Source: Pannonibacter carbonis | GTDB taxonomy: Bacteria > Pseudomonadota > Alphaproteobacteria > Rhizobiales > Stappiaceae | NCBI RefSeq assembly: GCF_003012935.1 | Contig: NZ_PUDR01000006.1 | Location: forward strand, 1 to 64,000 | Reading direction: 5' to 3' | DNA: 64,000 bases | Shown: positions 1 through 64,000 of the stretch, piece after piece | How positions within the stretch are numbered: the first letter of the stretch is position 1 | Layout of the letters: each line of letters begins with the position of its first letter | Translations under genes and position numbers: made by a program | The notes under the pieces: generated by a model | Seen by the model: the letters and a program-made list of their open reading frames with translations, nothing else | Databases searched by the model: none | Told to the model about the DNA's origin: nothing

Positions 1-177
1 TACATCCTGCTGCGCATCGTCCATGCCACCCAGCGCGCAATCCCTCAGCCCCGCGCCTTTGCCCGCCTCCTGCGCCTCAACATCATGCACAAACGGCCAA
101 TCGACCACCTCAGCAAAGCCCCGCCAACCCCGCCAAATGACACAAGGCAGATGCAACTCCCAGGCCTACAAACTTAA
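1..177 (+). CDS. 3' end of an interrupted-by-window CDS, possibly a transposase
   Basis: An open frame runs in from the left edge and stops with TAA at 175-177, giving 58 C-terminal residues. They begin YILLRIVHATQRAI and contain RAFARLLRLNIMHKRPIDHL, followed by a proline-rich tail. The composition looks like real protein rather than chance. The pattern 'FARLxRxNxMHxRPLD' followed by a Pro-rich tail reminds me of the C-termini of some IS transposases, but I cannot name the family. No start is visible, because the rest lies outside the window. A palindromic element begins 14 nt after the stop. Confidence 0.4.
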   Translation, partial: YILLRIVHATQRAIPQPRAFARLLRLNIMHKRPIDHLSKAPPTPPNDTRQMQLPGLQT

Positions 178-190
178 ACCGGACAGCAGT

Positions 191-276
191 GCCTTGTGCG
201 GGGATCCATGTTGCCGGAACATGTCTCGCGAAATCACTACCCTCCCGGGCCGCAGCGCTGGATCCCCGCACAAGGC
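191..276. repeat. Intergenic palindromic element (17-bp perfect inverted repeat)
   Basis: Arms GCCTTGTGCGGGGATCC (191-207) and its exact reverse complement (260-276) enclose a 52-nt loop. The loop starts with a small internal hairpin (ATGTT/AACAT at 208-222). The text after the right arm, GGCGGGGATGACG, resembles dispersed intergenic elements seen in many alphaproteobacterial genomes. There is no U-tract, so it is not a typical terminator. It could be a REP/MITE-like repeat or the end of the element encoded just to its left. Confidence 0.6.
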
Positions 277-404
277 GGGGATGACGCCAGTGTGATGTTC
301 GTTCGCTGAAATCCTTGTCGATTCGCAGAAAATAACACCATGAAACGTAACGATATGCCTTTGGCGGCGCAGGCACGATCACAGCCCCCTTGAAGGCCAG
401 TGAT

Positions 405-436
405 CAAACAAAAACCCCGGTGTCGCCACCGGGGTT
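405..436 (-). terminator. Intrinsic terminator of the kdsA-eno transcript
   Basis: Read on the minus strand, a perfect 10-bp stem (AACCCCGGTG / CACCGGGGTT, 413-436) with a 4-nt loop is followed by a run of T residues (TTTTTGTTT). It lies 26 nt past the eno stop codon. Confidence 0.85.
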
Positions 437-461
437 CTGCAGTTCAGGAGACCCGTGCTGA

Positions 462-1820
<1,359 letters not shown>

Positions 1821-2660
1821 TCAGACCTGAGCAGTTTTTACCACACGGTCGATGTCACGCACCTGACGGAGCAGCGCTTCGAGATCCTTGATCGGCACCA
1901 TGTTCGGACCATCGGACGGGGCGTTGTCTGGATCATCATGGGTCTCGATGAAGAGACCGGCAATACCGGCAGCTGCAGCTGCGCGGGCCAGCACCGGCAC
2001 CATGGTGCGGTCGCCGCCAGTCGAGGCGCCCTGCCCGCCCGGCTGCTGCACGGAATGGGTCGCGTCAAACACCACCGGCGTGCCGGTGCGCGCCATGATC
2101 GGCAGTGCGCGCATGTCAGTGACCAGCGTGTTGTAGCCGAAGGACGCGCCGCGTTCGGTCAGGAGCACGTTGGGATTGCCGCTTTCAACGATCTTGTCGA
2201 GGACGTTCTTCATGTCCCAGGGGGCGAGGAACTGCCCCTTCTTCACGTTGACGACACGGCCCGTGCGGGCTGCGGCGATCAGAAGATCGGTCTGGCGGCA
2301 GAGAAACGCCGGAATCTGCAGGATGTCGACGGCTTCGGCGACCGGCGCACACTGGTCCTCGGTGTGGATGTCCGTGATCACGGGCATGCCGAAGGTCTCG
2401 CGAATCTCGGCAAAGATCGGCAGCGCCTCCTTGAGGCCAATGCCGCGCTTGCCCTTGAGCGACGTGCGGTTGGCCTTGTCAAAGGAGCTCTTGTAGACAA
2501 CAGGAATGCCGAGCTTGCCTGCGATCTCCTTTACCGCTGCTGCCATCTCCAGCGCGTGATCGCGGCTTTCCATCTGGCAGGGCCCGGCAATGAGGCTGAA
2601 CGGCGCCTGGTTGGAGAAAGTGACATTTCCAACGGTGACGTCCGTGTTGGCGCTCAGCAT
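1821..2660 (-). CDS. kdsA: 3-deoxy-D-manno-octulosonate 8-phosphate synthase
   Basis: Condenses arabinose 5-phosphate with phosphoenolpyruvate to Kdo-8-phosphate, the precursor of the inner-core sugar of lipopolysaccharide. The 279 aa form the DAHP/KDO8P synthase TIM barrel. Visible landmarks are [10 protein letters not shown] (22-32), [14 protein letters not shown], the ITDIHTEDQ strand, and the C-terminal [12 protein letters not shown] and [17 protein letters not shown] segments. Cys28 in GPC occupies the metal-ligand position of metal-dependent enzymes such as that of Aquifex; the metal-independent E. coli type has Asn there. The product is therefore predicted to be metal-dependent. It is the first gene of a likely two-gene operon with eno. 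The presence of kdsA implies an LPS-bearing Gram-negative cell. Confidence 0.96.
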
Positions 2661-2865
2661 GGGGGATCCTTCAAGCTATCCTTTTGTCGGAGACCCGACG
2701 GGGGTTGCATACCTGCCTTTTCGGTCGCCCGCAACTCAAGAACTGCGCCACAAAGAAGGCACTTTTAGCAGTCTCAGTCATCGCATATGACTACGGAAGA
2801 ATCGGTGGCTGTCAGAACGTGTGGTGGTCCGCACATCAGTCGTCAGACGCAGGAGAATGAAGAAA

Positions 2866-3756
2866 ATGGTCAGGCCAATCCGCAAGGCAATTCTGCCGGT
2901 CGCAGGTCTGGGAACCCGGTTCTTGCCCGCCACCAAGGCGGTGCCGAAAGAAATGCTGACCATCGTCGATCGCCCGATCATCCAGCATGTGGTGGATGAG
3001 GCGCGGGAAGCCGGCATCGAGCACATTGTCTTCGTGACGGGCCGCAACAAGCAGGTCATCGAAGATCACTTCGACATGGCCTATGAGCTGGAAGACACCC
3101 TGCGCCGCCGCAACAAGGCCGCGGCCCTCGAACTGCTGAACTCCATGCGCCCGAATGCCGGAGGCACCAGCTTCACCCGCCAGCAGGAACCGCTTGGACT
3201 TGGCCATGCCATCTGGTGTGCCCGCGACATCATCGGCAACGAGCCTTTCGCGATCCTCCTGCCGGACATGATCATCAAATCTGAGAAGAGCTGCCTTGCC
3301 CAGATGGTCGAGGTCTATAACGAGACCGGCGGCAACGTCATCGCGGTCGAGGAAGTGCCGGAAGACCAGACGCACCAGTATGGCATCGTCAAGCTGGCCG
3401 ATGGCCCGCGCAAGGCCGCCATGCCGATCACCGGCATGGTCGAAAAGCCGGCTCCGGGAACGTCTCCGTCGAACCTGATGATCACCGGCCGCTACATCCT
3501 GCAGCCGGAAATCTTCGACCTCTTGTCCAGCCATGAAAAGGGTGCCGGCGGCGAGATCCAGCTGACCGACAGCATGATCAAGCTGATGCAGTCGCAATCC
3601 TTCACCTCGCTCGCCTTCGACGGCCGGTCCTATGACTGCGGCTCGAAGATCGGTTTCCTCGCCGCGAACCTCGCCTTCGGTCTCGACCAGCCGGATCTGG
3701 CCGCCGACTTGCTGCCGATGCTGCAGGACGTGATCCGAGCCAAGACCGGCGCGTGA
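2866..3756 (+). CDS. galU: UTP-glucose-1-phosphate uridylyltransferase
   Basis: Makes UDP-glucose from UTP and glucose 1-phosphate for exopolysaccharide, LPS and periplasmic glucan synthesis. The 296-aa product has the nucleotidyltransferase signature AGLGTRFLPATKAVPKEML near its N-terminus, the sugar-binding VEKP segment, and a C-terminal RSYDCGSKIGFL motif typical of GalU. Two ATGs compete. At 2857 the AGGAG box (2851-2855) sits only 1 nt away, whereas at 2866 it is 10 nt away, so I chose 2866 (MVRPIRKAILPVAG), which also fits the family N-terminus. It is followed by an intrinsic terminator and then a nucleotide-sugar dehydrogenase on the same strand. UDP-glucose supply next to a UDP-sugar oxidising enzyme suggests surface polysaccharide production. 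Confidence 0.95.
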   Translation: MVRPIRKAILPVAGLGTRFLPATKAVPKEMLTIVDRPIIQHVVDEAREAGIEHIVFVTGRNKQVIEDHFDMAYELEDTLRRRNKAAALELLNSMRPNAGGTSFTRQQEPLGLGHAIWCARDIIGNEPFAILLPDMIIKSEKSCLAQMVEVYNETGGNVIAVEEVPEDQTHQYGIVKLADGPRKAAMPITGMVEKPAPGTSPSNLMITGRYILQPEIFDLLSSHEKGAGGEIQLTDSMIKLMQSQSFTSLAFDGRSYDCGSKIGFLAANLAFGLDQPDLAADLLPMLQDVIRAKTGA

Positions 3757-3803
3757 GGGCGCGAGCCTTGCCTTCGCAGAAGCCAGCAGTCTAGACAGTT
3801 CGG

Positions 3804-3839
3804 GCCGGGCCGGCAAAACGGCCCGGCTCTTCGTCTTTT
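3804..3839 (+). terminator. Terminator between galU and the sugar dehydrogenase
   Basis: GCCGGGCCG (3804-3812) and CGGCCCGGC (3819-3827) form a 9-bp stem with a 6-nt loop, followed by TCTTCGTCTTTT. The U-tract is imperfect, so read-through into the next gene is possible. Confidence 0.65.
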
Positions 3840-3869
3840 GAGAGCACCCCAGCAGAGACGGTCTTGCCC

Positions 3870-5165
3870 ATGTCCTCCCCCGATGCGCGCCCCACCCTTG
3901 CAATCATTGGCCTCGGCTATGTCGGCCTGCCGGTGGCGGTCGCCTTTGCAGCGGCGGGCTATCCGGTCATCGGTTTCGACATCAACGCGCAGCGGATCGG
4001 CGAACTACGGGACGGTCATGATCGCACCGGATCGGTTGCCAGCAATCAGTTAGCCAGCGAAGTATTACGTTTCACCAGCGAAGAAACGGCGCTGAAGGCG
4101 GCCGATGTGGTGATTGTTGCCGTACCGACGCCGGTTGACCGGGCAAAACGTCCCGACTTCGGCCCCTTCCTGTCGGCTGCCCGGGTCGCAGGCCGCAACC
4201 TGAAGCCTGGTGCGATCATCGTCTTCGAATCGACCGTCTATCCGGGGGCGACGGAAGAACTGGCCGTGCCCGAGATCGAGGCAGCATCCGGCGGGCGGCT
4301 TCACGCTGATTTCCATGTCGGCTACTCCCCCGAGCGGATCAACCCCGGCGATATTGAACGTGGCTTTGCCGACATCACCAAGATCGTCTCCGGCAGCTCC
4401 GACTCCGTCACCGACCGGCTCGTCGCGCTCTATGGCAGCGTGGTGACGGCCGGCATCCACCGCGCCCCCTCGATCCGCGTGGCCGAAGCGGCCAAGGTGA
4501 TCGAGAACACCCAGCGCGATCTGAACATCGCCCTGATGAACGAGTTGTCCGTCCTGTTCCACGCCATGGGCATCGACACGCGCGATGTGCTGGCGGGGGC
4601 GGCCACCAAATGGAACTTCCTGCCATTCCAGCCCGGTCTTGTCGGTGGCCACTGCATCGGTGTCGACCCCTACTATCTCACCCACAAGGCACATGAGATC
4701 GGGCTGACGCCGCAGGTGATCCTGGCCGGGCGCGGCACCAACGAGCACATGCCGGCCTTTGTCGCCGGCAAGATCATCCAGGCCTGCGTCCGCCTTGGCA
4801 GAACCATGCCGCCGAAGGTTGCCGTGCTCGGCCTTACCTACAAGGCCAATGTGCCCGATACACGCAACTCCAAGGTCGTCGACCTCATCACCGAACTGCA
4901 ATCCTTTGGCGCCGATGTGCGGGTGCATGATCCGCTGGCCGACGCGGACGAAACCGCCCATGAATATGGCCTCAGCCTGTCCGCGCTGGAGGATCTTGCC
5001 GGTTCGGATGCGGTGGTTCTCGCTGTCCCGCACCGGGATTTTGTCGCTGGCGGCTGGGACTTTGTCAGCGGCCTCCTGCAAGGCGGCAAGGGCCTCGTGG
5101 CAGACCTGCCGGCAACACTGGACCGGACCGCATGCCCGGCCGGGATCATGCTGTGGCGCCTTTGA
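3870..5165 (+). CDS. UDP-N-acetyl-hexosamine 6-dehydrogenase (WbpO/TviB type)
   Basis: Nucleotide-sugar dehydrogenase that oxidises C6 of a UDP-N-acetylhexosamine to the uronic acid in two NAD-dependent steps, for capsule or O-antigen sugars. From the ATG the product is 431 aa, in three domains: an N-terminal Rossmann fold with IIGLGYVGLPVA, a central dimerisation helix region (AAKVIENTQRDLNIALMNE), and a C-terminal UDP-binding domain (VLGLTYKANVPDTRNSK). The catalytic cysteine lies in GGHCIGVDPYYL. The extended WNFLPFQPGLVGGHC segment is characteristic of the WbpO/TviB branch rather than UDP-glucose dehydrogenase. A TTG six bases upstream could also start it; ATG at 3870 is preferred. No glycosyltransferases are adjacent, so the polymer is unknown. 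Confidence 0.88.
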   Translation: MSSPDARPTLAIIGLGYVGLPVAVAFAAAGYPVIGFDINAQRIGELRDGHDRTGSVASNQLASEVLRFTSEETALKAADVVIVAVPTPVDRAKRPDFGPFLSAARVAGRNLKPGAIIVFESTVYPGATEELAVPEIEAASGGRLHADFHVGYSPERINPGDIERGFADITKIVSGSSDSVTDRLVALYGSVVTAGIHRAPSIRVAEAAKVIENTQRDLNIALMNELSVLFHAMGIDTRDVLAGAATKWNFLPFQPGLVGGHCIGVDPYYLTHKAHEIGLTPQVILAGRGTNEHMPAFVAGKIIQACVRLGRTMPPKVAVLGLTYKANVPDTRNSKVVDLITELQSFGADVRVHDPLADADETAHEYGLSLSALEDLAGSDAVVLAVPHRDFVAGGWDFVSGLLQGGKGLVADLPATLDRTACPAGIMLWRL

Positions 5166-5257
5166 TGGGGACAGTCAAGCAAACGTGATCTCTGGCAAGA
5201 TCCCGTAGAGGAATTCAGGCGTATGCTGATTTTGTGTCACCTCGAAGGAGACCAGTC

Positions 5258-5695
5258 ATGCGCATGGGTACCTCACTTCTTGCTTTGGTGGTGTGCGGAT
5301 TTCTTGGATTGTCGGCAAGCCTCACGAATGTTCGCGCGGAAGGAGCCCTTGATGGCACCGAGTTCCGCAAACTGATCCAGGGACAGATGGCGGCCTTCCG
5401 CCGCAATGATGCGGCCGGCGCCTTTGCTTTTGCAACCAGCGGTCTGCAGAAACAGTTCCAGAGCCCGGACATCTTCATCGCCATGGTGAAGCAAGGCTAT
5501 CTGCCGGTGTTCCAGCCGAAGGACGTCAGCTTCGGACGCCTGAAGGAAACGACCCAGGGGCCCGTGCAGGAGGTGTTTGTCACCGGCCCTGCGGGTGACA
5601 ACTGGGTCGCGCTCTACAGCTTTGCCCGGCAGGACGACGGAACCTGGGGCATTTCTGGCTGCGTGCTGCGCAAGGACAAGGGCTCAGCCGCCTGA
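5258..5695 (+). CDS. DUF4864 exported protein
   Basis: A 145-residue protein with a clear Sec signal peptide (MRMGTSLLALVVC onward, probable cleavage after NVRA at about residue 27). The mature part reads FRKLIQGQMAAFRRNDAAGAFAFATSGLQKQF, which matches the small DUF4864 family: an alpha+beta fold reminiscent of the NTF2-like cone, with no known function. The ATG at 5258 has a good AAGGAG box seven bases upstream. It is monocistronic and convergent with tgt, only 18 nt separating the stops. Expected location is the periplasm. I cannot assign a substrate. Confidence 0.82.
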   Translation: MRMGTSLLALVVCGFLGLSASLTNVRAEGALDGTEFRKLIQGQMAAFRRNDAAGAFAFATSGLQKQFQSPDIFIAMVKQGYLPVFQPKDVSFGRLKETTQGPVQEVFVTGPAGDNWVALYSFARQDDGTWGISGCVLRKDKGSAA

Positions 5696-5713
5696 AGCCC
5701 AGCAGCCCTCAGA

Positions 5714-6865
5714 TCAGAGCGGGGCGATGTCGCCCCGCGCCCAACCGTCCTTGACCGACGCGCGGTAGTCCTGGAACCGGCCGGCCTCGATGGTATCCCG
5801 CATGCCCTGCATCAGCTGCTGATAGTAGGCAAGGTTGTTCCAGGTCAGCAGCATGGCCGCCAGCCCTTCGCCAGCCTTCACCAGATGGTGCAGATAAGCA
5901 CGGGAATACTGCCGTGCCGCCGGGCAATCACTTTCCTCGTCCAGAGGACGGGGATCGTCAGCGTGGCGGGCATTCTTCAGGTTGATCTTGCCGCGACGGG
6001 TAAAGGCGAGACCGTGGCGGCCGGCGCGGGTCGGCATGACGCAGTCGAACTGGTCGATGCCACGGGCGACGCTCTCCAGAATGTCCTCCGGCGTTCCAAC
6101 GCCCATCAGGTAGCGCGGCTTGTCGACAGGCATGGCCGGGGTTGTGACCTCCAGCATCCGCAGCATCACCTCCTGCGGTTCGCCGACAGCCAGACCACCG
6201 ACTGAATAGCCCTCGAAAGGCATGGCAGCCAGGCTTTCGGCGGAGCGCACCCGCAGATGCGGAACGTCGCCGCCCTGCACGATGCCATAGAGCCCCTGCC
6301 CCTTGTCGACACCGCCCATGGCCTCGAACTTTGCCCGCGACCGCTCGGCCCAGCGAAGCGACAGCTGCATCGCGCGTTCGACTTCCTTTTCCGGGGCCGG
6401 CAATGCGATGCATTCGTCGAGCTGCATCTGGATATCAGAGCCCAGCAGGCCCTGGATCTCGACGGACCGTTCCGGCGTCAGGTGATATTTCTGGCCGTCA
6501 ATATGGCTCTGGAAGCGGACACCGGTCTCGTCGAGCTTGCGCAGCTGTGCCAGCGACATGACCTGGAAACCGCCGGAATCGGTCAGGATCGTATGGGGCC
6601 ACTGCATGAAGTGATGAAGCCCGCCGAGCCTTGCCACCCGTTCGGCGCCAGGACGCAGCATCAGGTGATAGGTGTTGCCGAGGACGACATCCGCGCCGAG
6701 TGCGCGCACCTGATCGGTATACATCGCCTTCACCGTCGCCTGTGTGCCGACCGGCATGAAGGCCGGTGTGCGCACCTGGCCGTGCGGCGTGGTGATTTCA
6801 CCGCGCCGGGCCATGCCATCGGTCGTAATCAGGCGGAACGAAAAGCGCTTCGGCGCATCGGTCAT
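5714..6865 (-). CDS. tgt: tRNA-guanine transglycosylase with a degenerate zinc site
   Basis: Exchanges guanine 34 of GUN-anticodon tRNAs for preQ1, a step of queuosine synthesis. The 383 aa form a TIM barrel with the nucleophile region [11 protein letters not shown], the base-recognition segment [16 protein letters not shown] and the second aspartate in [13 protein letters not shown]. The C-terminal zinc subdomain is recognisable by SRAYLHHL, but against the E. coli ligands Cys302, Cys304, Cys307 and His333 this protein aligns as Ser312, Cys314, Ala317 and Asn343, so three of four ligands are missing. Rhizobial homologues, as I recall them, share the ESxCPAAR form. The start overlaps the queA stop by four bases (ATGA), so translation is probably coupled to queA. 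Confidence 0.96.
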
Positions 6866-7980
6866 GAATTCAGCTCTTCCTCGGATGCGATGCTGCCGCT
6901 GGCGGGAAACAGCAGCGAACTGTCGCCATAGCTGTAGAAGCGGTAGCCTGTCTCGATTGCATGGGCATAGGCCGCGCGCATGGTGTCAAGCCCGCTCAGC
7001 GCGGACACAAGCATGAACAGCGTCGAGCGCGGCAGGTGGAAATTCGTCATCAGCGCGTCGACCGCGCGAAAGCGATAGCCCGGCGTGATAAAGATGCGGG
7101 TTTCGCCGGCAAAGGCGGCCAGCCCGCGCTGCCCCTGGGCCGCACTTTCCAGAATGCGCAAGGACGTCGTGCCGACCGCAACCACCTTGTTGCCCCGTGC
7201 CCGCACCGCCCGAAGAGCAGACGCCGTTTCTGAGGAGACTTCGCCCCATTCGGCATGCATTTCATGCTCGTTGGTGTCGTCTGCCTTGACTGGCAGGAAG
7301 GTTCCGGCGCCGACATGCAAGGTCACGGTGTGACGTTCGATGCCCCGAGCATCGAGCGCGGCAAACAGCCGGTCGGTGAAGTGAAGACCGGCGGTCGGGG
7401 CGGCAACGGCCCCTTCCCGCTCGGCGTAGATCGTCTGATAGTCGGTCCGGTCCTGCGCATCCTCACCGCGCTTGGCCGCAATATAGGGCGGTAGCGGGAT
7501 GTGACCGACGCCATGAATGGCGGCATCAAGATCGGGCCCGGCAAGGTCAAACACGAACAAGATCTCGCCCGTGTCCTTTTTCTCCGCCACTGTGGCATCG
7601 AGCACGCCGGACAGGCAGGCTGTGCCTTCAGCAGGCTGCCCGAAGCGGACGCGATCCCCGACCACAAGCTTCTTGGCCGGCCTCACGAAGGCCCACCAGC
7701 GATCCGGACCGGCGCGCAGATGCAGGGTCGCACCAATGCGGGCAACCGCGTCTGCGCGTGTGCGCGTGCCCTCAAGCTGTGCCGGGATGACCTTGGTGTT
7801 GTTGAAGACCAGCGCATCACCCGGGGCCAGAAGCGAGGGCAAGTCGAGCACGCCGAGGTCTTCCAGTTGCGCGTGTTCTGACGGGCGCACGACAAGCATC
7901 CGCGCCGCATCACGAGGACGCGCCGGCCGCAAGGCAATCCGCTCCGGCGGAAGATCGAAGTCGAAGTCGTCTACGCGCAT
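6862..7980 (-). CDS. queA: S-adenosylmethionine:tRNA ribosyltransferase-isomerase
   Basis: Transfers and isomerises the ribosyl part of SAM onto preQ1-tRNA to give epoxyqueuosine. The product is 372 aa from the ATG at 7980 ([19 protein letters not shown], the normal QueA N-terminus); a GTG four codons upstream is the alternative. Family landmarks include [42 protein letters not shown] and the C-terminal [16 protein letters not shown]. It precedes tgt with an ATGA overlap, putting two successive queuosine enzymes in one transcript. It is part of the conserved gyrA-coaD-ppi-queA-tgt run. Confidence 0.97.
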
Positions 7981-8028
7981 CTGTCCGGTCACTGAAACTG
8001 GTTGGCCCGCCGATGTCTGGCGGAGCGA

Positions 8029-8439
8029 TCAGAGATCCCAGCTCCGGTTCTGAAACACCAGCCGGTGGCCGTCAGGATCTTCAAATGTCATGCCGAACTC
8101 AGCCCAGTACGGGTTTTGCGGCGGAACAGGCTGATAGCCGCTTGCCTGCATCCGGTCAACGCTCACACGCCAGATGGCTGGATCGGGGAGATAAAGAACA
8201 AGCAGACTTTCAGTCTCTTGTACCGGGGGCACGGAAAATCCGTCCCGCTCGAACAGGGCCAGATGCCAGGGAGATTTCACACCTCCGACGATCAGGCCGC
8301 TGTATCCGGCATTGCCGGAAAACCGCGAGAGCACCGACAGTCCGGCGCCCTCGCAGTAGAAATGTTCCAGTGCGGCGAGGCGGTTGGTTGGCCTCGCCAC
8401 ACGCAGCACCGGATGAACAGGATCCGGCGTGCCTGGCAT
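8029..8439 (-). CDS. VOC (glyoxalase/bleomycin-resistance) superfamily protein
   Basis: A 136-aa single VOC module with paired beta-alpha-beta-beta-beta units: an N-terminal half 'RVARPTNRLAALEHFYCEGAG' and a C-terminal half with WAEFGMTFEDPDGHRLVF, the end that usually carries a metal ligand (Glu/His). Substrate unknown; relatives include dioxygenases, isomerases and metal-dependent resistance proteins. A TTG in frame upstream exists, but the ATG at 8439 lies 1 nt past the ppiB stop and gives a normal length. It sits between ppiB and queA on the same strand and is probably co-transcribed. The expected cytosolic location follows from the absence of a signal peptide. Confidence 0.8.
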   Translation of the reverse strand: MPGTPDPVHPVLRVARPTNRLAALEHFYCEGAGLSVLSRFSGNAGYSGLIVGGVKSPWHLALFERDGFSVPPVQETESLLVLYLPDPAIWRVSVDRMQASGYQPVPPQNPYWAEFGMTFEDPDGHRLVFQNRSWDL

Positions 8440-8440
8440 G

Positions 8441-8911
8441 TCAGGCGTCTGCTGCAACTTTCAGCGAGACGATCTTGTCCGGGTTCTTGACCGGCTCGCC
8501 GCGCTTGATCTTGTCGACGTTTTCCATGCCGGAGGTAACTTCACCCCAGACGGTGTACTGGTTGTCGAGCCAGGGGGCGTCGGTGAAGCAGATAAAGAAC
8601 TGGCTGTCGCCCGAGTTCGGATCCATCGCGCGGGCCATGGAGCAGGTGCCGCGCTTGTGCTTTTCCTTGGTGAACTCGGCTTTCAGCTTCTTGCCGGAGC
8701 CGCCGGTGCCGGTGCCTTGCGGGCAGCCGGTCTGGGCCATGAAACCGTCGATCACGCGGTGGAAGACGATGCCGTCGTAGAAGCCTTCGCGCACCAGCTC
8801 CTTGATGCGGGCGACATGGGCCGGAGCCAGGTCCGGGCGCATCTCGATGACGATCGGGCCCTGGGTCGTCTCCATGAGCAGCGTGTGCTCGCTGTCCTTG
8901 TATTCAGCCAC
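8441..8911 (-). CDS. ppiB: Cytoplasmic cyclophilin-type peptidyl-prolyl isomerase
   Basis: Catalyses cis-trans isomerisation of X-Pro bonds. The 156-aa cyclophilin has FHRVIDGFMAQTG, SQFFICF and the YTVWGEV hydrophobic pocket. The chosen start is GTG at 8911, because GGAG lies six bases upstream and there is no in-frame ATG at that point; this gives VAEYKDSEHTLLMETTQG and no signal peptide. It lies directly downstream of a second cyclophilin gene that does have a signal peptide. The pair therefore supplies one isomerase to each compartment. It is separated by 1 nt from the following VOC gene. Confidence 0.93.
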   Translation of the reverse strand: MAEYKDSEHTLLMETTQGPIVIEMRPDLAPAHVARIKELVREGFYDGIVFHRVIDGFMAQTGCPQGTGTGGSGKKLKAEFTKEKHKRGTCSMARAMDPNSGDSQFFICFTDAPWLDNQYTVWGEVTSGMENVDKIKRGEPVKNPDKIVSLKVAADA

Positions 8912-8992
8912 TTGTATCTCCAGTTCTGTGGTCTGTGGTCCGGAGGCGCTCACGCCTCCTCCTGTGGCCCGGCAATCCGGGCCACGCGAAAA

Positions 8993-9544
8993 TCAGCTGG
9001 CGTCGGCCGCCAGGCGCATCTTGATGATCTTGTCCGGGTTGGTCACAGGCTCGCCGCGCTTGATCTTGTCGACAAACTCCATGCCATCAACGACTTCGCC
9101 CCAGACGGTGTACTGGCCATTCAGCCAGTCGCCGTCGTTGAACATGATGAAGAACTGCGAGTTGGCGCTGTCCGGATCGGAGGCACGCGCCATGCCGAGC
9201 ACGCCGCGCTTGAACGGCGCCTTGGAGAACTCAGCCTTGAGGTTCGGCTCGTCGGACCCGCCGGTGCCCGTGCCGGTCGGATCGCCGGTCTGGGCCATGA
9301 AGCCGTCGATTACGCGGTGAAAGACAATGCCGTCATAGAACCCGGACTTGGCCAGCTTCTTGATGCGTTCGACATGCGCGGGGGCAAGGTCAGGGCGCAG
9401 GCGGATGGTCACCCGGCCGTCCTTCAGGTCCAGATACAGTGTGTTCTGCGGGTCCAGGGTTTCAGCACCAGCGGCGGCCGGCATAAACACCAGCGGCAGC
9501 AACAGGGCGATGAGAGCAAGAAAGCGCTTCAATCGGAACTCCAT
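8993..9544 (-). CDS. ppiA: Periplasmic cyclophilin-type peptidyl-prolyl isomerase
   Basis: 183 aa with an N-terminal signal peptide (RLKRFLALIALLLPLVFMPAA, cleavage probably after AGA near residue 27) and a full cyclophilin domain with FHRVIDGFMAQTG, SQFFIMFNDG and YTVWGEVVDGM. It assists folding of exported proteins. The mature domain is strikingly similar to the ppiB product encoded next to it, including the shared RGEPVxNPDKI end, which indicates tandem duplication followed by acquisition of a signal peptide. It lies between coaD and ppiB in the same orientation. Confidence 0.94.
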   Translation of the reverse strand: MEFRLKRFLALIALLLPLVFMPAAAGAETLDPQNTLYLDLKDGRVTIRLRPDLAPAHVERIKKLAKSGFYDGIVFHRVIDGFMAQTGDPTGTGTGGSDEPNLKAEFSKAPFKRGVLGMARASDPDSANSQFFIMFNDGDWLNGQYTVWGEVVDGMEFVDKIKRGEPVTNPDKIIKMRLAADAS

Positions 9545-9577
9545 TAAGGGGCGAGGCGGCGCGGGAGCGCTGCCGGG

Positions 9578-10078
9578 TCAGGCGCTGGCGCGGGCCACCA
9601 GGGGACCTGCCACAGGCGCGGGAACGAAGGCGGTGATGTCTCCGCCCATGCGCGCGATCTGGCGGACAAGCGTGGCGGTGATATGGCGGACCGGCGGCGA
9701 GGCGGGGAGAAAAACCGTCTTGATATCCGGGGCAAGCGTCCCGTTCATGCCGGCCATCTGCATTTCATAGTCGAGGTCGGTGCCATCGCGCAGGCCACGG
9801 ACGAGAACCAGCGCGCCTTCCTTGCGGGCGACGTCAATCACCAGCGTGTCAAAGGCAATCACCGAAATCCTTGCTGTCACATCGGCGCCGAAGGCGGCAA
9901 GTGATGAGGCGCGGATGAGCCCGACCCGTTCCTCGAAAGTGAACAGCGGTTGCTTGCCGGGATGAATGCCGATGGCCACGACAACCTTGTCGGCCAGCGA
10001 GAGCGCCTGGCCGAGGATGTCGATATGGCCGTTGGTCACGGGATCGAAGGATCCCGGGTAGAGTGCTGTACGGATCAT
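9578..10078 (-). CDS. coaD: Phosphopantetheine adenylyltransferase
   Basis: Penultimate step of coenzyme A synthesis: ATP plus 4'-phosphopantetheine gives dephospho-CoA. The product is 166 aa from the ATG at 10078 ([20 protein letters not shown]). The nucleotidyltransferase T/HxGH motif is at residues 15-18 and the second motif is represented by [11 protein letters not shown], in the place of the usual ISSxxVR. Longer in-frame extensions upstream have no homologous sequence and were rejected. The gene lies between gyrA and ppiA on the minus strand, as in other Hyphomicrobiales, although here about 1.1 kb carrying two opposite-strand genes separates it from gyrA. Confidence 0.95.
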
Positions 10079-10251
10079 GAGAGTTTGATAGCGCCGATGC
10101 ACAAATGCCACAAGCGCAGACATTCAAATCGCTGCTGGACATTCGTCGTGATGGCCCCGTCCTCCATCGCCGTTCAAGGATGAGATCGTTCACACAGGGG
10201 TGACAGACCATTTACCAGCACCCCATGGACCTTTTGCCGGCAAAGGCCCAT

Positions 10252-10542
10252 ATGGGCTGCATGATGAACACGTTCCTCCGATTCAAGATGCCAAGTGCAC
10301 CCGTCCTCGCCTGGTTTGCCGCCATTGGCGCTTTCGTTCTCCTTGTCGGCGCCAGTGCGGCCCAGATCGACGCGCTCGCGCCCTCCGTCCCGGAGCCGGC
10401 GAAGATAGAATATGTGCCGAATGATCCCTACGGCTGCTACGAGCTCGAGTTCCTTGGGGAAGATCCGGCCTGCGCCCGGCCCTATGCGCCGATGCCGATG
10501 CCCGGCCCGATGGCCAGCATTTTGGGCTTCGAAAACGCCTGA
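10252..10542 (+). CDS. Small exported hypothetical protein
   Basis: About 96 aa. After a short start the sequence has an uncleaved or cleavable signal segment (APVLAWFAAIGAFVLLVGASAAQ), then a short Pro-rich mature region with two cysteines (GCYELEFLGEDPAC) and a PMPMPGP stretch. No family recognised. The start is uncertain: ATGs occur at 10225, 10252, 10261 and 10264; 10252 is favoured by AAAGG five bases upstream. A strong terminator lies 28 nt after the stop, which supports it being a genuine transcription unit. It stands on the strand opposite its gyrA and coaD neighbours. If exported, the cysteine pair could form a disulphide. Confidence 0.6.
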   Translation: MGCMMNTFLRFKMPSAPVLAWFAAIGAFVLLVGASAAQIDALAPSVPEPAKIEYVPNDPYGCYELEFLGEDPACARPYAPMPMPGPMASILGFENA

Positions 10543-10570
10543 AACGACAACTTTAAGCAGTGTGACCAGC

Positions 10571-10608
10571 AAAAGGAACGCGGATTACCGCGTTCCTTTC
10601 TTCGTTTT
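10571..10608 (+). terminator. Intrinsic terminator after the small exported gene
   Basis: A perfect 12-bp stem (AAAGGAACGCGG 10572-10583, CCGCGTTCCTTT 10588-10599) with an ATTA loop is followed by CTTCGTTTT. Confidence 0.85.
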
Positions 10609-10724
10609 CAGCGGCGCGGTAAAATCATCAAGGCACAAACCTGTGACCCTCATCACGGAATCAAACACAGCAACATGGTGTTCTGGCCTCATAACCTGAC
10701 CAGTCCGGCGGGGGAGACAGAGCC

Positions 10725-11063
10725 ATGAAGATCGAGAAAATCAACAGCCCGAAACACGCGTCCGATGCCTACAGCCTTGCCGGGATCGCAGCCCTGCTTG
10801 CGGTCGCCATCGTCACCGTGATCGCTTCGGCCGCCCTCGCCTTCGCCCAGATGCCGGCAAATGCCGGGTCCATGACCAAGGGCAATCGCCTGTCCTCCGA
10901 GCTTCCCATGTCCTGCAAGGGCCAGACCTGGGGCAACTGGAACGCCAGCTGTCTGGAGAGCCTGTCCGGCAAGGCCGGTCTGCGCATGGTCGGCGCGACT
11001 ACGGCGGCAGACCAACCGGTCGCAAACACCACGGTCCTGGTGCGTCAGGCGCCGGCGGGCTGA
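10725..11063 (+). CDS. Small membrane-anchored or exported protein with CxGQxWG motif
   Basis: 112 aa. An N-terminal hydrophilic stretch (MKIEKINSPKHASDAYS) is followed by a hydrophobic segment of about 22 residues (LAGIAALLAVAIVTVIASAALAFA) that is either a signal anchor or a signal peptide. The mature part holds MSCKGQTWGNWNASC, a two-cysteine motif I have seen in small Hyphomicrobiales secreted proteins (C-x-G-Q-x-W). The GGGGGAGAC ribosome-binding site is seven bases or so ahead of the ATG. It is convergent with gyrA and shares a bidirectional terminator with it. Function unknown; a structural periplasmic role is only a guess. Confidence 0.72.
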   Translation: MKIEKINSPKHASDAYSLAGIAALLAVAIVTVIASAALAFAQMPANAGSMTKGNRLSSELPMSCKGQTWGNWNASCLESLSGKAGLRMVGATTAADQPVANTTVLVRQAPAG

Positions 11064-11122
11064 CCGACAAACATCTGCCAAGCTTGCCCCAAAACACTGC
11101 CCAATCCCTCCCAATTCACGAC

Positions 11123-11154
11123 AAAAGGCGCCCCGGTTTTCCGGAGCGCCTTTT
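11123..11154. terminator. Bidirectional terminator between the small exported gene and gyrA
   Basis: AAAAGGCGCCCCGG (11123-11136) pairs with CCGGAGCGCCTTTT (11141-11154) apart from one mismatch. The A-rich left end and T-rich right end make it work on both strands, as expected between converging genes. Confidence 0.8.
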
Positions 11155-11181
11155 GCTTGTCTGATACCGATCTGGACCGGC

Positions 11182-13947
<2,766 letters not shown>

Positions 13948-14167
13948 GGATGCGTTCCGTATGCTTTTTATGTTGTTCTGCTTATAGCCGATTCCGCCCC
14001 ATCCACCAAATTGACCAGACAGATTCGGGGAGGATTTTCTCTATTCAAACCAATAGCTTGCGAAGAATATTCACAGCAGCACGAAAACAATGGGGCCAAA
14101 AGACGGCATTCGGTCAAAAGGCTCTGATATAAGGGAACCGCTGACCGGACGTTGCACGAGGTGGACC

Positions 14168-14806
14168 ATGCCCGAATTTCTTCTCAATGCCTTCGCCACC
14201 TTGTTCGTGACCATCGATCCGGTCGGCCTGGCGCCGATGTTTCTGGCGCTGACCGCCGGGGTCTCGGCGGCTGATCGCAAGCGGATCGCTTACCGCGCCA
14301 CCATCACCTCCGGCATCGTGCTGTTCGTGTTTTTCTTCTCCGGCAAGACAGTCCTCGACGTGCTTGGCATCTCGGTTTCGGCCTTTCGGGTCGCTGGCGG
14401 CATCCTGCTCTTTGTCATTGCATTTGAAATGGTTTTTGACCATCGCAACAAGCGCAAGAGTGAGACGGCGGAAAAGGTGGTCGAGCATCATCCATCCGAC
14501 CTGAATGCCATGGCGGTGTTTCCGATTGCCATTCCGCTGATTGCCGGCCCGGCCGCGATCTCGGCGATCATCCTTCTCGCCAGCCAGGCCCCGACACAGG
14601 TCGCCTATGCCGGCCTTGCCGGGGTCATTGCAACAATCCTGCTCAGTTGCCTGCTCGCCTTCCTGCTCGCCGACAAGATCGAGCGGATGATGGGAGACAC
14701 GGTGCAGATGGTTGTCACCCGTTTGCTCGGCGTGCTTCTGGCCGCGCTGTCGGTGCAGTTCATTGCGGATGGCATTATTGCCTTCGCCTCAGGTACGCCG
14801 GGCTGA
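14168..14806 (+). CDS. MarC family integral membrane protein
   Basis: 212 aa with about six hydrophobic segments and the MarC/UPF0056 landmarks LFVTIDPVGLAPMFLALT near the N-terminus, GGILLFVIAFEMV, and the central FPIAIPLIAGPAAISAIILLA. The role of the family is not established; despite its name, MarC does not confer multidrug resistance. The ATG at 14168 follows AGGTGG and matches the family N-terminus (MPEFLLNAFATLF); the longer frame lacks homologous residues. Divergent from gyrA and convergent with the RND pump gene. Confidence 0.9.
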   Translation: MPEFLLNAFATLFVTIDPVGLAPMFLALTAGVSAADRKRIAYRATITSGIVLFVFFFSGKTVLDVLGISVSAFRVAGGILLFVIAFEMVFDHRNKRKSETAEKVVEHHPSDLNAMAVFPIAIPLIAGPAAISAIILLASQAPTQVAYAGLAGVIATILLSCLLAFLLADKIERMMGDTVQMVVTRLLGVLLAALSVQFIADGIIAFASGTPG

Positions 14807-14821
14807 CCTGCCCCGGCGTAC
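14793..14821. terminator. Hairpin between converging marC-family and RND genes
   Basis: GTACGCCGGG (14793-14802) and CCCGGCGTAC (14812-14821) form a perfect 10-bp stem that overlaps the last codons of the plus-strand gene. There is no U-tract, so any terminator function would be weak or Rho-assisted. Confidence 0.45.
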
Positions 14822-14837
14822 GAGCCGTCTGTGATGG

Positions 14838-17800
14838 TCAGCGCGAACGCTCCGGCCGTCCGTCGTCGCGCAAGGCGATGTAGATGGCCGGAATCACCAG
14901 AACCGTCAGCAGCGTTGACGAGGCGAGCCCGAACAACAGGCTGATGGCGAGCCCCTGGAAGATCGGATCGGTCAGGATGACCACAGCGCCGATCATTGCC
15001 GCGAGGGCCGTCAGCAGGATCGGCTTGAAGCGGATCGAGCCGGCCTCCAGCAGAACATCGCGCAAGGGACGCTCCGGGCTGCGGGCGTGACGGATGAAGT
15101 CTACCAGCAGGATCGAGTTGCGCACGATGATCCCGGCCAGCGCGATAAAGCCGATCATCGAGGTGGCGGAGAACGGGGCCGCAAATGCCCAGTGCCCGAG
15201 CAGGATGCCGATGAGGGTCAGCGGCACCGGCGTCAGGATCACCAGCGGCAACGCGAAGGACCGGAACTGCGCCACCACGAGAAAATAGATCCCGAGCAGA
15301 GCTACAGCGAATGCGGCGCCCATGTCCCGGAAGGTGATGTAGGTCACCTCCCACTCACCGTCCCAGAGCAGCACCGGAACTGCGTCGCTGACGGGCTGGC
15401 CATGATAGGCGATCTCCGGCCGGGACAGTCCGGCCCAATCCGCACCGGCGATGGCGTCTGCGACCGCAAGCATGCCATAGACCGGCGCTTCGAAGTCGCC
15501 AGCGAGTTCTGCGGTCACCAGTTCCGCTGGCCGGCCATTGTGGCGATAGATGAGATGCGAGGCCGGCTCGCGCATGAGGCGCACCACGTCACCGAGTTCC
15601 ACGACGCCGCGACTGCCCGGCAACGCATTCGCCGGGACCGGTGTGGCCAGCAGGCGTTGACCGAGTGTCCGGTCCGATTTGGGCAGGGCAAGGACGATGC
15701 CGAGTGGCGCCCTGCCCTCGCCGCGATGCGAATAGCCGACCGGTGTCGTGCCGAGCAATGTCTCGATGGCGGCAAAGACGTCCCGCTCGCTGACGCCATG
15801 GAACTCGAGATTGTCGCTGTCGATGGCAATGCGGATGCGCTCGGACGGCTGTCCCTGACTGAGGTCGATGTCGACGATAAAGGGCACCGAGCCAAACAGG
15901 TCTGCCACCTTGTCGGCGATGGCGCGGCGGGTGTCCGGGTCGGGGCCATAGATCTCCGCCTGCAAGGTTGACATCACTGGCGGGCCCGGCGGGACCTCGA
16001 CGACTTTCACCGACGCGCCGCCCGGAAGCTGAAGGCCCTTCAGCCTGTCACGGATATCGAGCGCCACGGCATGGCTTTCGCGCGTGCGGTCGGATTTCGG
16101 CTTCAGGTTGACCTGGAGATCGCCCTGCTCCGGCGCATCGCGCAGGAAGTAATGCCGAACAAGACCGTTGAAGTTGAAAGGCGCCGCAGTTCCCGCATGG
16201 GCCTGGATCGAGGTGATTTCCGGCAGGTCCTGGACCAGGCGCACGGCCTGGGACAGAGCCCGTTCGGTCATCTCCAGCGCCGTCCCCTCCGGCATGTCGA
16301 TCACCACCTGCAACTCGGACTTGTTGTCGAAAGGCAGCAGCTTGACGGTGACATCGCGGGTGTAGAGCAGCCCCGTGCTGGCGAGCGTCGCCATGCCGAC
16401 GATGATCAAAAACACCCAGGACCGGCTGCGGCTCACCAGAACCGGCCGCGCGACGGCGCGAAACAACGCGCCCAACCGCCCACCATCGGCCGCCTCGTCA
16501 TGGCCATGCACGGCGCCACGTCCGGCAATGCGGAGCATGGCCCAGGGGGTCAGCACCACGGCGACAAAGAAGGAGAACAGCATCGCGGCGGAGGCGACCG
16601 CCGGGATCGGGCTCATGTAGGGGCCCATCAGGCCGGAGACGAACATCATCGGCAGGAGCGCTGCCACCACGGTCAGGGTGGCCACGATGGTTGGATTGCC
16701 GACCTCGGCGACCGCAGCAATAGCGGCCTCCGCCCGGTTGCGACCGTCGTTCATGGCCCAGTGACGGGCAATGTTCTCGATCACCACGATGGCATCATCC
16801 ACCAGGATGCCGATGGCAAAGATCAGGGCGAACAGGCTGACACGATTGATGGTGTAGCCCATCATCTGGGCGGCAAACAGCGTCAGCAGGATGGTTGTCG
16901 GGATGACGATCAGGACGACGAGCCCGGCCTGCCAGCCGATCGCAAGTGCCACCAGGATCACGATGGAGACGGTGGCGAGCGCCAGATGGAACAGCAGTTC
17001 GTTGGCCTTCTCATTGGCCGTCTCGCCATAGTCGCGGGTGATATGGACGTTGACGCCGTCCGGGATCATCGTGCCTTTCAGGCTTTCCAGCCGGCTGCGC
17101 ACCTCTTCGGAAATGACGACCGCGTTGGCTCCGGCGCGTTTGGCAACCGCAATCGAAACAGCGGGGACTGCGGTGAAACTGCCGGTGCCATCCGGCGCGT
17201 AATGCCAGACGCGCCGCTCTGCGGTGCCGCCATCAACCGTGATCCGGGCAACGTCCTTGACATAGACCGGCCGGCCGTCGCGGCTGGTCAAGAGGAGATT
17301 CCCGATCTCGCCGATATCGCCGAGCGTCTGCCCGGCCACGATCTGGGCGGACTTGCCATCCTGCCGCACGGTTCCGGCCAGAAATGAGCGATTGGCACCC
17401 TGGAGCTTGGCCAGAAGCTGGTCGAGGGTGATGCCTAGTCGGGACAGGCCTTCCGGGTCCGGCTCAATGCGGATCTGCGCCGCGCCGGTGCCGACCAGAT
17501 AGGTCAGGCCGATATTGTCCAGCCGCGCCAGTTCGGAGCGCACTTCCTGAGCGAGACTATAGAGGGCCGGAGCATCCCAGCTGGCAGCGCCGGCCGGATC
17601 GGGCGCCAGCGTTGCCACCACGATGGCGACATCGTCGATGCCGCGACCAACCACGAGCGGCTCAGGAATTCCGACCGGGATCCGGTCGAGATTGGCGCGG
17701 ATCTTTTCGTGAACGCGCAGGATGGCGCTGTCGGACGGGGTGCCGACGAGAAACCGCGCCGTGACCATGACCCGGTCATCCAGGGTCTGGCTGTAGACAT

Positions 17801-18071
17801 GCTCGACGCCGGCGATGGCCTTGACGATGGTCTCGAGTGGTTCGGTCACCAGCTTGACCGCGTCGGGCGCCTTCAGGCCGTTGGCCGGCACCAGAATGTC
17901 GACCATCGGCACCGAGATCTGCGGCTCTTCCTCGCGCGGCAAGGTGGCAAGCGAAATCATGCCGACGACCAGCGAGGCCAGGAGCAGCAGCGGCGTTAGC
18001 GGCGAGGCAATGAAGGCAGCTGTCAGACGGCCCGACAGGCCAAGACCGGGACCGGAGCTGGGCGCAGTCAT
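14838..18071 (-). CDS. RND efflux pump inner-membrane subunit
   Basis: 1077 aa, the normal size for an AcrB/TriC-like hydrophobe-amphiphile efflux pump. An N-terminal membrane helix (PLTPLLLLASLVVGMISLATLP) is followed by the first large periplasmic loop, then a membrane block with the proton-relay pair GILVDDAIVVIENIA in TM4. The second half repeats the layout and ends with TM10 motif IIVRNSILLVDF, where the family lysine is replaced by arginine. Expected role: proton-driven export of hydrophobic compounds through a tripartite complex. Its start overlaps the adaptor gene stop by four bases, so the two are translationally coupled. No outer-membrane channel gene is nearby, so it presumably borrows a TolC-like protein. 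Substrate unknown. Confidence 0.93.
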   Translation of the reverse strand: MTAPSSGPGLGLSGRLTAAFIASPLTPLLLLASLVVGMISLATLPREEEPQISVPMVDILVPANGLKAPDAVKLVTEPLETIVKAIAGVEHVYSQTLDDRVMVTARFLVGTPSDSAILRVHEKIRANLDRIPVGIPEPLVVGRGIDDVAIVVATLAPDPAGAASWDAPALYSLAQEVRSELARLDNIGLTYLVGTGAAQIRIEPDPEGLSRLGITLDQLLAKLQGANRSFLAGTVRQDGKSAQIVAGQTLGDIGEIGNLLLTSRDGRPVYVKDVARITVDGGTAERRVWHYAPDGTGSFTAVPAVSIAVAKRAGANAVVISEEVRSRLESLKGTMIPDGVNVHITRDYGETANEKANELLFHLALATVSIVILVALAIGWQAGLVVLIVIPTTILLTLFAAQMMGYTINRVSLFALIFAIGILVDDAIVVIENIARHWAMNDGRNRAEAAIAAVAEVGNPTIVATLTVVAALLPMMFVSGLMGPYMSPIPAVASAAMLFSFFVAVVLTPWAMLRIAGRGAVHGHDEAADGGRLGALFRAVARPVLVSRSRSWVFLIIVGMATLASTGLLYTRDVTVKLLPFDNKSELQVVIDMPEGTALEMTERALSQAVRLVQDLPEITSIQAHAGTAAPFNFNGLVRHYFLRDAPEQGDLQVNLKPKSDRTRESHAVALDIRDRLKGLQLPGGASVKVVEVPPGPPVMSTLQAEIYGPDPDTRRAIADKVADLFGSVPFIVDIDLSQGQPSERIRIAIDSDNLEFHGVSERDVFAAIETLLGTTPVGYSHRGEGRAPLGIVLALPKSDRTLGQRLLATPVPANALPGSRGVVELGDVVRLMREPASHLIYRHNGRPAELVTAELAGDFEAPVYGMLAVADAIAGADWAGLSRPEIAYHGQPVSDAVPVLLWDGEWEVTYITFRDMGAAFAVALLGIYFLVVAQFRSFALPLVILTPVPLTLIGILLGHWAFAAPFSATSMIGFIALAGIIVRNSILLVDFIRHARSPERPLRDVLLEAGSIRFKPILLTALAAMIGAVVILTDPIFQGLAISLLFGLASSTLLTVLVIPAIYIALRDDGRPERSR

Positions 18072-19093
18072 GGCAGCACCACGACATCGCCGGCAGTGAG
18101 GCCGCTGAGGATTTCGACCTGATCCCCCTCCGGCGTTGCCAGCACGCTGCCGCGCTGGACCACCACCTCTCCTACCGCGCCCGGTTGCCGGATCGTGACA
18201 TAGTCAAGGCCATTGCGCGTCGTCAGCGCCGCTACAGGGACCGCAAGAACGGTGCGCTTGCCCGTCCCGATTTCAACCGGCACCCGCTCACCGACAAAGA
18301 AGTCCCCGAGGCTTTCGGCCGCCGCATCAGCAATCACGCGGCCCTGCTGCAACTCCGGATAGACCTTGACGATCCGCCCGTCCCGGGCGGTGCCTTCGGT
18401 GGACGCGAGGATGCGGACCAGATCGCCCTGGCGGGTTGTGCCGGCATGGCGCTCGGGTAGCTGCAGGCGCAGCAGAAAACCGTCCTCCGCGATCTCCGCC
18501 ACCGTCTCTCCGGGCAGGATCACAGACCCGATCGTGACGGGAACCGACAGAACCCGGCCGTTCGTGGCGGCGATGACATCGCCCTCGCGCTCCTGCTGGT
18601 CCAGCACATTCCGCTCGGCCTCCGCCGCTCGCAGGCTTCCACGCGCCACATCAAGCTGGGTTTCCAGCTGGTCGATTCGTGATTGGGAAATGGTACCGCG
18701 CGCGAACAGCTGCCGGGCTCGGTTGACCTCGCTCTCGATATTCGCCGCCTCTGACGCGGTCGCCGCGATCCGCGCGTCCAGCGCCTGCCGGCGCAGCGCA
18801 AGCTTCTCGTCCAGCACCCGGGCGATGCGGTCGCCCTGGCGCACGGCACTGCCTTCGTCGACCGACAGTTCAATCACGGTGCCAGCATTGCGGGCGCGGG
18901 CGGACACACGCACCGAAGGTTCGACGGTGGCATAGACCGACTTCCAGTCCGTCACCTCGACTGGGGCGAGAGTCAGGTCGGCAGCGCCGGCAGGCCCCGA
19001 ACAGGCCACGCTTGCTATCGCCAGAGCCAGGGCAACACGAAAGAGACGGGCGCGCCAGGGGCCGTCAGGGGCGGGCAGGATCACGGGCTTCAT
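18068..19093 (-). CDS. RND efflux membrane-fusion (adaptor) protein
   Basis: 341-aa HlyD/AcrA-type periplasmic adaptor. Features in order: N-terminal signal peptide (LFRVALALAIASVACSGPAGAA), first lipoyl half with GTVIELSVDEGSAVRQGDRIARV, a coiled-coil hairpin (RRQALDARIAATASEAANIESEVNRARQ and return helix), second lipoyl half, beta-barrel and membrane-proximal domain. It bridges the RND subunit and an outer-membrane channel. Start chosen at ATG 19093, because the upstream extension has no signal peptide and AAGG lies next to this ATG. First gene of the two-gene pump operon. Confidence 0.92.
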   Translation of the reverse strand: MKPVILPAPDGPWRARLFRVALALAIASVACSGPAGAADLTLAPVEVTDWKSVYATVEPSVRVSARARNAGTVIELSVDEGSAVRQGDRIARVLDEKLALRRQALDARIAATASEAANIESEVNRARQLFARGTISQSRIDQLETQLDVARGSLRAAEAERNVLDQQEREGDVIAATNGRVLSVPVTIGSVILPGETVAEIAEDGFLLRLQLPERHAGTTRQGDLVRILASTEGTARDGRIVKVYPELQQGRVIADAAAESLGDFFVGERVPVEIGTGKRTVLAVPVAALTTRNGLDYVTIRQPGAVGEVVVQRGSVLATPEGDQVEILSGLTAGDVVVLP

Positions 19094-19194
19094 CCTTAGT
19101 TTCGATTTTCCGAAAGAATAGGGGGATCGGGGATCCGGCGCCAGTGTGTAGTTTCCCGAAAGCTGCCGAGAGCTGAGCCGGACGCAAGGCGCGC

Positions 19195-19238
19195 GAAACA
19201 CAAAGGCCCTCCCCGGCTTTTCGCCAGAGAGGGCCTTT
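19195..19238 (-). terminator. Terminator of the L,D-transpeptidase gene
   Basis: On the minus strand AAAGGCCCT (19230-19238) pairs with AGGGCCTTT (19202-19210). An inner CTGGC/GCCGG stem extends the hairpin, and GTGTTT follows. It lies 37 nt past the stop codon. Confidence 0.7.
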
Positions 19239-19275
19239 CGGCAGGGTCACAGATGGAGCAGGCGGGCAGGCAAAC

Positions 19276-21216
19276 TCAGGCGCGGACACCGCCCCGGGCC
19301 TTGCGTGTTGCCTCCAGAGCTTTCTGCACGAATGAATCGCGGTCATAGATGTCATCATGGTAGCCGATGCTGCCGTCATCTTCCGGCCAGGCCGTGAAAT
19401 AGACGAGATACACCGGGATCCGCGCCGTCACAGCTTCGGAATTGTTCTTGCCGGTGGCAATCCGCTCCGCGATATGACCGACCGGCTTGCCAAGCACGGC
19501 GGCGGCCATGGCGCGCGGATCGGACAGGCGGACGCAGCCGCTGGAAAAGGCACGAACATCCTTCTTGAACAGATGCCGCGACGGCGTGTCATGCATGTAG
19601 ATGGCATGCTTGTTCGGGAACAGGATCTTCAGTTCGCCAAGCGCATTGTCATCACCCGGACGCTGGCGGACATTGACATTGATCCGGCCTTGCGCGACCG
19701 CGACCCAGTCGACATCGGCAGACGACAGCGGCTTGCCGGCTGCTGTCGTCACCTCGAACCCGGCGCGGTCGAAATAGCCTGGGTCCTTGGCCAGGATCTC
19801 CAGCTTCTGATTGACCAGAATGGAGCGCGGCACCCCCCAGAACGGATTGTACTCGACGGTCTTGATCTCGTCATAGAACACGGAGGTCTGCGTGCTCTTG
19901 GTGCCAATCACCGTGCGCATCGACAAGGGCGCCTTGCCCGGCTCGTAATAGACGGCAGTGAAGGACGGCTGGTTGATGAACACCCGGCGTGCGCCCAGAT
20001 TCTCCGGCAGCCACCGGATCTGTTCCAGCGCCAGTTCCACCTTGGCCGTGCGGGCCGCGTGGCTATCGCCCGTCAAGGCCCGGATCGTGCCAGCGCCGAC
20101 AACACCATCAGGATTGAGGCCCGCCTCGGCCTGATAGGCCTTGACCAAGGCGACCAGTTCCGGCGTGAATTCCGGCGTGTCGGCGTAATTTCCGAGTGTC
20201 TCGATATGCGCCGCCTCCAGCGCCGGGGAAGCGCGATGGCGAATGGCAGAGACGATATTCGTCAATTCGGCGTTGGACTGACCCGGCTTGATCAGCGTGC
20301 CGGCGGCAATGCTGATCTTCGGCCCCTGATCCCTGGCCGCACGCAGCCGTTCCAGTTCCGCGACCAGCGCAGCGAACTGCGGCGAGGCCGGTTGCATCGC
20401 TTCAAGCGCCGGGCCCGGAGCGGATGCCCGCTTCAGCGATGTCAGGACCTCACCGAGGTCCACCTTCTGGCGCGGCAGGTCGTGGTAACCGGAAATCCGG
20501 TTCGGATCGATCCGGCCCCGTTTCGCATCGAGCACATAGGTCAAGGCCGCAACCGACAGGCGCATCTCATAATCAATCAGCGCCGCGCGGGTCGCCTCCT
20601 GGTCAAGCCCGGCCAAAACGGGCAGATCGACCGCGTAGTCGGCGGGATCAAGGCCGAAGCGGGCAGCCTCGGCCAGTGTGGCGGCAACGGCCTGGGCCCG
20701 CGCATTGGGCGCTCCGCCAGCAACCCAGATGAACTCCGGATTGTCGCGGTAATGCGCCTTCAGCGCTGCCCCCACTTCCGGCAACGCCATGATCTTCATG
20801 GTCTTCAGCGCCGGACGCGCAAGGTCGAACTCCGACGGATCGGCCGTAACGGCAATGACAGCGGCATTTGCCTGGCCAGCGGCCGACGCGGTGCCCGAGG
20901 CGGCCTGGACCTCCGCAAGACTTGCCAGGGACAGGCTCTGATAGGGATCGGCCTTGTAGGTGTAATATTTCGGGCCCGTCACCTTGTTGGCAGTGATCAT
21001 CGCACGATCAAGCGCCTGCGCTCGCTGCACTGGAGCGACCGGTTCCAGCCGCTGTGCGGGCTGATAATCGGGATTGAAGAACCGGTCGAGGAGAGACTGG
21101 GCGGAAGCCGGGCTCGCCGCGCACAGGCAGGCCACAGCCGCGCCCGCAAGCAACAGGCTCAAGGGAAATGAGCGCCCGGTGGCGCGGTTGAGATCCGGAC
21201 GGCAAACCGAACGCAT
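19276..21216 (-). CDS. L,D-transpeptidase, YcbB/LdtD-like
   Basis: 646 aa. Makes 3-3 cross-links in peptidoglycan or links proteins to it. A signal peptide (SLLLAGAAVACLCAASPASA, cut near residue 39) is followed by a long scaffold domain, a peptidoglycan-binding module (ADTPEFTPELVALVKAYQAEAGLNPDGVVGAGTIRAL) and the C-terminal YkuD catalytic domain. The latter carries MHDTPSRHLF and the nucleophile motif SSGCVRLSDP. The domain order and size match E. coli YcbB rather than the short ErfK-type enzymes. The gene stands alone with its own terminator. A role in LPS-linked or beta-lactam-tolerant cross-linking is possible but not shown here. Confidence 0.93.
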   Translation of the reverse strand: MRSVCRPDLNRATGRSFPLSLLLAGAAVACLCAASPASAQSLLDRFFNPDYQPAQRLEPVAPVQRAQALDRAMITANKVTGPKYYTYKADPYQSLSLASLAEVQAASGTASAAGQANAAVIAVTADPSEFDLARPALKTMKIMALPEVGAALKAHYRDNPEFIWVAGGAPNARAQAVAATLAEAARFGLDPADYAVDLPVLAGLDQEATRAALIDYEMRLSVAALTYVLDAKRGRIDPNRISGYHDLPRQKVDLGEVLTSLKRASAPGPALEAMQPASPQFAALVAELERLRAARDQGPKISIAAGTLIKPGQSNAELTNIVSAIRHRASPALEAAHIETLGNYADTPEFTPELVALVKAYQAEAGLNPDGVVGAGTIRALTGDSHAARTAKVELALEQIRWLPENLGARRVFINQPSFTAVYYEPGKAPLSMRTVIGTKSTQTSVFYDEIKTVEYNPFWGVPRSILVNQKLEILAKDPGYFDRAGFEVTTAAGKPLSSADVDWVAVAQGRINVNVRQRPGDDNALGELKILFPNKHAIYMHDTPSRHLFKKDVRAFSSGCVRLSDPRAMAAAVLGKPVGHIAERIATGKNNSEAVTARIPVYLVYFTAWPEDDGSIGYHDDIYDRDSFVQKALEATRKARGGVRA

Positions 21217-21704
21217 GTGTCTAAAAACCTCTGATCAAATCATGTCGCGGCACCACAACCGGCAGCAAACCCTGCCGTATGTGTCCGATCCCATCATGGC
21301 GAATATCGGGCGCAGGACAGGATACTAGCGCAACCCCAACGCAAAAGTTAACGCAAAGATACTTTTCATCACGACCTGGTGACGGAGCCGGGTTCAGAGC
21401 ACTGATGAAAACCCTGATCCAGCGCTGCAACCACACGCCCGGACACGCCGGCCCTGCCCGGGGTCTGCTGCGAAGGGGCTGTCCCGGCGTGCGCACGCGT
21501 CCCACCGATCCTGTGCGACTGCGCCAGGACCGGACAGGGATCGCCCGCCAAACCTCGACAAAGGCTCGGCTTCAAACAGGTAGGGCTTAAATCAGGCACG
21601 GCTGGCCACGGTAATTGCGCCGGAGAGCGAAACGTCCGCCGACTGCCATTGCCAGCCCCTACCGGTCAATCGCCAGTCCGGTCGCGGGTGGATGTCGTTT
21701 GCGG
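21217..21704. other. Intergenic region, no gene seen
   Basis: About 490 bases between ssb and the L,D-transpeptidase gene. Short open frames exist on both strands, but none has a ribosome-binding site or protein-like composition. Near 21330-21370 the text ACGCAAAAGTTAACGCAAAG contains a short direct repeat (ACGCAAA) and the local AT content is higher; this is the likely promoter area of the transpeptidase gene. No tRNA or recognised RNA structure. Confidence 0.6.
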
Positions 21705-22277
21705 TCAGAACGGAATTTCGTCGTCCATGCCGCCGCCGAAGCCGCCGCCCCCACCGGAACCGCCACCAGATCCGCCAGACGAGCCGCCGCCGTAGCCACC
21801 GCCAGAACCACCTGATGAACCACCACCATAGCCGCCACCGGAGGAGCCGCCATAGCCGCCCGACCCGCCGTCATAGCCACCGCCGGAGGAGCCGTAGTCG
21901 GACTGGCCGCCGCCACCGCCTTCACCGCGCCCGTCCAGCATGGTCAGGGCAGAATTGAAGCCCTGTAGCACCACTTCGGTGGAGAACCGTTCCTGGCCGC
22001 CCTGGTCCTGCCACTTGCGCGTCTGCAGCTGGCCTTCGATATAGACCTTGGCGCCCTTGCGCAGGTACTGCTCTGCGATCTTGCACAGGCCCTCATTGAA
22101 AATCACGACCCGGTGCCATTCGGTGCGCTCGCGCCGCTCACCCGACCCGCGGTCACGCCAGGTCTCGGACGTCGCGATCCGCAGGTTGGCAACCGGCTTG
22201 CCATCCTGGGTGCGGCGAATTTCCGGATCGGCCCCGAGATTGCCGACCAGAATGACCTTGTTGACGCTTCCCGCCAT
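21705..22277 (-). CDS. ssb: Single-stranded DNA-binding protein
   Basis: 190 aa. Residues 1-115 form the OB-fold ([44 protein letters not shown]). They are followed by a glycine/serine-rich linker of about 65 residues and the acidic C-terminal tip MDDEIPF, which docks repair and replication partners. The linker is built from imperfect [11 protein letters not shown]-type units, reflected in low-complexity DNA at about 21730-21910. Divergent from uvrA, with a LexA-type SOS box in between, the usual alphaproteobacterial arrangement, so DNA-damage induction of one or both genes is expected. Confidence 0.97.
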
Positions 22278-22490
22278 GTTCCGGGCTCCTCTATATCTTA
22301 CTGTCGCAAGGGCTCCGGTCCGGTGTACACCCGGCGGAGTCCTGACTGCTTTTCTTCCGCCGCAAGGACGGCATGATCGGGCGGACCCTAGCGCCTAATC
22401 AATCCCGCCGCATCCGCGCTTTGCCTTTTCCACAAAGGGAAGCGCCTTGACCGGGGATCCAGGAACTGCAAAACGGCCGCAAAGGGCCTT

Positions 22491-22505
22491 GTTCTTTCTT
22501 TGTTC
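22491..22505. promoter_or_regulatory. SOS (LexA) box between ssb and uvrA
   Basis: GTTCTTTCTTTGTTC is an exact GTTC-N7-GTTC direct repeat, the LexA operator form known in alphaproteobacteria. It lies 214 nt upstream of the ssb start and 242 nt upstream of the uvrA start, in the 469-base divergent region. The rest of that region (22278-22746) shows no open frame with support. Confidence 0.85.
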
Positions 22506-22746
22506 TTGTTGTAGCAAAGTTCCATGCGTCATGCAACGGCCTCACGCTCCCCCGTCTGGTCCAAGCACTGCGCTGCCGCGTAAGGGAAATCTGAAAGCAT
22601 GTCCGGGTCAGGTCGTGGTGGTCCGACCCCGCCTCCCCGCGCGCGCCTGTTTCGGGCCGCCGCTGTTTCGCGGTTGAGGCAGCGGCTGCGTTGCGTATAA
22701 CAGCTGAGACTTTTGCCCGGGTTCCGGGCCAGCCAGGATCGAATTG

Positions 22747-25728
<2,982 letters not shown>

Positions 25729-25802
25729 TCAGGGGCGGTGTGACGCGCGCGATTATGCTGCAACGCAGCATCTGACGATTCGATCGATTTAAATGGGTCA
25801 AG

Positions 25803-25837
25803 AGCGGGGCAGAACCATCTGTCCCGCTTTATTTTTT
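25803..25837 (+). terminator. Intrinsic terminator of uvrA
   Basis: AGCGGGGCAGA (25803-25813) pairs with TCTGTCCCGCT (25818-25828) with one G-U pair, followed by TTATTTTTT. A smaller hairpin ATGCTGC-AAC-GCAGCAT lies about 35 nt upstream in the 3' untranslated stretch. Confidence 0.88.
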
Positions 25838-25981
25838 CGCCTTGCGGGAATTGCATGCCAGTCATGCAGACGCGGATCTTCTCGCAAATGCGAAGAAGGC
25901 GTAGATAAGGGTCATCGGAACGGCGCTGCACCGCACAACGGAAAGCTGACAGCCGCTCCTGAAGGTTCAAGGATCGGACAA

Positions 25982-26131
25982 ATGATCAATTCCGTCGTTC
26001 GCAAATACAACTCGTGGGTCAACTACCGCCGCACGGTCGAAGAGCTGTCCCGCCTGTCCAACCGCGAGCTGAGCGACCTGGGCATCGGCCGCGGTGACAT
26101 CGAGTTCATCGCCCGCCGCGCCAGCCGTTAA
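25982..26131 (+). CDS. DUF1127 micro-protein, copy 1 (CcaF1-like)
   Basis: A 49-residue basic protein containing the DUF1127 pattern YRRTVEELSRLSNRELSDLG, with IGRGDI and an arginine-rich end (IARRASR). AAGGA lies eight bases before the ATG. In Rhodobacter sphaeroides the DUF1127 protein CcaF1 is co-transcribed with the CcsR small RNAs and binds RNA; other rhizobial members affect phosphate and carbon metabolism. Here the gene is followed after 23 nt by three hairpins with CCUCCUCCC-type loops, so the same arrangement applies. It has its own upstream region after the uvrA terminator. The protein is probably cytosolic. A paralogue (26 of 49 residues identical by my alignment) follows 450 nt downstream. 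Confidence 0.92.
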   Translation: MINSVVRKYNSWVNYRRTVEELSRLSNRELSDLGIGRGDIEFIARRASR

Positions 26132-26154
26132 GCGGTTTCAGACTACAAGAATCG

Positions 26155-26277
26155 CGATCCCGGGCTTTCCTCCTCCCAGGCCCCGGATCGTGTGAGACGG
26201 CGGGTTCTTCTCCTCCCAGCCCGCCTGACTAAACGACGCCCGCCGGTACCTCCTCCCACCGGCGGGCGTACGTTTTT
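26155..26277 (+). ncRNA. Triple CCUCCUCCC stem-loop array 1 (cuckoo/CcsR-like small RNAs)
   Basis: Three consecutive hairpins expose anti-Shine-Dalgarno loops. (a) 26155-26190: CGATCC/GGATCG plus GGGCTT/AGGCCC stem, loop with CCTCCTCCC at 26169-26177. (b) 26199-26225: GGCGGGTT/AGCCCGCC stem, loop with TCTCCTCCC. (c) 26236-26269: perfect 12-bp stem ACGCCCGCCGGT/ACCGGCGGGCGT, loop CCTCCTCCC at 26249-26257, then ACGTTTTT, so the last hairpin doubles as an intrinsic terminator. In Rhodobacter, homologous CcsR RNAs are cut from a transcript shared with the DUF1127 gene and are induced by stress through RpoH-type sigma factors. Processing and promoter use in this organism are inferred, not seen. 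Confidence 0.85.
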
Positions 26278-26282
26278 CCAAG

Positions 26283-26342
26283 ACCCAGTCTGCACGATAC
26301 CCAGTCTGCACGATACCCAGTCTGCACGATACCCAGTCTGCA
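26283..26342. repeat. 16-bp tandem direct repeat, 3.75 copies
   Basis: The unit ACCCAGTCTGCACGAT repeats without any variation at 26283, 26299 and 26315, with a partial fourth copy (12 nt) at 26331-26342. It lies between the two DUF1127 transcription units, just after the first terminator. It has no spacers, so it is not CRISPR. Exact identity of the copies suggests recent slippage expansion. Confidence 0.95.
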
Positions 26343-26344
26343 AT

Positions 26345-26376
26345 GGCCGCGCCCGCCCCCGGGCTGCGGCCTTTTT
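26345..26376 (+). terminator. Second intrinsic terminator after DUF1127 unit 1
   Basis: Two stacked stems, GGCCGC/GCGGCC and GCCCG/CGGGC with a CCCC loop (26345-26371), are followed by TTTTT. It follows the tandem repeat directly and would stop any transcript that escapes the first terminator. Confidence 0.8.
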
Positions 26377-26582
26377 GCTGCCTTGCCGGGGACGCGGCTC
26401 TGCCTGGATCTCACCGCACAGGCTAACGGGTCTTAACGACGCCCTGCAGGGATCGCAGGGCTGTCATGACGAGCCGGCACTGGCAAGCCAGCTAAAGATC
26501 ACCTATCTGTATCCCAACGAATTGAGGGCAGATGCCCCGATCCAATCTCCTGATCAAAACAAGCAAGAAGAAAGGTAACATC

Positions 26583-26732
26583 ATGCTTCATGATCTCGTC
26601 TCCAAGTACCGCTCGTGGAAAAAGTACCGCGAAACCTATGATGAACTGGCCCGCATGTCCTCGCGCGAGCTGAATGACATCGGCATCTCCCGTGCCGACA
26701 TCGGTTCCATTGCCCGGCAGGTCATGCGCTGA
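26583..26732 (+). CDS. DUF1127 micro-protein, copy 2 (CcaF1-like)
   Basis: Another 49-residue DUF1127 protein with YRETYDELARMSSRELNDIG, ISRADI and the C-terminus IARQVMR. GAAAGG lies seven bases ahead of the ATG at 26583; the longer open frame from 26532 is not supported. Same length and domain placement as copy 1, so the two arose by duplication of the whole unit, RNA hairpins included. The basic W-x-x-Y-R-x-T helix suggests nucleic-acid contact, as reported for CcaF1. About 206 nt separate it from the preceding terminator, leaving room for its own promoter. Confidence 0.92.
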   Translation: MLHDLVSKYRSWKKYRETYDELARMSSRELNDIGISRADIGSIARQVMR

Positions 26733-26974
26733 CATCGGACGGGGGGCGACCTTACGCGCCCTTGCCGAGCGGAAGAATGCTCCCCGACAGGGGGCATGGT
26801 TCAGGGGTGATCCCAACAGCGAGGATCGCCCGGACCAGACTTCGGATCCAGGCAGCGCCGCACGTGCTGCTCTGCAACATGAACAGGGCAGGCATGCAGA
26901 ATTGTGCATGGCGCGCCGGCTCCGGACAAATTATCAAGAAAACAACACGGGCGGCGCCAAGCTGCCCCGATCTT
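26733..26974. other. Spacer between DUF1127 copy 2 and its hairpin array
   Basis: About 240 bases with no gene. One hairpin is visible (ATGCTCCC / GGGGGCAT, 26777-26797, with one G-U pair) but it lacks a U-tract and the CCUCCUCCC loop. In unit 1 the matching spacer is only 23 nt, so this is either an untranslated linker of a longer primary transcript or a region with its own promoter for the downstream RNAs. Confidence 0.55.
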
Positions 26975-27089
26975 CGGGCCAAAGGACTCCTCCTCCCACC
27001 TGCGGCCCGGCTTCGACCGATCCTCCTCCTCCCGGATCGGCCATCGAAAGAGCGCTTGCCGGTACCTCCTCCCACCGGCGAGCGCTTTT
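26975..27089 (+). ncRNA. Triple CCUCCUCCC stem-loop array 2 (cuckoo/CcsR-like small RNAs)
   Basis: (d) 26975-27009: CGGGCC/GGCCCG and AGG/CCT stem, CCTCCTCCC at 26989-26997. (e) 27012-27048: CCGATCC/GGATCGG stem lengthened by TTCGA/TCGAA, CCTCCTCCC at 27025-27033. (f) 27048-27089: 13-bp stem AGCGCTTGCCGGT / ACCGGCGAGCGCT with one G-U pair, CCTCCTCCC at 27065-27073, followed by TTTT, making it the terminator. Hairpins (c) of array 1 and (f) share an identical core: the same GCCGGT/ACCGGC inner stem and the same loop. The converging lipoprotein gene ends 17 nt past the array. Confidence 0.85.
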
Positions 27090-27105
27090 CGATTCTGGAG
27101 AGCCT

Positions 27106-27774
27106 TCAACTCACAGCGCGTGACCGAAACCAGTCGTCCAGCGGCTGGACAACCGGTTGCAATCCGTTGGCCCTCGGCCAGCTGTCGATGGCGAAGTCTT
27201 TGCCGCCTTTTTCTCTCAGCACAGCGGTGGCATGCGGATAGCGGCCATCCAGCAGGAAGCCGCGTGCCACCGGTGCGCGCACCGAGTGGTGGCGCAGCCA
27301 CCCGCGCGCCTCGGCCAGCAGCAGCAGGCTCGTCGTGTTGGTCGCCTCGTCGATGCAATCCATCTGGCCCGGGACACCCGAACCCTGCAAATCAAGGCCG
27401 CCCCGGTCATCCTGCGAGCCGACCTGCTTCGCAACCCGGTTTTCCATCCAGGCAACGGCACGGGCAACGGCTGCGCGTTCGGCCGCCGGCGATTTCGCTC
27501 CGGCCCGCAGCAGCGCCTGCAACCGGTTCAGGTCCTGCCGGCCGAGATCAAAGGGTGTCTTGCGGGCGCAGCCGAAGGCATGACAGATGTAGATCCGCTC
27601 CGGCCGGGGTATTACCCCATTCTGACTGTCATACCAGCCGTTCGACGACGAACTGGACTGCGCGGCGCATGCGGTAAGGCCGAAGACCGGCAACAGGGTC
27701 AGAGCCAGCCGGCGGACCCGCCGGAGACGACTTTCACCGTGGTTCGGCGCTGCCGCCCCCATTCCACCGTCCAT
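27106..27774 (-). CDS. Conserved lipoprotein with a possible papain-like Cys-His-Asp triad
   Basis: 222 aa. An N-terminal signal with lipobox GLTAC ([14 protein letters not shown]) predicts a lipoprotein. The remainder contains [13 protein letters not shown], then [20 protein letters not shown], then [15 protein letters not shown] and [11 protein letters not shown]. The ordered Cys (MDCIDE), His (PHATAV) and Asp (AIDSW) resemble the triad spacing of transglutaminase-like/papain-fold proteins; that is inference from order, not from recognised homology. I know similar conserved hypothetical proteins only from Hyphomicrobiales. The start at 27774 is backed by GAGGGG seven bases upstream. Divergent from trmFO, convergent with small-RNA array 2. 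Confidence 0.78.
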
Positions 27775-27949
27775 CCGCAAGCCCCCTCTTCGGACATTCC
27801 CTCGCGGCAGCATACGGCTCGCATTGCATCAGAGCCATCGAAACGATATCAGGCAGGTTCCTGTTTTCATCGTCCGACCCGGTCCCATGGCACCGCAGAC
27901 GACAGGCGCGGGTCTCCTGTCCCGGCCGTTCCACACGAGGCACACCCTG

Positions 27950-29359
27950 ATGATGAAACCCGTTCACGTGATCGGCGGCGGACTGGCCGGTTCGGAGGCT
28001 ACCTGGCAACTGGCCAAGGCCGGCATTCCGGTTGTCCTGCACGAGATGCGGCCGGTGCGTGGCACCGATGCGCACAAGGGCGACGGGCTGGCCGAACTGG
28101 TCTGTTCCAATTCGTTCCGGTCGGATGACGCCGACTACAACGCCGTCGGGTTGCTGCATGCGGAGCTGCGCCGCGCCGGATCGCTGATCATGCAGGCAGC
28201 TGATACGCATCAGGTGCCGGCGGGCAGCGCGCTTGCGGTGGACCGTGACGGGTTTTCCGACGCGGTGACGCAGACACTGGCCGCCCATCCGTTGGTGACA
28301 CTGTCCCGCGAGGAACTGACCGACCTGCCGCCGGAGGACTGGGACAGCGTCATCATTGCCACCGGCCCCCTCACCTCCCCGGCCCTGTCAGAGGCAATCC
28401 TGAAGCGGACGGGCGAGGATTCGCTGGCGTTCTTCGACGCCATCGCGCCGATCGTGCATTTCGATTCGATCAATCTCGACGTCGCCTGGTTCCAGTCGCG
28501 CTACGACAAGGTCGGACCTGGTGGCACCGGCAAGGATTACATCAACTGCCCGATGGACAAGGCGCAGTATGACGCCTTCATCGACGCGCTGATCGCCGGC
28601 GACAAGACCGACTTCAAGGAATGGGAGGCCAACACGCCCTATTTCGACGGCTGTCTGCCGATTGAAGTGATGGCGGAACGCGGTCGCGAGACCCTACGCC
28701 ATGGCCCGATGAAGCCGATGGGGCTGACCAATGCGCATAACCCGACGGTGAAGGCCTATGCGGTGGTGCAACTGCGCCAGGACAATGCGCTTGGCACGCT
28801 CTACAACATGGTCGGTTTCCAGACGAAGCTGAAGTACGGCGAACAGGCCGAGATCTTCAAAATGATCCCGGGACTGGAGAATGCCGTCTTTGCCCGGCTC
28901 GGCGGCCTGCACAGGAACACGTTCCTCAATTCCCCGAAGCTGCTAGACACGAGCCTGCGCCTCAAGGCCGAACCAAGGCTACGCTTTGCCGGCCAGATCA
29001 CCGGATGCGAGGGCTATGTGGAATCGGCCTCCGTCGGCTGCATGGCGGGCCTGTTCGCAGCGCGGGAAAGGCTCGGCCTGGAGGTGGTCACCCCACCGGA
29101 CACCACGGCCATGGGTGCACTGCTGGCGCATATCACCGGCGGCCACATTGCCCGGGACGACGAGGAAGGTCCGCGCTCGTTCCAGCCGATGAATGTCAAT
29201 TTTGGCCTGTTTCCGCCCGTCGACGCGCCGGCCAAGGCCGAAGATGGCAAGCGTCTGCGCGGCGCTGACAAGGCAAAGGCCCGCAAACTGGCAATGACCC
29301 AGCGGGCAAGGGCGCATTTCGAGGACTGGATCGGTGCGAACCAGCTTGCGGCAACCTGA
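27950..29359 (+). CDS. trmFO: Methylenetetrahydrofolate-tRNA-(uracil-5-)-methyltransferase
   Basis: Folate- and FAD-dependent enzyme that makes ribothymidine 54 in the T-loop of tRNA. From ATG 27950 it has 469 aa and starts [22 protein letters not shown], the FAD dinucleotide-binding motif. Other family blocks are [56 protein letters not shown]-type [11 protein letters not shown] and [20 protein letters not shown]; the paired cysteines used in catalysis are visible in NCPMD and [14 protein letters not shown] box is nine bases upstream. The frame is open for 42 further codons upstream, without homologous content. Monocistronic, convergent with the phytoene-synthase-like gene. Confidence 0.95.
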
Positions 29360-29380
29360 TCAGGACATTGCGGCGGATGC

Positions 29381-30226
29381 TTACCGAAGCGCCCGCCGCG
29401 CGGCCCGCCAGATGATCCACTGCCGGTAGATCTGGGACAGTTCAGCCCGGTCGCGGAAGGGGTTGAACCCCTTTCGCTCCATAACCTTCAGGAACGGCTC
29501 GACAAGGCAGACCGGCAGGAAGGCCGGAGCCACCTCCGGACGGATACAGGAAATCTGCGCCCGGGTGCGATCCAGATGATGCCGTGCATGCGCCCGCATC
29601 TCCGCCAGCGCAGCCCCAAGCTCCGGCGTCATTTCGCCCCTGAACATGGTCTCGGGATCAACGCCGTGGCGGTCCAGGACATCCGCGGGCAAGAATTGCT
29701 GCCGCCGCGCCGCATGCCAGGGCAGCGCCCGAAGCAGGCCCGTGAGACCATAGGCGACCCCGGCATGGCCTGCTGCATCACAGGTGCCAGGCTCCTCGCC
29801 GCCGGCAAGAATGATCGAGCCGAGTTGCATCAAGGCGGATGAGGTCTCGCCGGCATAGCCTTCAAGATCCGTCAATGTCGGCATGGGATCGTCATAGAGA
29901 TCGAACACCCGCGCATCGAGAAGCGCGATCAGGGCTTCAACGGGCAGATGATACCGCCTGATTGTGCTGGCTAGCGCTGCGGCGACAGGATTGGCCGAGG
30001 CCTCACCGTGCTCGGTGCCGGTGAGGAAGTCGCGCCACCATTGCAGGCGGACCTCCCCCGGCAGCGGATCATTGACCAGATCGCGGACACGGGCGACTTC
30101 ACTGTTGAAGGCATAGAGTGCCAGCAGTCCGCCCCGGTGTTCGGGTGCGGCAAACAGCGCTGTCAGATAGCGGTCGATATCGTGGTCCCGTACCAGGGCC
30201 TGAACGTGGTCGAAGGGATCTGCCAT
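29381..30226 (-). CDS. Phytoene/squalene synthase-fold protein, NDUFAF6-like
   Basis: 281 aa of the trans-isoprenyl synthase fold. The first aspartate motif survives as DLVND, but the second motif expected in GLTGLLRALPWHAARR has no DxxxD, so catalysis is doubtful. Blocks such as RLQWWRDFL, ELENYA-like DLEGYAGETSSALMQL, LRALPWHAARRQQFLPADVLDRHGV and PAFLPVCLVEPFLK match my recollection of human NDUFAF6 (C8orf38), a complex I assembly factor. The upstream neighbour, four bases away, is an NDUFAF3-like gene, so a complex I assembly role is a good hypothesis. Final gene of the yajC-secD-secF transcript. Carotenoid genes are absent from the window. Confidence 0.85.
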   Translation of the reverse strand: MADPFDHVQALVRDHDIDRYLTALFAAPEHRGGLLALYAFNSEVARVRDLVNDPLPGEVRLQWWRDFLTGTEHGEASANPVAAALASTIRRYHLPVEALIALLDARVFDLYDDPMPTLTDLEGYAGETSSALMQLGSIILAGGEEPGTCDAAGHAGVAYGLTGLLRALPWHAARRQQFLPADVLDRHGVDPETMFRGEMTPELGAALAEMRAHARHHLDRTRAQISCIRPEVAPAFLPVCLVEPFLKVMERKGFNPFRDRAELSQIYRQWIIWRAARRALR

Positions 30227-30230
30227 GCCC

Positions 30231-30608
30231 CTACTCGACCGCAAGCAGGACCGCGGCCACTGCGCGATCTTCCGACAACATCACATTGAGGGTGCGAACC
30301 GCCGCGCCCGTCGACATGGGATCGGCCAGGATACCTGCCTCGCGGAAGGCCGTGCGCCACTCAGGCTTGAGCGGCCGCAGATCTGCGCCTGTACCAATGA
30401 GGAGAACTTCGATGTCTGCGGCCTGCTCCAGAACCCTGGAGAAGCTGTCGAGTGTGATCTGGCTGAAGTCCGCGACGTCCCAGCCGTGAATGCCGGAGGG
30501 AAGACACAGGATCGAGCCGAGATGCGACATTCCGGCGAACCGGAACCCGCCGCCGCCATAGGCGTCGACGGGCGCACGGCCAGGGAAATGCGCCTTGCGG
30601 ATTTCCAT
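30231..30608 (-). CDS. Mth938/DUF498 domain protein, NDUFAF3-like
   Basis: 125 aa of the Mth938-like (DUF498) fold. Recognised by VDAYGGGGFRFAGMSHLGSILCLPSGIHGW at the N-terminus and EVLLIGTGADLRPL in the middle. Human NDUFAF3 (C3orf60) belongs to this family and acts in early complex I assembly; linkage of bacterial members to secDF is established in alphaproteobacteria. Here it follows secF by 26 nt and precedes the NDUFAF6-like gene by 4 nt. No signal peptide, so cytosolic or peripheral to the membrane. A nuo operon is not in the window. Confidence 0.88.
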   Translation of the reverse strand: MEIRKAHFPGRAPVDAYGGGGFRFAGMSHLGSILCLPSGIHGWDVADFSQITLDSFSRVLEQAADIEVLLIGTGADLRPLKPEWRTAFREAGILADPMSTGAAVRTLNVMLSEDRAVAAVLLAVE

Positions 30609-30634
30609 CTTTGTTCCTGTGTTGGCGAACCGGC

Positions 30635-31582
30635 TCAGGCCGTCTTCGCAGCATCCGTCCCGCTTGCCTTCTCCTCGTCCTTGTCGCTGCCGCCGGGGCG
30701 GAGGTTGAAGAGGATGAGCATTGGCGCTGCCAGGAAGATGGACGAATACGTGCCGATGATGATGCCGAAGATCATGGCCAGCGTGAACGACTGGATGACC
30801 TCTCCTCCAAACACATAGAGCGCGGACAGGGCAATCAAGGTCGTCACGGACGTCATTGTCGTGCGCGCCAATGTTTCGTTGATCGACAGGTCCAGAAGAT
30901 CCGTCAGCGACAGCTTCTTGTAGCGGCGCAGGTTCTCTCGAATGCGGTCATAGACGACGACCGTGTCATTGAGCGAGTAGCCGATGATCGTGAGGATCGC
31001 GGCGATGCTCGAAAGGGTGAAATCGAGCTGCAGAACCACAAACAATCCGAGCGTGACGATGACGTCGTTGAGCGTCGTCAGGATCGCGCCCACGGCAAAC
31101 TGCCACTCAAAGCGGAACCAGACATAGAACAGGATGCAGATGAGCGCGACCGTGATGCCGATGCTGCCCGCCATCGCCAGTTCGCCCGAGACGCGGGGAC
31201 CGACGATCTCGACGCGGCGGAACTCCACCTCGCCGGCAAAGGCCGCACGCACGGCGTTGATGGCCAGTTGCTGGGCCTGTTCGCCGCCGTCCTGCTGCTC
31301 CATCCGGACAAGGACTTCATCCGGGTCGCCGAACTGCTGCACCTGGACATCGCCCAGATTGAGAGTGCCGAGCTTGCCACGGATCGCGGCGATGTCCGCC
31401 GGACCTTCGGTCTTCATTTCGATCAAGCTGCCGCCCTTGAAATCAATGCCGAAATTAAGGCCGACCGAGAAGAAGAGAACACCGGACAGAATTGCGACCA
31501 CAATCGACAGCGGGAAGCTGTACGTGCGGAACCACATGAACTTGTAGGTGGTGTTATCGGGAATAAGCCTGAGCAGGCGCAT
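30635..31582 (-). CDS. secF: Protein translocase subunit SecF
   Basis: 315 aa. Works with SecD, YajC and SecYEG to pull exported proteins through the membrane using the proton motive force. One N-terminal membrane helix precedes the FGIDFKGGSLIEMKT periplasmic block, and the C-terminal five-helix half contains GYSLNDTVVVYDRIRENLRRYK, the SecF signature, and NETLARTTMTSVTTLIALSALY. Starts 18 nt after the secD stop. The C-terminal tail ends in a short charged stretch (GGSDKDEEKASGTDAAKTA). Confidence 0.96.
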   Translation of the reverse strand: MRLLRLIPDNTTYKFMWFRTYSFPLSIVVAILSGVLFFSVGLNFGIDFKGGSLIEMKTEGPADIAAIRGKLGTLNLGDVQVQQFGDPDEVLVRMEQQDGGEQAQQLAINAVRAAFAGEVEFRRVEIVGPRVSGELAMAGSIGITVALICILFYVWFRFEWQFAVGAILTTLNDVIVTLGLFVVLQLDFTLSSIAAILTIIGYSLNDTVVVYDRIRENLRRYKKLSLTDLLDLSINETLARTTMTSVTTLIALSALYVFGGEVIQSFTLAMIFGIIIGTYSSIFLAAPMLILFNLRPGGSDKDEEKASGTDAAKTA

Positions 31583-31600
31583 GATGATGTCCCTCCCGGT

Positions 31601-33211
31601 TCACAGGTTGATGCGCGTGGGGCGCGCATAGCGAACCCAGGTCGCGACAAGGAACCGGGTCAAGGTGTAGGCGGTAAAGACAGTCGTGAAGATGCCGAGC
31701 GCCAGCGTCACGGCAAAGCCCTTGACGGGGCCGGACCCGAGCTGGAACAGGACAACGGCGGCGATCAGCGTCGTGATGTTGGCATCGAGAATGGTGCCGA
31801 TAGCCCGGCTGAAGCCGGCATCAATTGCCGAGATGGCCGAACGACCATTGCGGACTTCCTCACGAATGCGCTCATAGATCAGGACGTTGGCGTCCACCGC
31901 CATGCCGATGGTCAGCACGATGCCGGCGATGCCTGGCAGGGTCAGTGTCGCCTGAAGGATCGTCAAGGCGGCAAAGATCAAGGTGATGTTCACCGCCAGC
32001 GCGATGTCGGCGAAGACGCCGAAGCGGCCATAGGCGAGGATCATGAAGATCGCGACCGCCGCCGCGCCGATCAGTGACGCCAGCTTGCCGGCATCAATCG
32101 AATCCTGACCAAGGCCCGGGCCGATCGAGCGTTCCTCGATGACGGTCAGTTTTGCAGGAAGAGCACCGGCCCTCAGCAGCACGGCCAGGTCATTGGCGCT
32201 CTGCACAGAGAAGTTGCCCGAGATCTGGCCGGAGCCACCGGTGATCGGTTCATTGATACGCGGGGCAGAGATCACCTCGTTGTCCAGCACGATGGCGAAG
32301 GGACGGCCGACATTCTGGGTCGTCACTGTCGCAAACTTGCGTGCGCCGGAGGTGTTGAGGCGGAAGCTGACCACGGGCTCGTTGGTCTGCTGATTGAAGG
32401 ACACCTGCGCGTCAACGAGGTCCTCACCGCTCATCAGCGGAACCTCCTCGACGAGATAGGGGATCGACGGTTCGTCGACGGAATTCAGGATGATCGTTCC
32501 CACCGGCGGGCGGCTCTGCAGCGCCTGGTCGGGGGACATGGTCACATCGACAAGATGGAAGGTCAGCTGGGCGGTCTGGCCGACGAGCGATTTCAGGCGC
32601 TCTGGGTCCTGTTCGCCGGGGGCTTCGACGAGGATCCGGTCGGAGCCCTGGCGCTGGATGTTCGGCTCGGTCGTGCCGATTTCGTCGACACGGCGACGGA
32701 TCACCTCGATCGATTGCTGCACGATCGAGGCCATCCGCTGCTCAAGGCCCTGCTCGGTGAAGGCATAGCGGACGAGACCGTCACTGGAGACAGTCATTTC
32801 GAATTCATTGACGGCCTGACCCGAGAACAGGGACCCGGCAAGCGGGTTGACCAGCGGTGCAAGCCGCGTCCGGGCTTCCTCGATCTTGTCCGCATCACGG
32901 ATGCGGACCTGGACGGTCTCGCCCTGGATTGCGAGCCCTGTATAGCCGATGCGCGGCTCCTTGCGCAGTTCACTGCGGATCTCGCCGGTCAGTGTTGCAA
33001 GGCTCTTGTCGATATAATCGCGCTTGTCGACTTCGTAGAGAAGATAGGCACCACCCTGCAGGTCCAGGCCCAGCACGATCTGCGTCTTGGGTAGCCAGTT
33101 CGGCCAGCTCCGGAGTGTTTCGGCAGACATGAAATTCGGCAGGATCGAGACGATCCCTCCGAGGATCACTGCAAAGATCAGGGCGATCTTCCAGCGTGCA
33201 AAATAGAGCAT
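31601..33211 (-). CDS. secD: Protein translocase subunit SecD
   Basis: 536 aa. N-terminal membrane helix (ARWKIALIFAVILGGIVSILPNF), the LGLDLQGGAYLLYEVD signature, the large periplasmic P1 domain (RRRVDEIGTTEPNIQRQGSDRILVEAPG), and a C-terminal membrane half with TLPGIAGIVLTIGMAVDANVLIYERIREE. This is the standard SecD architecture of separate SecD and SecF genes rather than a fusion. It lies 102 nt downstream of yajC and directly upstream of secF in one operon. Confidence 0.97.
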   Translation of the reverse strand: MLYFARWKIALIFAVILGGIVSILPNFMSAETLRSWPNWLPKTQIVLGLDLQGGAYLLYEVDKRDYIDKSLATLTGEIRSELRKEPRIGYTGLAIQGETVQVRIRDADKIEEARTRLAPLVNPLAGSLFSGQAVNEFEMTVSSDGLVRYAFTEQGLEQRMASIVQQSIEVIRRRVDEIGTTEPNIQRQGSDRILVEAPGEQDPERLKSLVGQTAQLTFHLVDVTMSPDQALQSRPPVGTIILNSVDEPSIPYLVEEVPLMSGEDLVDAQVSFNQQTNEPVVSFRLNTSGARKFATVTTQNVGRPFAIVLDNEVISAPRINEPITGGSGQISGNFSVQSANDLAVLLRAGALPAKLTVIEERSIGPGLGQDSIDAGKLASLIGAAAVAIFMILAYGRFGVFADIALAVNITLIFAALTILQATLTLPGIAGIVLTIGMAVDANVLIYERIREEVRNGRSAISAIDAGFSRAIGTILDANITTLIAAVVLFQLGSGPVKGFAVTLALGIFTTVFTAYTLTRFLVATWVRYARPTRINL

Positions 33212-33313
33212 GAGTGATTGCCTGTGTTGGCTGTGCCACCTGATGCGGGGGCGCCTCTTGACCGATGGGCTTGCCTCCGGGCGCGACCAGCGCGCCCGGG
33301 AGCCGGATGCGGC

Positions 33314-33646
33314 TTATTCGCCGTCCTTCACCGGTTCCGACTTGGAACGGACTTCCGCCACCATGGCACGAACCAGGCGCGCCTTGACGCCTTCGGCCAG
33401 TTCAACCTGGATTTCCGTGTCATCGACGACCTTGGAGACCTTGGCGATCAGGCCGCCGGACGTGACCACGACATCGCCCCGGCGCAGGTTCGACACCATT
33501 TCCTTGTGTGCCTTGACCCGCTTCTGCTGCGGGCGAATGATCAGGAAATACATGATCACAAAGATCAGGATGAACGGCGCAAAGGACAACAGCGAGCTCG
33601 GATCCGACAAGGAGCCGGACTGGGCGTATGCAGGGGTGATCAACAT
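33314..33646 (-). CDS. yajC: Preprotein translocase subunit YajC
   Basis: 110 aa. A single membrane helix (FAPFILIFVIMYFLIIRPQQKR) ends in the YajC signature RPQQKRVKAHKEMV, followed by GDVVVTSGGLIAKVSKV, a small cytosolic SH3-like domain. ATG at 33646 has AGGAG six bases upstream; the open frame continues for 15 codons without support. Forms the accessory SecDF-YajC complex. First gene of the yajC-secD-secF-NDUFAF3-NDUFAF6 run. Confidence 0.95.
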   Translation of the reverse strand: MLITPAYAQSGSLSDPSSLLSFAPFILIFVIMYFLIIRPQQKRVKAHKEMVSNLRRGDVVVTSGGLIAKVSKVVDDTEIQVELAEGVKARLVRAMVAEVRSKSEPVKDGE

Positions 33647-33880
33647 CAAGGACTCCTCGAGAGTGGGCATCAGGACGGGCCGGATCATCACTTTTCGCCC
33701 CGTTCAGGTCGCGCGGACTATAACCACGGGGCCTTGCATTTCAAGTCACACGGCGGGTTTCAGCGTACCGATCCGGGCAAAACCGGCATTTCGGCCCCTC
33801 CCCCCACATGTTAATCCTGACAGCAGGACCTTTTGGTTCGCCCCCATATAGGCATTCGACAATCCGGTAACAGTGTTCCC

Positions 33881-34774
33881 ATGACAAAAGCAGCGCCCGA
33901 ACCATCCCAGGCCGTCCTTTCAGAGGTTGCGGCGAAGCTTGACCAGCTGATCGCCCTGATTGCCCGTGTTGTTCCCCCTGCCCCCATGGCGCCCGATTTT
34001 GCCGGCACGGACGCCTTCATCTGGCAACCGGTGCCGGGTAATCTGGTTCCCGTGCCCAAGGTCAACCGGGTGGAGATCGAACTCCTGTGCGCCATTGCCC
34101 GCGTCCGGGATCTCCTGGTCGACAACACACGGCGCTTTGCCCGGGGATTGCCGGCCAACAACGTGCTGCTGTGGGGCGCGCGTGGCATGGGCAAGTCGTC
34201 CCTGGTGAAGGCCGCGCATGGGGCGATCAATGCCAGTGGCGAGACGGCGCCGTTGAAACTGATCGAGATCCACCGCGAGGACATCGAGACACTGCCCGCC
34301 CTCATGGGCCTGATCAAACCGGCGCCTTACCGATTCATCGTGTTCTGCGACGACCTCTCCTTCGACCACGACGACACGTCCTACAAGTCGCTAAAGGCGG
34401 TACTGGAAGGCGGGATCGAGGGGCGGCCGGAGAATGTGCTGTTCTATGCCACCTCGAACCGGCGCCACCTGCTGCCGCGCGACATGATCGAGAACGAGCG
34501 CTCCACCGCGATCAACCCTGCCGAGGCAGTCGAGGAGAAGGTATCGCTGTCGGATCGCTTCGGCCTGTGGCTCGGCTTCCACAATTGTTCGCAGGATGAC
34601 TATCTGGAGATGGTCGGAGGGTATGTCCGGCATTTTGGCCTGGACGTTCCCGCCGATGCCCTGCGGGCCGACGCCCTGGAATGGGCCACGACCCGCGGTG
34701 GCCGGTCAGGCCGTGTGGCGTTCCAGTTCATCCAGGATCTGGCGGGCCGGCTTGGCGTGCCGCTAAGGTCATAA
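33881..34774 (+). CDS. DUF815 family AAA+ ATPase
   Basis: 297 aa. Walker A GARGMGKSSLVK at roughly residue 98, Walker B FIVFCDDLSFDHDD at roughly 154, and sensor-like FYATSNRRHLLPRDM. This is the DUF815 family, found throughout alphaproteobacteria and fused or adjacent to chaperone-like functions; its substrate is unknown. An N-terminal helical region rich in VLSEVAAKLDQLIALIARV precedes the AAA core. The ATG at 33881 lacks a strong ribosome-binding site; TTG 48 nt upstream is the alternative. Divergent from yajC and convergent with the nlpD-like gene. Confidence 0.88.
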   Translation: MTKAAPEPSQAVLSEVAAKLDQLIALIARVVPPAPMAPDFAGTDAFIWQPVPGNLVPVPKVNRVEIELLCAIARVRDLLVDNTRRFARGLPANNVLLWGARGMGKSSLVKAAHGAINASGETAPLKLIEIHREDIETLPALMGLIKPAPYRFIVFCDDLSFDHDDTSYKSLKAVLEGGIEGRPENVLFYATSNRRHLLPRDMIENERSTAINPAEAVEEKVSLSDRFGLWLGFHNCSQDDYLEMVGGYVRHFGLDVPADALRADALEWATTRGGRSGRVAFQFIQDLAGRLGVPLRS

Positions 34775-34782
34775 TCGCATGC

Positions 34783-34808
34783 AAAAAAGGCGGCCCCTGC
34801 GGACCGCC
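34783..34808 (-). terminator. Terminator of the nlpD-like gene
   Basis: On the minus strand GGCGG (34804-34808) pairs with CCGCC (34789-34793), an inner TCC/GGG region adds to the stem, and TTTTTT follows. It lies 26 nt past the stop codon, in the gap to the converging AAA+ gene. Confidence 0.75.
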
Positions 34809-34833
34809 ATTGTTAATTTCAGGCAAGAGGACC

Positions 34834-36234
34834 CTAGCCCCGCGGAAGATAGCGCAGCGGATCGACCGGCTTGTTGTCCTTGCGCAGTTCGAAATGCACC
34901 TGCGGTTGGGTCACGGAGCCAGTGGATCCAGCCTTGGAGATCACCTGACCGCGCTGGACGGTCTCGCCGCGCTTGACCAGGATCTCGCTGTTGTGAGCAT
35001 AGGCCGACACCCAGCCATCATCGTGGCGGATCAGGACAAGGTTGCCGAAGCCCTTGAGTTCATTGCCGGCATAAAGAACGGAGCCATCGCCGGCAGACTT
35101 GACCGGCGTGCCTTCCGGGACCGCCAGGTTGATGCCGTCGTTGCGGGTACCACCGGGCTTGGAGCCATATTCTGAGATGACACGGCCACGCACCGGCCAG
35201 CGGAACATCGGACCGCCGACGCTCTCCTGGGCATCGGCAGCGGCTGTCTGCAGCGGCTTGGAATCCTGCGCGGCGCCAGCAAGCGCCTCAATCGCCGGCT
35301 TGTCATTTGCCGGAAGTGTGGAGGCCGGTGCTTCGCGCAAAGCCGTCACCGGGGTCGAAGCGGCCGGGGCGGGCTTGCCGGCGACCAGGGGGGCCGACGG
35401 ACGCGCATCTGTTGCGGTCGGCTTGGCCGGCGTCAGAGCTGCAACAGCCTTGCCATTGACCGGCTTGCGCGACGGTGCCTGGACACTGGCAATCGTGTTG
35501 GTGGCCGGAGAGATTGAACCCGTTGTCGCGGGCGCTGCGCCGGCGGGCGGCAGCGTCACAGGCCGCGCGGCGGCAGGCTGCAGTGTTGCCGGCCGCGTTG
35601 TGGCGGCAGTGGTCGTTGAATTGTTTGCCGCGTAGACATAGGTCGGGATGATCACGGACTGGCCAGGACGAACCTGCGACGAGGAGTCGAGCCCGTTGAC
35701 GGCCATGATGGCCTCGGTCGGAACCCCGTAGCGGCGACCCAGCGAGGCAACGGAATCACCCTCGCGCAACTGGATCCGGGTTCCGCCAGTAGAGGTCCAG
35801 CCCTTCCAGGAGTTTTCTCCTGCCGAAACGGCAGAAGCAACCGGGGCAGGAGTTGCAGGAACGGCAGGACGCGCGATGACGGGCTCTCCGGTCGGCAACA
35901 GCTTTACCGGCGGCGGAGCGGAGGAAGCAACGGTTCCGGCGACCGGCGGCAACTTGCTGGACGCAATCGACCCCGTCGTCTTTGGCGTAGCGCCGGAGGC
36001 AGGCAGGTTCGAAGCGACCTTTCCAGGCCCGCGCACAATGTCCTGATAGCTCGGCTGGCTGGATTTCGCGCCGCCAAGGATGGCGCGCTGATTGGCGGTT
36101 CCGCCCGTATAGACGGGACCATCCGCAAACCGCTCCATGCTGCCGCTGCAGCCGGCGCCAAGACCTGCCAGGAGGCCAATGGCGGCGACCCGTGTCCAAG
36201 GGGACTTGCGATCGTTACGCATCCGACTGGTCAT
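34834..36234 (-). CDS. NlpD-like LysM/LytM-domain protein, probably an amidase activator
   Basis: 466 aa. An N-terminal membrane or lipoprotein-type signal (WTRVAAIGLLAGLGAGCSGS) is followed by a long Pro/Ala linker with a LysM module (REGDSVASLGRRYGVPTEAIMAVNGL) and a second linker of about 110 residues. The last 125 residues are a LytM/M23 domain: FRWPVRGRVISEYG, AYAHNSEILVKRGETV and VHFELRKDNKPVDPLRYLP. The metal-binding HxxxD of active endopeptidases reads NDGIN here, so two zinc ligands are missing, as in E. coli NlpD (NKGLD). A role as activator of cell-wall amidases at division is therefore expected. It follows surE-pcm, the conserved order. Confidence 0.9.
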   Translation of the reverse strand: MTSRMRNDRKSPWTRVAAIGLLAGLGAGCSGSMERFADGPVYTGGTANQRAILGGAKSSQPSYQDIVRGPGKVASNLPASGATPKTTGSIASSKLPPVAGTVASSAPPPVKLLPTGEPVIARPAVPATPAPVASAVSAGENSWKGWTSTGGTRIQLREGDSVASLGRRYGVPTEAIMAVNGLDSSSQVRPGQSVIIPTYVYAANNSTTTAATTRPATLQPAAARPVTLPPAGAAPATTGSISPATNTIASVQAPSRKPVNGKAVAALTPAKPTATDARPSAPLVAGKPAPAASTPVTALREAPASTLPANDKPAIEALAGAAQDSKPLQTAAADAQESVGGPMFRWPVRGRVISEYGSKPGGTRNDGINLAVPEGTPVKSAGDGSVLYAGNELKGFGNLVLIRHDDGWVSAYAHNSEILVKRGETVQRGQVISKAGSTGSVTQPQVHFELRKDNKPVDPLRYLPRG

Positions 36235-36343
36235 TGCCCTGCTCGACCCACTCTCAGTTACCATGGGACCAGTAAAGAGCAGTAAGGTTGACAAAGCCTA
36301 AACATGGAGACGGAACGGCGGAATTCCGCCAAGAGATCAAGGG

Positions 36344-37024
36344 CTAAAGAAAATCTGCCCGGCCAGGCCGCAAGGATACGAGGCGCAACTCGCCCAAATG
36401 TTCCTCAACGTCCGATTCTGTGCCGCGCCGGAACCGCACCAGGGACTGCACCTTGCCCGGCCACCCGACCGTCGCGACAAGAACGCCCTCACTGGTCAGC
36501 TGGCTCTTGAGGACATCAGGAATCGTTGGCACGGACCCGGTCAGGACGATTCGATCGAAGGGCGCCCGATCACGCAAGCCTTGCAGGCCGTCAGCATGAT
36601 GCAATTCGCAATTGGCGATCTTGAGGGCGGCCAGCCGCTGGCGGGCAAGGCTGATCAGTGTCTGGTAGCGCTCGACGGTGAAGACATGCTGGCACAGATG
36701 CGACAGCACGGCCGATTGATAGCCGGAGCCAGTGCCGATCTCCAGCACCCGGTGACCAGGCTGGATTTCAAGCGCTTCGGCCATTTTGGCCACCAGCGAC
36801 GGCGCGCTGACCACCTGGCCGCATTCAATTGGCAGCAGGCAGTCCTCATAGGCATAGCGATGCAGCCGCGCCGAGAGAAACAGCCGGCGCGGCACCCGCT
36901 CTATGGCCGAGAGCACGCGCCGGTCGTTGATGCCGCGCCGGCGCAGGGACAGGACGAGGGACGCACGCGCTTCGAACTCGTCATGCGTGACAATCGGAGC
37001 ATCCGCCCCGCCCGTGTCAGCCAT
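36344..37024 (-). CDS. pcm: Protein-L-isoaspartate O-methyltransferase
   Basis: 226 aa. Methylates isoaspartyl residues in aged proteins to start their repair, using SAM. The Rossmann-like core shows the SAM motif VLEIGTGSGYQSAVL, and the substrate loop ECGQVVSAPSLVAKMAEAL corresponds to the IGxGQTISxP signature. C-terminal VATVGWPGKVQSLVRFRR fits the family. Start at ATG 37024 (MADTGGADAP), with a G-rich ribosome-binding site (AAGGGGGC). The gene follows surE, with which it is linked in many proteobacteria. Confidence 0.93.
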   Translation of the reverse strand: MADTGGADAPIVTHDEFEARASLVLSLRRRGINDRRVLSAIERVPRRLFLSARLHRYAYEDCLLPIECGQVVSAPSLVAKMAEALEIQPGHRVLEIGTGSGYQSAVLSHLCQHVFTVERYQTLISLARQRLAALKIANCELHHADGLQGLRDRAPFDRIVLTGSVPTIPDVLKSQLTSEGVLVATVGWPGKVQSLVRFRRGTESDVEEHLGELRLVSLRPGRADFL

Positions 37025-37071
37025 CCCCGCCCCCTTGCTGCCCTGCGACACTCCGCAGGGCGTTGATCCGG

Positions 37072-37830
37072 TCAGTCCAGTTCCGCCGCCAGCAAGCCGA
37101 CGAGGTCATGGGCCGTCAAATCCAGTCGCAGCGGCGTAACGGAAATGTGATTCGAAACGATCGCGTTCAGGTCGCTGTTGCCGACCGGATCATGCGAGCG
37201 CTCCTGGAAGCCGAGCCAGTAATAGGCATTGCCGCGCCGGTCCATGCGCTCGTCGATGACGAGGCCGGCCTGCTCATGATGCCCCTGTACGGTGACCTTG
37301 ACCCCTGCGACCTGGTCCGGCGCGCAGTCGGGAAAGTTGATGTTCAAGAGGGTGAAGCGCGGCAGGTGAAAGCGCATCAGCTTGCGGAACAGGTCCGGTC
37401 CCAGCACTTCGGCCGGGGAGTAATCCGGTTCGGTGCCGACGGCAAAACTCCAGGTCTGCGACACGGCGAAGGACGGAATGCCGAGGATCGCCCCCTCCAT
37501 GGCGCCGGCAACCGTACCCGAGTAGGTCACGTCATCGGCCATGTTCTGACCCCGGTTGATGCCGGAGAGAATCAGGTCCGGCAGTCCGGGCAGCACCTTG
37601 CGCACGCCCATGATGACGCAATCCGTCGGCGTCCCGCGCAGCGCGAAGTGCTTCTCGGAAATCTGCCGCAAACGCAGCGGATCGCTCAGGGTCAGCGAAT
37701 GGGCGACACCGCTCTGGTCCGTCTCCGGCGCCACGACCCACACGTCATCGGACAACTCGAGCGCGATGCGCTCCAGCACCCTGAGGCCTTCGGAGTGAAT
37801 GCCGTCGTCGTTGGTGATCAGAATACGCAT
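37072..37830 (-). CDS. surE: 5'-nucleotidase SurE
   Basis: 252 aa. Metal-dependent phosphatase acting on nucleoside 5'- and 3'-monophosphates and short polyphosphate. It begins with the metal-binding [16 protein letters not shown], and has [21 protein letters not shown] and [29 protein letters not shown], all family hallmarks. It starts 1 nt downstream of the serS stop, implying translational coupling, and is followed by pcm. Cytosolic stress-survival function is the accepted role in E. coli. Confidence 0.96.
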
Positions 37831-37831
37831 G

Positions 37832-39112
37832 TCAGCCGATCCGCTCCAATCCGCCCATATAAGGCCGCAACACGTCCGGAACGGTGATGGAGCCGTCGGC
37901 GTTCTGGTAATTCTCCATCACTGCGATCATCGCGCGGCCCACTGCAATGCCGGACCCGTTCAGCGTGTGAACGTGGCGCAGGCCCTTTGCATCAGCGGGA
38001 CGATAACGCGCGTTCATCCGCCGGGCCTGGAAGTCGCCGCAGACCGAGCAGGACGAGATTTCGCGGAACATGTCCTGCCCCGGCAGCCAGACCTCGATGT
38101 CATAGGTCTTCTGCGAGCCGAAGCCCATGTCGCCGGTGCAGAGCGTCATGACACGGTAGTGGAGGCCAAGCTTCTGCAGCACGGCCTCGGCACAGCCGAG
38201 CATGCGCTCCAGTTCGGCAGCCGAATCTTCCGGACGGGTGACCGAGACCAGCTCGCATTTCTGGAACTGATGCTGGCGCAGCATGCCGCGCGTGTCGCGG
38301 CCGGCAGAGCCTGCTTCCGAGCGGAAGCAGTGGGTCAGCGCCGTCACGCGCAGCGGCAGGGCCTCCTCGCCGAGGATCTCGTCCGCGACCATGTTGGTCA
38401 GCGGCACTTCGGCGGTCGGGATCAGGTAATGCCCCTCCCCGGCCCGGAACAGGTCTTCCTCGAACTTCGGCAGCTGGCCGGTGCCGAAGAGGGCCGAGCC
38501 ATTGACCAGCAGCGGCGGCGACACTTCCATGTAGCCGTGTTCAGTGGTGTGGAGATCGATCATGAACTGGCCAAGCGCGCGTTCCAGACGCGCGAGCTGG
38601 CCCTTGAGCAGGACAAAGCGCGAGCCGGACATCCTGGCGGCGGTGCCAAAGTCCATGCCGCCGAGCGCCTCGCCCAGTTCGAAATGCTCTTTCGGCTTGT
38701 TGATCGCGGGAATCACCGGCTTTGCACCGTGAACATGCCGGACGACATTGCCGGCCTCGTCGGCGCCATCGGGAACATCGGCGAGCGGCAGGTTGGGGAT
38801 GACGCAAAGCGCCTGATCCAGCGCCTCGTTGAGGCGACGTTCCTCTTCCTCCCCGTCCTGGATCATCGACTTGATCTTTGCGACCTCGTCGATCAGGGCC
38901 TGGGCCGCAGCATCGTCTTTCTGCGCCTTGGCCTTGCCGATCTCCTTGGAGGCGGCGTTGCGGCGCTCCTGCGCATCCTGAAGCCGGGCGATATGGGCAC
39001 GGCGGGCATCATCGAGGGCAATCAGGCGGGCGGAGGCGGCCTCCACGCCACGGCGGGCGAGGGCAGCGTCGAAGGCTTGCGGGTTTTCCCGGATCCATTT
39101 GATGTCGAACAT
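37832..39112 (-). CDS. serS: Seryl-tRNA synthetase
   Basis: 426 aa, class II synthetase. The N-terminal tRNA-binding coiled coil covers about residues 1-105 ([31 protein letters not shown]). Motif 2 is [23 protein letters not shown] and motif 3 [34 protein letters not shown] is the usual SerRS block. Start at ATG 39112 ([15 protein letters not shown]), the family N-terminus. It follows tatC after a 72-nt gap and precedes surE by 1 nt, the standard alphaproteobacterial order. Confidence 0.97.
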
Positions 39113-39184
39113 GTGGGCTTCCGATGGCAATTGGGCCGAATGACCTGCACCGGATCGACGTCAGGGTGGCAAGGGCCTGAAAGG

Positions 39185-39970
39185 TCAGGCCTCCTCGTCC
39201 TTTTCCCGCTCCGCGCGCCGGCGCTCGATCAGTCGTACCGAAACGATGGAAACTTCGTAGAGAAGCAGCGTTGGCAGCGCAAGGCCGATCTGGCTGATCG
39301 GATCGGGCGGGGTCAGAAATGCCGCGAGGACAAAAGCAATCACGATGGCGTATTTGCGCTTCTCTTTCAGCGACTGGGACGAGATCAGGCCGGCCCGACC
39401 GAGGAGCGTCATCACCACCGGCATCTGAAACACCATGCCGAAAGCAAAAATCAGCACCATGATGAGATCGAGATATTCGCTGACCCGAGCCAGATGCTGG
39501 ATCGCAACCTTGCCCTCCCCTCCAGCCTGCTCCATCGACAGGAAAAAGCCCATCGCCAGCGGCATGACCAGGAAATAGACGAGCGAGGCCCCCATGATGA
39601 ACAGGACAGGGGTTGCCGCAAGGAACGGCAGAAAGGCCTGGCGCTCGTTCTTGTAGAGGCCAGGTGCCACGAACATGTAGATCTGCGAGGCGACCACCGG
39701 GAAGGCCAGGAACAAGGCACCAAACAGCGCCAGCTTCATCTGGGTGAAGAACCATTCCTGCGGCGCGGTGAAGATCATCTCCACCGGCTTGTCCCCGCCG
39801 ACAGCCTGCAGATAGGGCACCGTCAGGATGTTGTAGATGTCGATGGCGAAATAGAAGCAGACCACGAACATCAGCATGATCGCGATCACCGACTTCAGCA
39901 GCCGGGAGCGCAACTCGATGAGATGCTCGATGAGCGGCGCCTTGCTGGCGTCAATATCGTTCTCGCTCAT
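39185..39970 (-). CDS. tatC: Sec-independent translocase subunit TatC
   Basis: 261 aa. Core of the twin-arginine receptor for folded proteins. Six membrane helices can be picked out; the N-terminal [17 protein letters not shown] holds the family's signal-recognition residues, and [15 protein letters not shown] lies near TM4. The C-terminus is a charged cytosolic tail ([16 protein letters not shown]). Its start overlaps the tatB stop by four bases (ATGA). Operon order tatA-tatB-tatC. Confidence 0.97.
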
Positions 39971-40461
39971 GGCCTCGCCTCGGTTCCGGCAACGGGCTCG
40001 GCTTGTCCGGTTGCGGCAGGGCTTGCCACGGCTGCAGGCTCAGGTTCGGCAACGGCGGGGGCAATGACCGGCACCTCTGCTGCCGCAGCGACAGGAGGCA
40101 CTGTGGCGCCAGCAGCATTGGCCGCGCCCTCGTCCGGCACTGCAGCCTTGGCTGCGCCCGAGGCCTCCGGTGACGCAACGCTGACCGGTGCGATGGATTT
40201 CTTCAGATCGGCAAGCGGATCGAAGTCCTTGACCCCCTTGGCAGCCTCCTCGACCGTCTTTTTCATGTCGAGGACGTCCGCTTCACGCTCGGCTTCCTTC
40301 AGCGCATCGTTGAAGGTGGACTGAAATTCATTCGCCATGCGGCGCATCTTGCCAATGGTCTGGCCAAAGGCGCGCAACATGCGTGGCAGGTCCTTTGGGC
40401 CCACCACAATGATCGCGACCACGGCGATCACCAGCAGTTCCGTCCATCCGATATCAAACAT
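39967..40461 (-). CDS. tatB: Sec-independent translocase subunit TatB
   Basis: 164 aa. Begins [34 protein letters not shown]: a short N-terminal membrane helix, the GP hinge and an amphipathic helix, diagnostic for TatB. A long Ala/Pro/Val-rich tail of about 90 residues follows and is low in complexity. Start taken at ATG 40461; a TTG one codon upstream is possible. It receives twin-arginine precursors together with TatC. Confidence 0.95.
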
Positions 40462-40501
40462 CAACGCCTGCCAGTTCTAGCAATGCCGCGCGACGAACCA
40501 C

Positions 40502-40750
40502 TCAGTTCGTACGGGACTGGTCCTGGCTCTTTTCAGCAGCGACCTGCTCGGCCGGCTTGTGATCGATGGTCTTCGGGGCCTCCGGAGCCTGCGATGCAGG
40601 TGCTGCAGCCGTGTCGTCTTCGGACATGCCCTTCTTGAAGCTCTTGATGCCTTTTGCAACGTCGCCCATCAGATCGGAAATCTTGCCCCGGCCAAACAGC
40701 AGGATGACGATCACTGCAACGATGAGAAGCTGCCAGATACCGATGCTCAT
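40502..40750 (-). CDS. tatA: Sec-independent translocase subunit TatA
   Basis: 82 aa. [42 protein letters not shown] has the single N-terminal helix, the FGRGK hinge and the amphipathic helix of TatA. The start at 40750 (GGGAG eight bases upstream) is preferred to a longer frame. The polymerising pore-forming component. Upstream lies the orphan ABC ATPase gene, 101 nt away, instead of scpB as in most relatives. Confidence 0.96.
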
Positions 40751-40851
40751 TCCTTCAACTCCCACTCGTGCCGGCAGCGGACCGGCGCGCCACTATTACA
40801 AAAAGACCCTGAGCCCGCAACTAGCCGGCCTCCTGCCTGTCTAACTCCTAT

Positions 40852-42000
40852 CTAAGGGGCCGAATGCGACTTGGCAAAGACTAGTACGTCTCTTTCATCA
40901 ACTTCGATGCCGACATCCATGCCCGGAACGACATGGTCGCCTGGCCGCAGGCGCGCCTGCAGCGGCCGGTCAGAGCCGGGGTAAGCCAGTTGCACCAGAT
41001 CAACCGTGCCGATAAAGCGCCGCGACAGCACCCGCGCCGGCAGCCCCTGCCCCGTCGGAACTAGACGGATCCCGTCCGGCCGCAAACAGACCTCGACAGC
41101 ATCCCCCTCGGCGACATCCGGACCGGGCGTGAAGGGCAACAGCCCGAGTGGACACTCGACCCGACCGCCGCGAAGAGTGCCTTCGAACTCGTTGACCTCC
41201 GAAAAGAACCGCGCAGCAAACCGATTGATCGGGCGCAGGTATAACTCTTCGGCTGTGCCATGCTGCACCAGGCGTCCATGGCGCATCAGGGCGATCCGGT
41301 CGCCCATGCGCATGGCTTCTTCCGGATCATGGGTCACCATCACGCAGGTGGCCCGCGTCTCGCGCAGGATCGCCAGGGTCTCCTCGCGCACATCATCGCG
41401 CAAACGCCGGTCAAGGCCGGAGAATGGCTCGTCCATCAAGAGGATGCCCGGACGCGGGGCAATCGCACGGGCAAGCGCCACGCGCTGCTGCTCGCCGCCG
41501 GACAGGGCATGCGGATAGTCGTCGGCATAGGCAGCAAGGCCAACCCGTGCCAGCATCTGGTTGGCGACATCGCGCGCGGCTGTCCGGGTCAACCGGGTCA
41601 GACCGAACATGACATTCTCGCGGTTGGTCAGATGCGGGAACAGCGCATAGTCCTGGAACATCAGCCCGACACCGCGCTGTTCCGGCGGCAGGAAGCGCCG
41701 GGGCCCGGCCACTTCCTCGCCGTTGATCAGCACCCGGCCAGAGGTCTGGGTCTCCACTCCGGCAGCGATGCGCATCAAGGTCGTCTTGCCGCAGCCGGAA
41801 TGGCCCAGAAGACAGAGGATCTTGCCCGGATCGACCTGAATGGAAACGTCATGCAGCGTTTCCGCCGCGCCATAGGAATGATGGATATTCTCGAACGCCA
41901 GACCCGACGCAAAGGTCGTGCCCGCGGTTCCCCGTGTGCCCCAACCGGTCGGGGCGGCGACACCGCCGCGCGGCTCATCCGGTCGTGATTGCGACTTCAC
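40852..42000 (-). CDS. FbpC/PotA-type ABC transporter ATP-binding protein (orphan)
   Basis: 382 aa. Walker A LLGHSGCGKTTLMR, Q-loop MFQDYALFPHL, signature LSGGEQQRVALARAIA, Walker B GILLMDEPFSGLD and H-loop VMVTHDPEEAMRM are all intact; a TOBE-type C-terminal regulatory part follows (about 245 onward). The sequence resembles ferric-iron (FbpC) importers, with a longer N-terminus. No permease or binding-protein gene is adjacent, so its partners lie elsewhere. The start overlaps the scpB stop (ATGA), suggesting coupling to the condensin genes. Other members of this gene order that I know have scpB next to tatA, so this is probably an insertion. Confidence 0.9.
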   Translation of the reverse strand: MKSQSRPDEPRGGVAAPTGWGTRGTAGTTFASGLAFENIHHSYGAAETLHDVSIQVDPGKILCLLGHSGCGKTTLMRIAAGVETQTSGRVLINGEEVAGPRRFLPPEQRGVGLMFQDYALFPHLTNRENVMFGLTRLTRTAARDVANQMLARVGLAAYADDYPHALSGGEQQRVALARAIAPRPGILLMDEPFSGLDRRLRDDVREETLAILRETRATCVMVTHDPEEAMRMGDRIALMRHGRLVQHGTAEELYLRPINRFAARFFSEVNEFEGTLRGGRVECPLGLLPFTPGPDVAEGDAVEVCLRPDGIRLVPTGQGLPARVLSRRFIGTVDLVQLAYPGSDRPLQARLRPGDHVVPGMDVGIEVDERDVLVFAKSHSAP

Positions 42001-42665
42001 TGCGCCTCGTCCTCTTCCAGATCCAGAGCAAGTTCCTCGTGGTCAAACAATTCGCCGTCCTCCAGCGGATCCTCATCCGGCGCCAGAATGTCCGAATCAT
42101 TCGGCAGCGGCACATGGAAGCTGGCCGGGATGGCGCTGTCGAGGAGACCGGCGCCTTTCAGTTCCTCAAGTCCCGGCAGGTCGGCGATGAGTTCGAGGCC
42201 GAAATGATCAAGGAAGCTTTCCGTGGTGCCATAGGTCACGGGGCGGCCCGGCGTGCGGCGGCGGCCGCGCATGCGGATCCAGCCGGTCTCCAGGAGCACG
42301 TCGAGCGTGCCCTTGTTGGTGGAAACGCCGCGGATTTCCTCGATCTCGGCGCGGGTGACCGGCTGGTGATAGGCGATGATCGCCAGGGTTTCCAGCGCGG
42401 CGCGCGACAGCTTGCGCTGCTCGACGGCCTCGCGCTGCAACAGATAGGCAAGGTCCGGCGCGGTGCGGAAGGCCCATTTGCCCGCAACCGGCACGAGAGT
42501 GACACCGCGCGTCGCATATTGCCGCTCCAGTTCGTCGATGAGACCGGCCACATCGGTGCCGACGGGAAGCCGGGCGGCGATGTCCTCCACTGACAGGGGA
42601 TCGGCAGAGGCAAACAGCATTGCCTCGACCATGCGCAGCCCGTCGAGATCGAGTTCAGCCGCCAT
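41997..42665 (-). CDS. scpB: Segregation and condensation protein B
   Basis: 222 aa. A kleisin-associated winged-helix protein of the SMC-ScpAB condensin, acting in chromosome compaction. Tandem winged helices: GLRMVEAMLFASADPLSVEDIAARL and LETLAIIAYHQPVTRAEIEEIRGVSTNKGTLDVLLE. The acidic C-terminal tail (DILAPDEDPLEDGELFDHEELALDLEEDE) is long. The start at 42665 is inside the end of scpA, overlapping it by 11 nt; the longer open frame upstream is an artefact of the scpA sequence. Confidence 0.94.
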   Translation of the reverse strand: MAAELDLDGLRMVEAMLFASADPLSVEDIAARLPVGTDVAGLIDELERQYATRGVTLVPVAGKWAFRTAPDLAYLLQREAVEQRKLSRAALETLAIIAYHQPVTRAEIEEIRGVSTNKGTLDVLLETGWIRMRGRRRTPGRPVTYGTTESFLDHFGLELIADLPGLEELKGAGLLDSAIPASFHVPLPNDSDILAPDEDPLEDGELFDHEELALDLEEDEAQ

Positions 42666-43458
42666 CGCGGGCCTCCTGCCGTCGGCGCAGATAGATCGGT
42701 GCGAAAGGATCGCTCTGGCGCAGTTCGAGCTGGCCTTCGCGCACCATTTCAAGGCTGGCCGAGAAGGTGGAGGCCAGCACGGTGGCCCGTTCGCTCTCGT
42801 CCACGAGATAGTCGACAAGATAACTGTTGATCGGCGCCCAGTCGGCCATGCGGCCGACAAGGCGCGACAACAGGTCCCGTGCCTCCTGCAACGACCATAC
42901 CGTGCGCAGGCGCACCCGGACGCTGGTCACCGACTGGCGTTGCCGCTGGGCGGCATAGGCGGTCAGGAGATCATAGATCGTGGCGCTCCAGACGCTCTTG
43001 CGCTGGACGGAGAGCGCTTGCGGCGCGCCGCGGGCGAACACGTCCCGGCCGAGCCGGTTGCGCTGCATCAAGGCCTCGGCGGCCTTGCGCATCGCCTCCA
43101 GCCGCTGCAGGCGGAAGGCAAGCGCGGCGGCCAGTTCCTCGCCGCTTGGTTCGTCCTCACCCTTTTGTTCCGGGATCAAGAGCCGGCTCTTGAGGTAGGC
43201 GAGCCAGGCAGCCATGACGAGATAGTCCGCCGCCAGTTCGAGGCGCATCAGGCGGGCGTCGGAGACAAAGGCGAGATACTGCTCGACCAGGGCGAGGATC
43301 GAGATGCGGGTCAGGTCGACCTTCTGGCTGCGCGCGAGCGTCAGCAGAAGGTCGAGCGGGCCTTCAAACCCGTCCACATCGACGACAAGCTGCGGATCAT
43401 CGCTCGCCCGTTCGGACGGCGGCTGATCCTCGAGAAAGTCGGTCTGGACGGGAGCCAT
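42655..43458 (-). CDS. scpA: Segregation and condensation protein A
   Basis: 267 aa kleisin that bridges the SMC heads. Starts with the typical VDGFEGPLDLLLTLARSQKVDLTRISI and continues with AADYLVMAAWLAYLKSRLLIPE, then a C-terminal winged helix (ESERATVLASTFSASLEMVREGQLELRQSDPFAPIYL). It lies two bases downstream of the nagZ stop codon and overlaps scpB, indicating one operon, nagZ-scpA-scpB, as is usual in Hyphomicrobiales. Confidence 0.95.
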   Translation of the reverse strand: MAPVQTDFLEDQPPSERASDDPQLVVDVDGFEGPLDLLLTLARSQKVDLTRISILALVEQYLAFVSDARLMRLELAADYLVMAAWLAYLKSRLLIPEQKGEDEPSGEELAAALAFRLQRLEAMRKAAEALMQRNRLGRDVFARGAPQALSVQRKSVWSATIYDLLTAYAAQRQRQSVTSVRVRLRTVWSLQEARDLLSRLVGRMADWAPINSYLVDYLVDESERATVLASTFSASLEMVREGQLELRQSDPFAPIYLRRRQEARDGG

Positions 43459-43460
43459 GA

Positions 43461-44486
43461 TCAGGCGGTCACCTCGACACGGGCCATGAGGGCATCAAAT
43501 TCCGCACGCGCCGCTGCACGGTCGAAGCCGGGTGCCGGATCCTTGCGCTGGGCGAGACCTAATAGACAGCGCTCCAGCGCCCGACCGGAAAGTTCAGGCG
43601 TGGCGGCGGCCACCTGGCGCATTTCGTCCATGTCGCCGTTGCAGTGAAGGACGAGATCGACGCCGGCGGCGTGGGTTTTTTCCGCCCGTGCGCCGAGGCT
43701 CCCGCCGAGGGCCTGCATCGACAGGTCATCGGACATCAGCGCGCCGTCGAAGCCGATCTCGCCGCGAATGATGTGCTCGACGATGAGGCGGGACTGGGTG
43801 GCCGGGGCCGAAGGGTCGATGGCCTCATAGAGCAGATGGGCCGTCATGCCGAAGGGAGCCTTGCTGTAGGCGCGGAAGGGCGCGACGTCGCGAGCCAGGA
43901 TGTCCTCAAGCGGCGCGGTAATCCGGGGCAGATCGAGGTGGCTGTCGACCTGGGCCCGGCCATGCCCCGGGATGTGCTTCATGACCGGCAGGACGCCGCC
44001 CGCCAGAAGACCTTCGGCGGCGGCCATCCCGAGGGCGGCGACCATCTCCGGGTCCGGACCATAGGAGCGGTTGCCGATCGCGGCGACAGTTTCCGGATAG
44101 AGCACATCCAGCACCGGCAGGCAGTCCATGGTGATGCCGATGGCCAGGAGATCAGCGGCAATGAGGCGCGCGCCGAGGAAAGCAGCGCGCAGGCCGGCAG
44201 CAGCGTCCAGCTCATAGAGCAGACCATAGCTGCGCCCGCTCGGATAGTTCGGCCACAGCGGTGGCTTCAGCCGCATCACCCGCCCACCTTCCTGGTCGAT
44301 CAGCACGGGTGCATCCGGACGACCGACGACGGAACGGAAATCGGCGCTCAGCGCGGCAATCTGCTCGGGGGACTGGCAGTTGCGGCCGAACAGGATCAGT
44401 CCGAACGGATCTTCTGCGCGGAAGAAGGCGCGCTCGTCGTCCGTCAGTTCCAGCCCGGCGCAGCCGCTGATGAAAGCCTTGGTCAT
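43461..44486 (-). CDS. nagZ: Beta-N-acetylhexosaminidase (NagZ-type)
   Basis: 341 aa, glycoside hydrolase family 3. Removes N-acetylglucosamine from 1,6-anhydro-muropeptides during cell-wall recycling; cytosolic, no signal peptide. KHIPGHGRAQVDSHLDLP has the catalytic His/Asp dyad loop, and SDDLSMQAL has the nucleophile aspartate. VLIDQEGGRVMRL is another family block. First of the nagZ-scpA-scpB-ABC transcript. Confidence 0.95.
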   Translation of the reverse strand: MTKAFISGCAGLELTDDERAFFRAEDPFGLILFGRNCQSPEQIAALSADFRSVVGRPDAPVLIDQEGGRVMRLKPPLWPNYPSGRSYGLLYELDAAAGLRAAFLGARLIAADLLAIGITMDCLPVLDVLYPETVAAIGNRSYGPDPEMVAALGMAAAEGLLAGGVLPVMKHIPGHGRAQVDSHLDLPRITAPLEDILARDVAPFRAYSKAPFGMTAHLLYEAIDPSAPATQSRLIVEHIIRGEIGFDGALMSDDLSMQALGGSLGARAEKTHAAGVDLVLHCNGDMDEMRQVAAATPELSGRALERCLLGLAQRKDPAPGFDRAAARAEFDALMARVEVTA

Positions 44487-44612
44487 ACCCTGCCCTTACG
44501 TCCTGTTCGCCCCCCGGTCAACCACCGGTCAAGACCCGGCTTTCAGCGCAATTGCCTTGGCGGAGGGGCGCATTCTAATGTCAGTCCAATGTGCCAACCA
44601 CAGGACAGGACG

Positions 44613-45623
44613 ATGCGCAAGCTCCACGATATCCCAGCCGGAACGTTACACAGCCTCACGGTGGAAAGCGATCTCATCGCCGCCAACCTTCTTGGCGATC
44701 CTGCCGCTAGGGAGACGGTGGTTTACGTTCCCCATGGCCACGACGGGGCCGGGCTGCCACTGCTGATGGATCTGGCCGGGTTCACCGGCTCCGGGCTCGG
44801 CCATGTGGCCTGGAAGAACTTCGGCGAGAACCTGCCGGAGCGACTCGACCGGCTGATTCACCAGGGCCAGTTGCCCCCCGTGGTGGTGGCCATGCCCGAC
44901 GGCTTCACCCGCCTCGGCGGCAACCAGTATGTGGATTCCCTCGCCATCGGACAGTGGGGCCAGTATCTCACCGGTCCCGTTCTTGCCGCCATCGAGAGCC
45001 GGTTCGGCTGTGGCGGCAAGGGGCGGCGCGGGGTGTTCGGCAAGTCGTCCGGCGGCTATGGCGCGATCATCCATGCCATGCGCTATCCCGATGTCTGGTC
45101 GGCTGCGGCCTGCCATTCCGGCGACATGGGGTTCGAGCTCTGCTACCTGCCGGACATGCCGAATGTCCTGCGAACGCTGGCGCGCAAGGACATGTCGATC
45201 GAGAAGTTCATCGCGGACTTCGAAGCCGGGCCGAAGTTTTCCGGCGGCGACATCCATGTGCTGATGACGCTGGCCATGGCGGCGACCTACGATCCGGATC
45301 CCGGTGCCTTCCTCGGCATTCGCCTGCCGGTCGATCCTGAGACCTGCGAACTGATCCCCGAACGCTGGGCGGCCTGGGCGGCGCAGGATCCGCTGTCGCT
45401 GGCCCCTGGCCATCTGGATGCCTTGCGCCAGATGAAGGCGCTTTGGATCGATTGCGGGCGCATCGACCAGTATAATCTGGTCTACGGCGCAAGACGGCTC
45501 TCCCGCATCCTCACTGACGGCGGCGTGGCGCATGTCTATGAGGAGTTCGACGACAACCACTCCTCGATCGACTACCGCCTCGACGGCAGCCTGCCGGTGC
45601 TCGTGAACGCGTTGAACGCCTAA
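44613..45623 (+). CDS. Alpha/beta-hydrolase esterase (Fes/esterase-D-like)
   Basis: 336 aa. The nucleophile elbow is in VFGKSSGGYGAIIHAM, a putative oxyanion segment is GHDGAGLPLLMDLAGF, and the histidine is in DDNHSSIDYR. It belongs to the putative-esterase/enterochelin-esterase group (COG2382/COG0627) by my reading. Substrate unknown. Start at ATG 44613 with AGGACAGGA just ahead; the frame is open leftward through the antisense of nagZ, which I rejected. Flanked by nagZ (divergent) and the SPOR gene (convergent). No signal peptide. Confidence 0.85.
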   Translation: MRKLHDIPAGTLHSLTVESDLIAANLLGDPAARETVVYVPHGHDGAGLPLLMDLAGFTGSGLGHVAWKNFGENLPERLDRLIHQGQLPPVVVAMPDGFTRLGGNQYVDSLAIGQWGQYLTGPVLAAIESRFGCGGKGRRGVFGKSSGGYGAIIHAMRYPDVWSAAACHSGDMGFELCYLPDMPNVLRTLARKDMSIEKFIADFEAGPKFSGGDIHVLMTLAMAATYDPDPGAFLGIRLPVDPETCELIPERWAAWAAQDPLSLAPGHLDALRQMKALWIDCGRIDQYNLVYGARRLSRILTDGGVAHVYEEFDDNHSSIDYRLDGSLPVLVNALNA

Positions 45624-45644
45624 GCCCAAGTACCTGAAAACACG

Positions 45645-45677
45645 AACGGCGGGCAAAGGCCCGCCGTTTTGCTTTTG
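45645..45677. terminator. Terminator between esterase and SPOR genes
   Basis: AACGGCGGGC (45645-45654) and GCCCGCCGTT (45659-45668) with an AAAG loop, followed by TTGCTTTT. Strong for the plus-strand esterase; the stem may also act on the minus strand. Confidence 0.85.
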
Positions 45678-45692
45678 ATCGCGCTCTGTCGC

Positions 45693-48170
45693 CTAGTTTC
45701 GCCGCACGAAACAGTCCCCGCCGGCAGCCTTGAGGCTTTCGCAGAAGGAAATGGCAGCATCACGCGTCCCGGCAGGAATACTGACGCGGTAGAACGTGCC
45801 ACGGTTGTCGAGGGTTGCCGCCTCGATCAGCGGAGACTGACCGCCAAGGACGGAGGGGAACTTGCGCTGCAGGGCGGCATAAGCGGCTTGCGCCTGGTCC
45901 TGGGTGCGCTGGGAGGTGACCTGGACAGAGAACGCGCCCGGCGCAGCTGTTGCTGGGGCAGCCGGCTGCGGTTGGGCCTGAGACTGAGGTGCGGTCAGGT
46001 TCAAAGGCCCGGATGACACGGCAGCCGGAGCCTGTGGTTGCACGGGAGCGGCAGCCTGAGGCTGGACAGCAGCGATCTGCTGACCGGAAAACGCGGGCTT
46101 GGGACGCGGAGCTCCTGCAGGCACAGGCCCAGCTTCTGCGGCATCGGACGTGGCCGCCTGTGGGTCGAGAGCTGCAACGATGGCCGGAACACCGGAGGTT
46201 GCGGGCGCGATGTCGCCGGTCAAGGGCGAAGGCACATCTGTACTCGGCGCGACAGGTGTTTCCGGCTGGGCCGGAGCCTCCGGCCGGGTGGTGTTGACCA
46301 CCCGCACGCCGTTGGACGTGGCGGCCCCATTGTCGGCTCCACCGGAAATAATGGTGCCGTCCGGACGGACGACGAGCGTGCGAACCTTTTTCGGCCCGCC
46401 AGCCGGAACAGGTTCGGCTCCCGCCACATCGGCGGGCGCAGGGGGCAATTGGGCAGGGGCCGGTGTCTGCGGCACCAGCATCCGCTCCTCGTTGCCGACC
46501 CGGTCATAGATGAGCTTGGCCGGCTGACCGCCATCTGCGGCGGCGGCTTCCTCTGCCGGGAACGTCTTCAACGGTTCCTCAAGCCCTGCAATCACCGGCG
46601 GGATCCCATCCGTCCGGATCGAGGGACCTCGATCCAAAACTGCGAACAGGATGCCGCCAAGGCCGGCTACGCCAAGCACTGTTGCCGCTATGTAAAGCCC
46701 CTTGCGTGACCCCTGCTCGCGCGGAGCCATGGTCGCCTCGGCTGCCGAATGCGGCGGCAGGACGCCGGCCCCGGCCAGTGTCGGGTCGCTCTCCTGCATG
46801 GCGCGTGCAACGGCATCAAGATCATATCCACCCGGTGGCGGGGGAGCCTCGTCATCGTCATAGAGGACGTCGTTGAACGGCAGTTCGGACGAGGACCGCC
46901 GCGGCGCGAATGCGGCCTCGAACTCGTCATCGAGACTGTCTGGCTCCAGCGGACCTTCTTCCCGCGGCAGCACGTTCAGCGCATCGGGCCAGGCCATGTC
47001 GTCGATATCATCGGGCTGGGGGGCAGGCCTGACCGGCGCCGTGTCGGCCTTGCGGACAAGCCGCTCGTCCTCGAACAGCGATCCGACAAGATCGTCCAAC
47101 TCGGCAAAGCCGGCGGAAGCTTCGCGGGCATTGCGCAGTCTGGCATCCGGCGTCAGGGCCGACCAGGCCGCAGCATCGGGAACGAAAGGCGGTGGCGCCG
47201 CGTTCAGCCTGCTAGCGTCAGCGGGCTTGTGCGCACCATAGGAATAGTCCTCGGGCTCCTGCGCTGCCGGAGATGAAACGGGACGCGCGGTTTCGGAGGG
47301 AGCCGGTCGCTGCTCGGCTAGCCGCTCCGCCTGGAAGGCGCCCAGAAGTTCGTCCTCCAGTCCTGCGACCAGGTCCTTCTCGAGGTCGGCAGACAGATCG
47401 AGGGACGGGCGCAGCGGTGCATCCAGCACCTCCGGCGCGGGCTCCGAATAGGAATGCGAGGATTGCGGGGCGACCGAGAATGACGTGTCGCGGCCTGCGG
47501 ATCGATGCAGCGGCTGATAGGCACTTGCCGATGGCGCGCCTTGGTGCGGCTCGGCGACATAGGGCTCGTCGGCGGTCTCGACGTCGAAATCGTCCAGGGT
47601 GTCGGCATCGAGCGTCGTGCCGTCCTGCAGATCCACCTCGTCCCACGCATTATCCGCGACGCGCGATCCCCGCAGGTCGGCGGCGAAGCGATCAAAGTCA
47701 AGATCGAGATCGGACGCCGTGAAGGGTTCCGGCGCGCTTGCTTCGTCCTGGTAAACCTCCTGGCTTGCCTGCGACGGGAGCTTCGGCAAGTCGAAATCGA
47801 AGTCAAAGGCCGGTTCGTTCGGGGACCCGCCCTGAACAGGAGTATAGACCGGTGGCTGGCTGGTTGCATCGCCCTGCCCTGCAGCACGATCAGCCGTCCG
47901 GTCTGGAGCAAAGCCAGCGCTGGCCTGCGCAGCGACCGGAGGCGCAAGCGGCTCGCCCTGCGGACCCTTCAGGAGGTCTTCGTCTTCAAGGCCAGCGAAG
48001 TAATCCGTCGCCTCGACCCTGCCCTGTGCTGCGGACAGCCGGTTGCGGTTGACGATGCGGGCCAACTCGACGAGCGGATCCTCGGCTCCCTGCGTATCTC
48101 CCCGCCCCCGGTCGCCTGCGGCGTCCGGATGCAAGGTATCGGATCGGGGATAATCGGTGCGATGAGGCAT
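45693..48170 (-). CDS. SPOR domain-containing membrane protein
   Basis: 825 aa. A long acidic, low-complexity cytosolic N-terminal region of about 500 residues (EDPLVELARIVNRNR near the start) precedes one membrane helix (LYIAATVLGVAGLGGILFAVLD). A Pro/Ala/Gln-rich periplasmic linker then leads to a C-terminal SPOR domain (FSVQVTSQRTQDQAQAAYAALQRKFPSVLGG ... GTRDAAISFCESLKAAGGDCFVRRN) that binds glycan strands lacking stem peptides. The layout resembles FtsN-like and other cell-division proteins; the large cytosolic part is an alphaproteobacterial feature. It lies between argS and nagZ, as in other Hyphomicrobiales. Confidence 0.9.
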   Translation of the reverse strand: MPHRTDYPRSDTLHPDAAGDRGRGDTQGAEDPLVELARIVNRNRLSAAQGRVEATDYFAGLEDEDLLKGPQGEPLAPPVAAQASAGFAPDRTADRAAGQGDATSQPPVYTPVQGGSPNEPAFDFDFDLPKLPSQASQEVYQDEASAPEPFTASDLDLDFDRFAADLRGSRVADNAWDEVDLQDGTTLDADTLDDFDVETADEPYVAEPHQGAPSASAYQPLHRSAGRDTSFSVAPQSSHSYSEPAPEVLDAPLRPSLDLSADLEKDLVAGLEDELLGAFQAERLAEQRPAPSETARPVSSPAAQEPEDYSYGAHKPADASRLNAAPPPFVPDAAAWSALTPDARLRNAREASAGFAELDDLVGSLFEDERLVRKADTAPVRPAPQPDDIDDMAWPDALNVLPREEGPLEPDSLDDEFEAAFAPRRSSSELPFNDVLYDDDEAPPPPGGYDLDAVARAMQESDPTLAGAGVLPPHSAAEATMAPREQGSRKGLYIAATVLGVAGLGGILFAVLDRGPSIRTDGIPPVIAGLEEPLKTFPAEEAAAADGGQPAKLIYDRVGNEERMLVPQTPAPAQLPPAPADVAGAEPVPAGGPKKVRTLVVRPDGTIISGGADNGAATSNGVRVVNTTRPEAPAQPETPVAPSTDVPSPLTGDIAPATSGVPAIVAALDPQAATSDAAEAGPVPAGAPRPKPAFSGQQIAAVQPQAAAPVQPQAPAAVSSGPLNLTAPQSQAQPQPAAPATAAPGAFSVQVTSQRTQDQAQAAYAALQRKFPSVLGGQSPLIEAATLDNRGTFYRVSIPAGTRDAAISFCESLKAAGGDCFVRRN

Positions 48171-48239
48171 ATCCGTCCAGTGTTCCACCCAGGGCCCGAC
48201 CGGACGCCTTGAGGCCCCGGACGGATATTCTCTCCCGCT

Positions 48240-50006
48240 TCAGCGCATTTCCCGAGGCGCATCCACGCCGAGGAGAGTCAAACCGGAAGCAAGAACCAAA
48301 GAGACTGCCCGTACAAGGGCAAGTCGCGCTAGCGTCAACTGTGTATTTTCAGGGTTAATAAAGCGTAATTGCGGCATTTCCTTGCCACGGTTCCAGTGCG
48401 CATGCAAGGAACTGGCCAGTTCGTGCAGGAAAAACGCCACCCGATGCGGTTCATGTGCCTCGGCTGCGGCGGCAACCACCTTCGGCCATTCCGCCATCTT
48501 GGCGATGAGTTCGAGTTCTCCAGAATCAGTGAGGCCCGAAAGATCGGCCGTCGACAGCACGGCGTCAGACAGGTCTGCGCCCTTCAGTTCCTCACCGGCC
48601 TGGCGCAACACCGAGCAACAGCGGGCATGGCCATACTGCACGTAGAAGACCGGATTGTCCTTCGACTGTTCGGTGACCTTCTGGAAATCGAAATCCAGCG
48701 CGGCCTCGTTCTTGCGGAACAGCATCATGAAGCGAACCGGATCGCGGCCGACTTCCTCGACCACATCCCGTAGGGTCACGAAATCGCCCGAGCGCTTCGA
48801 CATCCGCACCGGTTCGCCGGCCCGGTACAGCTTCACCAGTTGGCACAGCCGGACGATGACGCGCGATTCGCCGCCTGACACAGCCTTGCCGACCGCCTCC
48901 AGACGCTTGACATAGCCGCCGTGGTCAGCGCCCAGCACATAGACCATTTCCTTGAAGCCGCGTTCGTATTTCGACAGGAAATAGGCGACGTCCGCAGCGA
49001 AATAGGTGTAGCTGCCGTCCGACTTCTTCAGCGGGCGATCAATGTCATCACCATAGTCGGTGGCCCGGAACAGGGTCTGCTCGCGGTCCTCCCAGTCGTC
49101 CGGCAGTTCGCCCTTCGGCGGCGGGAGTTTGCCCTCATAGACAAGGCCGCGGGCGCGCAGCTTGTCGAGCATCCGGTCGATTTCGGACACCCCGTCGGCA
49201 CTGCGGTCATGTAGCGTGCGTTCGGAGAAGAACACCTCGTGGCGGACGTTCAGCTGAGCCAGATCCTCACGAATCAATGCCATCATGGCATCGATCGTGG
49301 CGGCCTTGACGATGGCCATCCAGTCGGCCTCGTCCATGGCCAGCAGCGCGTTGCCATGGGCCGCGCCAAGCGCTGCACCGACCGGCTTCAGGTAGTCGCC
49401 GGGGTAAAGGCCCGACGGAATCTCGCCGATATCCTCGCCAAGCGCCTCGCGGTAACGCAGGAAAGCGCTGCGGGCGAGCGTGTCGATCTGCGAGCCGGCA
49501 TCGTTGATGTAATACTCGCGGGTCACCTCATGCCCGACATAAGCAAGCAGGTTTGCCAGCGCATCACCGAACACAGCGCCGCGCGTGTGCCCGACATGCA
49601 TGGGGCCGGTCGGGTTGGCCGAGACATATTCCACGTTGACCTTCACGCCGCTGCCCTGGGTCGACCGGCCAAAGCCATCGCCCCTGGCCACGACATTTGC
49701 CAGCACCCGGTGCCAGACGGCCTTGTCCAGGCGGATATTGATGAAGCCGGGACCGGCGACAGTGACTTCCGTGAACTCGGCATCGAGCCGCAGCGCAGCA
49801 GCAATCTGTTCCGCCAGATCGCGCGGCTTCATCCCGAGCGGCTTGGCCAGCACCATGGCCGCGTTGGTCGCCAGATCACCATGGGCCGGATCGCGCGGGC
49901 TCTCCACCATGATACGGGCCAGATCAGCAGCGCCAGGCGCGGTTGCAAGGGCAAGACCTGCGACAGCGGCCTGCACGCGAGCGGTGTATTCAGTGAAAAT
50001 ATTCAT
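48240..50006 (-). CDS. argS: Arginyl-tRNA synthetase
   Basis: 588 aa, class Ia. HIGH-type motif in [19 protein letters not shown] at about residue 129, KMSKS-type motif in [17 protein letters not shown]-terminal tRNA-contact domain and a C-terminal anticodon-binding DALR domain ([16 protein letters not shown] and [23 protein letters not shown]). 69 nt upstream of the SPOR gene and 68 nt downstream of dgt on the same strand. Confidence 0.97.
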
Positions 50007-50074
50007 TGTCTGCCCAGTCTGGCTGGAGTGTTCCGGTGGCGGCAGGCAAAGCCTGGACCGCGAGTCTGGCGGGC

Positions 50075-51295
50075 CTAGCCCAATTCCGGCGTATCGTCAA
50101 ACAGCCGTCGGTGTTCCTCGATGGCGTAGCGGTCGGTCATGCCGGCGATGAAGTCGCAGACGCGGCGGGCCCGGTCTGCCCCGGCAAGGCTCGCCATGCC
50201 TTGCGCCCATTCACGCGGCATGTCATCGGGCTGCTGCATGTAGTGGCTGAACAATTCGCGGACAATGCGTGCCACCAACTTGCGCACTGCCAGCACATCC
50301 GGATGCCGGTACATGCGGGCAAACAGGAATTTCTTCACCTGCCGCTCGGCGTCCGCCATTGCGGCGGAGAAACCGACAACGCAATGGCCGGCGGCGCGGA
50401 TGTCCTCGACGCTTTGCGGCTTCAGCGCCTCGATCCGGCGAATGCCCTCCCCGATCACATCCTCAACCATGCGGGTAATCTGCCGGCGGACGATCTCGTG
50501 GATGCGCCGCTGCTCCTCCAGACCGGGATAGCGGCTGTCGACTTCCTCGAGGATGCCGGCGAGGAACGGCACTTCGGCAATGTCCTCGACCTTGAACAGC
50601 CGGGCGCGCAAGCCGTCGTCAAGGTCATGGGCGTCATAGGCAATGTCATCGGCAATGGCGGCGGCCTGCGCCTCGGCGCTCGGCCAGGTGCCCAGCATCA
50701 GGTCCTGCTTCTCGGCATAGGTACGGATGGCGAAAGGCAGTTCGCTGTTCCTGAATTTGCCGAGCGGCGCGCCGGCGGCATCGACCAGCGGGCCATTGTG
50801 CTTGACGAGGCCTTCCAGCGTTTCCCAGGCAAGATTCAGCCCGTCGAATTCGGCATAACGGTGTTCGAGCGCCGTTACGACTCGCAGGGACTGGGCGTTG
50901 TGGTCAAAGCCGCCGAAGGGCGCCATGCATTCATGCATGACATCCTCGCCCTCGTGGCCGAAGGGGGTGTGGCCAAGGTCATGCGCAAGGGCGAGGCATT
51001 CGGCGAGATCTTCATCGAGCCGCAGGGCGCGGGCAAGCGAGCGGGCGATCTGGGACACCTCGATGGTGTGGGTCAGCCGGGTCCTGTAGTGGTCGCCTTC
51101 GTGATAGACAAAGACCTGGGTCTTGTGCTTCAGGCGGCGGAAGGCGGTCGAGTGGATGATCCGGTCACGGTCGCGCTGGAAGGGCGTACGGGTCGGGCTT
51201 TCCGGCTCGGGATGCAGGCGCCCCCGGCTCTGCCCCGGATCCTGAGCATAGATGGCCCGCTCCTGTGCGCCATAGCCCAATGTTGCCGTGGTCAT
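50075..51295 (-). CDS. dgt: Deoxyguanosinetriphosphate triphosphohydrolase-like protein
   Basis: 406 aa, HD-domain superfamily. [21 protein letters not shown], the metal pair in [17 protein letters not shown], and a later Asp in [12 protein letters not shown] make the four-ligand HD site. Members hydrolyse dNTPs to nucleosides and triphosphate; specificity is unclear for the alphaproteobacterial branch. ATG at 51295 has GAAGGGAA ahead; the longer frame was rejected because it runs into the erpA upstream region. Divergent from erpA. Confidence 0.92.
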
Positions 51296-51509
51296 CTTCC
51301 CTTCGCTCCCTGGCTCGGCCGGATGCCTGGACAATTGACGTGCGGCCCTCGCGTACATACCTATGAAGACAACCATGGCGCAACGGGGAAAGGCGGCGGG
51401 ATCCGGTGCAACCGCGCAAGAATCCGCCATCCTGCGGCCAAAGCGAAAGCCGGAGCCGCCCCCTGACCTGGAACCTGCGCCGTTCCTGACCTATCGAAGG
51501 ACGATCGAC

Positions 51510-51866
51510 ATGACCGTATCCACCGACGATTCGACCCACGTCCGGCCCGTCACGCTCAGCGTGAAGGCAGCGCGGCGGGTGGCCAAGATCCTGTCCGGCG
51601 AGGCCCCCGGGGCAATGCTGCGCGTCAGCGTCGAGGGCGGCGGCTGCTCGGGCCTCCAATACAAATATGACATCGTGAGCGAACGCGAGGCCGACGATCT
51701 GGTGCTGGAGGGCGAAGGGGCCACGGTGCTGGTGGATTCGGTGTCTCTTCAGTACATGGACGGTGCCGAGATCGATTTCGTCGATGACCTGATGGGACAG
51801 TCGTTCCAGATCCGCAATCCCAACGCGGTATCCGGCTGCGGCTGCGGCACCAGCTTTACCATCTGA
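51510..51866 (+). CDS. erpA: A-type iron-sulphur carrier (ErpA-like)
   Basis: 118 aa. HesB/IscA fold with the three ligand cysteines Cys46 (GGGCSGLQYKYD), Cys110 and Cys112 (SGCGCGTS), so it should bind and pass on Fe-S clusters. GAAGGA sits eight bases before ATG 51510. Divergently arranged with dgt and followed by xth after 52 nt; the dgt/erpA/xth neighbourhood is conserved in the order. A second A-type carrier gene occurs at the end of the suf cluster in the same window. Confidence 0.93.
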   Translation: MTVSTDDSTHVRPVTLSVKAARRVAKILSGEAPGAMLRVSVEGGGCSGLQYKYDIVSEREADDLVLEGEGATVLVDSVSLQYMDGAEIDFVDDLMGQSFQIRNPNAVSGCGCGTSFTI

Positions 51867-51918
51867 CCGTCCGGCTGATACCACTGAGCCCAAGTGAAAC
51901 CCGAAAGCCGGACGCCCG

Positions 51919-52701
51919 ATGAAAATCGCAACGTGGAACATCAACGGCGTCAAGGCACGCCTCGAAACGGCCCTGGCCTGGTTTGCGGAAGCCAAGCCGG
52001 ACATTGCCTGCCTGCAGGAGATCAAGTCGGTCGATGAAGGGTTTCCGGCCGGCGCTTTCGAGGACCTCGGCTATCACGTTGCCACCCATGGCCAGAAAGG
52101 CTTCAACGGCGTCGCCATCCTGTCGCGGCTGCCGCTGGAGGATGTCCAGCGGGGGCTGCCGGGCGATGACAGCGACGAGCAGGCCCGTTTCATCGAGGCA
52201 ACCGTGTCGACGGCCAAGGGCGCTGTCCGGGTCGGATGCCTGTATCTGCCGAACGGCAATCCGCTCGGCACCGAAAAGTTCCCCTACAAGCTCGCCTGGA
52301 TGGACCGGCTGATTGCCCATGCACACGGCCGCCTGACCGAGGAGATGCCCTTTGTTCTGCTTGGCGACTACAATGTCATCCCGCAGCCCGAGGACGCCCG
52401 CTCGCCGCAGGACTGGCTGGGAGACGCCCTGTTCCAGCCGGAAAGCCGCAGCCGGTTCCGTGCCCTGCTCAATCTCGGTTTCACCGAGGCGATCCGGGCA
52501 ACGACAGATGCGGCCGGCACCTATACGTTCTGGGATTATCAGGCCGGCGCTTGGCAGAAGAACAACGGCATCCGCATCGATCACATCCTGCTGTCGCCGC
52601 AGGCCACCGACCTGATGCGGGGAACAGGCATCGATGCCCATGTGCGCGGCTGGGAGAAGCCCTCGGATCACGTTCCGGTCTGGGTCGATCTCGCTGCCTG
52701 A
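51919..52701 (+). CDS. xth: Exodeoxyribonuclease III family AP endonuclease
   Basis: 260 aa. Exonuclease/endonuclease/phosphatase fold. MKIATWNINGVKARL, CLQEIKSVD, LLGDYNVIPQPED and the C-terminal IRIDHILLSPQ carry the catalytic Asn, Glu, Asp-Asn and Asp-His residues. Cleaves apurinic sites in base-excision repair. Same strand as erpA; probably co-transcribed with it. Confidence 0.95.
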   Translation: MKIATWNINGVKARLETALAWFAEAKPDIACLQEIKSVDEGFPAGAFEDLGYHVATHGQKGFNGVAILSRLPLEDVQRGLPGDDSDEQARFIEATVSTAKGAVRVGCLYLPNGNPLGTEKFPYKLAWMDRLIAHAHGRLTEEMPFVLLGDYNVIPQPEDARSPQDWLGDALFQPESRSRFRALLNLGFTEAIRATTDAAGTYTFWDYQAGAWQKNNGIRIDHILLSPQATDLMRGTGIDAHVRGWEKPSDHVPVWVDLAA

Positions 52702-52830
52702 GGTGCCTGGCGGCAGTTTGGGCACGACTGCCCGACGACCGGCCTTCCCGATGGCGCCGCTGGAGGGCCGCCGCCTTCACAAAAGCTGACGACGTGTTAA
52801 CATGTCCGGGTTGTGGCGGGGGTTCTGACC

Positions 52831-53256
52831 ATGATCACACAGCAGACAGGGCATTTCCAATCGCGGACGGCGGCTTTCGGGCGGCTCTGGCCGGTTGCGG
52901 CGACCTTGCAGCTGCTGGCTTTCTGCATGGTGGCAGAGACGAATGCCTCCAGCGCCCTGTTGCCCGGGTCGACGGGTCTGCTGCCTGTGTCAACGGGCGT
53001 CGCCAGCAGCACGGGATCCTGCATCTGCCGGGCACAGGGGATCGATCATGAACTCGGCACCACCATTTGCCTGCGCGGTCCCAAGGGTCCCCGCATGGCG
53101 CAATGCGTGATGGTGCTCAACAACACATCCTGGAAATTCAGCGACGCGCCCTGCGCGCTTGCCAGCACGGCGGTGCAGCCCATCACCCTCGACGACACGG
53201 GCCCCCTCAACGAAACGGGCACGCTGGCGCTCTCCCTAGCCCTTTGGGCCCGGTGA
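52831..53256 (+). CDS. Small secreted cysteine-rich hypothetical protein
   Basis: 141 aa. A signal peptide-like N-terminus (LWPVAATLQLLAFCMVAETNA) is followed by the cysteine-rich segment CICRAQGIDHELGTTICLRG...CVMVLNNTSWKFSDAPC: five cysteines in the order C-x-C ... C ... C ... C. I recall the CxMVLNNTSW motif from conserved hypothetical proteins of Hyphomicrobiales. A GGGGG box precedes the ATG at 52831; GTG 18 nt upstream is another option. Convergent with exoR, 55 nt away. The disulphide-rich composition implies periplasmic or extracellular location; function unknown. Confidence 0.72.
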   Translation: MITQQTGHFQSRTAAFGRLWPVAATLQLLAFCMVAETNASSALLPGSTGLLPVSTGVASSTGSCICRAQGIDHELGTTICLRGPKGPRMAQCVMVLNNTSWKFSDAPCALASTAVQPITLDDTGPLNETGTLALSLALWAR

Positions 53257-53311
53257 TCGCGGGCAAAGCCAGGTCGATGCGGTCGCAAGCCTGACGACGC
53301 GGCGGGTTTGT

Positions 53312-54148
53312 CTACTGGAGTTGCAGGGACGACGCAGTGGTCGCGGTCGCCGTGCCATTGCGGGCGATCCAGGCCTCAGCCTTCTTGGCGGCCACTCGGC
53401 GGACATCCTCATCCGCCAGCGCGAAATACTGCTCCTGCAAATCGACGACCCAGCGCGTCTCTGGATCAAGACCGGCATGCGAGCGGGCAATGGTAAGCCA
53501 CATCAGGCCGCGTTCGCGGTTGCCTTCGGCCGAGCCAAGGTTGAACAGGGTCTCGCCCAGAAGCGCCTGAGCGCCGACATGCCCCTTGATGGCCGCGAGA
53601 TTGAACCAGCGGACGGCGAGCAATTCGTTGTTCTGACGATAGAGGCGCCCCAAGGCATATTGCGCTTCAGCATCGCCATAATAGGACGCAGCATGGGTAA
53701 AGATCTGCCGGGCCCGGGCCTGGTTGGCCTTGACCGAAGAGTTCTTGATGCCGGTCAGATAGTAATTCCCGAGCGCGACAAAGGCACTGGCAACAAAGGG
53801 AGCTTGCGGCGATGACGGGCTGTCTTCGCCGTGCAAGCTGACAACCTGACTATAATATTCAAAAGCCTTGAAGTCATCTTCCGTAACGCCGTCACCTTCG
53901 GCATACATGCGGCCAAGCTTCCAGGCGGCCATTGGCTGGCCGTTTTCGGCGGCATAGCGCAGGGAATCGAGCGCGGCGCGCTTGTCACCGGCATAATATT
54001 TCTTGGCGCCCAGGCGCAGCGCCTCGCTGGCTGTCATCTTTTCCGGCGTGATCTGCTCATTGCGCGCGGGCGTGCCGTCAAAGGCGAACGCCGGCGCCGG
54101 TAGTGCCAGATAGAGACCTAAAACCACAAGACACTGCATGCTGCGCAT
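53312..54148 (-). CDS. exoR: ExoR-like periplasmic regulator with Sel1 repeats
   Basis: 278 aa. A signal peptide (QCLVVLGLYLALPAPAFA) is followed by Sel1-type TPR repeats: ASEALRLGAKKYYAGDKRAALDSLRYAAENGQPMAAWKLGRMYAEGDGV, AFVALGNYYLTGI, AEAQYALGRLY and VGAQALLGETL. The text from WKLGRMYAEGDGV to PQAPFVASAFVALG is very close to Sinorhizobium ExoR, which binds and inhibits the ExoS sensor and so controls exopolysaccharide, motility and symbiosis through ExoS/ChvI. Start chosen at ATG 54148; 54139 is an alternative. The exoS/chvI genes are not in the window. Odd point: the upstream region is unusually long, 870 nt. Confidence 0.86.
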   Translation of the reverse strand: MRSMQCLVVLGLYLALPAPAFAFDGTPARNEQITPEKMTASEALRLGAKKYYAGDKRAALDSLRYAAENGQPMAAWKLGRMYAEGDGVTEDDFKAFEYYSQVVSLHGEDSPSSPQAPFVASAFVALGNYYLTGIKNSSVKANQARARQIFTHAASYYGDAEAQYALGRLYRQNNELLAVRWFNLAAIKGHVGAQALLGETLFNLGSAEGNRERGLMWLTIARSHAGLDPETRWVVDLQEQYFALADEDVRRVAAKKAEAWIARNGTATATTASSLQLQ

Positions 54149-55021
54149 GATGACGGAACCTGCTTCGGAGCGGCGCGACTGCGGCCGACCCCGCCTTGCA
54201 AGCACAGCCAGCCGACCGGCCGGTGCACTCGAGACTTTTCCAGACCGGAAAGAGGACTGCTCGGCCGAATTTCTTAAAGTGTAGGCAATCATTTCGGCGG
54301 CACTTGGGCCAAGGTCGCCCGGATTGTGGCGAATCGGGGACATCCTCACGATGAGGCTGCCTCCATCCTGAACGCTCGCACCAGTCGATACGCGCACGCC
54401 TTTACCCCTGTCTTGCTCTCATGGCGTATCGCGCTCCCGCCCCGTCCGGTAACGCAACTGCCCTGCCATGATATCGCCTAGCAGGACGACTTGACCGTGA
54501 TCGCGTCATCCCACCTACCCTGCCAACTGCTCCCTGCCAGCGGTGCTACCCAATCGTGGCCGAACAGCGGCAAGTTTTGCCTGGTTCGGTTCTAGCGCAA
54601 CTGTTGTCCATTGGCTGTTGCAGCCGCGCCACAACTTTGCGTTTCCGCTAGCCGGCAACCAAAGTGAATGCCGCGCAAACCATCAAAACTCCGGCACAGA
54701 CGAGATCGATCCGCGCACGCACCGCGCGCAGGCTGAAAGAACGGGCCACGAGTGCCTCCCCGAATATTTGAGTTTCCATCCCCTGGACCGGCACAAAGGC
54801 CGATGCGCCAAGAAAACCACAGACCGGTTGAAATTCAGTTGCGAGCGCAGATCAAAAGCAGTGCTTCACAGATTTTGCCGATCCACAGGGACCAAAGGCT
54901 AGGCGACCCGGTTGCGGGCTGAGACAATTGACCGCGAATCGGCTTGGGCGCATAAGGCGCTGCACCGGGCCTCAAAAAGCGATGCCCTTTCACGAGATTG
55001 CATGACAGGTCAGCTGGATCG
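54149..55021. other. Long divergent intergenic region between exoR and parE, no gene recognised
   Basis: 873 bases. Short open frames on both strands (for instance 54543-54902 plus and 54835-55158 minus) have no ribosome-binding site and no protein-like pattern. No tRNA-like cloverleaf was found by eye. The region must hold the exoR and parE promoters. The exoR-proximal part is locally AT-richer around 54270-54295. An unannotated small RNA is possible but I see no terminator hairpin to support one. Confidence 0.6.
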
Positions 55022-57127
<2,106 letters not shown>

Positions 57128-57251
57128 CGATCCGCCTGGCTGGGCTCGGAACGACGCATCTCGAGTTATCCGGATTGACCGGAGGGAGGCGATCCGCTAC
57201 CGCCTTGCATGCGGACCACTGTGTGTGGCTGCGGGGTGGGAGTGTGTGTTC

Positions 57252-57938
57252 ATGCTGCAAAGCGTCTATTCCGTCTATGACCGGGTACGACGTCCCCTGC
57301 GCAACCACCATTACCTTGTGCTGCCGGGCGCCCGGCTCGCCTATGCGAGGGTTCCGGGCTTGCCGCAGATGATCGCACGCCCGGTGCTTGCCGCCCTTGG
57401 CGGCGGCAGCGAGGACAGCGGCTGGTTTGACGAAGTCGAACTCCTGACCGGCCGGGAACTGCACCGCCGGTATCCCGATATTGTCGTTTTCGCCTTCGTG
57501 CAGCGGCCCGCTGAACGGATTGCGGCCGCCTATGACCTGCTGATTGGGTCGCAAAAGCCCCTGCCAACCTTCTATGTCCGGCATGGGTTTACGCCCGGCA
57601 TGGGCCTGTCCCAGTTCGTGCACCGGATCTGCAGGATCGGTGACCTGCGCGCCGACAACCTGTTCCGCTCGCAGGCCGACATCCTGGCGCAAACCAAGAC
57701 AAGAACCGCTCTCATCCTGCGAACGGATCAACTGGCCCGGGACTGGCCGCGCCTGGAAAGCCTGGTCGCGGAGAAAGCCGGCTCAGCCGCTGTCCTGCCG
57801 CCCCTGCCCGACTTTCCCGCCCCCCCGCCTGCGGCAGCGGACTTGGCCCAGGGGCTTCTTGCCGACCGGCTGGCGCGCCGCTATGCGCAGGATCTGCGCC
57901 AGTACTTTGGTGAGGGTGAAGTGCAAGACCTCGCCTGA
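57252..57938 (+). CDS. Sulfotransferase-2-like protein with degenerate P-loop
   Basis: 228 aa. The N-terminal HHYLVLPGARLAYARVPGLPQ sits where the sulfotransferase-2 family has the PAPS-binding 'aytriPKvagTS' loop, and VVFAFVQRPAERIAAAYDLL matches the 3'-phosphate-binding 'fvRdPyeRlvSay' motif. The P-loop lacks the Lys-Thr/Ser pair. Activity is therefore uncertain; it may be a sugar-linked sulfotransferase relative or an inactive offshoot. ATG 57252 is nine bases after GGGAG. Lies between parE and the DEAD-box gene, all in the same direction, without obvious functional link. Confidence 0.6.
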   Translation: MLQSVYSVYDRVRRPLRNHHYLVLPGARLAYARVPGLPQMIARPVLAALGGGSEDSGWFDEVELLTGRELHRRYPDIVVFAFVQRPAERIAAAYDLLIGSQKPLPTFYVRHGFTPGMGLSQFVHRICRIGDLRADNLFRSQADILAQTKTRTALILRTDQLARDWPRLESLVAEKAGSAAVLPPLPDFPAPPPAAADLAQGLLADRLARRYAQDLRQYFGEGEVQDLA

Positions 57939-58105
57939 GGCCAGGTTGTTGCGTCCTGTTAGCTTTAAGCGCGGCAAATCGCTCCGAAACACAAGGAAAA
58001 CATTGACACTCCGGGCCATGGCTGTAGGTTGGCGCCAATTGCGGAGACTTGTGCAAGCCACGTCTCCCCTCCTCCTTAGCGATCCAGAAGTGGACATACT
58101 CACTT

Positions 58106-59758
58106 ATGTCTTTCGACACGCTCGGCCTCAGCGAGAAAGTTCTCCAGGCAGTCGCCGTATCCGGTTATACTGAGCCCACCGCGATCCAGAAGGGTGCCAT
58201 CCCTTACGTCCTGGAAGGACGGGATGTCCTTGGCATCGCCCAGACGGGGACAGGAAAGACGGCTTCTTTCACCCTGCCGATGCTGACCAAGCTGGAAAAG
58301 GGCCGGGCCCGCTCCCGCATGCCACGCACGCTGATCCTTGAGCCGACGCGCGAACTGGCGGCGCAGGTGCAGGAAAACTTCGAGAAATACGGCGTCAATC
58401 ACAAGCTGAACGTTGCCCTTCTGATCGGCGGCGTCTCCTTCGGCGACCAGGACAAGAAGATTGACCGCGGCGCCGACGTGCTGATCGCCACTCCGGGCCG
58501 GCTGCTCGATCACGTCGAGCGCGGCAAGCTGCTGCTGCAGGGCGTCGAGATCCTCGTCATCGACGAAGCCGACCGCATGCTCGACATGGGCTTCATCCCG
58601 GACATCGAGCGCATCTGCAAACTGATCCCCTTCACGCGCCAGACCCTGTTCTTCTCGGCCACCATGCCGCCGGAAATCCAGCGCCTGACGGAAACCTTCC
58701 TGCAGAACCCGGCCAAGGTCGAGGTCTCGACCCGCTCGTCCACGTCCTCGACAATCACCCAGTATCTGGTGGCGACCGGCGGCGAAGACTACGAGAAGCG
58801 CCAGACACTGCGCGACCTGCTGGCTCAGGCGGAAGACCTGCAGAACGCCATCGTGTTCTGCAACCGCAAGGTCGATGTCGCCACCCTGTTCCGCTCGCTG
58901 GAACGGCACGGTTTCAACGTCGGCGCCCTGCATGGCGACATGGACCAGCGTACCCGCATGACCATGCTCGACAATTTCCGCAAGGGCAATCTGAAGCTGC
59001 TGGTCGCCAGTGATGTTGCCGCACGTGGTCTCGACATTCCGGACGTCAGCCATGTCTTCAACTTTGACGTGCCGATCCATGCCGAAGACTATGTGCACCG
59101 CATCGGCCGCACCGGCCGCGCCGGCAGAACTGGCGTTTCCTATACGCTGGTCAGCGGAGATGACGCCAAGTATCTGGCTGCCATCGAGAAGTTGATCGAC
59201 AAGAGCATCGACTGGCTCGGCGAACCGCTCGACTTCGAAGCCGCGATCGCCGAACGCAAGGAGCGCCGCAAGGCGGCCCGCGCCGGTGGTGGCGAAAAGC
59301 CGAAGCGCGGCACGCTGCGTGAACGCACGCCGCGCATTCGCAAGGCAGTCGAGGGCGAAGAAGGGGCCGAGGCCAAGCCGCGCCGCGAACGGGTGCGCAA
59401 GCCCCGCAGCGAGCCTCGGACAGACGCTGCCGCAGAGGATGCAAGTGTCGACGAGCAGCCCATGTTTGAGGCACGGCAACCGCGCGAAGCACGGGCGACC
59501 GAGACGCGCCAGCCGCGTGAGGATCGCCAGCCGAGGGAAGAGCGGCAGCCACGCGAAGACAGGCAGCCACGTGAAGACAGGCAGCCTCGTGAAGAGCGGC
59601 AGCCTCGCGACGACTATCAGGCCCGTCAGTCACGGTCGCCGCGCGACCGCAATCCCCGCCGGGAACGGTCCCAGGACCATGACGAACCCGTGATTGGTCT
59701 TGGTGATCACGTTCCTGCATTTTTGTTGCGTGACCCTCGCGCCAAGAAGGCCTCCTGA
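58106..59758 (+). CDS. RhlE-type DEAD-box RNA helicase
   Basis: 550 aa. Core motifs in order: Q-motif (GYTEPTAIQKGAIP), I AQTGTGKTASF, Ia PTRELAAQ, II DEADRMLDMGF, III SATMP, IV IVFCNRK, V ASDVAARGLDI and VI HRIGRTGRAG. The C-terminal extension from about residue 400 is basic and disordered (RKERRKAARAGGGEKPKRG), then has six RQPRE(D/E) hexapeptides (468-503). Unwinds structured RNA; RhlE-class members act in ribosome assembly, cold growth and the degradosome. Start ATG 58106 fits the family N-terminus MSFDTLGLSEKV; the upstream frame does not. The 167-nt leader could hold a temperature-sensitive structure, but I cannot show it. Confidence 0.96.
   Translation: MSFDTLGLSEKVLQAVAVSGYTEPTAIQKGAIPYVLEGRDVLGIAQTGTGKTASFTLPMLTKLEKGRARSRMPRTLILEPTRELAAQVQENFEKYGVNHKLNVALLIGGVSFGDQDKKIDRGADVLIATPGRLLDHVERGKLLLQGVEILVIDEADRMLDMGFIPDIERICKLIPFTRQTLFFSATMPPEIQRLTETFLQNPAKVEVSTRSSTSSTITQYLVATGGEDYEKRQTLRDLLAQAEDLQNAIVFCNRKVDVATLFRSLERHGFNVGALHGDMDQRTRMTMLDNFRKGNLKLLVASDVAARGLDIPDVSHVFNFDVPIHAEDYVHRIGRTGRAGRTGVSYTLVSGDDAKYLAAIEKLIDKSIDWLGEPLDFEAAIAERKERRKAARAGGGEKPKRGTLRERTPRIRKAVEGEEGAEAKPRRERVRKPRSEPRTDAAAEDASVDEQPMFEARQPREARATETRQPREDRQPREERQPREDRQPREDRQPREERQPRDDYQARQSRSPRDRNPRRERSQDHDEPVIGLGDHVPAFLLRDPRAKKAS
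59507..59614 (+). repeat. Six 18-bp in-frame repeats in the DEAD-box gene tail
   Basis: Six consecutive 18-nt units encode RQPRED, RQPREE, RQPRED, RQPRED, RQPREE and RQPRDD. The DNA copies differ mostly at third positions, so the array is not a fresh duplication but has been kept for its amino-acid pattern. Confidence 0.9.
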
Positions 59759-59915
59759 CGTCTCAAGGTTTACTTGCCAGCTGCCGCGACGTTTTGTATC
59801 AAACATTGATAAAAACGCCTAGGTTTACGGCTCTTTAAACCTTGCAACGTTAAGCTGTGCGCGTGGGCAGGTTACGCAGTCGCGTGGCCTGGTATGGCAG
59901 ATGCGGGATTTCGGC

Positions 59916-60974
59916 ATGTCGGATCATGAGGATTTCAAGCGCACCATTGCGTATGGTGACTCTGCGCTCTCCTATATCCGACGTAATTCCTTGCCGGCCT
60001 ACCCGCGCAACTATGAACTCTGGTACACGTACTCAGCCGGTTTCAATCACGGGCTCAACCGGGCAATCAATGACATCATCACTCTGAAGGGTGGTGTCAG
60101 CAGCGATGACCTGCAGAAAGTCTATGCCAAGTTCCTGTCGCCAAATCGCCTCGGCGACCGGATTGATGAGGTCGGTGCCAAGGTTGCCGAGGAAGTCCAG
60201 GATCTGGTCGACGCCATCCGCATCAGCACCGATGCGACCGCCGACTATAGCGAGGCGCTCGAGACCGCCAGCGAGAAGCTCAAGGACCTTTCCGATCCGG
60301 AAAAGCTGCGGGTTGTCGTCTCGCACATGATAAAGGCCACCCATGCAGCCGTTGCTGCCAACCAGAACCTCGAAAGCCAGCTGACCGATTCGCGGCGCCA
60401 GATCGAATCCCTCAAGGAAAATCTCGAAGCGATCCGCTACGAGTCGCTGACCGACGATCTGACGACGCTGAACAACCGGCGTCATTTCGACATGATGATC
60501 GAGAAAGCGGTATCGTCGGCTGCCGACAGCGGCGAACCTTTTGCGCTGCTTGTCACGGACATCGATCATTTCAAGAAGTTCAACGACACCTATGGCCACC
60601 AGACCGGCGACCAGGTGCTTCGTCTCGTTGCGCTCGCTGTGAAGCAGAACGTCAAGGGTCAGGATTGTGCGTGCCGCTACGGCGGCGAAGAATTCGCGAT
60701 CATCCTTCCCAACACGTCGATGACGACAGCTCTTGAAGTAGCCGAGAATATCCGCAAGGCCGTCTATTCGAAGGAACTTGTGAAGCGGTCAACGGGCGAG
60801 AACCTCGGCCGCATTACCATGTCCATCGGCGTGTCCGAGTTCCGGGCCGGCGACTCGTCGCAGACCGTGATCGCGCGCGCCGATTTGGCGCTCTATGCCG
60901 CCAAGCGCGAAGGGCGCAACCGGGTCAAGTCCGAGGCCGATGAGGGCGTCGTGGACGATACGCGCGTCGCCTGA
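59916..60974 (+). CDS. GGDEF-domain diguanylate cyclase
   Basis: 352 aa. A helical N-terminal region with IRRNSLPAYPRNYELWYTYSAG and coiled-coil stretches (about residues 60-180) precedes a GGDEF domain with ESLTDDLTTLNNRRHFD, metal-binding TDIDHFKKFNDTYGHQTGD and active site YGGEEF. It should make cyclic di-GMP. The inhibitory site, normally RxxD five residues before the GGEEF core, reads KGQD, so feedback inhibition may be altered. ATG 59916 (MSDHED) is favoured; 59901 is an alternative. Its stop codon abuts the tenA stop, the genes being convergent with zero spacing. Confidence 0.93.
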   Translation: MSDHEDFKRTIAYGDSALSYIRRNSLPAYPRNYELWYTYSAGFNHGLNRAINDIITLKGGVSSDDLQKVYAKFLSPNRLGDRIDEVGAKVAEEVQDLVDAIRISTDATADYSEALETASEKLKDLSDPEKLRVVVSHMIKATHAAVAANQNLESQLTDSRRQIESLKENLEAIRYESLTDDLTTLNNRRHFDMMIEKAVSSAADSGEPFALLVTDIDHFKKFNDTYGHQTGDQVLRLVALAVKQNVKGQDCACRYGGEEFAIILPNTSMTTALEVAENIRKAVYSKELVKRSTGENLGRITMSIGVSEFRAGDSSQTVIARADLALYAAKREGRNRVKSEADEGVVDDTRVA

Positions 60975-61637
60975 TCAGGCCGCATCCAGACCCATCTGCC
61001 AGAAGTCAGCTTCCAGAATGCTCGCCTGTGCGAAGAGATGGGTGACCCTCGCGAGCCGTGCCGGTGTCTCGTATTGGCCGGCAATCCGGTCGAGCCAGTC
61101 GGCAAAGCCCGCCGCCACCTCCTGATAGGCATCCGAGGCATATTCCTCGATCCAGCGGCCATAGGGATTGGCCGGATCAACGCCGCCGGCGCGAGATGCC
61201 AGCGTCCGCCCGATCTCCGCGTAGCCCAGCACGCAAGGTGCCAGCGCGACCATCAGGTCGAGAAGATCGCCCTGCCCGCCGGCATCCAGCACGAAGCGGG
61301 TGTAGGCCATGGTCTGGCGTTCCTCGCGGGCGGCCTCCAGATCCTGCCGCGACAGGCCCCAGCCGGCACACAGCTCGACATGCAAGTCCATTTCCATGTC
61401 GAGGATTGCCTTGACCCCGCCGAGGGCCTGGCGCATGTCACCGAGCGTCGGGCTCTTGTAGATTGCGAGGGCATAGGCACGGGCGAACTGGATCAGGAAC
61501 AGGTAGTCCTGCACCAGATAATGCCGGAACGCCGCCTGTGGCAGCGTGCCGTCGCCCATCTGGCGGACAAAGGCATGGTCAACATAGGCTGACCAGTCAT
61601 CCGGTGCAGCCGACTTCAGACGGTCAAAGAAGGACAT
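60975..61637 (-). CDS. tenA: TenA family thiaminase/HMP-salvage enzyme
   Basis: 220 aa. All-helical TenA fold. HAFVRQMGDGTLPQAAFRHYLVQDYLFL and the cysteine in ALAPCVLGYAEIG fit the class with catalytic Cys (TenA_C), which hydrolyses aminopyrimidine precursors to salvage hydroxymethylpyrimidine for thiamin. Other thi genes are not nearby. It lies 38 nt after sufA, same strand, so it may ride on the suf transcript. Stop codon directly abuts that of the convergent GGDEF gene. Confidence 0.9.
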   Translation of the reverse strand: MSFFDRLKSAAPDDWSAYVDHAFVRQMGDGTLPQAAFRHYLVQDYLFLIQFARAYALAIYKSPTLGDMRQALGGVKAILDMEMDLHVELCAGWGLSRQDLEAAREERQTMAYTRFVLDAGGQGDLLDLMVALAPCVLGYAEIGRTLASRAGGVDPANPYGRWIEEYASDAYQEVAAGFADWLDRIAGQYETPARLARVTHLFAQASILEADFWQMGLDAA

Positions 61638-61675
61638 GGGAAAGGTCCGAGAGGGAGAGGCAAAAGGCCGGAGCG

Positions 61676-62056
61676 TCAGGACAGCGCGAGCGCGGCGGGG
61701 TCAGCCGCCTTCAGCGATACGGATTCGCCGCAGCCGCAGGAAGAGACCTCATTGGGATTGCGGAAGACGAAGCCGGCACGGAACTTCGTCACTTCGAAAT
61801 CCATCTCCGAGCCGATCAGGAACAGGACCGCCGAGGGATCGATGAAGACCCGGGCCCCGTCGCTCTCGACGACATCATCGCGCGGATCGGCGGTCTCGAC
61901 CATCGACATGGTGTATTCCATGCCCGCGCAGCCGCCCTTCTTGATGCCGACGCGCAGGCCGAGCTTGGGCGTGTCTGCATCCTGCATCAGCTCCAGCACG
62001 CGGCCGGCGGCAGCTGGGGTGACTTTCATGATCTGAAACTTGCGGGCCGATGCCAT
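61676..62056 (-). CDS. sufA: SufA-type iron-sulphur carrier
   Basis: 126 aa. HesB/IscA fold with KKGGCAGMEY and SSCGCGES holding the three ligand cysteines. Start chosen at 62056 (MASARKFQIMKVTPAAA), with GAAGGA nine bases upstream; 62092 would add 12 residues (MTEAQGAEGKRT). Receives clusters from the SufBCD scaffold and hands them on. Last gene of the classical sufD-sufS-sufT-sufA order, 87 nt after sufT. Confidence 0.92.
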   Translation of the reverse strand: MASARKFQIMKVTPAAAGRVLELMQDADTPKLGLRVGIKKGGCAGMEYTMSMVETADPRDDVVESDGARVFIDPSAVLFLIGSEMDFEVTKFRAGFVFRNPNEVSSCGCGESVSLKAADPAALALS

Positions 62057-62143
62057 CGTCCGTTTTCCTTCGGCGCCTTGCGCCTCTGTCATGCGTCCTG
62101 GCTCAGTATATGGGGATGCTGGCCGGGATGCAAAAGACCTGTC

Positions 62144-62539
62144 TCAATACCAGTTCAGGGCTACGCGCGCCTCTTCGGACATGCGGTCCGGAGTCCAGGG
62201 CGGATCAAAGACCATCGACACGGACACGGCACCAACGCCAGGGACGGCGCCGATGGCGTTCTCGACCCAGCCCGGCATCTCGCCCGCGACCGGGCAGCCC
62301 GGTGCCGTCAGGGTCATGTCGACCTTGATCGAGCGGTCATCCTCGATATCGACCTTGTAGATCAAGCCCAGCTCGTAGATGTCGCAGGGGATCTCCGGAT
62401 CATAGACCGTCTTGAGGGCGGCAATGATATCGTCGGTGAGGCGCGCCAGCTCGTCCTCGGGGATGCCGGCGGTCGTCAGGTCCAGCGCCGTTGCGGCGGT
62501 GGTCGAGGCGTCAAGCCTTGCGGCGGAGGTGTCGTCCAT
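62144..62539 (-). CDS. sufT: SufT-like DUF59 (MIP18 family) protein
   Basis: 131 aa. MIP18/DUF59 domain: LKTVYDPEIPCDIYELGLIYKVDI, MTLTAPGCPVAGEMPGWVENAI and VFDPPWTPDRMSEEARVALNWY. Such proteins act in Fe-S cluster maturation, particularly under high demand. ATG 62539 overlaps the 3' end of sufS and is preceded by GAGGGA. An N-terminal extension of about 30 residues (Ala/Thr-rich) precedes the domain. The suf setting supports the name. Confidence 0.9.
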   Translation of the reverse strand: MDDTSAARLDASTTAATALDLTTAGIPEDELARLTDDIIAALKTVYDPEIPCDIYELGLIYKVDIEDDRSIKVDMTLTAPGCPVAGEMPGWVENAIGAVPGVGAVSVSMVFDPPWTPDRMSEEARVALNWY

Positions 62540-62549
62540 TGGGGGTCCC

Positions 62550-63797
62550 TCAGGCAAAGAACTTCTGGGCTTTCAGCAGCGCCTCGACCAGCACGTCGAC
62601 TTCCTCGAACGTGTTGTAGAGGCCAAAGCTTGCGCGGCAGGTGGAGGTCACGCCGTAACGGGCGAGCAAGGGCTGGGCACAATGGGTGCCCGCCCGGACC
62701 GCGACGCCGGAGCGGTCGATGATCGTGGCCACGTCATGGGCATGGGCACCTTCCATTTCGAAGGCGATGATCGCGCCCTTGCCCGGCGCGCTGCCGAAAA
62801 TGCGCAAGGAATTGAGCGCGGACAGCCGCTCCGTCGCATAATCGAGGAGCGCGGCCTCATGCCGGGCGATGCGGGCCCGGCCGACGCTTTCCATGTAGGT
62901 CAGCGCGGCACCCAGCCCGATGGCCTGGACAATCGGCGGCGTGCCGGCCTCGAAGCGATGCGGCGGATTGGCATAGCTGATCGCATCCTCGGTGACATCG
63001 GCGATCATCTCGCCGCCGCCGCAGAACGGACGCATGGCCTTCAGCGCATCCATCTTGCCGTAGAGCACACCGATGCCGGTCGGGCCGTAGACCTTGTGGC
63101 CGGTGAAGACATAGAAGTCGCAGTCGATGTCGCGCACGTCGACCGGCATGTGCACGGCGGCCTGGCTGCCGTCGACCAGTACCTTGATGCCGCGCTCATG
63201 GGCGATCCGGCAGATCTCCTTCACCGGCACCACCGTGCCCAGCACGTTGGACATGTGGGTGATGGCAACCAGTTTCGTCCGGTCGGTCAGCGCCGCCTCG
63301 AAGGCGTTGAGGTCAAAGGAGCCGTCCTCGCGCACATAGACCCACCTCAGCACCGCGCCATGGCGCTCGCGGTGGAAGTGCCAAGGCACGATGTTGGAGT
63401 GGTGCTCCATGATCGACAGGACGATCTCGTCGCCCGGCCCGAATGTCTCCGGCCCAAGGCCGTAGGAGACCAGATTGATCGCCTCGGTGGTGGAGCGGGT
63501 GAAGATGATCTCGTCGCCACTGCCGGCGTTGAGGAAGCGGCGGACAGTCTCGCGCGCGGCCTCATACGCTTCAGTCGCGGCATTTGAAAGAAAGTGCAAG
63601 CCACGGTGAACATTGGCATATTCACTCGAGTACGCCTTCACCATCGCGTCGATTACGGCCTGCGGCTTCTGGGCCGAGGCGCCGTTGTCGAGATACACCA
63701 GCGGCTTGCCATAGACCTGCCGCGACAGGATCGGGAAATCCTTGCGGATAGTCTCGACATCATAGGCCTTGTCGAGTGTTGCCGTCGCGACCGTCAT
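62550..63797 (-). CDS. sufS: Cysteine desulfurase SufS
   Basis: 415 aa, PLP-dependent group II cysteine desulfurase. Takes sulphur from cysteine and hands it to SufE/SufU for cluster assembly. YLDNGASAQKPQAVIDA, the PLP lysine in FTGHKVYGPTGIGVLYG, VTEDAISYANPPHRFEAGTP and the catalytic Cys387 (TSTCRASFGLYNT) fit SufS exactly. Overlaps or abuts sufT downstream; the sufD stop is 129 nt upstream, separated by palindromic sequence. Confidence 0.97.
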   Translation of the reverse strand: MTVATATLDKAYDVETIRKDFPILSRQVYGKPLVYLDNGASAQKPQAVIDAMVKAYSSEYANVHRGLHFLSNAATEAYEAARETVRRFLNAGSGDEIIFTRSTTEAINLVSYGLGPETFGPGDEIVLSIMEHHSNIVPWHFHRERHGAVLRWVYVREDGSFDLNAFEAALTDRTKLVAITHMSNVLGTVVPVKEICRIAHERGIKVLVDGSQAAVHMPVDVRDIDCDFYVFTGHKVYGPTGIGVLYGKMDALKAMRPFCGGGEMIADVTEDAISYANPPHRFEAGTPPIVQAIGLGAALTYMESVGRARIARHEAALLDYATERLSALNSLRIFGSAPGKGAIIAFEMEGAHAHDVATIIDRSGVAVRAGTHCAQPLLARYGVTSTCRASFGLYNTFEEVDVLVEALLKAQKFFA

Positions 63798-63846
63798 GCC
63801 GCCTGCTCCAGGGTTCTTGTGGGGCGAGCTTTGCCTGCCAGCCCCC

Positions 63847-63913
63847 GTCCCGGCCGTCTGCCGGGAGCGGATATCGTTTCAGCCAACCTGTCCCGGCCGG
63901 ATGCCGGGACGGG
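63847..63913. repeat. Paired palindromes between sufD and sufS
   Basis: Two hairpins with related stems: TCCCGGC/GCCGGGA (63848-63866) and GTCCCGGC/GCCGGGAC (63890-63910), the latter extended by further pairs to 11 bp. They share the CCCGGCC...GCCGGGA motif and are about 23 nt apart. No U-tract. They look like REP-type intergenic elements and could moderate sufS expression or stabilise upstream suf mRNA. Confidence 0.65.
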
Positions 63914-63926
63914 CGATTGCGGCGCC

Positions 63927-64000
63927 TCAGGCGACTGCGAGCCAGTCGCGCACGCGCTGTTCCAGAACGTCCGTCACGTCGTCCTCGCCGAACTCCTCGA
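63927..64000 (-). CDS. sufD: 3' end of sufD (runs off the window)
   Basis: The last 24 codons read EEFGEDDVTDVLEQRVRDWLAVA before TGA at 63927-63929. Conserved position upstream of sufS and the 'alter...vrdWL' type ending typical of SufD C-termini support the call. SufD is part of the SufBCD scaffold. The start lies beyond base 64000. Confidence 0.75.
   Translation of the reverse strand, partial: EEFGEDDVTDVLEQRVRDWLAVA

Follow-up and report, generated by a model that had tools for sequence, protein, structure and literature searches.

Passages of the reports on NfeR1, the ar14 RNA of Sinorhizobium meliloti (Rfam family RF02344), describe the silencing of mRNAs for solute-binding proteins via three redundant anti-Shine-Dalgarno motifs (PMC10746234, PMC8844928), and two targets tested in Sinorhizobium are solute-binding proteins (PMC10746234). 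The NfeR1 promoter is described in the same passages as carrying an LsrB site, TGCA-N6-GCAT, with activation by LsrB, and a sigma70 core, CTTAGAC-N17-CTATAT (PMC10746234). For the regulator itself, excerpts from the literature give a VtlR/LsrB consensus of GCAT-N3-TG-N3-T (PMC7486931, PMC8844928), a Brucella VtlR-type site, CAATGCAGCCATGCA (PMC12595884), and a trxB-vtlR gene order that is well conserved in the class (PMC7486931). Anti-Shine-Dalgarno hairpins are also known from the CIN1 locus ccaF1-CcsR1-4 of Rhodobacter sphaeroides, where they follow a DUF1127 gene. The function of DUF1127 proteins is disputed in the literature: RNA binding has been reported for CcaF1 (PMC10253847), and passages of an Agrobacterium study report protein contact with PhoR (PMC12501420).

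The window analyzed here, the whole stretch of 64,000 nucleotides from Pannonibacter carbonis, contains two units, each with a DUF1127 gene and a three-hairpin array:

25982–26131, forward strand: DUF1127 gene 1, 49 aa (PF06568, E 2.2e-15).
26149–26277, forward strand: array 1, predicted ar14/cuckoo RNA with three hairpins and a U-tract (RF02344 at 74.5 bits, fold z −6.93, covariation).
26153–26192, forward strand: hairpin 1 of array 1, loop CCTCCTCCC (minimum-energy fold).
26199–26225, forward strand: hairpin 2 of array 1, loop TCTCCTCCC (minimum-energy fold).
26231–26275, forward strand: hairpin 3 of array 1, loop CCTCCTCCC, probable terminator overlapping the U-tract at 26273–26277 (minimum-energy fold).
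26583–26732, forward strand: DUF1127 gene 2, 49 aa (PF06568, E 1.3e-15).
26969–27090, forward strand: array 2, predicted second ar14/cuckoo RNA with three hairpins (RF02344 at 79.1 bits over the full 123-position model, fold z −5.67, covariation).

The original prediction placed three hairpins, each presenting TCCTCCC, at 26155–26277, and this was correct to within a few bases: the motif starts at 26171, 26211, and 26251, each time within a loop of the minimum-energy fold of 26150–26280, and the hairpins extend from 26153 to 26275. The energy of this fold, −66.3 kcal/mol, was equaled by none of 200 shuffles (−42.39 kcal/mol, sd 3.45; z −6.93). Loops 1 and 3 carry the exact nonamer CCTCCTCCC; loop 2 reads TCTCCTCCC, off by a single base, a deviation that recurs in 5/5 genomes of the genus. 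Exact nonamers number five in the window, all of them inside the two arrays, against 0.95 expected, and none of 100 shuffles contained five or more. Assignment of the loops to the anti-Shine-Dalgarno loops of the cuckoo family, for which a covariance-model search had been proposed as a check, was confirmed by the Rfam ar14 model, which matches 26149–26274 and covers the three hairpins with its positions 1–123, scoring 74.5 bits against a gathering score of 58.8. The last hairpin ends in a U-tract, as was predicted, and is terminator-like; a terminator scan that permits loops of 3 to 8 nt only did not list the end of array 1, where the loop is 10 nt. Among distinct hairpins of the family, TCCTCCC is fixed in 33 last and 97 inner hairpins because it was the search key, and the two bases before it, which lie outside the key, are C in 30/33 and 30/33 of the last hairpins and in 76/97 and 92/97 of the inner ones. 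The loops presumably resemble the host's own anti-Shine-Dalgarno sequence; the 16S rRNA tail pattern was not found in its genome. Just 3′ of the array 1 terminator, a 16-bp unit, ACCCAGTCTGCACGAT, is perfectly repeated in tandem for 3.8 copies (26283–26342); no such repeat was found at the matching place in aligned relatives.

Conservation of the stems was assessed with 11 first-unit arrays from the family. Pairing was retained in 93.9% of cells (shuffles 85.5%), 13 of 33 pairs changed on both sides (shuffles 8.3), and the covariation score was 0.323 (shuffles 0.173), while sliding the partners by 1 to 3 columns gave 33.9 to 44.2% paired cells, 0 to 3 both-side changes, and scores of 0.044 to 0.116. 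Further pair types in the same 11 sequences were not above shuffles (22 versus 23.1). For array 2, both-side changes were seen in 8/34 pairs across six genomes. Array 1 thus has the diverging stems with retained pairing that are characteristic of ar14, and the compensatory changes in homologous loci that the original prediction anticipated were indeed present; they indicate that the array 1 structure is under selection. These sequence features place the locus in the known ar14/NfeR1/cuckoo RNA family, as a new member in the CIN1 layout.

The hairpins were predicted to follow a DUF1127 gene, and they do: 17 nt separate gene 1 from the Rfam match of array 1 on the same strand, as in CIN1/cuckoo loci, and another unit of DUF1127 gene and array follows 0.8 kb farther downstream. 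Both ar14 matches of the genome are in the window, as are two of its four DUF1127 genes. A third DUF1127 gene, of 111 aa, lies outside the window (L333, G000:C9:63521) and has a GAAGGAGA ribosome-binding site. An ar14 match was obtained in 46/61 relatives including the organism's own genome, in 29/61 over the cut-off; at least one array is present in 36/37 genomes of the window's family, and two are present in 5/5 genomes of the genus that were searched. A DUF1127 open reading frame (ORF) lies upstream of the array in 29 of 36 same-family stretches, the window included, the remaining seven having none by the pattern used. Some relatives have enlarged arrays: eight hairpins in a row lie behind one DUF1127 gene (L047), and four arrays are arranged in tandem (L039). 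A class-wide search with the Rfam model found ar14 in 9/190 genomes including the window's own (1/190 over the cut-off); because the model is narrow, this figure does not gauge the distribution of cuckoo RNAs.

How such an array would be processed is suggested by its two described relatives. Three separately cut, single-hairpin RNAs could be the active species, in the style of CcsR1-4, which are described as four RNAs cut by RNase E from one precursor (PMC10253847, PMC8307010); we consider this unlikely, as NfeR1, a member of the same Rfam family, is described in the passages on it as one RNA of 115 to 123 nt (PMC10746234, PMC8844928). Our preferred reading is that array 1 is an ar14/cuckoo RNA derived from the 3′ UTR of DUF1127 gene 1, and its expression would then depend on the promoter of that gene. 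An alignment of six genomes 5′ of gene 1 contains a kept block, TTGCR-N6-GCATGNCNGNCATGC, followed by a core resembling CTTCTC-N17-CTATCT, and a related block lies 5′ of gene 2. The predicted promoter elements in the window are:

25839–25870, forward strand: P1, LsrB/VtlR-type site, TGCG-N6-GCAT with inverted repeat GCATGCCAGTCATGC (matrix rank 1; kept in the genus and in G006, another of the genomes compared).
25878–25906, forward strand: P1 core, CTTCTC-N17-GTAGAT (six-genome alignment; CTTCTC-N17-CTATCT or CTAGAT in relatives).
26441–26472, forward strand: P2, weaker LsrB/VtlR-type site before DUF1127 gene 2 (matrix rank 4, or 3 with even background; kept in the genus).
26503–26508, forward strand: −10 region of P2, CTATCT, 58 nt past the T of the box (alignment).
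26869–26900, forward strand: P3, LsrB/VtlR-type site between gene 2 and array 2, in an NfeR1-like position (rank 5, 10.0 bits).

TGCG-N6-GCAT at P1 differs by one change from TGCA-N6-GCAT, and the short LsrB/VtlR consensus occurs there as GCATGACTGGCAT on the minus strand (25855–25867). At P1 the −10 begins 58 nt past the T of the box, with the same spacing as at P2, and transcription from P1 is predicted to start near 25915. GCAT-N3-TG-N3-T, alone too short to inform, is not enriched in the window (11 versus 8.98 expected), and a scan for E. coli sigma70 promoters found none at the array 1 locus. A 32-column matrix was derived from 24 named NfeR1-type arrays in which TGCR-N6-GCAT lies 82 to 95 nt upstream of the first loop; in at least three of them (L125, L138, L227), a DUF1127 gene is also present at a greater upstream distance. 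Over the ∼128,000 positions of the window, P1 ranks first with 21.3 bits, the next best site reaches 12.5 bits, and P2 is fourth; with an even background, P1 is again first, followed by a site inside trmFO (28043), P2 in third, and P3 in fifth place, so that P2 and P3 score far below P1 and are both outranked by the trmFO site. The training sites were chosen with the anchor pattern and the matrix score is thus partly built in; on the non-anchor columns, P1 (6.6) and P2 (4.9) are the best of the window's 22 anchor-fitting sites, the next scoring −2.5.

The arrangement differs between the two units. NfeR1-type RNAs have an LsrB-type site and a sigma70 promoter directly before the RNA; at array 1 the site precedes the gene, and none was found between gene 1 and the array. 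Array 2 has an LsrB-type element directly before it, P3, which lies in a block (26869–26936) with TGCTCTGCARCA...CATGCANAATTGTGCATGG that is strongly kept in six genomes, and an AT-rich, −10-like stretch follows 58 nt onward. P3 is probably a separate promoter of array 2, which may accordingly also arise as a stand-alone RNA, like NfeR1.

The element was also sought before arrays in other genomes. A three-loop DNA pattern matched at least 120 stretches, from which no frequencies are derivable; six of 120, whose titles do not name alphaproteobacteria, were left out (L117, L162, L197, L225, L226, L229). The 114 named alphaproteobacterial loci among the matches listed comprise the 24 training loci, four excluded for having <300 nt upstream, and 86 test loci, of which 45 have a DUF1127 gene no more than 450 nt upstream of the array and 41 are without one. 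Among the matches listed, a site of at least 14 bits was present within 650 nt before the array in 40/45 untrained DUF1127-array loci, against 0/658 control windows from the same loci, and at this threshold five of the 45 were without a site. Sites were found in 19/22 Rhodobacterales-type loci and 21/23 others among these matches, the grouping being taken from record titles that are coarse for L115, L141, and L166; in four of the 40 (L135, L177, L203, L205), the top-scoring site is located downstream of the gene and ahead of the array. Listed arrays without DUF1127 had a site in 22/41 cases and none in 19/41 (controls 3/589). Within the window's family, the site precedes 29/29 first units and 17/29 later units, or 20/29 if sites between gene and array are counted too. 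Taken together, a predicted LsrB/VtlR-type element is general to the DUF1127-array loci of Hyphomicrobiales and Rhodobacterales; in the literature searched on it, we found no published report of such an element common to CIN1 loci.

A candidate for the regulator is present in the same genome, where a LysR-type gene of 299 aa lies directly behind trxB in the same orientation. In each of four named rhizobial genomes, its product has a single match with an E value of 1e-60 or better; identity is 65% for Sinorhizobium sp. 6-70, Agrobacterium pusense, and Rhizobium phaseoli and 63% for Mesorhizobium sp. CU3. The LysR-type gene adjoins trxB in 7/7 genomes examined. This trxB-linked gene likely encodes the regulator of P1.

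The original prediction had drawn an analogy to CcaF1-CcsR1-4 of Rhodobacter, which holds for the cuckoo family and the DUF1127 linkage but probably not for regulation, given an LsrB/VtlR-type site and sigma70-like −35 and −10 elements upstream of gene 1. Under a full analogy, RpoH-type sigma factors would control the locus as a stress operon, as for ccaF1-CcsR1-4, where an RpoHI/RpoHII promoter has been reported (PMC10253847), and the LysR-type site would be secondary or inactive. We regard this as improbable. A weak RpoH1-like match with three mismatches overlaps P2 (26480–26508), but no match with up to three mismatches was found at P1, and the seven matches in the window compare with 3.56 expected and are equaled in number in 7/100 shuffles, the consensus searched being that of S. 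meliloti RpoH1 and not that of Rhodobacter. The LysR-type site moreover lies at a fixed distance from the −10, is kept in the genus, and recurs in most of the listed Rhodobacterales-type loci. The promoter of the locus looks like the LsrB/VtlR type, redox-responsive and known from root-nodule bacteria, and not like the heat-shock-factor type.

We searched for candidate targets as occurrences of GGGAGGAG 3 to 11 nt before an ATG, which number 32 in the organism's own genome versus 5 for the reversed pattern (33 versus 7 in G003 and 51 versus 6 in G002). Of these, 30 loci were listed for each genome; GAAGGAGA, likewise with 30 listed loci, was the control, and ORFs were counted from 100 aa upward. 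Of the listed own-genome GGGAGGAG loci, 23/30 start such an ORF, 20/23 with a Pfam family and 8/23 encoding solute-binding proteins; among the control loci listed, 20/30 start an ORF, 15/20 with a family and 1/20 encoding a solute-binding protein. The difference among the loci listed (8/23 versus 1/20) has a one-sided Fisher probability of 0.019 for all ORFs and 0.029 for ORFs with a family, although GGGAGGAG is itself a good ribosome-binding site and the list may thus reflect strong translation. Partners with at least 80% identity were found for 14 of the 23 own ORFs among the 23 ORFs of G003 and for 3/23 among those of G002, all three of them solute-binding proteins. Four neighboring genes with GGGAGGAG before the start (L090–L093, G000:C28:48243–51944) encode SoxA-type and class I cytochromes c and DsbD-type and sulfur-transport membrane proteins, which suggests a sox sulfur-oxidation cluster. 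Transcripts that carry GGGAGGAG sites, many of which encode periplasmic solute-binding proteins and the sox cluster, are probable targets of the array RNAs, and AbcR could share targets with these RNAs. Another control pattern, AAAGGAGG, gave only eight matches and four ORF starts of at least 100 aa (two overlapping, in one gene), with no solute-binding protein; these were too few, and GAAGGAGA was used instead. We also considered whether the array RNAs target the ribosome-binding sites of the two DUF1127 genes themselves, which was not supported, there being no GGAGG within 20 nt before either start.

We are fairly confident that array 1 is a DUF1127 3′ UTR-derived ar14/cuckoo RNA, activated by LsrB/VtlR and repressing GGGAGGAG mRNAs in trans. 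By analogy with NfeR1 and CcaF1-CcsR, on which the steps of transcription, cleavage, regulator binding, and target repression are modeled, DUF1127 gene and RNA would be co-transcribed from a sigma70-type promoter activated by the trxB-linked LsrB/VtlR-type regulator, and the transcript would end at hairpin 3. The RNA would be cut from the DUF1127 mRNA, as reported for CcaF1-CcsR, and its loops, CCUCCUCCC or UCUCCUCCC, would anneal to purine-rich ribosome-binding sites, blocking translation in trans. It is improbable that the hairpins act in cis only, as terminator and 3′-end protection with loops conserved for a protein (perhaps DUF1127) and not for mRNA pairing: the array does lie directly in the DUF1127 3′ UTR, and CcaF1 is an RNA-binding protein that influences how the RNAs downstream of its own gene mature (PMC10253847), but arrays without a DUF1127 gene exist (the 41 named test loci among the matches listed), array 2 has its own conserved promoter-like element, and passages on NfeR1 describe action in trans through loops of the same kind (PMC10746234).

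Compared with the described systems, the trans-acting RNA proposed here resembles NfeR1 in its three hairpins, CCUCCUCCC loops, divergent stems, and full-length Rfam match, in its LsrB-type site and sigma70-like promoter, in candidate targets that include solute-binding proteins, and in the NfeR1-like element that array 2 has of its own. Descriptions of NfeR1 are of a stand-alone RNA that has a promoter to itself, whereas array 1 forms part of a DUF1127 3′ UTR with the promoter before the gene, and loop 2 of array 1 is off by one base. What the locus shares with CcaF1-CcsR1-4 is that anti-Shine-Dalgarno hairpins with a terminator come immediately after a DUF1127 gene; the Rhodobacter locus has an RpoHI/RpoHII promoter and four CcsR RNAs, whereas here we find an LsrB/VtlR-type site and three hairpins per unit in two units, and CcaF1 has 71 aa compared with 49 aa for the DUF1127 gene products in the window. 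The VtlR-regulated DUF1127 genes, Agrobacterium Atu1667 and Brucella BAB1_0914, BAB2_0512, and BAB2_0574, are described in passages as likewise small and directly activated by a trxB-linked LysR regulator; unlike here, hairpin arrays behind the genes are not described in those passages (PMC7486931, PMC12595884). By Rfam model, order, and promoter, the closest characterized relative of the predicted RNA is Sinorhizobium NfeR1 rather than CcsR1-4. To this family our analysis adds a shared LsrB/VtlR-type promoter element, a conserved set of candidate targets, and, for array 2, a probable promoter of its own. A known RNA family whose DUF1127-linked form has been studied under RpoH in Rhodobacter thereby gains a probable common regulator, LsrB/VtlR, which has a symbiosis and virulence literature of its own. 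We tentatively propose that DUF1127-cuckoo loci and stand-alone NfeR1-type RNAs of Hyphomicrobiales and Rhodobacterales could be one ancestral regulon, in which a single trxB-linked, redox-responsive LysR regulator would direct a DUF1127 protein and anti-Shine-Dalgarno RNAs that lower solute uptake, with RpoH control as in R. sphaeroides being a later change or an added input. If this is true, NfeR1, CcsR/CcaF1, and the VtlR-controlled DUF1127 genes are one regulon described by three lines of work.
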